NCBI GenBank assembly: GCA_001794755.1
Contig: MGKT01000006.1
Location: 1-40,699, forward strand
Length of the DNA stretch: 40,699 nucleotides
Origin: Candidatus Yanofskybacteria bacterium RIFCSPLOWO2_02_FULL_44_18
GTDB taxonomy: Bacteria; Patescibacteriota; Minisyncoccia; 2-02-FULL-40-12; GWA2-44-9
Reading direction: 5' to 3'
The notes beneath the pieces are model-generated. The model ran no database searches and was not told where the DNA came from. It worked only from the letters and a program-made list of their open reading frames with translations. Made by a program: the position numbers and the translations under genes. Below, one piece after another: positions 1 through 40,699 of this stretch. The stretch's first letter is position 1; every line of letters begins with the position of its first letter.

Positions 1-36
1 ACCTGGTTAAGGGGACGTTCAGCTTGCCAGGGATAG
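1..36 (+). repeat. 36-bp exact direct repeat, copy 1
   Basis: Bases 1-36 are identical to 1808-1843. Both copies are coding in the same frame for the segment DLVKGTFSLPGI that follows the second membrane helix of a pilin-like module. The match ends at base 37. Its leftward extent cannot be seen because the window starts here. Confidence 0.95.
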
Positions 37-500
37 TCGCGGAAAAAGCCGTGGTAACGCCGATACCCGCCGGAACGGCATGCAAAAAATCTTTTTCGAA
101 TTCTCCGGCCGCCGGCTGTCAAAATACATCCCAGTGCTTAAATATTTCCAGTTACACTTCGAGCCGGGGTTGTGAATCAAATGACGGTGTCTGCTTGGCT
201 TCTCCCCAAACCGCAGCCAAAGTAAAAAAATTAGTCGACCTTTACCTCGCGTCTGATGCCTCTTGTTCAATCAAAATCGCCTCCTCACTGCAAGTTAACG
301 GCGGACCGAGTAAATCGTCCTGCCATAAACCCGGAAATCCGAATTCCGGCACCTGCGTGGATTTTAACATCTCACCCCATCCCAAGTGTTATTTAAATTT
401 TTATTCGGCTGCCGAAAAAGCCGGCGCGGTGTCGTTTATCGATGAGTACGTTTGTAAAGTCGATACCACGACCGGAGGAAACATTCATGTCAATTTTTAA
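1..500 (+). CDS. Pilin-like membrane module fused to an M15-peptidase-like, cysteine-rich domain (5' partial)
   Basis: The frame is open from the first base, so the N-terminal part lies outside the window. The first visible residues, LVKGTFSLPGI, equal the C-terminal tail of the next protein, where they follow two transmembrane helices. This gene therefore probably carried the same pilin-like anchor. After it come about 155 residues with ten cysteines. An SCH segment, then SGTCVDF, then NIHVNF near the end resemble the His/Asp/His zinc ligands of M15 D,D-carboxypeptidases, with a few extra residues between the first His and the Gly. I infer an extracytoplasmic domain acting on, or binding, peptidoglycan peptides. 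Catalysis is not shown; a degenerate binding domain is the alternative. The gene overlaps the next start by 14 bp. Confidence 0.6.
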   Translation, partial: LVKGTFSLPGIVAEKAVVTPIPAGTACKKSFSNSPAAGCQNTSQCLNISSYTSSRGCESNDGVCLASPQTAAKVKKLVDLYLASDASCSIKIASSLQVNGGPSKSSCHKPGNPNSGTCVDFNISPHPKCYLNFYSAAEKAGAVSFIDEYVCKVDTTTGGNIHVNF

Positions 501-1851
501 ATACATCCCGCTTTTGTTTATTGCCGCCAACGCCTTTGCTTTGAATCAGGGCGCTGTTAATTTCGAAGATGCGCCAAAGGCCCAACCTCTTGATTATTAT
601 ATTCAAGCCGATGACGGCTGGTGGCCGTATTTATCGCCTGACGGGAAAAAAGTTGTTTACGGCAATGGCGGCAGCTATCTCGCCGAAATCGGAAAACGAT
701 ATGAATTCATTGATTTACAAAAGATTTTAAATGATACATGCCGTCAATTCACTAATTCCGGACGATGGATAAGCGCGAATAAAATATTGATGGGATGCCT
801 CGACAATGGCGCTGAATTATACGAGGTCGAATACGGCACGTGGAAAACCCGTAAAATTGACACATCGGATGTCGATTCGTCTTTTCTTACTTCACTTACC
901 GGGGGCGGGCTCGTGGCCGGCGATGGCCACTGGGCCGCGGTATACGCGGGCACGCCACTGATTTATGACGGCGCAATTCTCGGTGGCGATGGTGAATTGG
1001 GCCTTCCTGCTATCACAGGCAATCTTTTATACACACCTTGCGATAATGGAACCAACGAAGGCCCTATATGCGTTTATCAAAATTCCCAATTGAAGGATGA
1101 GTTTGAAATTCAAGGCCTTGTCGGCGGAATAGATGCCATAGGCGGCTATGTTGCGTGGGGCGGGTACGGGCCGGGGACGTTCGGCCGCGATCCGAGCGGG
1201 GAAATAATTAATCTCGGTGTGGCCGGCGGACAGTTTGAAGATGGAGCGCCGAAATTATTCAGCGTTGATGGAAAAATATGGATTGGAGCGTTTAACGGAT
1301 TCAATGCTATCTTTCTGCGGCCGTGGGGCCAGAAGGAAGTGATAATCGTAAACGATGCTCCGGCCGCGGCCTGGGATGTTGGTTATGACGGAAAAGACAT
1401 CGTTATTACCGCCGCAAGCGACAAAGGGAAGCTGCATATAATCAAGGTTTCCAAAAATTCGCCCAGAGTTGATTTATGCGGCGATGCATGCTCTGATTTG
1501 CCCGACAGCCAGGTACCAATTACCCAAGTCGCCGCAAGTACAAACGCCTCCTTCTCCTCCCCTCCCCAACCATCAATACCTACCGGATATCCGGGTTTTG
1601 GCCAGCTGATAGCATTAATATTGACATGGGCATTTAGAATAGTGGGGATATCTGTATTTTTGATGGTATTTATCGCCGGTTTACAGTGGTTCATGGCTGG
1701 AAGCAATCCCGGAGCGTATGATCAAGCCAGGAAGAGAGTAACCAATGCCGCCACGGGCGCCGTCTTCCTCTTTGCCGCCTATGTCATTCTCTACACTATT
1801 AATCCAGACCTGGTTAAGGGGACGTTCAGCTTGCCAGGGATAGGATTTTGA
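487..1851 (+). CDS. Secreted beta-rich (propeller-like) ectodomain with C-terminal pilin-like two-helix membrane module
   Basis: Start chosen at 487 because GGAGGA lies at 475-480 and the product then opens with a signal peptide ending near AFA. The protein is 454 residues. Residues about 20-340 hold short repeating blocks such as LSPDGKKVVYGN and VDGKIWIGAF, typical of beta-propeller blades, though I cannot fix the blade number. A Pro/Ser linker near 355-368 leads to helix 1 (about 374-402), a basic loop SNPGAYDQARKRV, helix 2 (about 422-438) and INPDLV. This tail resembles the T4SS pilin family common in Patescibacteria. The predicted topology puts ectodomain and tail outside. Translation is probably coupled to the upstream gene. 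Function is unknown; an adhesin or a surface part of a pilus-like machine is possible. Confidence 0.72.
   Translation: MSIFKYIPLLFIAANAFALNQGAVNFEDAPKAQPLDYYIQADDGWWPYLSPDGKKVVYGNGGSYLAEIGKRYEFIDLQKILNDTCRQFTNSGRWISANKILMGCLDNGAELYEVEYGTWKTRKIDTSDVDSSFLTSLTGGGLVAGDGHWAAVYAGTPLIYDGAILGGDGELGLPAITGNLLYTPCDNGTNEGPICVYQNSQLKDEFEIQGLVGGIDAIGGYVAWGGYGPGTFGRDPSGEIINLGVAGGQFEDGAPKLFSVDGKIWIGAFNGFNAIFLRPWGQKEVIIVNDAPAAAWDVGYDGKDIVITAASDKGKLHIIKVSKNSPRVDLCGDACSDLPDSQVPITQVAASTNASFSSPPQPSIPTGYPGFGQLIALILTWAFRIVGISVFLMVFIAGLQWFMAGSNPGAYDQARKRVTNAATGAVFLFAAYVILYTINPDLVKGTFSLPGIGF
1808..1843 (+). repeat. 36-bp exact direct repeat, copy 2
   Basis: Identical to bases 1-36 and in the same coding frame. It covers the end of the pilin-like module. 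Here the gene stops three codons after the shared LPGI, whereas copy 1 continues into a 150-residue domain. Confidence 0.95.
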
Positions 1852-1864
1852 TTAATATATCCAT

Positions 1865-2302
1865 ATGTCATACTTAATCGGTTTAATAATAATTCTAGGC
1901 CTTATTTTCACCGTCGGAATAAAAACCGACTTACTTGGATCCAACATGCTTGAAAATATTAAAGCGAAAATCGACACGACAATATTTCCCAAGTCCGAAA
2001 GAGAAATCGTTATTGATAATTTGAACGAGGGAATCGATACCCTTAATTCAAGTTTGTCATCTTCTCTAAACAACATCCTCAAGTCAAAAGACATATCGGC
2101 CAAGGACAAGGCGGCGATTCAAAAGGCCGTCAATGCGTTAAAAGATGTGAAGGAAAAGGCGAAAACTGCCAAAGAATTGACAGCCCAAGACAAGGGCATA
2201 ATTAAAACTATCAGCGAAAAAATCACCGATTTAATTTCCGGTGAATCTGGCCCGGAGCCGACATCAATTCCGCCCCAGTGTAAGATGGTTTGCGACGAAT
2301 AA
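1865..2302 (+). CDS. Small membrane-anchored, coiled-coil-like hypothetical protein
   Basis: The protein is 145 residues. An N-terminal hydrophobic helix (about 3-20) is followed by a charged, Lys/Glu/Asp/Ser-rich region with heptad-like spacing (about 28-125), suggesting one anchor and a long helical rod. The tail has Pro-rich residues and two cysteines (QCKMVCDE). It starts 13 bp after the preceding gene and ends one base before the next ATG, so it is probably in the same transcript. I do not recognise a family. By position it may work with the two pilin-like surface proteins upstream. Confidence 0.6.
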   Translation: MSYLIGLIIILGLIFTVGIKTDLLGSNMLENIKAKIDTTIFPKSEREIVIDNLNEGIDTLNSSLSSSLNNILKSKDISAKDKAAIQKAVNALKDVKEKAKTAKELTAQDKGIIKTISEKITDLISGESGPEPTSIPPQCKMVCDE

Positions 2303-2303
2303 C

Positions 2304-3311
2304 ATGAAAATATATTTTTTTGAAAATTCCGCCGAGGATAATGCCATTGTCTCATCTTTAATTCTCGGGCATGAACTATTTTTTTCCGACAAAAAATTGA
2401 ACGTGGAAAACGCTGATTCGGCGGCGGATGCCGATATCATATCCGTATTCGTGAATTCCGTGGTCAACAAAGAAATTTTGGATCGTTTACCCAATCTTAA
2501 ACATATATCAACGCGATCAACCGGATACGACCATGTTGATGTCGACAACGCGAAACAAAGGGGCATTTCCGTGTCATACGTTCCCTCGTATGGATCAGAA
2601 ACTGTCGCCGAATTTACATTCGCGCTGATATTGGCCCTGAACAGGAAAATATTTCCGGCCTATCATCAATTGCGTGAATCGACTGATTACAATATCTCAA
2701 ATTTGGGCGGATTTGAACTTAAGGGCAAAACTTTGGGCATTATCGGCACCGGCCGCATCGGCAAGAATGTCGCGCGCATAGCCAAAAACGGATTTCAAAT
2801 GAACGTCATCGCCTTTGACGCATTTAAAGACGAGGGCTTCGCCTGTGAAATGGGGTTTGAATACGTGGATTTGGACAGTCTGCTTTCTCAATCCGATATC
2901 ATATCTCTTCATGTGCCGTATACGAATGACACACATCATTTGTTAAATAAGGAAAACATGGGGAAAATAAAGAAAGGGGCATATTTGATTAACACCGCCC
3001 GCGGAGAAATCGTGGAAACGGAAGCCCTTCTGCAGTCCCTTCATGACGGCATTCTGGGAGGCGCGGGGCTGGATGTTTTGGAAGGAGAGAGACCGCTCAA
3101 AGAGGAAATGGAAATATTTTCCGACCGCATTCCGGACAATGAAAATGATGTCAAAGCGATTGTACAAGACCACGTATTGATTGACATGCCCAATGTCATC
3201 GTTACACCTCATATCGCCTTTTTTACTGCTGAGGCCAAGAGTGAAATATTAAAGACTGCTTGTGAAAACATTGATTCCTTCATTTTCGGAAAAGCCGGAA
3301 ATAATATATGA
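2304..3311 (+). CDS. D-isomer-specific 2-hydroxyacid dehydrogenase, D-lactate dehydrogenase-like
   Basis: The start at ATG 2304 gives 335 residues, normal for the family, and begins at MKIYFFEN as D-lactate dehydrogenases do. The NAD-binding motif GTGRIG is at 148-153. The expected catalytic residues are Arg233 (NTARGE), Glu260 (LDVLEGE) and His303 (TPHIAFFT). The likely reaction is NADH-dependent reduction of pyruvate to D-lactate. The reading frame is open further upstream, but that part only overlaps the preceding gene. It overlaps the enolase gene by 4 bp (ATGA). Sitting with enolase and pyruvate kinase, it would complete a route to lactate and regenerate NAD. Another 2-ketoacid substrate cannot be excluded. 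Confidence 0.88.
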   Translation: MKIYFFENSAEDNAIVSSLILGHELFFSDKKLNVENADSAADADIISVFVNSVVNKEILDRLPNLKHISTRSTGYDHVDVDNAKQRGISVSYVPSYGSETVAEFTFALILALNRKIFPAYHQLRESTDYNISNLGGFELKGKTLGIIGTGRIGKNVARIAKNGFQMNVIAFDAFKDEGFACEMGFEYVDLDSLLSQSDIISLHVPYTNDTHHLLNKENMGKIKKGAYLINTARGEIVETEALLQSLHDGILGGAGLDVLEGERPLKEEMEIFSDRIPDNENDVKAIVQDHVLIDMPNVIVTPHIAFFTAEAKSEILKTACENIDSFIFGKAGNNI

Positions 3312-4525
3312 GGATACGAAATATTTCAGTTGAAAAAATATTAAATTCGCGGAGTGATTTTACGATTTCAGTTACGGTTGTTACGGAAAACGGCCGAGGC
3401 ACATTCTCTGTTCCTTCGGGCGCCAGCACGGGATCGCGCGAGGCACATGAGATAAAAGACATAAACAGAAGCATAGCTAACATTAACGGTATCGTCGCGC
3501 CCAAATTAATCGGCGCTGACGCTCAAAACCAGTCTGAAATAGATTCGATTCTTCAGGAGATGGACGGCAGTCAGGATAAGTCGAATTTAGGCGGAAACGT
3601 ATTAATCGGAGTCAGTGTCGCCTGCGCTAAGGCCGCGGCCAAGAGCCTTAATTTGGAGCCATGGCAGTATTTGAGAGGTATCGAAGACATGAAAACATCT
3701 AGGCCTGTCCCCTATCTTTTTTTTAATTTGATTAACGGGGGCAAACACGCCCGATCCAAACTTCCGTTTCAGGAATATCACATCGTGCCGCAAACGATGT
3801 CCGTATCGGAGTCGTTGGAAATTTCATCGGCCGTTATGAAGAACGTCCGAGATATCGTCGCTTCGGAAATGTCCCAGTCTTACGCTAATCTCGGTGATGA
3901 GGGTGGTGTTACAATCGACACGGGCGAGATAGTCGACACTGATGACGTAAAAAAGCCTCTGCAAATTTTGACCCATGCGATTCAGAATACCGGCTATTCG
4001 AGCATGACGAGACTGTCCATGGATGTGGCGGCCTCAACGTTTTACATGAATAATTCATATCAAATCGGTGGAATGAGCATGACTGCATCTGATTTAGCCA
4101 CCATATATTCCGAGATGACTCGCGATTTTGATATCATGGCCATCGAAGATCCTTTTGAGGAGAATGATTTTGTCTCATTCAGAAATTTAAAAAATTCCCA
4201 TTCCGGCCTATATGTCGTTGGCGACGATCTGACGGTGACAAATCCGGGTATGCTAAACAAAGCTTTAAAAGAGGATTCAATAAATTCTATTATCATAAAA
4301 CCCAACCAAATCGGCACGCTGACGGAAACGCTTCAAACAATGAAAATTGCCAGAGAAAACAACATAGAATGCATTGTCAGCCATAGGAGCGGAGAAACAG
4401 ACGATGACTTTATCGCCGATTTATCTTACGCTTTTGGCTGTTTCGGCCTCAAAGCCGGAGCGCCAAATCGGGGCGAAAGAATCGCAAAATATAACCGCCT
4501 ACTACACATATCAACCAATGCCTAG
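3308..4525 (+). CDS. eno: Enolase (phosphopyruvate hydratase), divergent and slightly short
   Basis: The 405-residue protein keeps the enolase signatures: SGASTGSREA (37-46), His147 (GGKHA), Glu156, Glu198 (GDEGG), metal ligands Asp239, Glu280 and Asp306, Lys331 (IIIKPNQIGTLTETL), SHRSGET at 358-364, and Lys382. It should convert 2-phosphoglycerate to phosphoenolpyruvate. The N-terminal loop, usually DSRGNPT, reads NSRSDFT, and the GEHADN-type loop reads GKHARS. The protein is about 20-25 residues shorter than common bacterial enolases. Catalytic groups are intact, so activity is likely. It overlaps the dehydrogenase by 4 bp and the pyruvate kinase by 8 bp. Confidence 0.92.
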   Translation: MRIRNISVEKILNSRSDFTISVTVVTENGRGTFSVPSGASTGSREAHEIKDINRSIANINGIVAPKLIGADAQNQSEIDSILQEMDGSQDKSNLGGNVLIGVSVACAKAAAKSLNLEPWQYLRGIEDMKTSRPVPYLFFNLINGGKHARSKLPFQEYHIVPQTMSVSESLEISSAVMKNVRDIVASEMSQSYANLGDEGGVTIDTGEIVDTDDVKKPLQILTHAIQNTGYSSMTRLSMDVAASTFYMNNSYQIGGMSMTASDLATIYSEMTRDFDIMAIEDPFEENDFVSFRNLKNSHSGLYVVGDDLTVTNPGMLNKALKEDSINSIIIKPNQIGTLTETLQTMKIARENNIECIVSHRSGETDDDFIADLSYAFGCFGLKAGAPNRGERIAKYNRLLHISTNA

Positions 4526-5312
4526 CCGAGCCCAAATAATTGCCACAATCGGACCCGCGTCGAGCGGAATAGATGTTCTTCGGGAAATGATGACGCATCA
4601 GATGGATGTCGCTCGTTTGAATTTTTCATGGGGCAGCCACGACGAGCACGCACGTTACATATCAAATATCAGATTACTGGCCGGCGAAGCAAATAAAAAA
4701 ATTCCAATCATCCAGGATCTTTCCGGGCCGAGAATTCAAACCGGCGCGGGCCATAAATTTGATGACGCGAGTGAAATTATTACCGACAAAGATATTTTGG
4801 ATTTAAGATTCGGCATTGAGCAGAATGTTGATTATGTTGCCATGTCATTTGTCGGAACCGATACTGATATCGTCAAGATGAAAGATGAGATAAAAAAATA
4901 TGGTGCTCGGATTCCGGTTATCGCGAAGATTGAAAGAAAAATAGCTATTGAGAATATTGACAACATCCTGCTTGTCGCCGACGCGATTATGATTGGCCGC
5001 GGCGATATGGCCAACGATGTGCCGTTTGAGCAAATTCCCTTCATCCAGCAAGAACTGATAAACAAGTCCAAGGCCTTTAAAAAACCTGTGATAGTGGCCA
5101 CCCAAATGCTTTTAACTATGGTCAATAATCCTGAACCGACTCGGGCCGAATTGACTGATGTATCTCAAGCCATTACTCAAGGCGCTGACGCCTTGATGCT
5201 GTCTGAAGAGACGGCTATCGGCAAATATCCGGCTAAAGCCATTGATATCATGGAGCGGCTTATTCTGGAAGCCGAGAAGCACGGCCAGACCCCCGATTGC
5301 TGCCATCTATAA
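4518..5312 (+). CDS. pyk: Minimal pyruvate kinase (barrel domain only)
   Basis: Start ATG 4518 overlaps the end of enolase by 8 bp; the longer open frame has no family similarity before that Met. The protein is 264 residues against about 470 in usual enzymes. Visible motifs: TIGPAS (10-15), Arg33/Asn35/Ser37 in ARLNFSWGS, DLSGPRIQTG (67-76), KIE (137-139, catalytic Lys137), GRGD (metal-binding Asp163), ATQML with Thr195, PTRAE, and MLSEETA. The lid B domain, normally about 95 residues between the GPKIRTG motif and the LTEKD segment, is replaced by about ten residues, and the C-terminal allosteric domain is absent. It probably makes ATP and pyruvate from PEP without allosteric control. Changed positions: His to Trp in NFSHG, Lys to Arg in GPK, Gly to Glu in LSGET. 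Confidence 0.85.
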   Translation: MPSRAQIIATIGPASSGIDVLREMMTHQMDVARLNFSWGSHDEHARYISNIRLLAGEANKKIPIIQDLSGPRIQTGAGHKFDDASEIITDKDILDLRFGIEQNVDYVAMSFVGTDTDIVKMKDEIKKYGARIPVIAKIERKIAIENIDNILLVADAIMIGRGDMANDVPFEQIPFIQQELINKSKAFKKPVIVATQMLLTMVNNPEPTRAELTDVSQAITQGADALMLSEETAIGKYPAKAIDIMERLILEAEKHGQTPDCCHL

Positions 5313-5343
5313 CATAATCCCGCCATTGGCGGGATTATGTTAT
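5309..5343. terminator. Bidirectional intrinsic terminator
   Basis: A 16-bp perfect stem (5309-5324 with 5328-5343) has a three-base loop ATT. Its left arm contains the pyruvate kinase stop codon. AT-rich sequence follows on both sides. It lies between convergent genes and can stop transcription from either direction. Confidence 0.88.
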
Positions 5344-5364
5344 CTAATTTTAACATCTATATAT

Positions 5365-5583
5365 CTACTCACTGGTATCCCCTTTACCTATTTCCTCATT
5401 TACTTCGGCAGTATTGTCATATGACTTATCGGGCAATCTCCTAAGTGCGCCCAATATGTCTTCGCCGGCCCCTTTTTCCGTGGCATTGGAAATAATTTCA
5501 TCTTTCTCGGCCGGAAAATTAAGACCCTGCAGATATTGCTGAACCTGGCCCGGATTTATGTTAGCCATAGGGGTATATGACAT
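5365..5583 (-). CDS. DUF2795 family small protein
   Basis: The 72-residue protein matches the DUF2795 pattern: a QVQQYLQGLNFPAEKDEI helix-turn segment, then GAGEDILGALRRLPDKSYD, then a short helix AEVNEEI. This family is a small helical fold of unknown biochemical role, common in actinobacteria and other lineages. Two in-frame ATG codons lie at the front (5583 and 5568); the family match begins just after the second, so either could be used, and neither has a clear ribosome-binding site. It is the last gene of the minus-strand group and ends just before the shared terminator. Confidence 0.75.
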   Translation of the reverse strand: MSYTPMANINPGQVQQYLQGLNFPAEKDEIISNATEKGAGEDILGALRRLPDKSYDNTAEVNEEIGKGDTSE

Positions 5584-5597
5584 ATCCGCACAAGCGA

Positions 5598-5618
5598 CAT
5601 CGGAACAGTGTTCCGATG
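5598..5618. repeat. Inverted repeat upstream of the DUF2795 gene
   Basis: CATCGGAA and TTCCGATG form a perfect 8-bp stem around a five-base loop, 15 bp upstream of the DUF2795 start. No T-run follows on either strand, so it is more like an operator or mRNA hairpin than a terminator. No regulator is identified. Confidence 0.5.
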
Positions 5619-5662
5619 ATTTGGCGAAAAAATGTAAGTTAATACCCCGGAATTGTATTTTT

Positions 5663-6187
5663 TTATCGTGAACTGGCCATGAAATTACTGTTCGCCCAAT
5701 TTACAATTATTCCGAATACGATTCCCAATATCATTCCGCCCAGAATATCTGTCGGCCAGTGAACCCCGCCTGCGATTCTGGCGATTCCGATTACAAAACC
5801 AGAAATATACGCGAACCACGCCATTTTTTTATTAACGGCATACATAACCGTTCCCAGCGTGAAAAAAAACATCGCGTGGCCGGAGGGAAACGAATAGTTA
5901 GAGTCGAAAATTAAATTGTTTATATCCAAAAATGTAAACGGCCTGGGGCTTTGGTAATAAATACGAATCAAACTTACAATGCCATATCTTGCGAAAAAAG
6001 CCGAAATCAATCCTAAAATTATAGCCCGTGAATATTTTCTTTCGTCGGCCATGTAATACCAAAAGGCCAGGAGAATAAAAATCCCGCCGGCTATCATGGC
6101 AAAGTAAGTGCCAAAAAATATTATTACCGAATCAAAAAATATATTTTGGCCGGAAACTGAAAAAATTAGATAAAAAAGTTTTTCCAT
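5663..6187 (-). CDS. PAP2-family membrane phosphatase (undecaprenyl-diphosphatase-like)
   Basis: The 174-residue protein has about five hydrophobic helices. The three phosphatase motifs are present: motif 1 as Arg75 then six residues then Arg82-Pro83 (Lys is usual at the first position), motif 2 PSGHA at 101-105, and motif 3 with Arg137, His143 and Asp147 in the segment ARIAGGVHWPTD (the usual Ser is Ala). The histidines and arginines needed for catalysis are there. Likely role: dephosphorylation of undecaprenyl diphosphate or a related lipid phosphate on the outer face of the membrane, recycling the carrier used for peptidoglycan and glycan export. Substrate is inferred from the family only. 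Confidence 0.85.
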   Translation of the reverse strand: MEKLFYLIFSVSGQNIFFDSVIIFFGTYFAMIAGGIFILLAFWYYMADERKYSRAIILGLISAFFARYGIVSLIRIYYQSPRPFTFLDINNLIFDSNYSFPSGHAMFFFTLGTVMYAVNKKMAWFAYISGFVIGIARIAGGVHWPTDILGGMILGIVFGIIVNWANSNFMASSR

Positions 6188-6204
6188 TTTTACAGACTCA
6201 CTCT

Positions 6205-6279
6205 CTAATGCATTTCAAAAATTTTTTGGACGTAATCAATATCTTCTTTTCTTAGTTCTCTTATTATTCCCTTAAACAT
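6205..6279 (-). pseudogene. Probable remnant of a GNAT acetyltransferase N-terminus
   Basis: A 24-codon open frame, from ATG at 6279 to a TAG stop at 6205, encodes a product opening with MFKGIIRELRKEDID, followed by VQKIFEMH. This is the usual first strand and helix of GNAT N-acetyltransferases. The rest of the domain is absent, and the PAP2 gene follows 18 bp later. I read it as a truncated fragment left by deletion. A chance match is possible because it is short. Confidence 0.4.
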
Positions 6280-6307
6280 TGATTAAAATTTTATGCTTAT
6301 TTCGAAT

Positions 6308-6988
6308 TTACCAATCTGTCTTCTTGCCTAATCTCCAAAATTTACCAGTTTCTTTGACGTCAGTCACTAATTTAAAAATATCATCGGCTGCCTGTTCTGG
6401 AGTTCGATCTGGTCCCTCTGTATCAGTGGCAACCATATATCCCATATCTGATTTAACCCATCCAGGAGCTAAAGATGAAACAATGATACCTTTGGATTCT
6501 AGACGAAAAGCCAGATGACGCGTATACATATTCAGCGCAGCTTTAGAAATGCGATAACCAGAAGATGTCTCGTCATCCAATATTGGAGCTGATATGGAAC
6601 CGTAGCCAGAATTTAGATTTACTACGTGGCCCTCTTTCTGCAATAACGGAATTAGGCGCTCTGTTAAGTCAACTACTCCCACAACATTAATCTCTAATGT
6701 ATTTCTAACTTTTACTGAATCAGCGGTTGTATCTTGTGCATCAAGAAGGATGCCTGCATTGTTAATTAATGCGTCAATATTCGGGCTGATTTTTTTTATT
6801 TCTTCGACCGCTCCGGCAATACTTTCGGGATCGCCCTGATTATACTTTATCGCAAATAAATTCTCAGCTTGAATCGGCATTTGAGTATTCAGATATGTGC
6901 CAATAACCCGCCAGTTTTCGGCTAGAAATTTCTTAGCCGTCGCCAATCCTATCCCTCTGCTTGCTCCAGTTATTACAATGGTCTTCAT
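6308..6988 (-). CDS. Short-chain dehydrogenase/reductase (SDR family)
   Basis: The 226-residue protein has the classical SDR features: TGASRGIG cofactor loop at about 7-14, NNAG at about 75-78, an NLNSGYGS strand before the active site, and the catalytic YRISK (Tyr-x-x-x-Lys). It is an NAD(P)-dependent oxidoreductase of unknown substrate, probably cytoplasmic. It starts 4 bp after the restored end of the frameshifted ASCH gene, so the two were probably co-transcribed. Downstream are only the GNAT remnant and the PAP2 gene, which do not suggest a pathway. Confidence 0.88.
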   Translation of the reverse strand: MKTIVITGASRGIGLATAKKFLAENWRVIGTYLNTQMPIQAENLFAIKYNQGDPESIAGAVEEIKKISPNIDALINNAGILLDAQDTTADSVKVRNTLEINVVGVVDLTERLIPLLQKEGHVVNLNSGYGSISAPILDDETSSGYRISKAALNMYTRHLAFRLESKGIIVSSLAPGWVKSDMGYMVATDTEGPDRTPEQAADDIFKLVTDVKETGKFWRLGKKTDW

Positions 6989-6992
6989 AAAA

Positions 6993-7333
6993 TTATTCTA
7001 ATTCTAGTGCAATCAAGCCAAACTTTTTAATTTTCTCTTTGTAATTCGGATATTTATATAATTCTTCTTGCCATTTTTTTCTGAATTTAATTCGGGCATT
7101 ATCCGTTTTAAATTATACGAGCGCAATAAGGACCTGACTGTTGTAAATATTTTTGCCTTTTTAACTTTTTTCTGGAATCTGTCTTTCCCGCAAACCAAAA
7201 CTACTGAGTCTCCGCTCTGGATGTTTCGGTATTTTTCCGAAGCGGCCCTAGTTTCCACAGTTTTCCTGCCGGATTTTATATTCAGAAAAATGTCTTTATT
7301 TACTGCTCTGAATCGTAAAGTGTATTTAGGCAT
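6993..7333 (-). pseudogene. ASCH-domain protein gene with a one-base frameshift in a poly-A run
   Basis: The frame from 7333 gives 106 residues with an ASCH-like start (FLNIKSGRKTVETRAASEKY, then SGDSVVLVCG), then ends in a Lys/Asn-rich tail at 7013. A run of seven A (plus-strand T at 7074-7080) precedes this tail. With one more A, the frame continues as EELYKYPNYKEKIKKFGLIA and stops at 6993; this is the normal ASCH ending (YYPGYKEKIKKYG-type). So a base is missing: a real mutation, a sequencing error, or slippage. ASCH domains bind RNA or modified nucleosides; the role here is unknown. Start at 7333 fits family length. Confidence 0.78.
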
Positions 7334-7357
7334 ATAATTACGTGATAATATTTTTAC

Positions 7358-7912
7358 CTAGAACAGCTTAATGCCTTTAGTTGCGTTGTTGACGATGTAT
7401 TTAATCCTTTTGGCTCTGGTCGCCGGCAGCTTGGCTCTGTAAAGCCAACGATACAGGACTTTCTTTGCCGAAGGCGGATAAGATTCAAAACTAATTTTGG
7501 CTTTTGGCTTCTTAGCCAAAGCCTGTTTTAAATCATCAGGCATATCAGGATTTTTTGGTATGCCATAGTCGTGGGTCGGTTTGGACAATCCGAGCTTATA
7601 AAATTCCGTGCCGTGTTCCGTCATTCTGCCGGACTTAATTAAACTCTTAGCGTAACTGATTGTATTATCGCTCCAGCGGCTGTTTTTAGTCCGCTTGGAA
7701 AAATGTCTGATATATTTATTATCATCCAGACGCTTGATTGTGGTGTCAATCCAGCCAAAACATATTGCTTCCTCCATCAACTCGCGATGCGACGGTGCTG
7801 TATGACCGGTATGACGCTTGTACAAGACCACAGCAACCTTGGATTCTTTAGCATGATTCTTCACCAGCCATTTCCTAAAATCTTCTAATTTATATACTGT
7901 AATCGTCCTCAT
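7358..7912 (-). CDS. YdeI/OmpD-associated family protein
   Basis: Start at 7912 is preferred over the upstream Met at 7957 because GTGGAG precedes it and the family match begins there (MRTITVYKLEDFRKWLVKNH). The protein is 184 residues. Typical segments are VVLYKRHTGH, EEAICFGWIDTTIKRLDD, a HFSKRTKNSRWSDNT block and a C-terminal PPSAKKVLYRWLYRAKLPATR helix. The family is linked to bacteriocin or antimicrobial tolerance in some bacteria, but its biochemistry is unknown. It lies 22 bp after the VOC gene and is probably co-transcribed with it. These two genes resemble proteins of larger-genome bacteria and may be acquired. Confidence 0.82.
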   Translation of the reverse strand: MRTITVYKLEDFRKWLVKNHAKESKVAVVLYKRHTGHTAPSHRELMEEAICFGWIDTTIKRLDDNKYIRHFSKRTKNSRWSDNTISYAKSLIKSGRMTEHGTEFYKLGLSKPTHDYGIPKNPDMPDDLKQALAKKPKAKISFESYPPSAKKVLYRWLYRAKLPATRAKRIKYIVNNATKGIKLF

Positions 7913-7934
7913 AATAAAATACTCCACCTCACTC

Positions 7935-8411
7935 TTACCCCAGGCGGGCCGCATCAATAGCAGCTACGTCGATTTTTTTCATCGTCAGCATCGCTTCGAA
8001 AGCGCGTTTCGCCTCCGCGCCGCCAGCTACAAGCGCCTCGCTCAACGTTCGCGGCGTGATTTGCCATGAAATTCCCCAGCGGTCCCTGCACCACCCGCAC
8101 ACATTCTCCTGACCGTCATTCCCAACTATCGCGTTCCAAAAGCGATCTGTTTCTTCCTGATCGTCCGTTACGATCTGGAAAGAAAATGCTTCACTGTGCT
8201 TGAAAGTCGGGCCGCCATTGAGGCCAATGCAGGGAAGACCACAAACCGTGAATTCTACCGTTAGTACGTCGCCTTTCTTGCCGCCGGGAAAATCACTGGG
8301 CGCATGAAAAACAGTGCCGACTTTACTGTCAGGAAAAGTTGCAGTATAAAACTTCGCCGCCTCCTCCGCGTCCTTATCAAACCAAAGGCAAATTGAATTT
8401 TTCGGTATCAT
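7935..8411 (-). CDS. VOC-superfamily protein (PhnB / 3-dmu-9_3-mt type)
   Basis: The 158-residue protein begins with ICLWFDKDAEEAAKFYTATF and contains CGLPCIGLNGGPTFKHSEAF, RFWNAIVGNDGQENVCGWC and RDRWGISWQITPRTL, all standard for the PhnB-like branch of the vicinal oxygen chelate fold. Members are small cytoplasmic proteins, often of unknown substrate. The sequence is visibly richer in G and C than its neighbours. It starts 12 bp after the 3' end of tRNA-Gln, so it may be transcribed with the tRNA. The composition and location suggest horizontal transfer next to a tRNA gene. Confidence 0.87.
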   Translation of the reverse strand: MIPKNSICLWFDKDAEEAAKFYTATFPDSKVGTVFHAPSDFPGGKKGDVLTVEFTVCGLPCIGLNGGPTFKHSEAFSFQIVTDDQEETDRFWNAIVGNDGQENVCGWCRDRWGISWQITPRTLSEALVAGGAEAKRAFEAMLTMKKIDVAAIDAARLG

Positions 8412-8423
8412 ACTTATTCTTGT

Positions 8424-8499
8424 TGGCTGCCGGGCTAGGGTTCGAACCTAGTGTCTCCTGCTTCAAAGGCAGGCGTGTTACCCAATACACCACCCGGCA
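8424..8499 (-). tRNA. tRNA-Gln (anticodon UUG)
   Basis: On the minus strand the 7-bp acceptor arms TGCCGGG and CCCGGCA pair. The anticodon arm is CCTGC-CTTTGAA-GCAGG, with anticodon TTG, and the T arm is CTAGG-TTCGAAC-CCTAG. The discriminator is G and CCA is encoded (plus-strand TGG at 8424-8426). A U1-A72 first pair is also usual for bacterial tRNA-Gln. The 5' part lies inside the reading frame of the upstream HTH gene. Confidence 0.95.
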
Positions 8500-9178
8500 A
8501 ATTTTCTGTCATACCGATTACCCAACCTGAAATTTTTCTATTTAACTCTGAACTCGCGGCAATACTTAGTCTCAATAATCCATGATAATCTTCTCCAATA
8601 TTTTTTCTCTTTGTATTAACTTTATTTCTTTTAAAATAGACATACTTAAACCTCTCAATAGGGAGCTGGGTCTGTTCAGACCAGAATTTTAGAACAGAAG
8701 AAACTTTATCCTTGTGGCTTTCATGGATATAAAGCGCCGGAATAATCCTATCTAATGAAATACCACAAATACTATTCACCCAAAACAAGAAGAATCTTAT
8801 CATTTTGGGATCTGAATTACCAAACTGGGTCCTTGAACCAGGACTCCATTCTTTTTCTTTTGAACCTTCAGCCCAATAGAGTGCTGCCCCGATAAGCCAA
8901 GCCTCTCTGTGTGTTAATTTTCCAATTTCCATTCTGGCGAGATTTTTAATTGTATCGGATCTAAAAATTCTGTCTTGCTTCTTTCTTAAAGCGCCCCTAC
9001 GAGCGGAGGCCAGTTTCTTTTCAGTTAAACGTTGTTTTTGTTTTTTAGACAAACCAACTGATTGCAGCCAGAGAGCTAAAGTAGATTTAGCAACAGGAAC
9101 CTGGGCCATTATTTCTGAGTATGAAAGACCTTGCCGGCGAAATGCGATTGCTGCAATTTTCTCTTTCTTTTTTTCCAT
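8435..9178 (-). CDS. HTH protein with homing-endonuclease-like domain, reading into tRNA-Gln
   Basis: The 247-residue product starts with a resolvase-like helix-turn-helix (about 8-40, RRQGLSYSEIMAQVPVAKST) and a basic helix. A domain from about 90 follows, with AWLIGAALYWAEGSK, then GNSDPKMIRFFLFWVNS and a strand-rich part ending near SGWVIGM. The AALYWAEG segment is reminiscent of LAGLIDADG enzymes, but this is weak. The last 22 residues (after GMTEN) are encoded by the tRNA, and the stop codon is in the T arm. The true end of the domain is therefore just before the tRNA, with no stop codon of its own. A mobile or selfish gene beside a tRNA, or a DNA-binding regulator, are both possible. 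Confidence 0.6.
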   Translation of the reverse strand: MEKKKEKIAAIAFRRQGLSYSEIMAQVPVAKSTLALWLQSVGLSKKQKQRLTEKKLASARRGALRKKQDRIFRSDTIKNLARMEIGKLTHREAWLIGAALYWAEGSKEKEWSPGSRTQFGNSDPKMIRFFLFWVNSICGISLDRIIPALYIHESHKDKVSSVLKFWSEQTQLPIERFKYVYFKRNKVNTKRKNIGEDYHGLLRLSIAASSELNRKISGWVIGMTENLPGGVLGNTPAFEAGDTRFEP

Positions 9179-9225
9179 TATAGGTAGGATACAAACTTAA
9201 GTATACTACCTTAGTTCACTTACAC

Positions 9226-9238
9226 AAGTTGGCAACTT
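9226..9238. promoter_or_regulatory. Short palindrome in the 9179-9324 intergenic region
   Basis: AAGTTG-G-CAACTT is a perfect inverted repeat 48 bp upstream of the HTH gene start. A TATACT-like -10 box for that gene lies at 9200-9205, with only a poor -35 box. The palindrome could be an operator. Nothing else was recognised in 9179-9324. Confidence 0.3.
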
Positions 9239-9324
9239 ATAGCAAGTTCGAAGAAAAACTAATGTATGGGCGAGAATTTGATTTGACTACGGACGCTTGT
9301 GAAGTCGTTTATGATTTTAATTAT

Positions 9325-9804
9325 TTACTGAACATTCAAGTCTGTGTTCGGCACCACGTTCTTCTCCAATTCCACCGGCGCGCCCTTGACTCCGCAGGCC
9401 TTCATTGATTTTCTGTAGCTTGCCCATATGGTATCTCTTGAATTCTTCAGCACTTTATTTGCGAGTCTCATTTCAATATTATAATCCGCCGCCGCTTTTC
9501 TTATCGCCACATTTCTTTCTTTCCGATCTGTCATTGTCCATGCTTTCGACAGAACGGCCCTTCTTGTTTCCATGGTCTTCTTCATCACTGCGAAATGCGT
9601 TTCCATGCCTGCCAATAGGCCATCTTCTCTTGCTTTTACGGCTTCACCGGCGCAAAGCAAATCTGGATTTTCCAATATACCAGCCTTTCCTGTTCTTTGT
9701 TCGCTAATCTTGGCAAAAGGATTCCACCGAGCGGCGCTAGACAACGTAGGAACCACTAATATTCCGACCAATATGACCAACAACGAAAATTTGATTCTAT
9801 TCAT
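9325..9804 (-). CDS. Secreted helical protein of unknown function (patescibacterial type)
   Basis: The 159-residue protein begins with a signal peptide (MNRIKFSLLVILVGILVVP, cleavage near SSA). The mature part is almost entirely helical and charged, with two cysteines near its ends (LLCAGEAV and KACGVKG) that may form a disulfide. In between is a pattern of AVxxREDG, METRRAVLSKAW, RNVAIRKAAADYN and a Trp/Tyr-rich helix. Small exported proteins of this type occur in Patescibacteria, but no function is known to me. It lies 27 bp downstream of dnaX and has its own -10 box six bases before the ATG. Confidence 0.65.
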   Translation of the reverse strand: MNRIKFSLLVILVGILVVPTLSSAARWNPFAKISEQRTGKAGILENPDLLCAGEAVKAREDGLLAGMETHFAVMKKTMETRRAVLSKAWTMTDRKERNVAIRKAAADYNIEMRLANKVLKNSRDTIWASYRKSMKACGVKGAPVELEKNVVPNTDLNVQ

Positions 9805-9810
9805 GCCTAA

Positions 9811-9819
9811 AGTATACCA
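9811..9819 (-). promoter_or_regulatory. Extended -10 promoter, probably leaderless transcript
   Basis: Minus-strand TGG-TATACT is followed by exactly six bases and then the ATG at 9804. No ribosome-binding site can fit. No good -35 box was found; the TG extension may replace it. Confidence 0.55.
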
Positions 9820-9831
9820 TATCCCTGTCTG

Positions 9832-10935
9832 TTATTTACCCACAGCATCTAAAACGGCCAATTCCAATGGTAAAATCGGTATCGGAGAATGGCGCATGCC
9901 CGCTCGGGCATGAGAAAAAATATTAATAATATTAATGAGTTCTTGTCCGTCAATATTAGATGAGTGGGCCATAATCTGATCGTCATTTCCATGAATGGCC
10001 GATGCCAAAACAGGATTAACTTTTGTAATCAGCACTTTTCTGGCGTATTCAAGAAATTCTTTGGCGAAATTTTCAAGGTCAAACCCTGAATCGTTCAGCG
10101 TATGCAGAACCGATATCGCCTCGGGCCCATTTGAGGCCGCGAGCTTTGACAGAAAGTCGGGATAATAGTGGTAAGGTATCAATCCGAGCGCGTCATGGAC
10201 TGATTGGGCGGAAATATTATTTTCATCCCCGTTAATCGCGATTAATTTTGACAATAATACCTCGCCGTCTCTCAAAGCTCCGTCAGACGCTTTAGCTATG
10301 GCTCTAAGCCCGATGTCTTCAATTTTGATATTCTCCGTCTCCGCTATTTTTTTTAACTTGGACAATATTTCGTTTTCAGTCAGTTTTTTAAAATCAAAGC
10401 GTTGGACTCTGGAAAGCACGGTCGCCAGTATCTTGTTCGGTTCCGTCGTGGCAAGAATAAAAATGGCATGGCTGGGCGGCTCTTCCAATGTTTTTAACAG
10501 AGCGTTGAATGCTGATTTAGAAAGCATGTGCACTTCATCAATTACAAATACCTTGAAACGGCCGCCGACAGCCGCCGTTCTCACTGAATCCGTCAATTGG
10601 CGGATATCATCGACTCCGGTCTGGGAGGCGGCGTCAATTTCAATCAAATCAAGAGACGTCCCCTTGTCCATGGATGAGCATGATGCGCAAACATTGCATG
10701 GAATCCGGCCTAATACTCTTTCTTTTTCTGATTTTCCGGCGATCGAATATTTTTCGCAATTAACGGATTTAGCCAATATCCGGGCTAGAGTCGTCTTGCC
10801 GGTACCCCGCGGTCCGGAAAAAAGATAGGCATGGCCGACCCGGCCGCCCAACAGAGCGCCTTGGAGTGTTTTGACTACGTGCTGCTGGCCGGTAATTTCA
10901 GAGAATGTTTTAGGTCTGTATTTGCGATAGAGCAT
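9832..10935 (-). CDS. dnaX: DNA polymerase III subunit gamma/tau, short form
   Basis: The 367-residue protein starts MLYRKYRPKTFSEITGQ. It has Walker A GPRGTGKT (41-48), four zinc-binding cysteines (60, 80, 83, 86), Walker B VIDEVH (about 131-136), the sensor segment ILATTEPNKI and an arginine-finger region reading SRVQRF where SRC is usual. Domain III follows and ends near 360. There is no proline-rich linker or tau domain, so only a gamma-like clamp loader ATPase is made. It loads the sliding clamp together with delta' (holB at 30122-30949). It begins 6 bp after the GtrA-like gene on the same strand, so they probably share a transcript. Confidence 0.95.
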   Translation of the reverse strand: MLYRKYRPKTFSEITGQQHVVKTLQGALLGGRVGHAYLFSGPRGTGKTTLARILAKSVNCEKYSIAGKSEKERVLGRIPCNVCASCSSMDKGTSLDLIEIDAASQTGVDDIRQLTDSVRTAAVGGRFKVFVIDEVHMLSKSAFNALLKTLEEPPSHAIFILATTEPNKILATVLSRVQRFDFKKLTENEILSKLKKIAETENIKIEDIGLRAIAKASDGALRDGEVLLSKLIAINGDENNISAQSVHDALGLIPYHYYPDFLSKLAASNGPEAISVLHTLNDSGFDLENFAKEFLEYARKVLITKVNPVLASAIHGNDDQIMAHSSNIDGQELINIINIFSHARAGMRHSPIPILPLELAVLDAVGK

Positions 10936-10941
10936 TGGCAG

Positions 10942-11547
10942 TTATTTCTTGAATACTGCCAGTTTAAATCCTAAGAATGAGAAAATCAATGCCGTTGCCG
11001 ATCCGGTAACGGCGCCGACAGTCGCCCATGCTTCCGGCATGATGCCGAATACGGGATTTACGTAGTTCACGACAATCGATGCGACGGTTGTGTTGACAAA
11101 AATCGCCGTCAACGCCACGCTCATGAATTTTGAAAATTCGAAAACTCCGCCGGTAGAATTCCCGGCCGAAAAAGCCCAATATTTGTTAAGTATGTAACTC
11201 GGCACGATGGCGCAGAGAAATGACACTCCTTTGAAAAATACATATTGCCAGCCGGCGTGAATACCGGTCAGAAAAATCAAAAGGTTAAGTATGCCGATAT
11301 CAACTGACGAATTTGTAAATCCGATTACTGCGAACTTTCCGAACTGCCTGAAAAATGACGCCAATCCTCCCAGCGCATAGCCGAGACTCACGCCGAGTAT
11401 CCAGATAACAGGGATGATAATCATCAGCCAGCCGTACGACGGCAAATAAAGAAGCGGGGCATTAAGAAAATCCAATATTCGCCAAACGGAAAAACCGGTT
11501 ATAAAACCGGTCAGAATGCAAAAATATATATCTCTCTTACTTAACAT
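10942..11547 (-). CDS. GtrA-like membrane protein
   Basis: The 201-residue protein has an N-terminal pair of hydrophobic helices, then a four-helix GtrA-like domain (about 68-200). That domain begins FGKFAVIGFTNSSVDIGILN and includes FKGVSFLCAIVPSYILNKYWAF, the most typical GtrA segment. GtrA-like proteins are thought to help translocate polyprenyl-phosphate-linked sugars. It overlaps the upstream ATPase gene by 11 bp. The two extra N-terminal helices are outside the usual 120-140-residue family core. The substrate is unknown; the two GT39 genes at 14423-17214 are possible partners. Confidence 0.82.
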   Translation of the reverse strand: MLSKRDIYFCILTGFITGFSVWRILDFLNAPLLYLPSYGWLMIIIPVIWILGVSLGYALGGLASFFRQFGKFAVIGFTNSSVDIGILNLLIFLTGIHAGWQYVFFKGVSFLCAIVPSYILNKYWAFSAGNSTGGVFEFSKFMSVALTAIFVNTTVASIVVNYVNPVFGIMPEAWATVGAVTGSATALIFSFLGFKLAVFKK

Positions 11548-13951
11548 ATTTTTTCTTAATCTCTTCTTCGACTTCCTCCCGAGGCCGGCCGAATCTCAAC
11601 CTGGATATTTGTTTTAGCTTATCGGCGTAATCTTTTGATCCAGCTCCAAAAACGAGTTCCGTCAGCGCCTTCATGTTAAACGGCCTTGATGTTTGGCCGC
11701 CTATGAGCAGGTTAACATAAGCGTTGAGATTGTCTATATTCATAAGATCGGATGGCGTAAACACCGGCTCGAATTTATTTTTCATGTATTCCGCGTCATC
11801 GGGGCCGATTCGGAATGAGACAATCGAGCCGACATTGCCGAATACCGCGTCTCTTATATTCTCCTTCAATTGTTTTATGAACTGGTGAGCGATTATTAAA
11901 TTCAAATGATACTTTCTGGCCTCCGAAAGTATGATTCCTATGCTGTCGGTGGTAAAGTTTTGAAACTCGTCAATGTATAAATAAAAATCCCGTCTTGAAC
12001 TTTCATCAGAAATATCAACACGAGAAAGTGCAGCCATTAAAAGTTTGCCGATAATAATCATGCCCAGCAAATTTGCGTTTAAGTCCCCTATTTTGCCCTT
12101 GGAAAGATTGACGATTAAAATCTTACCCTCATCCATGGCCCGGCGGAAATTGAATGCACTGATTTGCTGGTTGATTATCGGCCGCAGGAACTCATTGTAC
12201 ACAAAGGAAGTGATTTTGGATGAAATATAGGGAGCCATGTTGGCAAGGCTCTGATCTCCGCCCGCTTTTTCCGCTTCCAGCTGCCAGAACTGTTTTATCA
12301 GCGGATTAGTCTCCCTCTTTAATTTATCGGCCCGATACTCATCATCGACTAAAACTCTGGAAATATCGGCCAGAACCGGAATTTCATTCGTATAATCATC
12401 AAGCAAAAGATAGGCCGCGTTCTTGAAATATTTTTCAAACATAGGTCCGCCGGTCTGCTTCAAGTCGTATAATTTATCAAAAATTCCGAATAACTCATCT
12501 ATGACCATTGATTTTTGCTCGGGATGGCTGGGATCTATTTCCAGCATGTTAAGACCCATAGGCCTTGCCGTATCGCCGGGATCAAAATATATGACGTCGT
12601 CAATCCTTTCTTTGGGCACAACTGACAACACAAATTCGGCAAACTCGCCGTGGGGATCAATCACGCATACGCCTTTGCCTTTGGCCATATCCTGATGAAT
12701 CAGCGATTCCATAAAAACGGATTTGCCGGTTCCGGTTTGGCCTATAACATACAAATGGCGGCTGCGGTCTTTGTCGGCCATCCTGACAAGAGTTTCCTTA
12801 CCCCGGAATATGTTAATGCCCAAACCGATACCCGATTGCGGCAGATTCGCCGGCGGTTCGGCGGGCTTTGATTTTAAAAATTTCACCTTGGGGGCCAAAG
12901 TCGTAGCCATAGGAAAATGGTACAGACTGGTTATTTCTTCCGATGAAAGAAGGATTGATTTGTCACTGTCAAAAACTCGGAATGAAAAGTTGAACAAGAG
13001 CTTGTCCAAGGCCTTGGATTTTATTTTATTAATTTTAAATCCGTTCATTTCCGGCGCCGAAAACTGAACAAAGGATCCGCTGATTTCGTTAAACAACTGC
13101 ACAGCCCGGGTTTCATCCGGAGCGGAAACGACAATTCTAATATTTGAGTCAAAAAGCGGTTTTGATGCTTTGGATTGCACCCCTTTAATAATCTCCTCTT
13201 CAAAGGGAGTAACCGCCTTCGGCTGTTCAGGCTTGCTTTCTTTTTCTTCCTTCTTGGGGTGTTTGGCCGCGTATACGGCCGCCGAAAATTTCAAGCCAGA
13301 CTGCATTTCTTTGGCCACTTTCTGGGCTAATTTCTTAATTTTATCTTTATGAGAAGGCCGAATGAGTATCTGGATAGCTGCTCCTTCGCCCTCTTTTTCA
13401 AGTTTTGAAAGCGATGTCAGAATTCCGCCCAAAGGATCGGACTCCAAATGCTGGTATGATTTAATCGGCAGAATCGGGTCACCGGTTAAGCTCGCATATC
13501 CGCCGACGGACGCACCATGAGGATTGAATATGTTGTAATCATGCACGTGCTCGACTTCAGACAACGGAAAAACACCATGAACCTGCTTTTCAAACACGTC
13601 TTTGTACGTTACTGGTACGGCGATATAGAAATTGATTTCTTCGCCGACGTGATGGACTGATAATTCTAAGACAATATACGGTTCGCCGTATGCAAATTTA
13701 TTCCATCCCGATGAATGGATATTAGACAAAGATGAATAAAGCTGTTCCATGACCGAGATGAGCTCCTTCTCTGGTCTTTGCTGTTGGTTGTTTGTCAACG
13801 GTTCCCTGGGCAGAGTAATTCGAAACAGCGCTAAATTAAGAGCTCTGGCCACGCTGCCCCGTCCCTTAACGGCTCCGACGAGAACAAAACCGGCGATTAA
13901 TAATATCGCCAAGACGCCAAGATATACGATTAATAACGTTGTGGAAATCAA
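11537..13951 (-). CDS. Membrane-anchored VirB4/TraD-like type IV secretion ATPase
   Basis: The 804-residue protein starts at TTG 13951, 4 bp after the upstream stop. No in-frame ATG lies near the front and the TTG start keeps the N-terminal membrane helix (about 3-25). A large N-terminal region (about 60-370) of the kind seen in patescibacterial conjugation-type ATPases is followed by Walker A GQTGTGKS (about 404-411), IDPHGEF, and Walker B LYIDEFQNF (about 656-664), then SEARKYHLNLIIAHQ and a helicase-like ending. It probably powers DNA or protein transfer, or pilus assembly, at the membrane. The pilin-like modules at 1-1851 are candidate partners, although not adjacent. It overlaps the GtrA-like gene by 11 bp. 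Confidence 0.85.
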   Translation of the reverse strand: MISTTLLIVYLGVLAILLIAGFVLVGAVKGRGSVARALNLALFRITLPREPLTNNQQQRPEKELISVMEQLYSSLSNIHSSGWNKFAYGEPYIVLELSVHHVGEEINFYIAVPVTYKDVFEKQVHGVFPLSEVEHVHDYNIFNPHGASVGGYASLTGDPILPIKSYQHLESDPLGGILTSLSKLEKEGEGAAIQILIRPSHKDKIKKLAQKVAKEMQSGLKFSAAVYAAKHPKKEEKESKPEQPKAVTPFEEEIIKGVQSKASKPLFDSNIRIVVSAPDETRAVQLFNEISGSFVQFSAPEMNGFKINKIKSKALDKLLFNFSFRVFDSDKSILLSSEEITSLYHFPMATTLAPKVKFLKSKPAEPPANLPQSGIGLGINIFRGKETLVRMADKDRSRHLYVIGQTGTGKSVFMESLIHQDMAKGKGVCVIDPHGEFAEFVLSVVPKERIDDVIYFDPGDTARPMGLNMLEIDPSHPEQKSMVIDELFGIFDKLYDLKQTGGPMFEKYFKNAAYLLLDDYTNEIPVLADISRVLVDDEYRADKLKRETNPLIKQFWQLEAEKAGGDQSLANMAPYISSKITSFVYNEFLRPIINQQISAFNFRRAMDEGKILIVNLSKGKIGDLNANLLGMIIIGKLLMAALSRVDISDESSRRDFYLYIDEFQNFTTDSIGIILSEARKYHLNLIIAHQFIKQLKENIRDAVFGNVGSIVSFRIGPDDAEYMKNKFEPVFTPSDLMNIDNLNAYVNLLIGGQTSRPFNMKALTELVFGAGSKDYADKLKQISRLRFGRPREEVEEEIKKKYVK

Positions 13952-13955
13952 TAAG

Positions 13956-14339
13956 CTATTTTATTTCTTTAAGCTTTCGGCGCTCCAGAAGTTGGGCATA
14001 CAATTCGTCAACCAGAATGTCATGAAACGCGTCAATCAGGGCCGGGTTATTGGATTTCACGGCCGCCTTAACGGCATCGGGTATGCTTTTTGAAAAAGCG
14101 ATATTGACTAAATCCTGAACCATGGGCTGCAGCCGGGGGTCCTGGTACATAAGGCCGGAAGAAGAATTTGATTTTATCTGGTGCATCGGAGCGTGTTGCT
14201 GGATTTGCTCGCCGACAATTGAATGCACAATCTCTTTTTCAGACGCTTGCTCCCCCGCTTCACGCTGTTCGGTTTGTGTTTTTCTTTCTTCTATTTGCTT
14301 TTCCAGAGACGAAACTTGTTGTTCAATATTGCCCTCCAT
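13956..14339 (-). CDS. Coiled-coil protein paired with the type IV ATPase
   Basis: The 127-residue protein has a Glu/Gln-rich coiled-coil start (about 5-45), a Gln/His/Ser linker with SNSSSGLMYQDP, and a helical C-terminal half from about 75 (VQDLVNIAFSKS, then ALIDAFHDILVDELYAQLLERRKL). No catalytic motif is seen. It ends 4 bp before the TTG of the ATPase, so it is the first gene of that operon and likely its partner or adaptor. A TATAAT box lies exactly six bases before its ATG. Family not recognised. Confidence 0.6.
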   Translation of the reverse strand: MEGNIEQQVSSLEKQIEERKTQTEQREAGEQASEKEIVHSIVGEQIQQHAPMHQIKSNSSSGLMYQDPRLQPMVQDLVNIAFSKSIPDAVKAAVKSNNPALIDAFHDILVDELYAQLLERRKLKEIK

Positions 14340-14345
14340 GCCTGA

Positions 14346-14351
14346 ATTATA
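14346..14351 (-). promoter_or_regulatory. -10 box, probably leaderless transcript
   Basis: Minus-strand TATAAT is followed by six bases and then the ATG at 14339. The -35 region is weak. The operon below would include the coiled-coil protein, the ATPase, the GtrA-like protein and dnaX. Confidence 0.55.
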
Positions 14352-14422
14352 TTACTTCTGCCTGAAATGAGCGAACCCATATGTGGACAAGATTTATAAA
14401 AATTCTGATAGAATTAAATATA

Positions 14423-15469
14423 ATGAAACCGTCCCGCAAAGCCCAGGCCTGGTCGCTGTTAGGTGTTACTGTTACGGCTCTTATTTTCCGGTTCTTTCGG
14501 GTGCCGTTTTCAATATCCAGTGAAGAGGGTTTGATAATGGCCGGGGTTCTTTCGGTCATCGGATTATATATTCTGGCCAGGCGCATATACGGCTGGCAAA
14601 TTGCCGGCATCGCCGCGTTTCTGGCGGCTATTTCCCATTGGCATGTTCAAATCTCGCGGAGCGGTTCCGAGGAAATATGGCTGGTTTTGATAATAACTTT
14701 TGTTTTTTATTTCGTCTGGGAAGGATTGCGAACCAATCACTTGACCGATTATATTTGGGCCGGTGTTTTGACGGCTGCAGGATTGTACAACTATGAAAAT
14801 TTTTATTTTATCATTCCGGTTTTGATAATAATTTTTCTAAGCTACTGGTCGTTCTTGAAGGCAGACTTCAGCCATTCAAAATACGACCATAGCCGGCATG
14901 TGCTGCTAAAAGGTTTCTCCGTGCTTTTGTTGACCGGCATTATAATTTCACTGCCGCTGCTATTTTCAATTTGGATGAATCGATTTGAAATTTTAAACAC
15001 CGGCGGCGCATCATCCGTATTCTCCCAGCCCCAAATACTTTATTCGTTTTATGACAGATTTGCCGCGACTTTTTCCCAGTTTTGGTTCAGTGACAGGCCG
15101 CTCCTGCCGTGGCCGATTGGAATATTTTTCGCAATTGGCTTAATTAAGGAGGTGACCCATCTCTTTAAGAGAAAACACGGCCATCTGTCTGTCGCCCACG
15201 TTTTCATGGTCAGTTCGCTGTTTATTCTTCTTATTCCAAATTTTATCTCAATGCATGCCGTGTCGACAGCCATGGTTATTCCTTTTGTAATGATGTTCTC
15301 CGCGCGCGGCATTTGGTGGCTGATTAATAATGTAAGCAAGTGGCAGTATATGACAACCGAGGGTCCGGCCGCGGAAACTCTGCATTTCAATGCTCGACTT
15401 GCTCTGGCTGCGTTGCTCATTGCATTCACGGTTGTTGAATATTATTGGCTTTTTGGCCCACTAATATAA
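14423..15469 (+). CDS. GT39-like membrane glycosyltransferase, missing first periplasmic loop
   Basis: Start ATG 14423 (MKPSRKAQAW) is preferred; an earlier ATG at 14381 adds 14 unusual residues. A TAGAAT-like -10 box at 14409-14414 with TGGACA at 14383-14388 may be the promoter. The 348-residue protein has about nine hydrophobic helices and the YILARRIYGWQIAGIAA, then SHWHVQISRSG, pattern of ArnT/PMT-type transferases. In that family an acidic DE pair and a long loop lie after helix 1; here SSEEG runs straight into what is normally helix 2, so roughly 50 residues are absent. It overlaps the next gene by one base (TAATG). It may be a degenerate paralogue or a partner subunit of the next gene. 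Confidence 0.68.
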   Translation: MKPSRKAQAWSLLGVTVTALIFRFFRVPFSISSEEGLIMAGVLSVIGLYILARRIYGWQIAGIAAFLAAISHWHVQISRSGSEEIWLVLIITFVFYFVWEGLRTNHLTDYIWAGVLTAAGLYNYENFYFIIPVLIIIFLSYWSFLKADFSHSKYDHSRHVLLKGFSVLLLTGIIISLPLLFSIWMNRFEILNTGGASSVFSQPQILYSFYDRFAATFSQFWFSDRPLLPWPIGIFFAIGLIKEVTHLFKRKHGHLSVAHVFMVSSLFILLIPNFISMHAVSTAMVIPFVMMFSARGIWWLINNVSKWQYMTTEGPAAETLHFNARLALAALLIAFTVVEYYWLFGPLI

Positions 15470-17214
15470 TGAACCATCTGGCTACTAAAATTACCGCGGC
15501 AGTAATAATCGCGGCCGCCGCTTTTCTGGCAATAAACAGTTCATGGGACGACAGTTTTATCGTTGATGAAATTCCTCATGTCGGAGCCGGATATTCGTAC
15601 GTTACGAAAGGAGATTACCGATTAAATCCCGAACACCCGCCGCTAGCAAAAGATCTGGCCGGATTGGCGCTGCTTTTCCTGGATATTAATCAATCTGCGT
15701 TTGAAACGCCCGTTTGGAAAGATAACGTCAATGACCAATGGAATTTTGGGCGTAATTTGATTTTCGGGTCGGGAAATAACGCGATTCTGATTACTCACGT
15801 AGCCAAATTCCCGATGCTCCTATTTTTTGTCCTCTCAGCAATAATTATTTTTGTTTGGACCAGAAAGCTTTACGGAAATGGGGCCGGTTTAATTTCCGTT
15901 TTTCTTTTTTCTCTGTCGCCCACCGTTCTGGCCCACAGCCGTTTCGTAACTACGGATATTCCGGCGCTATTCGGCGTTCTTTTAAGCAGTTATTTTTTTA
16001 TCAAGTACTTGGAACAGCCGACCCGAAAAGGTTTGTGGCTGGCTGGCATCAGCTTCGGCATTGCCCAGCTCACCAAGTTTTCTCTTATCCTCCTGGTGCC
16101 TTATTTTATCGCCGTTGCTCTCATGTGGGCGATCGCGCATCGCGACATCGTTCGTTCGTTGGCGCGGACGATTACAGTTATGGCCATTGGATTTATATTC
16201 GTCGTCTGGCCGGTATATTATCTTCATACCATGAATTATCCGGCCCAGCGCCAGCAAAACGATACGGCAAGCCTGCTCGGATCATACGGAAACAAAACTT
16301 TGCGGGAAATTGAGATTAAGGCCGCTGGAGTGCCGGTCATCAGGGCAATGGCCCAATACGGTCTCGGCCTCATGATGGTCAGCCAGAGAAGCGGCGGCGG
16401 TAATACCACATATTTCATGGGCGAAGTCAGATCTCAAGCCTGGAAGGAATATTTCCCGATTGTATATTTCATAAAAGAGCCTCTGGCTTTTTGGATTCTG
16501 GCCTTAGTTGTTTTTATCGGCCTGGGCAGCCGCGCTTCATTGAAATGGCCGCGAAACATAAAAGACATCATAAGGAAAAATTTTGTTGAATTTGCGCTGC
16601 TCGGCTGGCTGGCCATATATTGGATTACGAGCATTCAGGCCAATTTGAATATCGGCGTCAGGCATCTCATGCCCGTATACGGGTTTACGTTTATATTGAT
16701 ATCGGGGCAAATTTCGAATATATACCAGAACGTTTCAAAACAAAAAAAAATCGTGTTGGCGTCGACGCTCGTTGCCATTCTCGGCTGGTATGCTTACGAA
16801 AACATCGCGTCATATCCATATTACTTGGCATATTTTAATCAATCTGCCGGCGGGCCGGCCGGCGGCCACAGATACGTGGCGGATTCGAATCTGGATTGGG
16901 GACAGGATTTAAAGCGTCTGTCCGATTGGACTGATGGCAGCGGAATCAAGAAAATATATTTGGATTATTTCGGCTGGTCCGACCCTTATTATTATCTTAA
17001 AGATAAATATGTTTGGATAAATATCAATTCATTCTCAAGTGAAGAAGATTTCCTGTCGCGTCATCCCGAGGGCGGATATATCGCTATATCGGGAACATTT
17101 TTAATGCAGTCGCTTGATTCGTCTAAACCGAACTACCTCTGGCTATATGCAAAAAAACCGACTGTAGTTGTCGGTAATTCTATTTTCGTGTGGAAAGTCG
17201 CCGGTTCAAGGTAA
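15469..17214 (+). CDS. GT39/PMT-family polyprenyl-phosphate-sugar glycosyltransferase
   Basis: Start ATG 15469 overlaps the upstream stop as TAATG. The 581-residue protein has an N-terminal helix, a first loop with the acidic VDEIPH pair (about 30-35) and NPEHPPLAKD, then about ten further membrane helices, RKLYGNGAGLIS, SPTVLAHSRFVTTD, and NLNIGVRHLMPVYGF. A soluble C-terminal part (from about 470) contains SNLDWGQDLKRLSDW. These are usual for patescibacterial PMT-like proteins that move a sugar from a polyprenyl phosphate donor to a protein or glycan outside the membrane. Donor and acceptor are unknown. It is the last gene of the plus-strand pair, converging on the structured RNA. Confidence 0.85.
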   Translation: MNHLATKITAAVIIAAAAFLAINSSWDDSFIVDEIPHVGAGYSYVTKGDYRLNPEHPPLAKDLAGLALLFLDINQSAFETPVWKDNVNDQWNFGRNLIFGSGNNAILITHVAKFPMLLFFVLSAIIIFVWTRKLYGNGAGLISVFLFSLSPTVLAHSRFVTTDIPALFGVLLSSYFFIKYLEQPTRKGLWLAGISFGIAQLTKFSLILLVPYFIAVALMWAIAHRDIVRSLARTITVMAIGFIFVVWPVYYLHTMNYPAQRQQNDTASLLGSYGNKTLREIEIKAAGVPVIRAMAQYGLGLMMVSQRSGGGNTTYFMGEVRSQAWKEYFPIVYFIKEPLAFWILALVVFIGLGSRASLKWPRNIKDIIRKNFVEFALLGWLAIYWITSIQANLNIGVRHLMPVYGFTFILISGQISNIYQNVSKQKKIVLASTLVAILGWYAYENIASYPYYLAYFNQSAGGPAGGHRYVADSNLDWGQDLKRLSDWTDGSGIKKIYLDYFGWSDPYYYLKDKYVWININSFSSEEDFLSRHPEGGYIAISGTFLMQSLDSSKPNYLWLYAKKPTVVVGNSIFVWKVAGSR

Positions 17215-17216
17215 AT

Positions 17217-17285
17217 AAAAAGGGGAGGACCTTTCCGACAATCGTCGCCTGCGTCATGCAGGTCGTTGTCCATCAGGTACTCCCC
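17217..17285 (-). terminator. Terminator hairpin of the structured RNA
   Basis: Arms 17285-17276 and 17231-17222 pair over ten positions with one mismatch. They enclose an inner hairpin, and five T residues follow on the minus strand (17221-17217). Confidence 0.78.
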
Positions 17286-17532
17286 ACGAAGGCGGGTGGC
17301 CGACGATGGCCAGTTCTCCCAGGCGGAGGGTCTGGTGTCGGAAGACCCGATCCCACCTCGGGAAACACCGCCGGCCATAATTTGAGCAAGAGCTCGAAAA
17401 AAGCAATACCTACAACCTGAATTCTATCGGCACATTTATAATTTCCGTGTGTTGCCTGAATTTCTTCAATAAGACTGATGAATACTGCCTTTTTCGAGCC
17501 CTCTTTCAAGGGCCCTTATATAAGGTACTTGT
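17217..17532 (-). ncRNA. Free-standing structured RNA candidate, about 316 nt
   Basis: The 372 bp between 17214 and 17587 hold no convincing protein gene. A consensus promoter predicts a start near 17532 and a terminator ends at the T-run 17221-17217. Several helices are visible: (A) 21 bp, 17503-17483 with 17408-17388, including four G-U pairs; (B) inside it, 17456-17450 with 17434-17429, with one bulge; (C) GGTGT 17369-17365 with ACACC 17338-17334, enclosing CCCGA/TCGGG; (D) TGGCC 17312-17308 with GGCCA 17301-17297; (E) 17285-17276 with 17231-17222, enclosing GACAA/TTGTC and CCTGC/GCAGG. The signature motifs I know for RNase P RNA, SRP RNA and tmRNA were not found. No minus-strand gene follows, so it is not a leader. 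Function unknown. Confidence 0.72.
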
Positions 17533-17538
17533 ATAATA

Positions 17539-17568
17539 ATTATAGCACGAAAGCCAAGTAAATGTCAA
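17539..17568 (-). promoter_or_regulatory. Consensus sigma-70-type promoter of the structured RNA
   Basis: On the minus strand a perfect TTGACA (17563-17568) is 18 bp from a perfect TATAAT (17539-17544). It is one of the strongest promoter matches seen in the window and suggests high expression. Confidence 0.85.
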
Positions 17569-17586
17569 ATTGGCTCAAAAGTGGCT

Positions 17587-18363
17587 CTATTTATAGTAAA
17601 TTCGGCCATTTATGCGCAAATCTATATACTCAATATTTTCGGCATCATTTGATCGCAGGAATGCCTCAAAAATCTTGAATTGCGATTCAATATCCGATTC
17701 TGTCGATATTTTAATATAATAATTTTTGTTTGTATATATAAACATGTCGTTAACTGATTTATCGGCAATTAAAATTCTTTTTATATTTATGGACTTGGGC
17801 ATATTTTCCGATATCCTTAATATGGCCTCAAAATATTCCTTCTCTATGGCATCTCTCTTCTCGTCATCAACGGAAAGCAATACGTAACCGCTTGTTTGAT
17901 TTGGAGCCCCCCAAACATTCATTTCCCTATCAAAATAAACGCAGCCGTCGTCCCGAAAGCACCAAATGCCGACGGGGGTTCTCTCGGAAATTGTGATTTC
18001 CAGATTATGGGGATATTTTTTTTCCGTATTTATACTCTTAATCATCGGATATTTTGAAAGCAAATATTTATTAAAATTATCCGAATTAAAAAAGAATATA
18101 TTTCTCTGAGTCGGAATATATAATACGGATTTATCCATATATTCATGCGCTGCAGACACAATTTCGCCGCTGCCAATCGCGCTTGTCTGATTCGCGCTGA
18201 CATTCGTAATTTTTAAATACGAACTGAAAAATATTAAATACAGAGTCAGAGATATAAGGGCGATGACGAGAAATATTATGGCCGATATTTTTATTATAAA
18301 AGCGCGGCGCCGGCGCATCGCCAATTTGTCGTGGTAACCGCTTTTTATGTCAACCGCCCTCAT
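17587..18363 (-). CDS. ftsQ: FtsQ/DivIB-like cell division protein
   Basis: The 258-residue protein has a basic cytoplasmic start (MRRRRAF), one membrane helix (about 25-48) and a POTRA-like region after it (LKITNVSANQTSAIGSGEIV ... YPMIKSINTEKKYPHNLEITISERTPVGIW). Then come a strand-rich domain with DGCVYFDREM and a C-terminal IEYIDLRINGRIYYK, matching the FtsQ plan. It should sit in the divisome, linking membrane and septal wall synthesis. Overall similarity is low, so the name rests on domain order. It overlaps serS by 4 bp (ATGA) and is the last gene of the lysS-serS group. The strong promoter at 17539-17568 lies just downstream and drives the RNA, not this gene. Confidence 0.72.
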   Translation of the reverse strand: MRAVDIKSGYHDKLAMRRRRAFIIKISAIIFLVIALISLTLYLIFFSSYLKITNVSANQTSAIGSGEIVSAAHEYMDKSVLYIPTQRNIFFFNSDNFNKYLLSKYPMIKSINTEKKYPHNLEITISERTPVGIWCFRDDGCVYFDREMNVWGAPNQTSGYVLLSVDDEKRDAIEKEYFEAILRISENMPKSINIKRILIADKSVNDMFIYTNKNYYIKISTESDIESQFKIFEAFLRSNDAENIEYIDLRINGRIYYK

Positions 18364-19604
18364 TTGCCGATTTTCTTTTGTCCGTCCATGTACGGACGCA
18401 GCGCTTTGGGAATCTCAATCGAACCGTCTTCCTTCTGAAAGTTTTCAAAAATAGCTACGGGAAATCTGCTTGTGACGACGGCCGTGCCGTTTAAGGTATG
18501 GGTATATTCGGTTTCGCCATTTTCTTTGCGATATCTGATATTAAGCCTCCGAGCTTGATAGTCCGTGCAATTGGACGTGCTCGTAATTTCGCCGTAGCCG
18601 TTATTCATAACCATCCAGGCTTCAATGTCGTATTTCCGATAAGCCGGAGCGCCCAAATCCCGGGAAGCCGTATCAATAACCCGATATGGAATTTGTAGGC
18701 CGTCAACAATTTCTCTTTCAATGTCCAGCAACTGTTTGTGAATATTTTCGCTTTCATCCGGCTTGCAATACACAAACATCTCCAATTTCGTGAATTGATG
18801 GACTCGATATATGCCCTTGCTCGCTTTGCCGTAGGCTCCCGCTTCTTTTCGGAAACAATGGGATATGCCGGCGTATTTTAACGGCCCTTTCGAGAGGTCG
18901 ATTATCTCGTCGGCATGGTATCCGCCCAATGTTATCTCCGCCGTGGCAATCAGGCTCAAATCGGTATCAGCCAGCATGTATGTGTTGGATTCCGGCCCTC
19001 TGGGAGAAAAACCGACACCTTCTAAAATTTGGTTATTTACGATATCGGGAGTTTCCATTACGGTAAATCCGTGCTTTCTTAAAATATCAATCCCGTATCG
19101 GATTAAAGCGTTGTTTAATACGACAAGATCATTTTTGGCAAAAAAGAATTTTGCAGCCGTGGTCTTGGCCGCCCTTTCAAAATCAATTAAATCCAAAGAC
19201 AGCATTAATTCTTCGTGATCCTTTGCCGGAAATTTAAATTTGGGTTCGCCGCCGGCAGTGTCAATAACTTTAAAATCATTTTCACCGCCGATTGGCGCGT
19301 CGGGATGGGTTAAATTCGGAACTGATTTCAATAAGGGCACATAATCATTTCCGATAGAGTCAAGCTCTTTCTCAAGCTGGGAAATCAAATCGCCTGTTTT
19401 TTTCATCTCTGCTATTTCCACATCGCTTGGCTTTGACCTTGAAGACAGATTTCTCTTGGCTCGCAGTTCTTCAATTTGAGAAATATGGGCTCTTCTGTCG
19501 CTATCCAAAGCAAAGAGACGCTCCAAATCAACCTCCACGCCCCTGTTTATATTATTTTGTTTTATTAGCTCCGCGTGCTCGCGGATATATTTAATGTCCA
19601 ACAT
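18360..19604 (-). CDS. serS: Seryl-tRNA synthetase
   Basis: Start ATG 19604 gives 414 residues beginning MLDIKYIREHAELIKQN, the standard SerRS start; the longer open frame has no similarity. The N-terminal coiled-coil arm that binds the long variable arm of tRNA-Ser is at about 28-100. The class II catalytic core follows with TAEITLGGYHADEI, motif 2 FRKEAGAYGKASKGIYRVHQ, GEITSTSNCTDYQARRL and motif 3 region HTLNGTAVVTSRFPVAIFEN. It charges tRNA-Ser with serine. It overlaps ftsQ by 4 bp and starts 16 bp after the small helical gene upstream. Confidence 0.96.
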   Translation of the reverse strand: MLDIKYIREHAELIKQNNINRGVEVDLERLFALDSDRRAHISQIEELRAKRNLSSRSKPSDVEIAEMKKTGDLISQLEKELDSIGNDYVPLLKSVPNLTHPDAPIGGENDFKVIDTAGGEPKFKFPAKDHEELMLSLDLIDFERAAKTTAAKFFFAKNDLVVLNNALIRYGIDILRKHGFTVMETPDIVNNQILEGVGFSPRGPESNTYMLADTDLSLIATAEITLGGYHADEIIDLSKGPLKYAGISHCFRKEAGAYGKASKGIYRVHQFTKLEMFVYCKPDESENIHKQLLDIEREIVDGLQIPYRVIDTASRDLGAPAYRKYDIEAWMVMNNGYGEITSTSNCTDYQARRLNIRYRKENGETEYTHTLNGTAVVTSRFPVAIFENFQKEDGSIEIPKALRPYMDGQKKIGK

Positions 19605-19620
19605 ACAAATTGATATTTTA

Positions 19621-19956
19621 TTATTTAACGGCAACAAAGGCGAACTGGTCAAAATAATTCTGGATACCCTTGAAGGTACTGCCGTATTCTTTACCGTCAA
19701 ATATAGCATCACAAAAAACTTCCCTGATTCGAGCAATTTCCAACAACCTGCCACGCATTTTAAACCAGCGGGGATCAGACAGCGTCAAGTCAATAAGTTC
19801 GAGTCCTCGGGCCACGGCATTGTCAAAACTTTTCTGATTTTTGCCCTGAGCTAATCCGGCCCGGCTAACTTCACTGCCAATATTACCCATCTGCTGGGCA
19901 ATGGTCATTTTCCACCATTTTTCTTCGATATTGGGTCCGTGGATATAGTTAGTCAT
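19621..19956 (-). CDS. Small helical protein, conserved in Patescibacteria
   Basis: The 111-residue protein is helical and contains the pattern MGNIGSEVSRAGLAQGK, then NAVARGLELIDLTLSDPRW and RLLEIARIREVFCD. I recall similar small proteins in patescibacterial genomes but no function. The helices and length suggest a four-helix bundle. It overlaps the DUF5674 gene by 8 bp and sits between lysS and serS, so it belongs to that operon. Confidence 0.6.
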   Translation of the reverse strand: MTNYIHGPNIEEKWWKMTIAQQMGNIGSEVSRAGLAQGKNQKSFDNAVARGLELIDLTLSDPRWFKMRGRLLEIARIREVFCDAIFDGKEYGSTFKGIQNYFDQFAFVAVK

Positions 19957-20302
19957 GCACTAATTTATTAACTATTTCAACTATCTTCCCCTTCACAATT
20001 GTATCCTCAACACCGCGTGTTCTGTTGTTTTGATTAGGTTTAATGTTAATCAAGGAATCAAATTCAATAAACTCATCACCACGCTCCTCCGGTTTGATAT
20101 TAATTCCCCAGATATTTTGTTGCTTTGAACCTGCTTCATTATAAAGCAAAACTTGTTCTTCCAAATGAAACTCACCGCCTACAGCCATTATCTCCTGTTC
20201 CACATCAACAGCAGCTTTTACTAAATCACCGAATCTTTCTTCAGCAATTTTTTTTAGATCTGCCCGCGATATGGGTTCCTTTATAATTTTGATTTCGCTC
20301 AT
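19949..20302 (-). CDS. DUF5674 family protein
   Basis: The 117-residue protein fits DUF5674: an IKIIKEPISRADLKKIAEER start, FGDLVKAAVDVEQEIMAVGG, GSKQQNIWGINIKPEER, EFIEFDSLINIKPNQNN and the closing RGVEDTIVKGKIVEIV. The family is common in Patescibacteria and has no assigned function. It overlaps the next gene by 8 bp and starts 8 bp after lysS, so it is co-transcribed with it. Confidence 0.82.
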   Translation of the reverse strand: MSEIKIIKEPISRADLKKIAEERFGDLVKAAVDVEQEIMAVGGEFHLEEQVLLYNEAGSKQQNIWGINIKPEERGDEFIEFDSLINIKPNQNNRTRGVEDTIVKGKIVEIVNKLVHD

Positions 20303-20310
20303 TATGATTT

Positions 20311-21639
20311 CTATTTAGGGCGCATCATGGGGAATAGGATAATTTCGCGAAGGGAATGGGAATCGGTCAGGAAGGTCACGAGGCGGTCAATACCGATGCC
20401 GACGCCGGCCGCTGGCGGCATGCCGTATTCAAGAGCTTCAATGAAATCTTCGTCCATGCGCTGAGCTTCTTCGTCGCCTTTAGCCCGCAGATTCTCCTGG
20501 GCCGCAAATCTTTCGCGCTGATCAATTGGGTCGTTAAGCTCGGTGAAGGCTTTGACAAGTTCAAGGCCACCGACATAAAACTGAAAAGCCTCGACCGTAT
20601 CGGCCATACCAGGCTTTAATTTGGTCAGCGGCAGCATGTCCTTGGGATAATCCGTCACGAATGTCGGTTCAATCAATGTCGGCCGGACTTTTTCTTTAAA
20701 AACCGCGTCTTCCAAACTATCATGCGGCCTCATCAACTCGGCGAATTTGACTCGGCGGAAAGGTTTTTTGAACCTGTCGGGCGCCACCGTAACGAGCATG
20801 TCTTCCACCAAATCCATGGCCCAATTGTAGTCCTTGTAGGCGGCATAAAATTCCACCGCTGAAAATTCCGGATTGTGCTCGCGGTCAATGCCCTCGTTTC
20901 TGAAATTTGTTGTGAATTCAAAAACTTTCTCAAAACCCCCGACTAATAGCCTCTTCAAATAAAGCTCCGGCGCGATTCGTAAAAAAACATCTGTATCCAG
21001 CGCGTTGAGGTGAGTCTTGAACGGCCGGGCCGAAGCGCCGCCGTAGAGCGGCTGGAGAGTCGGCGTCGTGACTTCCAAAAATTCCTGCTTAAGGAGATAA
21101 TCCCTCATGGCCTGGATAATCTGCGCTCGTTTCACAAACTTAGCCTTAACATTGTCGTCCATCAGCAAATCCAGATACCGTTTACGGTACCTCTCCTCGA
21201 CATCCTGCAAACCATGCCATTTTTCCGGCAGGGGCAGCAAAGCTTTGGTCAGAAGTCTGATTGATTGGGCTTGGATGGATTTTTCGAGCTTACCGGTGGT
21301 AAATAAAATTCCAGAGACTTCAATGATATCGCCGATATCAATTAAATCGTTAAAAAACTTAAAGACCTCGGCACCCAGAATGTCTTCTTTGGCCACACAT
21401 TGAATTTTTCCTCTAGAATCGTTTATATCAAAAAACACCAACCCGCCATGGCCGCGCCGAGCCATAATCCTGCCCGCCAGAGTCAAGCTTTTTTTCGACA
21501 AAACTAAATTATCAAAGTCAGCCAAGGCATCGGCTACGCTCGTCGTCCGCTCCGAAACCGCCGGATAGGGCTCAATCCCCACCTCCCGCAGTTTTTTTAA
21601 TTTATCTAATTTTACCTTTCGAATATCATCTAGAGGCAT
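20311..21639 (-). CDS. lysS: Lysyl-tRNA synthetase (class II), internally shortened
   Basis: Start ATG 21639 gives 442 residues. The N-terminal anticodon-binding OB fold (about 45-145) is followed by the class II core: WHGLQDVEERYRKRYLDLL, motif 1 region EFLEVTTPTLQP, motif 2 FEFTTNFRNEGIDREHNPEF, ELVKAFTELNDPIDQRERF and motif 3 GVGIGIDRLVTFLTDS. It charges tRNA-Lys. Between motif 2 and PTFVTDYP the segment is about 40 residues shorter than in E. coli LysS, which fits a trimmed lineage. A TATACT box lies six bases before the ATG. It heads an operon with DUF5674, the helical protein, serS and ftsQ. Confidence 0.95.
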   Translation of the reverse strand: MPLDDIRKVKLDKLKKLREVGIEPYPAVSERTTSVADALADFDNLVLSKKSLTLAGRIMARRGHGGLVFFDINDSRGKIQCVAKEDILGAEVFKFFNDLIDIGDIIEVSGILFTTGKLEKSIQAQSIRLLTKALLPLPEKWHGLQDVEERYRKRYLDLLMDDNVKAKFVKRAQIIQAMRDYLLKQEFLEVTTPTLQPLYGGASARPFKTHLNALDTDVFLRIAPELYLKRLLVGGFEKVFEFTTNFRNEGIDREHNPEFSAVEFYAAYKDYNWAMDLVEDMLVTVAPDRFKKPFRRVKFAELMRPHDSLEDAVFKEKVRPTLIEPTFVTDYPKDMLPLTKLKPGMADTVEAFQFYVGGLELVKAFTELNDPIDQRERFAAQENLRAKGDEEAQRMDEDFIEALEYGMPPAAGVGIGIDRLVTFLTDSHSLREIILFPMMRPK

Positions 21640-21645
21640 AAAAAT

Positions 21646-21674
21646 AGTATACCGCATCTGCTATGAAGTATCTA
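21646..21674 (-). promoter_or_regulatory. lysS promoter, probably leaderless
   Basis: Minus-strand TAGATA (21669-21674), 17 bp, TATACT (21646-21651), six bases, then ATG at 21639. Confidence 0.55.
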
Positions 21675-21771
21675 GTATCAAAAAATCTCTTTATTTAGTG
21701 ATCTCGGACGCCGTCTTCTCCGTCAAGGAATGATGATCTGATAAATCGGTTTCCCGACATTTTATTTATAG

Positions 21772-21833
21772 AAAATAAAGAGGCCCATGTTGAGCTCAAC
21801 GTGTCTACGACACGGAACTTTTCACGGGCCTTT
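21772..21833 (-). terminator. Multi-hairpin terminator of the 21908-23499 operon
   Basis: The outer arms GGCCCGTG (21830-21823) and CATGGGCC (21789-21782) pair with one G-U pair. Inside is a perfect CGTGTC-GTA-GACACG hairpin (21814-21800) and a TTGAGCTCAA palindrome. A T-rich tract follows on the minus strand at 21781-21772. Between here and lysS (21658-21771) I see only a 21-codon frame, considered a chance ORF. Confidence 0.72.
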
Positions 21834-21907
21834 AAGAGCTGGTCACTTTGCGACGATCTGTCTGAATCCACAACAATGGCTTCAGATACAACGGCCGTCT
21901 TTCGAAA

Positions 21908-22159
21908 TCAGTCCGATACTGATCCCGACGAGGAGCCCGATTCAGAAAGCACCACATAGAGGCCCATTGCAGAGACCGTGGCCATGAGGGCGGCGATCAC
22001 CAGAAGACGCGGATTGTGTTTGAGCGTCCAAGAGTAGATGGCGAACACGGTCAAAATGAAACCCACTATCGTCACCAACAACCACACAAGGGACAATCCC
22101 TCGTGCAGAAATTGCCTAACAATGAACTTAACGCTATCATCCCTCGTTTCCTGATTCAT
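21908..22159 (-). CDS. Small two-helix membrane protein
   Basis: The 83-residue protein has a short charged start and two membrane helices (about 22-43 and 50-70), ending in a Ser/Gly-rich tail SGSSSGSVSD. AGGT lies before the ATG. It starts 3 bp after the 22163-22753 gene and is followed by the multi-hairpin terminator, so it is the last gene of a three-gene operon. No family recognised. The composition is richer in G and C than the flanking lysS and greA. Confidence 0.5.
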   Translation of the reverse strand: MNQETRDDSVKFIVRQFLHEGLSLVWLLVTIVGFILTVFAIYSWTLKHNPRLLVIAALMATVSAMGLYVVLSESGSSSGSVSD

Positions 22160-22162
22160 GAT

Positions 22163-22753
22163 TTACCTCTTCGATCCGGGAATGTAGGTCGGCACAAGTG
22201 CATCGGATATGACCTTGGAATACGGGCCGGCGTCAACGGACAGCTGGAAGTACCGAGTCACGGGACCGTTCTTGTTGGTTACCGTGCGGACAACATTATC
22301 TTGTGTCGTAAAGTTCCATGTGGCCGTCAGGTTTTTGTCGTTAACCTGATCCGGGGGAAGCCATTTGATGCTAAGTGGGAGGGGTGTATCGGATTTATTG
22401 ATAATCCGATATTTGTATTGAAACGAGCTGCCCCGACGCTCTACCGATGAATAGGTTTCGATGGCCACAGTAGCAGCCTCGCCGTTCGGAAGCGCGATCT
22501 CATACTTAGCCAGAGAGGTGAAAGCTGGATACTCGTCGACAACCATCCGACTTTCCGCTCCGAGAACTCCAAATACCATCATTTGAAGCGGTAGTAGGAT
22601 TGCCGAGAATACAAACCACTCAGAAGGTGCGACTGGCCTTGCATTCTTTAAGATCCCCACCTTGAGCAGATCAACCAAGATCAGGGTGCAGATTATGAAT
22701 GCAAATGCGACCGATCCGTCATATATGCCTGCCATTAGTATGGCTCGTATCAT
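22163..22753 (-). CDS. Membrane protein with C-terminal beta-rich domain, unknown function
   Basis: The 196-residue protein has two hydrophobic helices (about 12-33 and 45-67). An extracytoplasmic, strand-rich domain follows (about 75-190) with IETYSSVERRGSSFQYKYRI, a SIKWLPPDQVNDKN turn and a RYFQLSVDAGPYSKVISDA strand pair. A strong Shine-Dalgarno GGAGG lies five bases before the ATG, unlike most genes in this window. No family recognised. It is the middle gene of the probable acquired operon. Confidence 0.55.
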   Translation of the reverse strand: MIRAILMAGIYDGSVAFAFIICTLILVDLLKVGILKNARPVAPSEWFVFSAILLPLQMMVFGVLGAESRMVVDEYPAFTSLAKYEIALPNGEAATVAIETYSSVERRGSSFQYKYRIINKSDTPLPLSIKWLPPDQVNDKNLTATWNFTTQDNVVRTVTNKNGPVTRYFQLSVDAGPYSKVISDALVPTYIPGSKR

Positions 22754-22848
22754 CGAAGCCTCCTTTTTAAAAAAGAACTGAAGTTCACTGACAACTCAAG
22801 TCTAAATCAAACAGTGATTAGAATCAATACTCGAGCAGACTCGGCAGA

Positions 22849-23499
22849 TCACCGGCCAACTTTTGCCAAAGCAATGAGCAAATCGACAGAGACTGGGCCC
22901 GGATCGCGTCTGTCGCCAGCTTCCATTACCTGCGTAATCCATGAGTTGGTGAATCCTCTTTTGTGAAGCAGTTTGGAAACCTTATCGCTTGAATATCTAC
23001 CATAGATACTTTCACCTCTCCAGAGGCACTCGTTATCTAAATCGTTGATCATGAAACTGCTACCGGCTCTAGGCCCAGCGACAAAATTGGCTGCCGGACC
23101 GAGAAGAGAACTAAAGCCAATGTTGCTAATTCCACTTAAAAACCAGAGGACCTCATCACCCACGTCAACCCCAGGTGATGTTATTGATACGAGGAACTTT
23201 AAGTTGAGTTTAGTCCCTTTCATCCAAGGGGCCGCCAGATTCTTGCCACGCACGAACTCTCGAACTTCTAATGTAATCTGCTCGACAATTGAACTGGTCG
23301 GGCCTGACTTTTCAACACTGCCCGGGCCTACGCTTCGGACAGTCCCCCAGACAATGAGCTTGGCCTCCCTTTCGATAGTTTGAAAGTTCAGCGTATCTTG
23401 GAATATCTCATCGCGGTGGTCACAAGTATCTTGACCAACATTTGCGAACACGCACCTCGACAAAAAGAACACGCACACGAAGACGATTGCTCGCTTCAT
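22849..23499 (-). CDS. Secreted protein of unknown function
   Basis: The 216-residue protein starts with a signal peptide (about 1-19, ending FANV). The mature part is strand-rich: EREAKLIVWGTVRSVGPGS, VEQITLEVREFVRGKN, LNLKFLVSITSPGVDVGDEV, then GPRAGSSFMINDLDNECLW. The layout of GTV, a conserved strand and GDEVLWFL resembles exported proteins described as having a conserved GxV beta-domain, but I cannot name a family. Two cysteines of the mature part (CDHRD and ECLW) may pair. GGAGGG lies before the ATG, with a promoter at 23539-23567. It is the first gene of the operon. Confidence 0.55.
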   Translation of the reverse strand: MKRAIVFVCVFFLSRCVFANVGQDTCDHRDEIFQDTLNFQTIEREAKLIVWGTVRSVGPGSVEKSGPTSSIVEQITLEVREFVRGKNLAAPWMKGTKLNLKFLVSITSPGVDVGDEVLWFLSGISNIGFSSLLGPAANFVAGPRAGSSFMINDLDNECLWRGESIYGRYSSDKVSKLLHKRGFTNSWITQVMEAGDRRDPGPVSVDLLIALAKVGR

Positions 23500-23538
23500 G
23501 GTCCCTCCATTCCGAGATCTGATACCTCGGATAGAGCC

Positions 23539-23567
23539 AATTTAATAATATCACCCCATTATGTCAA
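23539..23567 (-). promoter_or_regulatory. Promoter of the 23499-21908 operon
   Basis: Minus-strand TTGACA (23562-23567), 17 bp, TAAATT (23539-23544). A long leader of about 35 bases follows with a 5-bp stem (CCGAG/CTCGG, 23513-23531) and a Shine-Dalgarno site. This contrasts with the leaderless host-type promoters. Confidence 0.6.
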
Positions 23568-23584
23568 TAGTTTTTGCGGCAATA

Positions 23585-24043
23585 TTAATGCACATCGAGT
23601 ATCTTGTACTCGACCGTTCCTTTGGGTGTTTTTATTTCCAGAGTATCTTTTTTCTTGTGTCCTATAAACGCCTGACCCAGAGGCGATTCATTTGAAATTA
23701 AACCCTTGCCCGGATCGGATTCCGCCGCTCCGACTATGACGAATGTCCTTACTTCTCCGGATTTAGATTCGACTTTTACCGTCGAGCCCAGATCAACTTG
23801 GCCGCCGTTGTTTCTGTCGGAAAATATCACGGCCGAATCAATTAATCTCTTTAGTTCTTCGATTCTCCCCTCATTAAATGATTGAGCCTCCTTGGCCGCG
23901 TCAAATTCCGAATTCTCCGACAAGTCGCCGAGTTCTTTGGCTTCTTTAATTCTTGATGTTATTTCCGGTCTTATCGTATTGATTCTTTCCTCCATCTCCT
24001 TCTTCAACTTTTCTAATCCTTCCTTCGTGAGATACTGATTCAT
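23585..24043 (-). CDS. greA: Transcription elongation factor GreA
   Basis: The 152-residue protein starts MNQYLTKEGLEKLKKEM. The coiled coil carries GDLSENSEFDAAKE at about 38-52, with the acidic tip residues that stimulate RNA cleavage by backtracked polymerase. The C-terminal FKBP-like domain has LGSTVKV and ISNESPLGQAFIGHKKKD. Length is normal. A GATAAT-like box lies five bases before the ATG. It ends just upstream of the foreign operon's promoter. Confidence 0.95.
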   Translation of the reverse strand: MNQYLTKEGLEKLKKEMEERINTIRPEITSRIKEAKELGDLSENSEFDAAKEAQSFNEGRIEELKRLIDSAVIFSDRNNGGQVDLGSTVKVESKSGEVRTFVIVGAAESDPGKGLISNESPLGQAFIGHKKKDTLEIKTPKGTVEYKILDVH

Positions 24044-24065
24044 TTATCATTATCGCGTTTACATT

Positions 24066-24094
24066 AAATCCCTAGGCCGAGTGGGCAGGGATTT
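24066..24094. repeat. Inverted repeat between mrdA and greA
   Basis: AAATCCCT and AGGGATTT form a perfect 8-bp stem with a 13-base loop. No clear T-run follows on the minus strand, so it may be a weak terminator after mrdA or an operator of greA. Confidence 0.45.
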
Positions 24095-24177
24095 GAAAAG
24101 CAAAGGCGAATGTCTAGTTATATATTGCGTAATAATATATGCCAGTTTACAAAGATTGGCAATAGTTCTGTGGACAA

Positions 24178-26046
24178 TCACCTACTAAAGTACCACCTCA
24201 TGAACTCATGGGCGGTTCGGGTAGCGTAGCCCTCATTCGAGGTTGACCCTTCGACCAGGACGGTAATCGCAATTTCTGCATCGGTTGCCGGCGCAAATGC
24301 CGTAAATAACGCGTTTACCCTCTGGCCTTTTATAACCTCGGCCGTACCGGTTTTTGAGCCGACGCTGACCGGCAAATCCCGCAAAGACTTAGCCGTGCCG
24401 GACAAAACCGTTTCTTCCATGTCGCTCTTGATTTCATTTATAACATCGTCTGAAAAAGGTAATTTACCTAACGGTTCGGGGTGTTTAATTTCTATAACAT
24501 TGCCGGCAGTATCAATGATTCTATTGGCAATCCGGGGCTTATACGCGGTTCCTCCGTTGGCGATGGCGGAAACATATGTGTTTATCCACAGCGGCGTCAC
24601 CAGAAGATCCCCCTGGCCGATGGACGTGTTATACGTGTCGCCGAGATACCAACTCTCTCCCCTATTTTTTTCTTTCCAGTCCGGGGTGGGGACAAGCCCT
24701 TTCTCCTCGGCCGGAAGATCAATTCCCAAAATGGTATCCGCAAATGATTTTTTGAGATAATTTGATATCCTTTCAATTCCCAACCCTTTAATGTCTTTAA
24801 ATCCGCCTCCGGCGATGTAGAAATAAACATTGCATGAGTCGGCTATAGCCCGGCGCAGATTAAACAATCCGGTGTCGTGCCGCCAGTTTTTGAATATCGT
24901 AGGGGAAGAAGGGTCAAAAGGATTGGGCACGCTCAATTCCACGCAATCACGGATATTGTCCGTCGGCTCGAATATTTTTTCCTGCAGAGTCATGAGGCCA
25001 ATCATGGGCTTTATCGTCGAACCCGGGTTGTACAATCCACTGATGACCCGATTAAACAGCGGCCGCGATTTATTCTCAAACAATTTCTTGTAATCGGAAG
25101 CGGACAGACCTTCAACAAACAAGTTATTGTCATAAGAAGGAAAGCTGGCCATGGCTATCACCTCTCCCGTAGAAGGCTTCTGGACGATAGCCGCGCCCTT
25201 GTCCAGATTGGATGCTCTTAGAACTCCATAAAGTGTGTTGTAGAGCTGTTTTTGGGCGGCGTGGTCTATGTTTAGAACTACCGAACTGCCTATAACCGGA
25301 TCCTGCTGGTTATTCTCGCCGTCCTTGCTGAAAAATACCCGACCCTGCTCCCCTCTCAAATATTTTTCATATTCGCTTTCCAGGCCGGCTCGCCCGATTA
25401 AATCAGTCGGCTGATAATACGGGCCAGAAAGCTCGTCTTTGTTTACCTTTCCGGCATAGCCCAAAATTGAAGAAAATTGAGCTCCGCTTAAATACACCCT
25501 TTTCGTATTCGTTATGATATAAAATCCGGCTGGGTTTAAAAACTTTATCGCCAACACTTGTTCTTTGCTTAAACCTTTTGATACAAAAAAAACTGAATTT
25601 GATTTAATCGAATCATTTAAGGCCTGGTTTAAATTCTGAATTTCGATTCTCAATATATCCGACAATTTGGACATAAAATCCGCGTCGTCAACCGCCTTCT
25701 TGGCCTCATTGGACACAACCAGTAAATCGAAACTGGGCTCATTGGAAACAAGAGCCACCCCCGAGGAGTCATATATGATTCCCCTCGGCGCAGGAATTGA
25801 AAAATTGACCGATCGATTCCGGAAGGCCATGGCTGACAAACTATCGTGATCGACCAGGCTAATCTTGGCCGTGAAAGCATATATAATTCCAAAAAGCAGA
25901 AAAGACCCGATTGCCAGGAAATTAAAAACGTTGGGAGAAATGGGCTGTTCCAGATCGGTATGCTTGCTATTTGAGTCTAGCAGTGTTTCCTCCGGCGTTA
26001 CCCAGTCTTCAGTCGCCGTAATTTTGTATTCCTTGCCGTTTATCAT
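24178..26046 (-). CDS. mrdA: Penicillin-binding protein 2 (class B transpeptidase)
   Basis: The 622-residue protein has an N-terminal cytoplasmic part, one membrane helix (about 43-65), a dimerisation/pedestal domain (from RGIIYDSSGVALVSNEP), and a transpeptidase domain. Active-site motifs are STIK (about 343-346, catalytic Ser), SCN (about 403-405) and KTGT (about 565-568). It cross-links peptidoglycan during side-wall growth with the MreBCD complex. It overlaps mreD by 4 bp and is the last gene of the mreB-mreC-mreD-mrdA operon, which fits PBP2 rather than a division-specific PBP3. Confidence 0.93.
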   Translation of the reverse strand: MINGKEYKITATEDWVTPEETLLDSNSKHTDLEQPISPNVFNFLAIGSFLLFGIIYAFTAKISLVDHDSLSAMAFRNRSVNFSIPAPRGIIYDSSGVALVSNEPSFDLLVVSNEAKKAVDDADFMSKLSDILRIEIQNLNQALNDSIKSNSVFFVSKGLSKEQVLAIKFLNPAGFYIITNTKRVYLSGAQFSSILGYAGKVNKDELSGPYYQPTDLIGRAGLESEYEKYLRGEQGRVFFSKDGENNQQDPVIGSSVVLNIDHAAQKQLYNTLYGVLRASNLDKGAAIVQKPSTGEVIAMASFPSYDNNLFVEGLSASDYKKLFENKSRPLFNRVISGLYNPGSTIKPMIGLMTLQEKIFEPTDNIRDCVELSVPNPFDPSSPTIFKNWRHDTGLFNLRRAIADSCNVYFYIAGGGFKDIKGLGIERISNYLKKSFADTILGIDLPAEEKGLVPTPDWKEKNRGESWYLGDTYNTSIGQGDLLVTPLWINTYVSAIANGGTAYKPRIANRIIDTAGNVIEIKHPEPLGKLPFSDDVINEIKSDMEETVLSGTAKSLRDLPVSVGSKTGTAEVIKGQRVNALFTAFAPATDAEIAITVLVEGSTSNEGYATRTAHEFMRWYFSR

Positions 26047-26549
26047 TTCATTTTATTAATATTATACATCCGAAACAGAATATTAAACGCAATGAAGGCA
26101 TATATCTGAAATCCGAACGATAAATATTGATTCGGCCAGAAATCAAATCCGCCGGTTCTGAAAAAAATTAAAGACAGCAAAATAAAGCTATATTGGAAAA
26201 TAATTAACAGAACCAGGCCGATTATTGAAACAGCGGCATATCCGCTAATGCCGCGAACCGCTCTTGCCGCCGGCAGGGATACAACCTTGCCCAGAAAATA
26301 CATAGCGAATCCGGCTAAAGTTAAAGCCAAAGCCGACGTTCCCGGATGAAGACCGTGGCTTATTTCATAAATTAAGGCAACCATTACTGTGCCGATAACG
26401 GGCGCCGCTGAAAATCCGAAGTACATAAGCAGCGATATTAAAATTACATAGACGAGTTGATTGTCGGGAAATAAAAAAAGGCCTGGCAACAATATGTCGC
26501 CGATAAAAATACCGAGGATTAAAGCCAATATGATTAAAATTTTGGACAC
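26043..26549 (-). CDS. mreD: MreD-like rod-shape membrane protein
   Basis: The 168-residue protein has five to six hydrophobic helices and a conserved-looking loop with ISHGLHPGTSAL. Similarity to MreD is mainly by size, hydropathy and position between mreC and mrdA. It would bridge MreC and MreB in the elongation machinery. It overlaps mrdA by 4 bp, and its start codon meets the mreC stop. Confidence 0.75.
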   Translation of the reverse strand: MSKILIILALILGIFIGDILLPGLFLFPDNQLVYVILISLLMYFGFSAAPVIGTVMVALIYEISHGLHPGTSALALTLAGFAMYFLGKVVSLPAARAVRGISGYAAVSIIGLVLLIIFQYSFILLSLIFFRTGGFDFWPNQYLSFGFQIYAFIAFNILFRMYNINKMK

Positions 26550-27340
26550 TATCTATTTTGGCCGATTACAACAACCTTTCCGAACCGCACATCGCTGAAT
26601 GCCGGCCGGATTTTTACATCTTTAAAAACATGGGTTTTGCTCACACCAACGCTGGATACGGCGCCGATAATTAGGCCGGGCGGATACTGATCATCGCCGG
26701 TGGATATTACAATGTCCCCCTCTTTTATTTCATCGTCTTGAATTATAAGTTCGAAATTAATGGACCCGTTCCCAAGCCCCTTCGCCAAACCCGTCGTTTT
26801 CTCGTTCAGGACTCTGGAAGTAACCTGAATATTTACGTCATCAACGGCAGTTACCGTGCTGAAGCCATCATGGGCATTAGCGACTCGGCCGACAAGTACG
26901 CCGCTTTCCAAAACGACAATATCGCCTGCCTCAATGCCTGAGTCTGAACCCCGGTTAATTAGCCACCTGCCTTCAACCAGGGGGTTTCCTCCATAGATTC
27001 CGGCCGCTATCGTCTTTTCGCTTCCAAACCTCTTTTTTATATCCAAGGCGTTTCTTAACGCGTTGTTTTCCGATTTTAGCGATTCGATAGCAGCCCCTTG
27101 GCCTTGCAGAGATATAATTTTTTCTTTTAAGGAAATATTTTCATTGATAATGTCTTTTACGGCAAATATTTTCCGGCCGAATACTCTAATATAATCAAAA
27201 ACAACAAAAGCCCGGGAAGAAGATTCTTTAAAAACGGGCAGGGCGGGAGTTCTAATTACGGCGAAAACGGCCGTCCCGATGATGATAACTAGAATAACCG
27301 CAATCCAAATGATATTTCTTAATGTCTTATATGTATTCAC
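26549..27340 (-). CDS. mreC: Rod-shape-determining protein MreC
   Basis: Start is set at GTG 27340, which gives 263 residues and a 14-bp overlap with mreB. The longer frame starts with TTG at 27388 and overlaps mreB by 62 bp. After a membrane helix (about 8-30) comes a coiled coil (about 48-80). The MreC beta domains follow with GIYGGNPLVEGRWLINRGSD, SGVLVGRVANAHDGFSTVTA, VVISTGDDQYPPGLIIGAV and the closing FGKVVVI. It scaffolds the wall elongation complex outside the membrane. Confidence 0.9.
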   Translation of the reverse strand: MNTYKTLRNIIWIAVILVIIIGTAVFAVIRTPALPVFKESSSRAFVVFDYIRVFGRKIFAVKDIINENISLKEKIISLQGQGAAIESLKSENNALRNALDIKKRFGSEKTIAAGIYGGNPLVEGRWLINRGSDSGIEAGDIVVLESGVLVGRVANAHDGFSTVTAVDDVNIQVTSRVLNEKTTGLAKGLGNGSINFELIIQDDEIKEGDIVISTGDDQYPPGLIIGAVSSVGVSKTHVFKDVKIRPAFSDVRFGKVVVIGQNR

Positions 27341-28376
27341 CTTTATCAGTGGCGACAAGAACGCTCTTGAGCTGATCAATATTCTCAAGAACGAAACCGC
27401 AGCCGCGAGCTACGGCAGTTAAAGGATCATCAACAATTTTTACAAAAAGTTTGACTTCTTGAGCGATTAATCTATCCAAACCCAAAAGCAGGGCGCCACC
27501 GCCGGCCAGATATATGTTTCGGTTTATAAGATCAGCCGTTAATTCGGGTGGCGTTTCTTCAATCGTGCTTTTCACGGCGCCGACGATGCTGGAAATGGAT
27601 CTCTGCATCGCCTCTCTTAACTCTTCCGACGAAATCAATATCTCTCGAGGAAGACCGGAAACCAAATCTCTGCCCCGTACCCTCCCCTCCAATTCCTCTT
27701 CCAACGTATGAGCGGATCCGAGAGAAACTTTCAGAGATTCGGCCGTGGCATCGCCGATAAGCAAATTTCTTTCTTCTCTCAAATATCTCAAAATGTCGTC
27801 ATTGAGTTTGTCGCCAGCGATTCTTAAGGATCGAGAAGCAATCAGACCGCCCATTGAAATAACCGCCACCTCCGTCGTGCCGCCGCCGATGTCAACTATG
27901 ACATTGGCAACCGCCTCATGAATGGGAAGACGGGCCCCGATGGCCGCCGCCATCGGTTCCTCGATTAAATAAACTTCCCTTGCTCCCGCGTTATATGTTG
28001 CGTCTTCAACGGCCCTTTTTTCGACTTCCGTTACTCCTGACGGTATGCCGACAACAACGCGGGGCCGCGGAACGAGAGTAAAAGACTCCTGGTGGACCTT
28101 ATCAATAAAATACTTCAGCATCTGCTCGGTTACTTCAAAATCGGAAACCACGCCGGAAACCAGCGGCCGAGAAACCATAATGTAACCGGGAGTCCGGCCG
28201 ACCATTTTTTTAGCCTCCTCGCCGATGGCCAGTATCCTCCCCGTCTTTTGGTTTACGGCCACGATAGACGGTTCGTTTATGACAATGCCCTTTCCGCGAA
28301 CATAAACAAGGGTATTTGCCGTACCCAAATCAATTCCGATATCTTTTGACCAAAATCCGAATAGTTTATTGAGCAT
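27327..28376 (-). CDS. mreB: Rod-shape-determining protein MreB (actin-like)
   Basis: The 349-residue protein has the actin-like nucleotide-binding segments: DIGIDLGTANTLVYVRG (12-28), GIPSGVTEVEKRAV, EEPMAAAIGA, VDIGGGTTEVAVIS and LAGGGALLLGLDRLI. It polymerises under the membrane and guides PBP2-based wall synthesis. The set mreB-mreC-mreD-mrdA is complete here, so rod-type growth is likely. A promoter with TTGATT and TAGGAT lies upstream. Confidence 0.97.
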   Translation of the reverse strand: MLNKLFGFWSKDIGIDLGTANTLVYVRGKGIVINEPSIVAVNQKTGRILAIGEEAKKMVGRTPGYIMVSRPLVSGVVSDFEVTEQMLKYFIDKVHQESFTLVPRPRVVVGIPSGVTEVEKRAVEDATYNAGAREVYLIEEPMAAAIGARLPIHEAVANVIVDIGGGTTEVAVISMGGLIASRSLRIAGDKLNDDILRYLREERNLLIGDATAESLKVSLGSAHTLEEELEGRVRGRDLVSGLPREILISSEELREAMQRSISSIVGAVKSTIEETPPELTADLINRNIYLAGGGALLLGLDRLIAQEVKLFVKIVDDPLTAVARGCGFVLENIDQLKSVLVATDKGEYI

Positions 28377-28388
28377 TTAATCAAGGGC

Positions 28389-28417
28389 ATCCTAGCAGAA
28401 TACGCATTAACAATCAA
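28389..28417 (-). promoter_or_regulatory. Probable mreB promoter
   Basis: Minus-strand TTGATT (28412-28417), 17 bp, TAGGAT (28389-28394), then 12 bases to the ATG. Both hexamers differ from consensus at two positions. Confidence 0.45.
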
Positions 28418-28465
28418 AAAAACTCATTATGGAACGAGCTTAGAGTGAATTCTGTCTCAAGAAGT

Positions 28466-29551
28466 CTAAAATAACCGCGCCACATCCTTCACGGATATGT
28501 AGAGCATGAGGAGAATAAGGAGGGCGAATCCGATTGAGTTGATTGCCATTTCAATTTTCTTGCTTAGTGGGCGGCCTTTTATTTTTTCAATGCCTAACAG
28601 TAATATTCTTCCCCCATCGAGAGCCGGAAATGGAATGATGTTCAAGACTGCCAAATTCATGGAAATTAAGGCCACAAATTGAATTAAGTAATTGAAACCG
28701 ATTCGGGCGGCTTGGCCCGTTAATGTTGCTATCCCAATCGGGCCGGACACATCGCCCAGAAGTTTACCTTGTATGATAAGAGATTTAAGAAACAGCCAAT
28801 ATCCGTACACAGTGTTCAATAGTAGAACGCCGCTGTCTTTCAGGCCGCGCCATATAGCCTCATACCAAGGATATGAAACCACACCGGTTTGAATCAATGA
28901 AACTCCCAGCGCTCCCTCGCCTTGGGGCGGAGCCAACCTCGGTGTCACATTTTTTTCCACTACTTCTCCGCCTCTGGAAATCAACATCGTAATTTCTCTT
29001 CCGGAATTGATGGCTATGTATTCTTGAATTGTCTTTACGTCATTTAAATGAACCGTCGCGCCGTTTGCCTTAAATCCCTCGATTGCGTCCAATAACTGCA
29101 GACCGGCATTTTCGGCCGGGCTGTTCTTCGCAACATGGGCAATCTGTACCTGGATATCTCTGGCATTAGAATTGTTTAATTGGCTGTCCAATCCGATTCT
29201 CAGGCCAAGGGTATTGCCGAGCATCAGGAGAACCGCGGCCAGAATAAAATTCATTAATACTCCGGAAACAAGAACCATAAAACGGGAACGGACCGGTTTG
29301 GACGCGAAACTCCCCGGATTATCCCTGGCCTCCCCGTCTTCGCCCAATATTTTTACAAAACCGCCGAATGGTATCCAATTAATGGAATATGTCGTTTCGC
29401 CTTTCTTTACGCTCCAAAGCCGGGGCGGAAAACCGAATCCGAATTCTTCGACTTTCATTCCGGCCCGTTTGGCGAATACAAAATGGCCCAGCTCATGGAC
29501 TAGGATTAAAACCGCCAAAACTGCGATGAATATGATAGCCGTAATCATCAA
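28466..29551 (-). CDS. rseP: Site-2 protease RseP (M50 family)
   Basis: The 361-residue protein has HELGH in the first membrane helix (zinc ligands His19 and His23, catalytic Glu20), one PDZ-like region (about 140-215, GLQLLDAIEGFKANG), and PALDGGR with the third ligand Asp at about 312. It cleaves transmembrane substrates within the membrane, in many bacteria to release sigma factors or to remove signal-peptide remnants. Substrates are unknown here. Its start overlaps the end of frr by 4 bp. Confidence 0.93.
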   Translation of the reverse strand: MMITAIIFIAVLAVLILVHELGHFVFAKRAGMKVEEFGFGFPPRLWSVKKGETTYSINWIPFGGFVKILGEDGEARDNPGSFASKPVRSRFMVLVSGVLMNFILAAVLLMLGNTLGLRIGLDSQLNNSNARDIQVQIAHVAKNSPAENAGLQLLDAIEGFKANGATVHLNDVKTIQEYIAINSGREITMLISRGGEVVEKNVTPRLAPPQGEGALGVSLIQTGVVSYPWYEAIWRGLKDSGVLLLNTVYGYWLFLKSLIIQGKLLGDVSGPIGIATLTGQAARIGFNYLIQFVALISMNLAVLNIIPFPALDGGRILLLGIEKIKGRPLSKKIEMAINSIGFALLILLMLYISVKDVARLF

Positions 29552-30105
29552 CTGGTCATCAATTCCTGTTCTTTATTTTTACTCAACTCTTCAAGCCTTG
29601 AATTAACATCGTCAATAATTTTCTGGACCTCGTCTTTGGTCTTGTATAAATCATCCTCTCTCGCCTTTTTTTCTTTAACTTCAAGCTGGACCTTCTTTAA
29701 TATGTCTTCCCGTATCTGCCTGGCCCTGATTTTTGATTCTTCAATTTTTTGGCGTAGAAGTTTGATGAATTCCTTTCTTCTTTCTTCCGTCAAAGCTGGA
29801 AGAGTTAAGCGTATCCCGTTGCTGTCGGATACCGGATTCAAGGCCAGGGAGCTGTCTTTAATCGCTTTTTCAATCGCTGGAATGGCCTGTTTGTCCCAAG
29901 GCTGGATTAAAATCATCCTCGGCTCGGGAATTGTAATTGACGCCAATTCCTTTACGCGCATTTTCGTTCCCATATATTCGGCTTGTATATCTTCAACCAG
30001 AGAAGAATTAGCGCGGCCGGTGCGAATTGAGGCCACCTCATTTTTGGCATGCGAAACGACAGATTCAAAATCCGCCTTTTTTTGCTGAATTATGTCTTTA
30101 TACAC
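29548..30105 (-). CDS. frr: Ribosome recycling factor
   Basis: The 185-residue protein has the RRF start (YKDIIQQKKADFESVVSHAK), the RTGRANSSLVEDIQ helix, IPEPRMILIQPWDKQAI, NGIRLTLPALTEERRKEFIK and the long C-terminal helices. It separates ribosomal subunits after termination, with EF-G. The start is GTG at 30105, and a TATACT box with TG extension lies six bases upstream, so frr probably has its own promoter inside the holB-frr gap. Confidence 0.96.
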   Translation of the reverse strand: MYKDIIQQKKADFESVVSHAKNEVASIRTGRANSSLVEDIQAEYMGTKMRVKELASITIPEPRMILIQPWDKQAIPAIEKAIKDSSLALNPVSDSNGIRLTLPALTEERRKEFIKLLRQKIEESKIRARQIREDILKKVQLEVKEKKAREDDLYKTKDEVQKIIDDVNSRLEELSKNKEQELMTS

Positions 30106-30111
30106 GCGGTA

Positions 30112-30120
30112 AGTATATCA
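30112..30120 (-). promoter_or_regulatory. Extended -10 promoter of frr, probably leaderless
   Basis: Minus-strand TGA-TATACT is followed by exactly six bases and the GTG start at 30105. It spans the 16-bp gap after holB. Confidence 0.55.
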
Positions 30121-30121
30121 G

Positions 30122-30949
30122 CTATTGGATATTTATCAAAAAATTCTCAATCGCCAATTTGTGGTTATACTGGGGCTGGGATAATATCCGATGCAGTCCG
30201 AGAAGTCCTTTTAATATTTTCCGGTTATTTTGAAAATCCGCCGAGAAATAATTTATGCAGTCTTCTATTATATCCCCGTAATTGCCAGCATCAGACAATT
30301 TCTTGGCGTACTGGATTTTTTCAAAATCGCCCATTCCTAAAACTTTCTTAAATTCCAAAATACTTTTTTTGATTTCCTCGATAATATTTTTTTCAATAAT
30401 TGAAATGGCTTTGCCTATCCTTTTGCCGCTGATTTTTAATATAAAATCCTTGTCATTTTGGGATAATTTCCGCGAACTTAAATATGTCTCGATTTCCTCC
30501 GGACTTTGGCTATGAAAATTGACGGTATGGCATCTAGATTTGACCGTATCTAATAACAAAGCGGGTTTAGAGCTTACTAATATAATGACGGCGCTCTTGG
30601 GCAGCTCTTCAATTATTTTCAACAGGGCATTAGATGCTTCAACAGTCAGCATGTGGGCATCGTCAATTATTAAAAATCTATAGGGGCCGGCATGCGCCGA
30701 CAAAGAAAAAAAGTTTTTTATCTCTCTGGCCTCGTCAATGCCAATGCTCGAACCGTCGGATAATACGATTTTTAAATCGGGATCAAGGCCGAAAATACTT
30801 TTGTTTGCTTGAACATATATCTCTAGAGCGAATTTCTTTTTTCCTATCGCGTCCGGGCCTGCGAATATGTATGCATGCTCTAAATCGCCGTTCTTTACGG
30901 CCTTTTCAAAATACTTCTTTTGTTTTGAGTGCCCTATGATTGACTGCAT
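30122..30949 (-). CDS. holB: DNA polymerase III subunit delta' (clamp loader)
   Basis: The 275-residue protein starts MQSIIGHSKQKKYFEKAV, then HAYIFAGPDAIGKKKFALEI (a degenerate Walker A, as usual for delta'), LIIDDAHMLTVEASNALLKIIEELP and the SRCHTV arginine-finger segment. It lacks the zinc-cysteine cluster of dnaX. It works as the stator of the clamp loader with gamma (dnaX at 9832-10935). It overlaps murG by 16 bp. Confidence 0.88.
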   Translation of the reverse strand: MQSIIGHSKQKKYFEKAVKNGDLEHAYIFAGPDAIGKKKFALEIYVQANKSIFGLDPDLKIVLSDGSSIGIDEAREIKNFFSLSAHAGPYRFLIIDDAHMLTVEASNALLKIIEELPKSAVIILVSSKPALLLDTVKSRCHTVNFHSQSPEEIETYLSSRKLSQNDKDFILKISGKRIGKAISIIEKNIIEEIKKSILEFKKVLGMGDFEKIQYAKKLSDAGNYGDIIEDCINYFSADFQNNRKILKGLLGLHRILSQPQYNHKLAIENFLINIQ

Positions 30950-32052
30950 AATACCGAGGCAATTCTATCACCCGCGTCGGGCGTGGCAAATTCATTTATT
31001 TTTTGCCCGACTTCCTGGGCATTTTCAAGCAGACGGCCCAATTGAGAAATAAGAATGTTGGGCGTGAGGTTGGATTCTTCGATTACTACAGCGCCAAACT
31101 TGCTGAATTCCAGAGCGTTGACAACCTGATGATTTCCATTTGATTCGGATATGGGAATAATAACGGCGGGTTTGCCCATATTTGCTATCTCAAATATATT
31201 TGCCGCGCCGGCTCTGGATATAACAATGTCAGATGCGGCGTATGCTCTGGCCAAATCCGGTGTTGGCAAAAATGGAAGAGGGCGGTACCCGTTTTGAATC
31301 GCGGAATTTATTTCCGGGTTTTCCTTGCCCAGTTTGGATATGTATTCCTGAACATTTTTAATGTGGGCATCCCCGCACTGATGAATAATGTGGTAGCGCT
31401 GCAGCAATGAAGGCAGGGCTTCCAGAATTATGGAATTTATAACGCCCGCTCCTTGGCTGCCGCCGGTGACGAATACTATTTTTTTGGAGCCGTCGAAATT
31501 AAAAAAACGCAATGAATCGGATTTATCAGCCGTAAACAGTTCGCGGCGCGACGGATTTCCAGTTAGGATTGTTTTTTCTCTTTTAAAGAAAACTCCCGCC
31601 GACTTGAATGAAATGAAAACTTTCTTGGCCCATGAAGCGATAATCACATTGGCCCTTCCCGGCACCGAGTCGGATTCATGAGTGAAGACGGGTATAAAAT
31701 AGAGTCGGGCCGATAAGGCCGGAATAATGGAAGCGTACGAGCCCTTTGTGAATACCGCGTCAGGCATGTACCAATATATGTGCCAAAGGGATTGAATGAA
31801 AGCAACCGGAATTTTCAACAAATCGATGAAATTTAATACGCTAAAATAGCGGCGCCATTTAGCGCCCATTACAGATTTAAATTTCAAATTATTTTCGACG
31901 CAGGCCTGGCGAATGAATCTTCCCTCCCCTAAAACTCTCAAATCAATTTCAATGCTGTTTTGACGCGCAAATTCCTGAATTGCCTGGGCCACGGCAATCA
32001 GAGGAAAGATGTGGCCGCCAGTGCCGCCGCCGACTAATAAAATCCGTCTCAA
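30934..32052 (-). CDS. murG: UDP-GlcNAc:lipid I GlcNAc transferase MurG
   Basis: The 372-residue GT28 enzyme starts with the glycine loop GGGTGGHIFP (8-17). It contains FVTGGSQGAGVIN at the start of the second domain, then AASDIVISRAGAANIFEIANMGKPAVIIPISES with the UDP-GlcNAc-binding residues, and NHQVVNALEF. It makes lipid II at the inner membrane face. It overlaps the GerMN gene by 4 bp and holB by 16 bp. Confidence 0.95.
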   Translation of the reverse strand: MRRILLVGGGTGGHIFPLIAVAQAIQEFARQNSIEIDLRVLGEGRFIRQACVENNLKFKSVMGAKWRRYFSVLNFIDLLKIPVAFIQSLWHIYWYMPDAVFTKGSYASIIPALSARLYFIPVFTHESDSVPGRANVIIASWAKKVFISFKSAGVFFKREKTILTGNPSRRELFTADKSDSLRFFNFDGSKKIVFVTGGSQGAGVINSIILEALPSLLQRYHIIHQCGDAHIKNVQEYISKLGKENPEINSAIQNGYRPLPFLPTPDLARAYAASDIVISRAGAANIFEIANMGKPAVIIPISESNGNHQVVNALEFSKFGAVVIEESNLTPNILISQLGRLLENAQEVGQKINEFATPDAGDRIASVLCSQS

Positions 32053-32891
32053 GGCTGTAATATGTCTTCAGTTCTTCCGTTAATTGATATAACCACTTTC
32101 TTGACCGATGAGAATTGCTTTAATGTCTGAGTTATTTGGGCGACAATAGCCTGAACCCGGCAGGAGCCGCCGACGCCAGCCTCAAGGGTATCGTCAAAAT
32201 CAGCCGTTATGACTCCGCCCTCGAGAACAAGGCTGTTAATCTTAACTCCCTGATTGATGCTCGTTCTATATCCGTCCTCATATTCCTTAGAGTCAACGCC
32301 AATTAAAAGCTCCTCGAGGGCGGCTCTGGCCGGAGTCGTGGTTTTTGGAATGCGGCGGGAAATAGCGTAGACATTAGAACAATTTAACATATTGGGATCC
32401 TTCTTTTCATTGGAAAAATATGCTTTTACGGTCTGGGACTGGACATCGGCAAACTTAATCGCCACAACTACTTTGTTTATTTCTGTTCCGTCCTTAGCGG
32501 AGTATTCAAAGACTTCAACCGAGCCGGAATCGAACTTGGGGACCGAGTAGTTGATAGTGACTTTAAACGGGCGGAACTCGCCGATGTCTCCTGTTCCGGC
32601 ATCGGTCATGGCATGACGCTCAAGAAGCAGTGATCCGTCGCCGTCTTTTATTCTGTAGGCAAATGTCGCTTCAAAAACCCTCGCTTCACCTTCAATAACT
32701 AAAGGCAGTCCGACAGTGTCGCCCGGCTGGGGTTTACTGACTGAAATATTGGGTTCATTTGTCGGTGTCGGCGTGGCGGTGACACTCGGTGAAGGGCTTT
32801 GGCCTTGCTTATCAGCCAGAAAATCAAGACTCAAAAGTATGCCGATGCCGAAGATGATAATAATCGCTATTGTAAGAATTAATTTCCCCAT
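32049..32891 (-). CDS. Membrane-anchored Gmad2-GerMN protein
   Basis: The 280-residue protein has an N-terminal membrane helix (about 4-24), a Pro/Thr-rich linker, an Ig-like Gmad2 domain (about 48-150, NISVSKPQPGDTVGLPLVIE then GEFRPFKVTINYSVP) and a GerMN domain (about 155-278, TTTPARAALEELLIGV, GVKINSLVLEGGVITADFDD, VQAIVAQITQTLKQF, INGRTED). This pairing is known from spore-germination-related and other envelope proteins; no spores are implied. It probably acts at the outer membrane face, perhaps in wall binding. It overlaps VKOR by 13 bp and murG by 4 bp. Confidence 0.85.
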   Translation of the reverse strand: MGKLILTIAIIIIFGIGILLSLDFLADKQGQSPSPSVTATPTPTNEPNISVSKPQPGDTVGLPLVIEGEARVFEATFAYRIKDGDGSLLLERHAMTDAGTGDIGEFRPFKVTINYSVPKFDSGSVEVFEYSAKDGTEINKVVVAIKFADVQSQTVKAYFSNEKKDPNMLNCSNVYAISRRIPKTTTPARAALEELLIGVDSKEYEDGYRTSINQGVKINSLVLEGGVITADFDDTLEAGVGGSCRVQAIVAQITQTLKQFSSVKKVVISINGRTEDILQP

Positions 32892-33349
32892 CGTTTAATA
32901 TTTTTTAATATGCTCATTCCCAGAACGAACAATAAAGTTGAAGTGGCCGCGGAAGCGACGCAATACTGGCAATAGGCCTTAATGACGAATGTCTGGAGAA
33001 ACATGAAATATACTGAGGCTGCCAGGCCCAGAATCGTCAGCCAGCCGAGATTTCTGGCCATCTTCAAATTTCCCGTATCGATAATGATGATTGATAATAT
33101 AAAAATTATAAGATAATAGACAACCCCGAACGCCTGGACTGGAATTCCGAATAACTTGGAATACTGGCTTTTCAACACCGTGTCGCAATCGCCGAATACG
33201 GTGCATCCCGGATCAAAAGCCATATAATGACTTGCTGTTAAATAGCCAGCGTCAAGCAAACCCAGAAAACTGAATACAGCGACAGATATAATTAGCCAAT
33301 TAGACAGACGATTTGATTGCATCTTCGATAAGTTGTTTAAATTCATCAT
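32879..33349 (-). CDS. Vitamin K epoxide reductase (VKOR) family protein
   Basis: The 156-residue protein has four to five membrane helices. It carries the VKOR cysteines: Cys49 and Cys55 in the loop, a conserved Ser at 61, and the CxxC pair Cys127-Cys130 (YCQYCVASA). It reoxidises the periplasmic thiol oxidase using quinone, replacing DsbB. Start could also be Met10 at 33322. It overlaps the DsbA-like gene by 50 bp with the first start (23 bp with the second), an arrangement that supports joint function. Confidence 0.92.
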   Translation of the reverse strand: MMNLNNLSKMQSNRLSNWLIISVAVFSFLGLLDAGYLTASHYMAFDPGCTVFGDCDTVLKSQYSKLFGIPVQAFGVVYYLIIFILSIIIIDTGNLKMARNLGWLTILGLAASVYFMFLQTFVIKAYCQYCVASAATSTLLFVLGMSILKNIKRWGN

Positions 33350-33947
33350 AACTTCGGGGCTGCATAAATTTGCCGTTCAAAAAAAATGTCGGCGTGGCTG
33401 AAAGTCCGATTTCAATAGCCCGATTATAAGCCTTTAAATTTCTTTCTCTGGACTCGCTTGACTTCATTTCGGAATTGAATTTTTCCATATTCAATCCCAA
33501 TTCGGAAGCGTATCCTGAATAGACATCGGCGGCTTGAGAATTTGACAAGTTGGCCCATACGGATTGATTCTCATATATTAGGTTGTGCATTTCCCAAAAT
33601 TTGCCTTGGGCACCGGCGGCATCGGCGGCTTGAGCGGCAATGACGGCATTGGCATGGATTTTAATCAACGGAAAATGCCGGTAGACAAAGAGGATTCTGT
33701 CGCCGTATTCGGCGAACAACTGATTTAAAATCGGATAATACTGGGCGCAGGCCGGACACTGAAAATCGGCATACTCAATAAGGGTAATTTTGGAATCAGG
33801 GTTTCCTTTTTTCCAATCTGATTCTACGATTGGGTCGGGTGTTCTTCCTGTTCCCGCGGTTTGAGGTTTACCGGCCAGTCTTACGATTCCCCAAGAGGCC
33901 ACAATCAAAACAAGCGCCACACCGGACCATATAAGCATTCTTCGCAT
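33300..33947 (-). CDS. DsbA-like thiol oxidoreductase
   Basis: The 215-residue protein has a signal-anchor helix (about 5-26) and a thioredoxin-fold DsbA domain. The active site is CPAC at 64-67 (DFQCPACAQYYPIL), with a cis-Pro segment GLSATPTFFLNGKFM. It should form disulfides in exported proteins and be recycled by the overlapping VKOR. Candidates in this window include the ten-cysteine domain at 1-500 and the S8 protease. It is first in a run of overlapping genes down to rseP. Confidence 0.93.
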   Translation of the reverse strand: MRRMLIWSGVALVLIVASWGIVRLAGKPQTAGTGRTPDPIVESDWKKGNPDSKITLIEYADFQCPACAQYYPILNQLFAEYGDRILFVYRHFPLIKIHANAVIAAQAADAAGAQGKFWEMHNLIYENQSVWANLSNSQAADVYSGYASELGLNMEKFNSEMKSSESRERNLKAYNRAIEIGLSATPTFFLNGKFMQPRSYDEFKQLIEDAIKSSV

Positions 33948-33962
33948 AATAATAGGAGTTTA

Positions 33963-34223
33963 TCATATCGCCATTTCTTTTTCCAGGAGTCGCCTTTTCA
34001 TGGATTGGCCGCGGTTATATCCCCCGATTTTCCCGTCCGATCTGACGACGCGGTAGCATGGAATATGAGAGTCAAAATTACGGCTTAAAATATTACCAAC
34101 GGCCCGATACGCGCTTGGCCGTCCGGCCATTTTTGCTACCTCTTTATAAGTCATAACGTTCCCCCTTCGAATTTTGGATACAATCCGCAAGACATTTTTT
34201 CTAAAATTATCAATATTTGACAT
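33963..34223 (-). CDS. MGMT/ATL-like alkyltransferase protein, active-site His changed
   Basis: The 86-residue protein is the C-terminal DNA-binding domain of O6-alkylguanine alkyltransferases, with VMTYKEVAKMAGRPSAYRAVGNILSRN helices and IPCYRVVRSDGKIGGYNRG. The catalytic Cys56 is present, but the next residue is Tyr57 where PCHR is the rule; the second motif GKIGGY is intact. Alkyl transfer might still occur weakly, or the protein may only bind damaged DNA like ATL proteins (which replace the Cys by Trp). The ATG overlaps the -35 box of the divergent gene at 34268. Confidence 0.85.
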   Translation of the reverse strand: MSNIDNFRKNVLRIVSKIRRGNVMTYKEVAKMAGRPSAYRAVGNILSRNFDSHIPCYRVVRSDGKIGGYNRGQSMKRRLLEKEMAI

Positions 34224-34246
34224 ATATTTTAAGACTGATATATAAC
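34217..34246 (+). promoter_or_regulatory. Promoter of the 34268 gene
   Basis: Perfect TTGACA (34217-34222), then TATATA (34239-34244, 16-bp spacing) or TATAAC (34241-34246, 18-bp spacing). The -35 box covers the start codon of the divergent alkyltransferase gene. Confidence 0.72.
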
Positions 34247-34267
34247 GTGCAGTAGTTGGAGGCAGTC

Positions 34268-34720
34268 ATGACTATTAGTTCGGATAGATTCTACGCAGTT
34301 ACTTTACAATCTATATATTTCGTCGATGGAAGTGAGACTGGGAAGCCTAAAGTTAAACTCGTTGCCACAAAAGGTGACGGACAAATCGGTTCAATGCTAA
34401 AGAATGGAGCAATGCTTGCAATCGGCAAGCGTCTCCATATGTATTTTCCCGAGGGCTGCGGCGTTCTTGCACCAGCAGTTGAATTTGAGAGAAAGCTCGA
34501 AAAAGTAAATACTGTTTATTGGGGCGGCCACACTTCAAGGATTGTCGCCCTTTGTAGAACACGCAAACAGGCTCACAAGATTCATTCTCAAAGTGATTTG
34601 AAACCATGCGATAAGAGATGGCTAAAATCAACAAGGTGTATTCTTCAATCTATTAAGAAGGACCACCCGGTTTTTGAGGTCGTTGATTGGAAAGATTTCG
34701 CATTAATCCCCCAAGACTAG
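34268..34720 (+). CDS. Orphan hypothetical protein
   Basis: Start ATG 34268 is chosen because GGAGG lies five bases before it; a TTG at 34256 is also in frame. The 150-residue protein shows no known domain to me. It has a strand-rich first half (DRFYAVTLQSIYFVDGSE, then KVKLVATKGDGQIGSMLKNG), then YWGGHTSRIVALCRTRKQAH and four cysteines (VLAP preceded by EGCG, ALCR, KPCDKRW, TRCI). It is a single-gene unit with strong promoter, Shine-Dalgarno site and terminator, flanked by minus-strand genes, so recent acquisition is plausible. Confidence 0.6.
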   Translation: MTISSDRFYAVTLQSIYFVDGSETGKPKVKLVATKGDGQIGSMLKNGAMLAIGKRLHMYFPEGCGVLAPAVEFERKLEKVNTVYWGGHTSRIVALCRTRKQAHKIHSQSDLKPCDKRWLKSTRCILQSIKKDHPVFEVVDWKDFALIPQD

Positions 34721-34745
34721 CCGGCAATTTGCTGGCTTTTTATTT
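34719..34745 (+). terminator. Intrinsic terminator of the orphan gene
   Basis: AGCCGGC (34719-34725) pairs with GCTGGCT (34731-34737), with one G-U pair and a five-base loop, followed by a run of T. The left arm starts inside the stop codon. Confidence 0.8.
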
Positions 34746-35364
34746 ATGTTTCTGGGCCGCGATCGGGCACCGGTTTAACCCGGCCTATTTTTTTCTTGAT
34801 GTCGTCAAATATCCGAATCTGCTGCAGAGCTCCAAACACAGCCACAATTCCGCCGATAATGAAAACGAAATTAAAACCGAATTTCTGGGCCAAAATGCCT
34901 CCGACCGCCGCGGCCACCGCGCCGGATATGCCTATGCCGATTGATTCCATAGACCATTCGATATTCTCGTGCAGCTTATCCAGATGTTTGCTGAATATCG
35001 CGAACCACGGCGGAATTGAAAATCCGGCGCCGATGCCGTAAATAGCCTGAATGATATAAACATGGTACGACTCGGTCGCGAAAATATACAAAAAAGGCAC
35101 TATGCCGACAATCAGGCTTCCGAAAAGCATGGAGTAAAAATCGTCGTTCTGCGATTTGGTCTTGTCCAGAACTCTGGCCACCGGAATTTGAATGATGGAT
35201 TTAAATATCTGAAAAATGGCGGCCGCAAATCCGACAACGGCCAATGAGCCGCCGGTAATCTGTTTCGTCACGAATACCGCCAGTACCGGAGCAAAGATGC
35301 TGAAGCCAGAATTAATAAAAAAATCTGATACTACGAGCGTCCGAATAACATGATTGATTTTCAC
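34744..35364 (-). CDS. Half-size MFS-like membrane protein
   Basis: The 206-residue protein starts with GTG 35364 and has six hydrophobic helices. The loop after helix 2 has ARVLDKTKSQND, a degenerate MFS motif A, and helices 4-6 contain AIYGIGAGFSIPPWFAIFSK and AAAVGGILAQKFGF. Full MFS transporters have twelve helices, so this is one half. It may pair as a homodimer or be a reduced form seen in Patescibacteria. Substrate unknown. A TATAAT box lies six bases before the GTG. Confidence 0.75.
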   Translation of the reverse strand: MKINHVIRTLVVSDFFINSGFSIFAPVLAVFVTKQITGGSLAVVGFAAAIFQIFKSIIQIPVARVLDKTKSQNDDFYSMLFGSLIVGIVPFLYIFATESYHVYIIQAIYGIGAGFSIPPWFAIFSKHLDKLHENIEWSMESIGIGISGAVAAAVGGILAQKFGFNFVFIIGGIVAVFGALQQIRIFDDIKKKIGRVKPVPDRGPET

Positions 35365-35370
35365 GACTTA

Positions 35371-35379
35371 ATTATACCA
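35371..35379 (-). promoter_or_regulatory. Extended -10 promoter of the half-MFS gene, probably leaderless
   Basis: Minus-strand TGG-TATAAT, six bases, then GTG at 35364. The -35 match is poor (GTGAAG). A T-rich tract (about 35380-35390) just upstream may also end the subtilase transcript, but the visible stem there is only 3 bp. Confidence 0.6.
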
Positions 35380-35444
35380 AAAATAAAAAAGGCCTTCACG
35401 GCTAATTTGTTGATATTGATATGAGGCGTAGAAGCAATAGGCAA

Positions 35445-36599
35445 TTAGAGCTGGGGCAGGCCGAAACCGGACATATCATCGTCGCCAAGAGGCAAAATAT
35501 CAGACGCGAATTTTTGAAGCAATTCTCTGGTCGACAGGGACGGGGTCAGGCTGTCTTTCTGCCACAATTTAGCGGCTAATCCGGAAACATGAGGAGCAGA
35601 CATGGAAGTTCCCGAAAGAGTGACGTATCCGCCGTCTTTCCATGTTGATTCCACATTTACGCCGGGTGCCGCGAACTCTATGTCCTTTTCTTCAACGACA
35701 TAAGAAACAGTCGTTTCGTTCGCGCCTCGCGAACTCCAATCAGGTACAATAAATAATGAATCAATCGCTCCGACAGCGATTACGTTGGCGTCTTGAGCCG
35801 GAAAATCAATGCTACCTTGGTATGGGCCGTCATTGCCGGCGGCAGCCACAACCAAAACTCCTTTCTCGACGGCATAAGCCACAGCGTCAGAGATTAATAA
35901 ACTTTGGGCGTCTGAACCCAAACTAAGATTTATAATATTGGCTCCGCTGTCGGCCGCCGTTCTGATGGCCGCGGCGACATCGTCTGCCCAACACGTGCCC
36001 GTATTTGAACACACCTTGTACGCGTAAAGAGAAGTTTCCGGAGCAACGCCGAATATACCCTTCCCGTCATCGCCGCCGTCGGACGCTATTATTCCCGCCA
36101 CATGAGTGCCGTGGCCGTTTTTGTCGTCGCATTTACCCTCGACGAGGGCTCTAGCCGGACTGGAAAAATCCTTGCAATCTTTTATCCGATTCTTCAAATC
36201 AGGATGCTTAACAATTCCCGTATCCAGAACGGCAACGGTAGCTTCCGCGCCGCCGCTGGATTTTAGCAAGTTTTTGTCATCATAGATTGCCTTAACACCC
36301 CAAGGAACAGATTCGGTCGGAACAGGCCGTAAAGCGCTTTTGCCTTTCGGTTCCAAAATACTTAGACGCCTTACCGGCTCAATTTCAATATTAAAGACTT
36401 TGGTCAGTTTTAATTGAAAATCGGTCAAATCCGCCGTAAAACCACCGCTGAATACATGGCGGGCGTTAAATGATTTTTTCCAGAAGGTCGAGTTTGTTTT
36501 TACGAAATATCGGCTGTTGTCTTCTGCCGCTGAAGCACCGTTTGAAATTAGTAGAAAGCTTGAAATTACAAGGAAAATACCGACTTTTTTAATATTCAT
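35445..36599 (-). CDS. Secreted subtilisin-like serine protease (S8)
   Basis: Start ATG 36599 gives 384 residues with a signal peptide (about 1-24, ending ASA). A propeptide-like region (about 30-110) precedes the catalytic domain. The triad is Asp126 (AVLDTG), His163 (GHGTHVAG) and Ser332 (SGTSMSAPH), with the oxyanion Asn in AAAGNDGP. It ends in the usual GFGLPQL. It is probably an exported protease involved in nutrient use, surface processing or attack on other cells; the target is unknown. Confidence 0.93.
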   Translation of the reverse strand: MNIKKVGIFLVISSFLLISNGASAAEDNSRYFVKTNSTFWKKSFNARHVFSGGFTADLTDFQLKLTKVFNIEIEPVRRLSILEPKGKSALRPVPTESVPWGVKAIYDDKNLLKSSGGAEATVAVLDTGIVKHPDLKNRIKDCKDFSSPARALVEGKCDDKNGHGTHVAGIIASDGGDDGKGIFGVAPETSLYAYKVCSNTGTCWADDVAAAIRTAADSGANIINLSLGSDAQSLLISDAVAYAVEKGVLVVAAAGNDGPYQGSIDFPAQDANVIAVGAIDSLFIVPDWSSRGANETTVSYVVEEKDIEFAAPGVNVESTWKDGGYVTLSGTSMSAPHVSGLAAKLWQKDSLTPSLSTRELLQKFASDILPLGDDDMSGFGLPQL

Positions 36600-36651
36600 G
36601 ATTCTGAGATGAATGCTAGCATAAATTGTCAAAACGGGCAAAGTGGACAAC

Positions 36652-37329
36652 CTACTTTTTGTCCGCAAACATATCGCCGAAACCGCTCTTTATTTTGTCC
36701 CCTATTTCCTGCAATCTCTCGGAAATCGTCATCGATTTCAGTAATGACGATTTAACCGCCATTCTTAACATGTAGATTACGATGACGGTTGCCGCCGTAA
36801 TCAAGGCCAAAACGGTGAAACTTTTGATGTAACCGAATAATAGTTTATAGCTTTCGCCGAAGAAATAGCCGACGGCGAGCGTAGTTCCGACCCAGCCGGC
36901 CGCTCCCAGTAAATTATATAAGCTGAATTTTTTGATGTTGTATTTTAGAGATCCGGCCATTATCAATGTGGCCACGGTCAGCGACAGGGTCATACGGGTA
37001 ATAATAAGGGCCCGGCCGCTGTACCTGTCAAAATATTTTTCAACTTTTTCTATTATTAATCTGCTTTTTTCATCTTTGCGGCCCCATTTGTCCAGCGGCT
37101 TAGCGCCAGCAAAGTATCCCACAGTATACCACATGTAACCGTTCAAAATATTTCCCAATAACACAACTCCGATTGTCGGAAAGACCGGCACAGCGCCAAC
37201 CGAGATTAATATTCCGGCCAGTATCAAAACATTAAAACCCTCAAGAGCCGCTCCCAAAAAAAGAAATGCGAGTTTGTATGTAAAGAGGAACGGTAAGTTG
37301 TCTTGAAGAAATTGAAAAAACGCCTCCAT
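36652..37329 (-). CDS. DedA-family membrane protein
   Basis: The 225-residue protein has the DedA arrangement: a hydrophobic start with E/G-rich re-entrant loop (ALEGFNVLILAGILISVGAVP), GNILNGYMWYTVGYFAGAKPLDKWG, the amphipathic segment KYFDRYSGRALIITRMTLSLTV, and NLLGAAGWVGTTLAVGYFFGE. The family flips phospholipids or undecaprenyl phosphate. The usual RF.P..R segment reads RMTLSLTV, so two key residues differ. The start overlaps the upstream stop by one base (TAATG). Confidence 0.85.
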   Translation of the reverse strand: MEAFFQFLQDNLPFLFTYKLAFLFLGAALEGFNVLILAGILISVGAVPVFPTIGVVLLGNILNGYMWYTVGYFAGAKPLDKWGRKDEKSRLIIEKVEKYFDRYSGRALIITRMTLSLTVATLIMAGSLKYNIKKFSLYNLLGAAGWVGTTLAVGYFFGESYKLLFGYIKSFTVLALITAATVIVIYMLRMAVKSSLLKSMTISERLQEIGDKIKSGFGDMFADKK

Positions 37330-37916
37330 TAGATTGATTTTAATACTTGAAAGTCATTCTTCAAAGTATCTTTAGTCGAATTATCGTATATCGCCACGGC
37401 CGGATGGTAGAGAGGAATAATTTTAACAGATCCGTATTCGGCCCGGGCCGGAAACATCAATCCGTGTATTTTGCTTATTGGCTGCAATTCATCCTGCAGA
37501 TTAAATTTGCGCATAATATATTCCATCGAGAATCGACCCAGGGTAGCTATGACATGGGGCTGTATTATATTTATTTGCCTATCCAGAAACGGGCCGTAAG
37601 TTTTGATTTCTTCCGGCAAAGGATCCCGATTAAACGGCGGCCTGTCTTTTACGATGTTGGTGATGTACACGTCGTTTCTTTCGATTCCGGCCGAAGCCAG
37701 AAGTTCGTCCAATATACGGCCGGCCGCTCCGCAAAAAGGCCGGCCCGTCGCCGCTTCATTTTTTCCGGGCGCTTCTCCGATAAACATTATTCTACAATCG
37801 TGATTTCCCTCTCCGATTACTGGAAACACGGCATTTTTCTTTCTTTCCTGATATAATGGCGACTCTTTGAGATTGAGAACTTCATCTTTTATCTGGCGCA
37901 ATAACTCATCTTTCAT
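37329..37916 (-). CDS. Uracil-DNA glycosylase family 4-like, lacking the Fe-S cysteines
   Basis: Start ATG 37916 gives 195 residues. The catalytic motif is GEAPGKNE (47-54), then GRPFCGAAGRILDELLASAG, YITNIVKDRPPFNRDP (84-99) and LYHPAVA near 169-175, all as in family 4 enzymes that remove uracil from DNA. The four iron-sulfur cysteines are missing: no CxxC-type pair at the N-terminus, Asp91 where KCRPP has Cys, and Tyr in the EIKTYGPFL segment. The fold may be stabilised without a cluster. A -10 box with TG extension lies upstream. Confidence 0.85.
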   Translation of the reverse strand: MKDELLRQIKDEVLNLKESPLYQERKKNAVFPVIGEGNHDCRIMFIGEAPGKNEAATGRPFCGAAGRILDELLASAGIERNDVYITNIVKDRPPFNRDPLPEEIKTYGPFLDRQINIIQPHVIATLGRFSMEYIMRKFNLQDELQPISKIHGLMFPARAEYGSVKIIPLYHPAVAIYDNSTKDTLKNDFQVLKSI

Positions 37917-37923
37917 GAAAATA

Positions 37924-37932
37924 AGTCTACCA
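37924..37932 (-). promoter_or_regulatory. Extended -10 promoter of the glycosylase gene, near-leaderless
   Basis: Minus-strand TGG-TAGACT is followed by seven bases and the ATG at 37916. Confidence 0.4.
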
Positions 37933-37961
37933 AAATGAAAAAGAAACAAAAAGAGCCCATT

Positions 37962-39272
37962 TTATATATTGTCTAGAGTATGTTTGTCCGTCATCAGGGC
38001 AATCATTACCCAGAGTAGCAGTTTTCCCTCTTGAAGAGACCATAAAAAGTGGTCGGTCAGGCCCATCAGTAAAAAACTGGCGAATAAAATCAAAAAAGAA
38101 AAGTGATAAAGATGACTCATCATGTTTCTGCGGACAAAATCAACTATCAGGAAAAACATGAACAGCAAAAATGACATTAATCCTAGAATTCCGGTTTCAT
38201 TCAAAATAAGTAAATATATGTTGTGGACGGGCTGATACGCGTTTCGGGGCAGAGCGGGCAATGTTTGGCGCAGCCAAGGTATATGATTACCTATGCCGAC
38301 ACCGAACCAGCTGAAATCGCGGTCTAACGTCTGTCTGGCATAAAAAACCCTAAGCTGTACCGCCTCCTCCGTACCTGAAATATTTATACGGCTGGAAACC
38401 TCCGGCCAAAGAAGGTATGAGAAAGCGGATGTCGTAACAACTGTAACGACAAATATCAGAACAAAAATCTTCCGATACTGACGGTCTTTTTCCAGATATT
38501 TATTTCTGAATCGAGGGATTATGTTCGTGACCAGGAATCTAATCAGAAAGCCCAGAAAGAATAATGCCGCAAGTGTTCGTGAAAAAGTCAGAAACAGACC
38601 CGCCATTAAAAACGAGTACGCCGCCACGCCGAACCAGTTATTTTTTTTGCCGTATATCCAAATAAAATACAAAGCGAATATCGCAAGAAATATGTATGCC
38701 CCGACAACGTTTGGATGGGGAGTTGTACCGTATCCTCTTAATATTTTGTCTCCGCCGGAATTGATAAAAACGGCCACTCCCTGGAGATCTTTCAGCAGCA
38801 AGCTTTCACCCAGATATTTTAAGCCCAGACTCCCCTGTTTTAAATACTGAAGAAAAACAATAAGCGCCTGGAAAATGCCGCCGGCCAAAACGGCCGTCAA
38901 ACTAAAAATAAATGGAAATTTCCTTAAAGCGCAGCTCTTGAGATAAAAATAGAGCAAATAAAATTCCGCCAATTTTAATAATTGATACCAGGCAATTTTG
39001 GAATCAACGGCAAAATATGCCGATCCGAACGAAATCAACGCGAATAAAAAGAGGAAATAATCGTATTTATCGATTAATATTGGGTATTTTTTTCCGTTTA
39101 TCAGCCAGAAAATAAGAAGAATAACGATTAAAATATCCGTACCGTACAAAAAAATTGATTCCCATTCGTTGAAAAACCAGCTTTTCTGCCATAAAATTTT
39201 CCGAGTATGAATCGGAATGGCAAAAAGGAATGTAAAAAAAATATATTTTTCGATTTTATTTAAATAGCGCAT
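37962..39272 (-). CDS. O-antigen ligase / Wzy-like membrane protein
   Basis: Start ATG 39272 gives 436 residues, and the product then starts with a basic segment and helix. The longer frame overlaps the permease gene. It has about ten to twelve membrane helices, a large loop with RGYGTTPHPNVVGAYIFLAI (about 200) and a second one with VGIGNHIPWLRQTLP and QPVHNIYLLILNETG (His in the H(N)xY-type motif), as in the O-antigen ligase family. It may transfer or polymerise polyprenyl-linked surface glycans. It overlaps the permease by 17 bp. Confidence 0.82.
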   Translation of the reverse strand: MRYLNKIEKYIFFTFLFAIPIHTRKILWQKSWFFNEWESIFLYGTDILIVILLIFWLINGKKYPILIDKYDYFLFLFALISFGSAYFAVDSKIAWYQLLKLAEFYLLYFYLKSCALRKFPFIFSLTAVLAGGIFQALIVFLQYLKQGSLGLKYLGESLLLKDLQGVAVFINSGGDKILRGYGTTPHPNVVGAYIFLAIFALYFIWIYGKKNNWFGVAAYSFLMAGLFLTFSRTLAALFFLGFLIRFLVTNIIPRFRNKYLEKDRQYRKIFVLIFVVTVVTTSAFSYLLWPEVSSRINISGTEEAVQLRVFYARQTLDRDFSWFGVGIGNHIPWLRQTLPALPRNAYQPVHNIYLLILNETGILGLMSFLLFMFFLIVDFVRRNMMSHLYHFSFLILFASFLLMGLTDHFLWSLQEGKLLLWVMIALMTDKHTLDNI

Positions 39273-40395
39273 AAGACACGCCGACAACGAAAATAAATAC
39301 GAGCGCGTATAAAGACCACACCGGAAGATTAATGCTGTATTCCGGTACTCTGTTTCCTCGAGATTTGGCTCGGGCAAACATAAACACCAAAACCATCGAT
39401 TCCAGGCCGATAGCCACGGCTCCGGCCATATCAATGATATCTATGAATGATCTGATACCGGCCAGAAAAAATAAAAAAGGCGGAAATATTACCATAAGCC
39501 AGGCATATTTTCTCTTAAACCCGTAATCGTACGCGTACAAATCCAGCATCGCCGATCCAAGCATTAAAAAAGAACTGAATACGGCCAGAACACCGAAAAC
39601 AGAACCCGCAATCGCGATTTTCGGGCCCATGAATTCGTATAGACCGGATACGGCATCGGGACTGGTCACTTCCCCGGAAATGCCAACCACGGTCAAGGCA
39701 AAAATAAAGTACAGGACAGAGACAAAAAGCACCGCATATATTATTGCTTTTTTTAATTTAACTTCCTGGCCGTCAAGGATTTTTCTTTGAATCGGAATTG
39801 CCGGCAAGCCGGCAAACGCAAATAAAAGAACCCCGTAAGGTAGAATCCAAAATTCAGGATTCCAGCCTGTCAATAAGCCGGTGTTTATTTTTGTAAAGCC
39901 AAAAGCAAAAATCAATCCGATAACGGCCAAAAACATAACCGATAGGAACAACTCAAGCGGGGAAAATCTTTTTACGCCCGCCAATATCAATCCAGCGACA
40001 ACAAACGTGAAAATTACGCTGTATTGCCCCGGTGACAGTTGGAAAAAAGAGGAAAAAATATTATTTAGAAATTCTCCCGATACGACAATATACGCCAGAA
40101 GGGCGGAATAAACGCTCAAGGCAATCGAGAAAAACAGAATATTTTTTAAGAAACCTCCCGCATATTTTCCGGCGTATCCGACAATCTGGTGTTTTTCCTC
40201 GGTTCTCAAAACAACCTCCCCGTACATTAAATCCATAATCAGAGTCATTGCTCCAACGGCCAGCAGAAATGAAAAACCGACCCAAAAGCCGGCTTTCATA
40301 AATGAGAACGGAATGCCGAAAATTCCGACGCCAACCATGGTTCCGACAAGCACCGCGACGGCATACAGAAATTTCTTTCTTGTTCCGAACAGCAT
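39256..40395 (-). CDS. Amino-acid/polyamine permease-like transporter (aromatic amino-acid transporter type)
   Basis: The 379-residue protein has ten to eleven membrane helices. The N-terminal unwound helix motif is VGTMVGVGIFGIPFSFMKAG, and FAFAGLPAIPIQRKIL carries the second. This is the APC-type fold used for amino-acid uptake with Na+ or H+. A reduced genome of this type probably takes up amino acids. Substrate unknown. It starts with ATG 40395 and is separated from lon by a terminator in which its own promoter seems to lie. Confidence 0.82.
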   Translation of the reverse strand: MLFGTRKKFLYAVAVLVGTMVGVGIFGIPFSFMKAGFWVGFSFLLAVGAMTLIMDLMYGEVVLRTEEKHQIVGYAGKYAGGFLKNILFFSIALSVYSALLAYIVVSGEFLNNIFSSFFQLSPGQYSVIFTFVVAGLILAGVKRFSPLELFLSVMFLAVIGLIFAFGFTKINTGLLTGWNPEFWILPYGVLLFAFAGLPAIPIQRKILDGQEVKLKKAIIYAVLFVSVLYFIFALTVVGISGEVTSPDAVSGLYEFMGPKIAIAGSVFGVLAVFSSFLMLGSAMLDLYAYDYGFKRKYAWLMVIFPPFLFFLAGIRSFIDIIDMAGAVAIGLESMVLVFMFARAKSRGNRVPEYSINLPVWSLYALVFIFVVGVSYALFK

Positions 40396-40401
40396 ACAGT
40401 C

Positions 40402-40429
40402 AGTATAAAACTAAAGAGCGCCTTTTCAA
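40402..40429 (-). promoter_or_regulatory. Candidate promoter embedded in the lon terminator
   Basis: Minus-strand TTGAAA (40424-40429, at the hairpin loop), 16 bp, TATACT (40402-40407), then six bases to ATG 40395. Confidence 0.5.
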
Positions 40430-40446
40430 AGGCGCTCTTTAGTTTT
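40407..40446 (-). terminator. Intrinsic terminator after lon
   Basis: A 19-bp perfect stem (40407-40425 with 40428-40446) has a 2-base apex. The stem end and the following minus-strand sequence are T-rich. Confidence 0.9.
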
Positions 40447-40451
40447 GAGTT

Positions 40452-40699
40452 TCATTTCAGAGCAGTCTTTAAAACATCATCCATTGTTTTGACAAATACG
40501 AATTTCATGTCCCGCTTGACTTCAGCCGGCACATCTTCCATATCTCTTTTGTTTTCAGCCGGTACAACCGCTATCTTTATTCCTGCCCTGTGGGCCGCGA
40601 GTAATTTTTCTTTTAATCCGCCTATTTCCATTACCTTTCCCCGAAGCGTCACCTCTCCAGTCATAGCCACATCTTTTCTGATCGGTTTTTGCAGAAATA
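40452..40699 (-). CDS. lon: ATP-dependent protease Lon, C-terminal fragment (5' partial)
   Basis: Reading from the right edge, the frame gives FLQKPIRKDVAMTGEVTLRG, then KVMEIGGLKEKLLAAHRAGIK and an ending DVPAEVKRDMKFVFVKTMDDV plus LKTALK. This is the last part of the Lon protease domain: the catalytic Lys is in the GGLKEKLLAA segment, and the catalytic Ser lies outside the window. It degrades damaged and regulatory proteins. The stop codon is followed by the 19-bp terminator. Confidence 0.93.
   Translation of the reverse strand, partial: FLQKPIRKDVAMTGEVTLRGKVMEIGGLKEKLLAAHRAGIKIAVVPAENKRDMEDVPAEVKRDMKFVFVKTMDDVLKTALK

Follow-up and report, generated by a model that had tools for sequence, protein, structure and literature searches.

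The described RNAs that come closest to the one reported here are 6S RNA (RF00013), the LOOT RNA (RF03000), the boxA leaders of rrn operons, and SRP RNA, RNase P RNA, and tmRNA, which are likewise stand-alone structured RNAs of similar size. Our RNA lies in a genome of Candidatus Yanofskybacteria, in a window of 40,699 nucleotides (the whole stretch of DNA that was analyzed). Parcubacteria and Patescibacteria account for a large part of bacterial diversity, and their genomes are very small. With 6S RNA, the RNA shares the size of its short members (~180–190 nt), a promoter of its own, one long interrupted hairpin, and a presumed abundance. It differs from 6S RNA in that there is no sequence or covariance-model match, in that conservation centers on a small asymmetric loop, and in that the RNA carries a 3' extension in the family to which the window's genome belongs. 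The LOOT RNA is also a structured RNA of unknown function, and the same genome contains three matches to it (L060:3590-3706, L060:12206-12326, and L062:5848-5965), but the LOOT model has no match at our locus, where a single-copy RNA has its own promoter and terminator. The boxA sequences of rrn leaders (UGCUCUUUA / UGUUCUUUG) resemble the 5' leader AGUUCUUUA of our RNA; however, this motif is missing from the 16S leaders of these genomes, and the interpretation as a boxA antitermination leader is thus unsupported. Of the last group, RNase P RNA and tmRNA were located elsewhere in the genome, and SRP was not found in the family.

A predicted separate transcription unit downstream of ftsQ

The features that delimit the transcript are as follows:

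17539..17568, minus strand: sigma-70-type promoter TTGACA-18-TATAAT (12/12 match; TG precedes the -10 element)
17217..17532, minus strand: non-coding RNA of ~316 nt (start at 17532/17535, placed from the promoter; evidence from the fold z-score and covariance-model homologues)
17217..17285, minus strand: terminator (hairpin 17285-17222, then T5; evidence from sequence and fold)
17587..18363, minus strand: ftsQ (POTRA; Pfam POTRA_1, 3e-6), upstream of the RNA on the same strand

The first-pass annotation had described a perfect TTGACA/TATAAT promoter with 18-bp spacing, an RNA of about 316 nt ending in a hairpin and a T-run, and the absence of a minus-strand gene behind it, all of which could be confirmed. 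The RNA would start ~7 nt past the end of the promoter, and the transcript from 17532/17535 to 17217 folds at -129.8 kcal/mol (z = -6.0 in comparison to dinucleotide shuffles). Its terminator hairpin is closed by 17285-17280/17227-17222 (GGGGAG/CUCCCC) and followed by TTTTT at 17221-17217. As a second, simpler terminator with T7 is found downstream at 17175-17157, transcripts may in part end ~65 nt later. The next gene is convergent (15445-17214, plus strand, mannosyltransferase-like) and ends at 17214, and on the upstream side the RNA is preceded by ftsQ and then by serS, a DUF5674 gene, and lysS. The 3' half of the RNA (17217-17380) has a GC content of 62%, in comparison to 38% in the 5' half and 44% in the window, which agrees with the previously noted GC enrichment relative to the surroundings. 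In 23 of 25 relatives, the RNA is preceded by a promoter with at least 9 of 12 matching positions, with TTGACN-17-TATAAT being the form of nearly all members, and it is from this conserved near-consensus promoter that we infer a strong expression and high abundance of the RNA.

The RNA is not covered by known families and has no conserved protein frame

With Rfam 15, no match was obtained on the RNA, neither at the gathering score nor at E=10, and the two chance matches in the window fall outside the RNA. The analysis of ten related loci at E<=5 gave nothing on the RNA but chance matches far under the cut-offs. For 6S RNA in particular, RF00013 matched neither the window at E<=10 nor the 10 related loci at E<=5. 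A scan of the whole 631-kb genome identified rRNAs, tRNAs, one tmRNA, three LOOT RNAs, and one group I intron, and no 6S RNA. The group I intron match (L044:8113-8308) is barely over the gathering score. In the 16S loci L119-L146, several family members have 16S rRNA genes whose matches are broken up into separate segments, as is to be expected with large insertions or introns.

It is highly improbable that the RNA is a divergent housekeeping RNA (RNase P, SRP, or tmRNA): at the gathering score, Rfam indeed reports neither RNase P nor SRP RNA in the genome, but an RNase P RNA missed by this score is recognizable by its core motifs at L045:19090-19540 (contig C6 of the same genome, ~179.1-179.5 kb), from which it follows that our RNA is not RNase P, the RF00023 match for tmRNA lies at C4:36999-37353, and neither SRP RNA nor SRP54 was found in any of 28 family genomes. 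The RNase P core motifs GAGGAAAGUCC and ACAGAA are absent at our locus. In these 28 genomes, the small-SRP model had no match, and the search for an SRP54-type GTPase (Ffh/FtsY) yielded merely short P-loop fragments. A loss of SRP has been reported for Parcubacteria (PMC4508563), with which these negative results are consistent. That the first-pass annotation did not find core motifs of the three housekeeping RNAs here is in line with the genome-wide data.

We also considered a protein-coding function. For a 78-aa ORF (17273-17509), a search of 384 genomes gave no homologue, and no Pfam match was obtained with this or a second small frame (17133-17378). In most members, stops interrupt the core in all three frames, and thus no conserved protein frame is detectable. 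Together with the covariation described below, these results support the proposal of the first-pass annotation that the region represents a new, lineage-specific non-coding RNA. Judged from sequence comparisons, it is new at the level of the RNA family, as it falls outside the coverage of Rfam 15 and no known RNA was identified as its homologue, and a limited literature search revealed no description of such an RNA in Parcubacteria or Patescibacteria. Should it prove to have the function of a known RNA, for instance 6S, a novel kind of molecule would be doing an old job.

Distribution in Paceibacteria

Plain blastn over 95 genomes gave nothing real; a match in G088 was rejected as a chance match within a coding gene. 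The flanks of ftsQ in family genomes, in turn, held the same RNA. A first covariance model, R1, was searched in 27 sampled genomes of the window's family and in other families, and it matched 21 of the 27 genomes as well as genomes of families f3 and f10 (three and one, respectively; E-values are rough, according to the tool's own statement). The second model, R2, was built on nine training sequences, with variable loops trimmed from most, and added weaker matches in f4 and f21, plus a second copy in G025. This second copy (L150, G025 C9), found in one family genome, is more f3/f4-like and has its own promoter. As six of the 27 sampled family genomes gave no R1 match, the RNA may be non-essential or more diverged there. 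A phylum-wide draw of 380 genomes produced no new match and none outside the class. Two matching genomes that were found by pattern scan and that also score with the model are those of Candidatus Yanofskybacteria RIFCSPLOWO2_01_FULL_49_17 and nzgw416. Twelve pattern-scan matches in other phyla were not scored with the model and were treated as chance, and a match in G075 was not counted, being a bare palindrome without the P3 motif (see below). The presumed lineage specificity was thus borne out by the covariance models, the matches of which come from one family and from a few further families in the same class.

The genomic neighborhood is only partly constant. In several genera, ftsQ is the gene upstream of the RNA, and in many family members the RNA follows ftsQ or a MurB-like gene. 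The neighboring genes, which besides ftsQ we take from their sequences to be murB, dnaJ, recO, and murF-like genes, vary between genomes, and this variation argues for a role in trans.

A covarying core and a variable 3' domain

Within the transcript, the following elements were distinguished:

17521..17529, minus strand: conserved 5' leader AGUACCUUA, directly after the promoter in most members
17496..17515, minus strand: hairpin H1 (GGGCCCU / AGGGCUC), competes with outer P1
17483..17501, minus strand: P1 5' strand (evidence from covariation)
17421..17461, minus strand: hairpin P3 (AUUC-A-GGC ... GCC-GAUA-GAAU) with a conserved asymmetric internal loop
17390..17408, minus strand: P1 3' strand (evidence from covariation)
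17384..17395, minus strand: hairpin H3 (GAGC-UCUU-GCUC), competes with outer P1
17297..17377, minus strand: P4, a GC-rich hairpin domain in the 3' part (family-specific extension; outer stem 17377-17366/17308-17297)

The 21-bp helix of the first-pass annotation (17503-17483 with 17408-17388) is present in the MFE fold, and 19 of its pairs, which constitute P1, are conserved in relatives. In 18 distinct sequences, 98% of the cells are paired, as opposed to at most 54% when P1 is slid out of register. The compensating base changes that had been suggested as a check were found: P1 covaries strongly, with double-sided changes at 11 of 19 pairs and 0 of 500 shuffles being as good on any of five measures (these permutation tests ignore relatedness; according to the tool, the P1 measures are rarely exceeded without structure). 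The double changes differ between genera.

The hairpin P3, the 5' leader, the H1/H3 alternatives, and the nature of the 3' half as a lineage extension had not been part of the first-pass annotation. An RGGC...GGCC/GCC motif with a 4-5-bp stem of varying sequence occurs in 24 of 25 members; the stem variants are UUUC/GAAA, AUUC/GAAU, AUCU/AGAU, AUCC/GGAU, and UCUC/GAGA. On the 3' side of RGGC...GGCC lies the asymmetric loop NNUA/NNAA, and the apical loops are of three types (AGGCAACACAC, AGGCAUUCAAGUAAGAUAU, and AGGCAUCAUC). The P3 pairs by themselves are not significant on nine aligned sequences (60/500), because the GGC/GCC pairs never vary. The repeated AATTCAGG block that had been noted is present in the window, but two copies were found in none of 17 other members checked, and the repeat is a by-product of the palindromic P3 stem AATTC/GAATT.

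H1 and H3 draw on the strands that also make the six outermost pairs of P1, and the two alternative pairings are both preserved. The H1 pairing was reached by only 3 of 1000 permutations with swapped partners and the H3 pairing by 1 of 1000, with the site that paired best being taken as the partner strand in real as well as in swapped pairs. Compensatory changes, the hallmark of a structured RNA family, are hence seen in P1, H1, and H3. The outer P1 pairs are retained in most members, for example as AAACUC:GAGUUU in L088. Formation of H1 and H3 versus extension of P1 is a four-strand exchange, the two states of which are paired to a similar extent.

The 3' domain gave a fold z-score of -3.9. 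Most family members have long 3' stems, the sequence of which is wholly different between genera, and the GC-rich 3' half is a variable extension of the window's family. In f3 and f10, an intrinsic terminator follows shortly after P1, which indicates that the core is the conserved unit.

Possible functions

We consider a stand-alone RNA family of Paceibacteria (Candidatus Yanofskybacteria and neighbors) that is probably protein-bound and acts in trans to be the best explanation, and we would give this reading about an even chance of being correct. The RNA would be transcribed from its own near-consensus promoter and would fold into a long irregular hairpin, with P1 (19-25 bp) followed by P3 with its RGGC...GGCC and asymmetric NNUA loop. 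In the window's family, the variable GC-rich hairpin domain and the terminator would come next, whereas in other families, transcription would end at an intrinsic terminator soon after P1. Most likely, the product would be an abundant RNA acting in trans that is held by a protein reading the P3 loop, with P1 serving as a rigid scaffold, and the alternative between H1/H3 and extended P1 could represent a co-transcriptional folding pathway or a switch. The combination of an own promoter and conserved loops fits a trans-acting RNA. More tentatively, and with a smaller chance of being right, the RNA could constitute an undescribed class, namely the core of a Paceibacteria-specific RNP or global regulator with an H1+H3/extended-P1 switch and a fast-evolving GC-rich domain in Yanofskybacteria.

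An unlikely alternative is a base-pairing sRNA that uses the 5' leader or the P3 apical loop as a seed on mRNAs, e.g., at purine-rich ribosome-binding sites. The pyrimidine-rich leader (AGUWCYUUA; AGUUCUUUA being the form in most relatives) sits at the extreme 5' end, remains single-stranded when the window's RNA is in its MFE fold, and varies mainly by pyrimidine transitions, all of which would suit a seed. However, the leader paired with 555 gene starts of its own genome no better than shuffles did (17 of 60 shuffles were equal or better for the top 20), which gives no enrichment for an anti-Shine-Dalgarno seed, and the motif is indistinct in L088. As the boxA and leader-pairing tests were both negative, we place a protein-bound RNA ahead of a base-pairing RNA, and the latter ahead of a 6S-like polymerase regulator. 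The only other combination of promoter and leader in the genome, which is within chance, belongs to a gene at L063:1206-2907 (contig C4 of the same genome), where a promoter and the leader AGUUCCUUA precede a long 5' UTR that contains a 13-bp hairpin, and where two adjacent frames resemble a diversity-generating-retroelement target and its repeat.

The possibility of a functional 6S analogue, i.e., a long hairpin that is interrupted by an internal bubble and would bind RNA polymerase, is suggested by the size and architecture of the short members, which have their own promoter, and by the lack of a detected 6S RNA in the genome. We regard it as improbable, since relaxing the E-value brought up no Rfam match to 6S in the related loci scanned, the loops next to P1 appear small in the folds of short members, and the conservation lies in the P3 loop and not in a single large central bubble. 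A little more improbable still is a cis element, such as a 3' UTR or a transcription insulator of the ftsQ/murB cell-wall operon. While a cis role in that operon would be compatible with the frequent position after ftsQ or MurB-like genes, the RNA has a strong promoter of its own, lies beside dnaJ, recO, or other genes in other genera, and conserves loop motifs past the needs of a terminator.

The RNA and its own promoter were kept in streamlined genomes of ~0.6-1 Mb that have lost even SRP, which makes an important role likely. This is directly testable with the covariance models and with metatranscriptomes that already exist for Ca. Yanofskyibacteriaceae on methanogens (PMC10936435). As a side aspect, two relatives (L023:1117-1275 and L027:978-1136) contain an extra, near-identical hairpin (GCCCTCCTCCGTATAACTACGG.CGGGC) within P1, which is possibly a mobile repeat.
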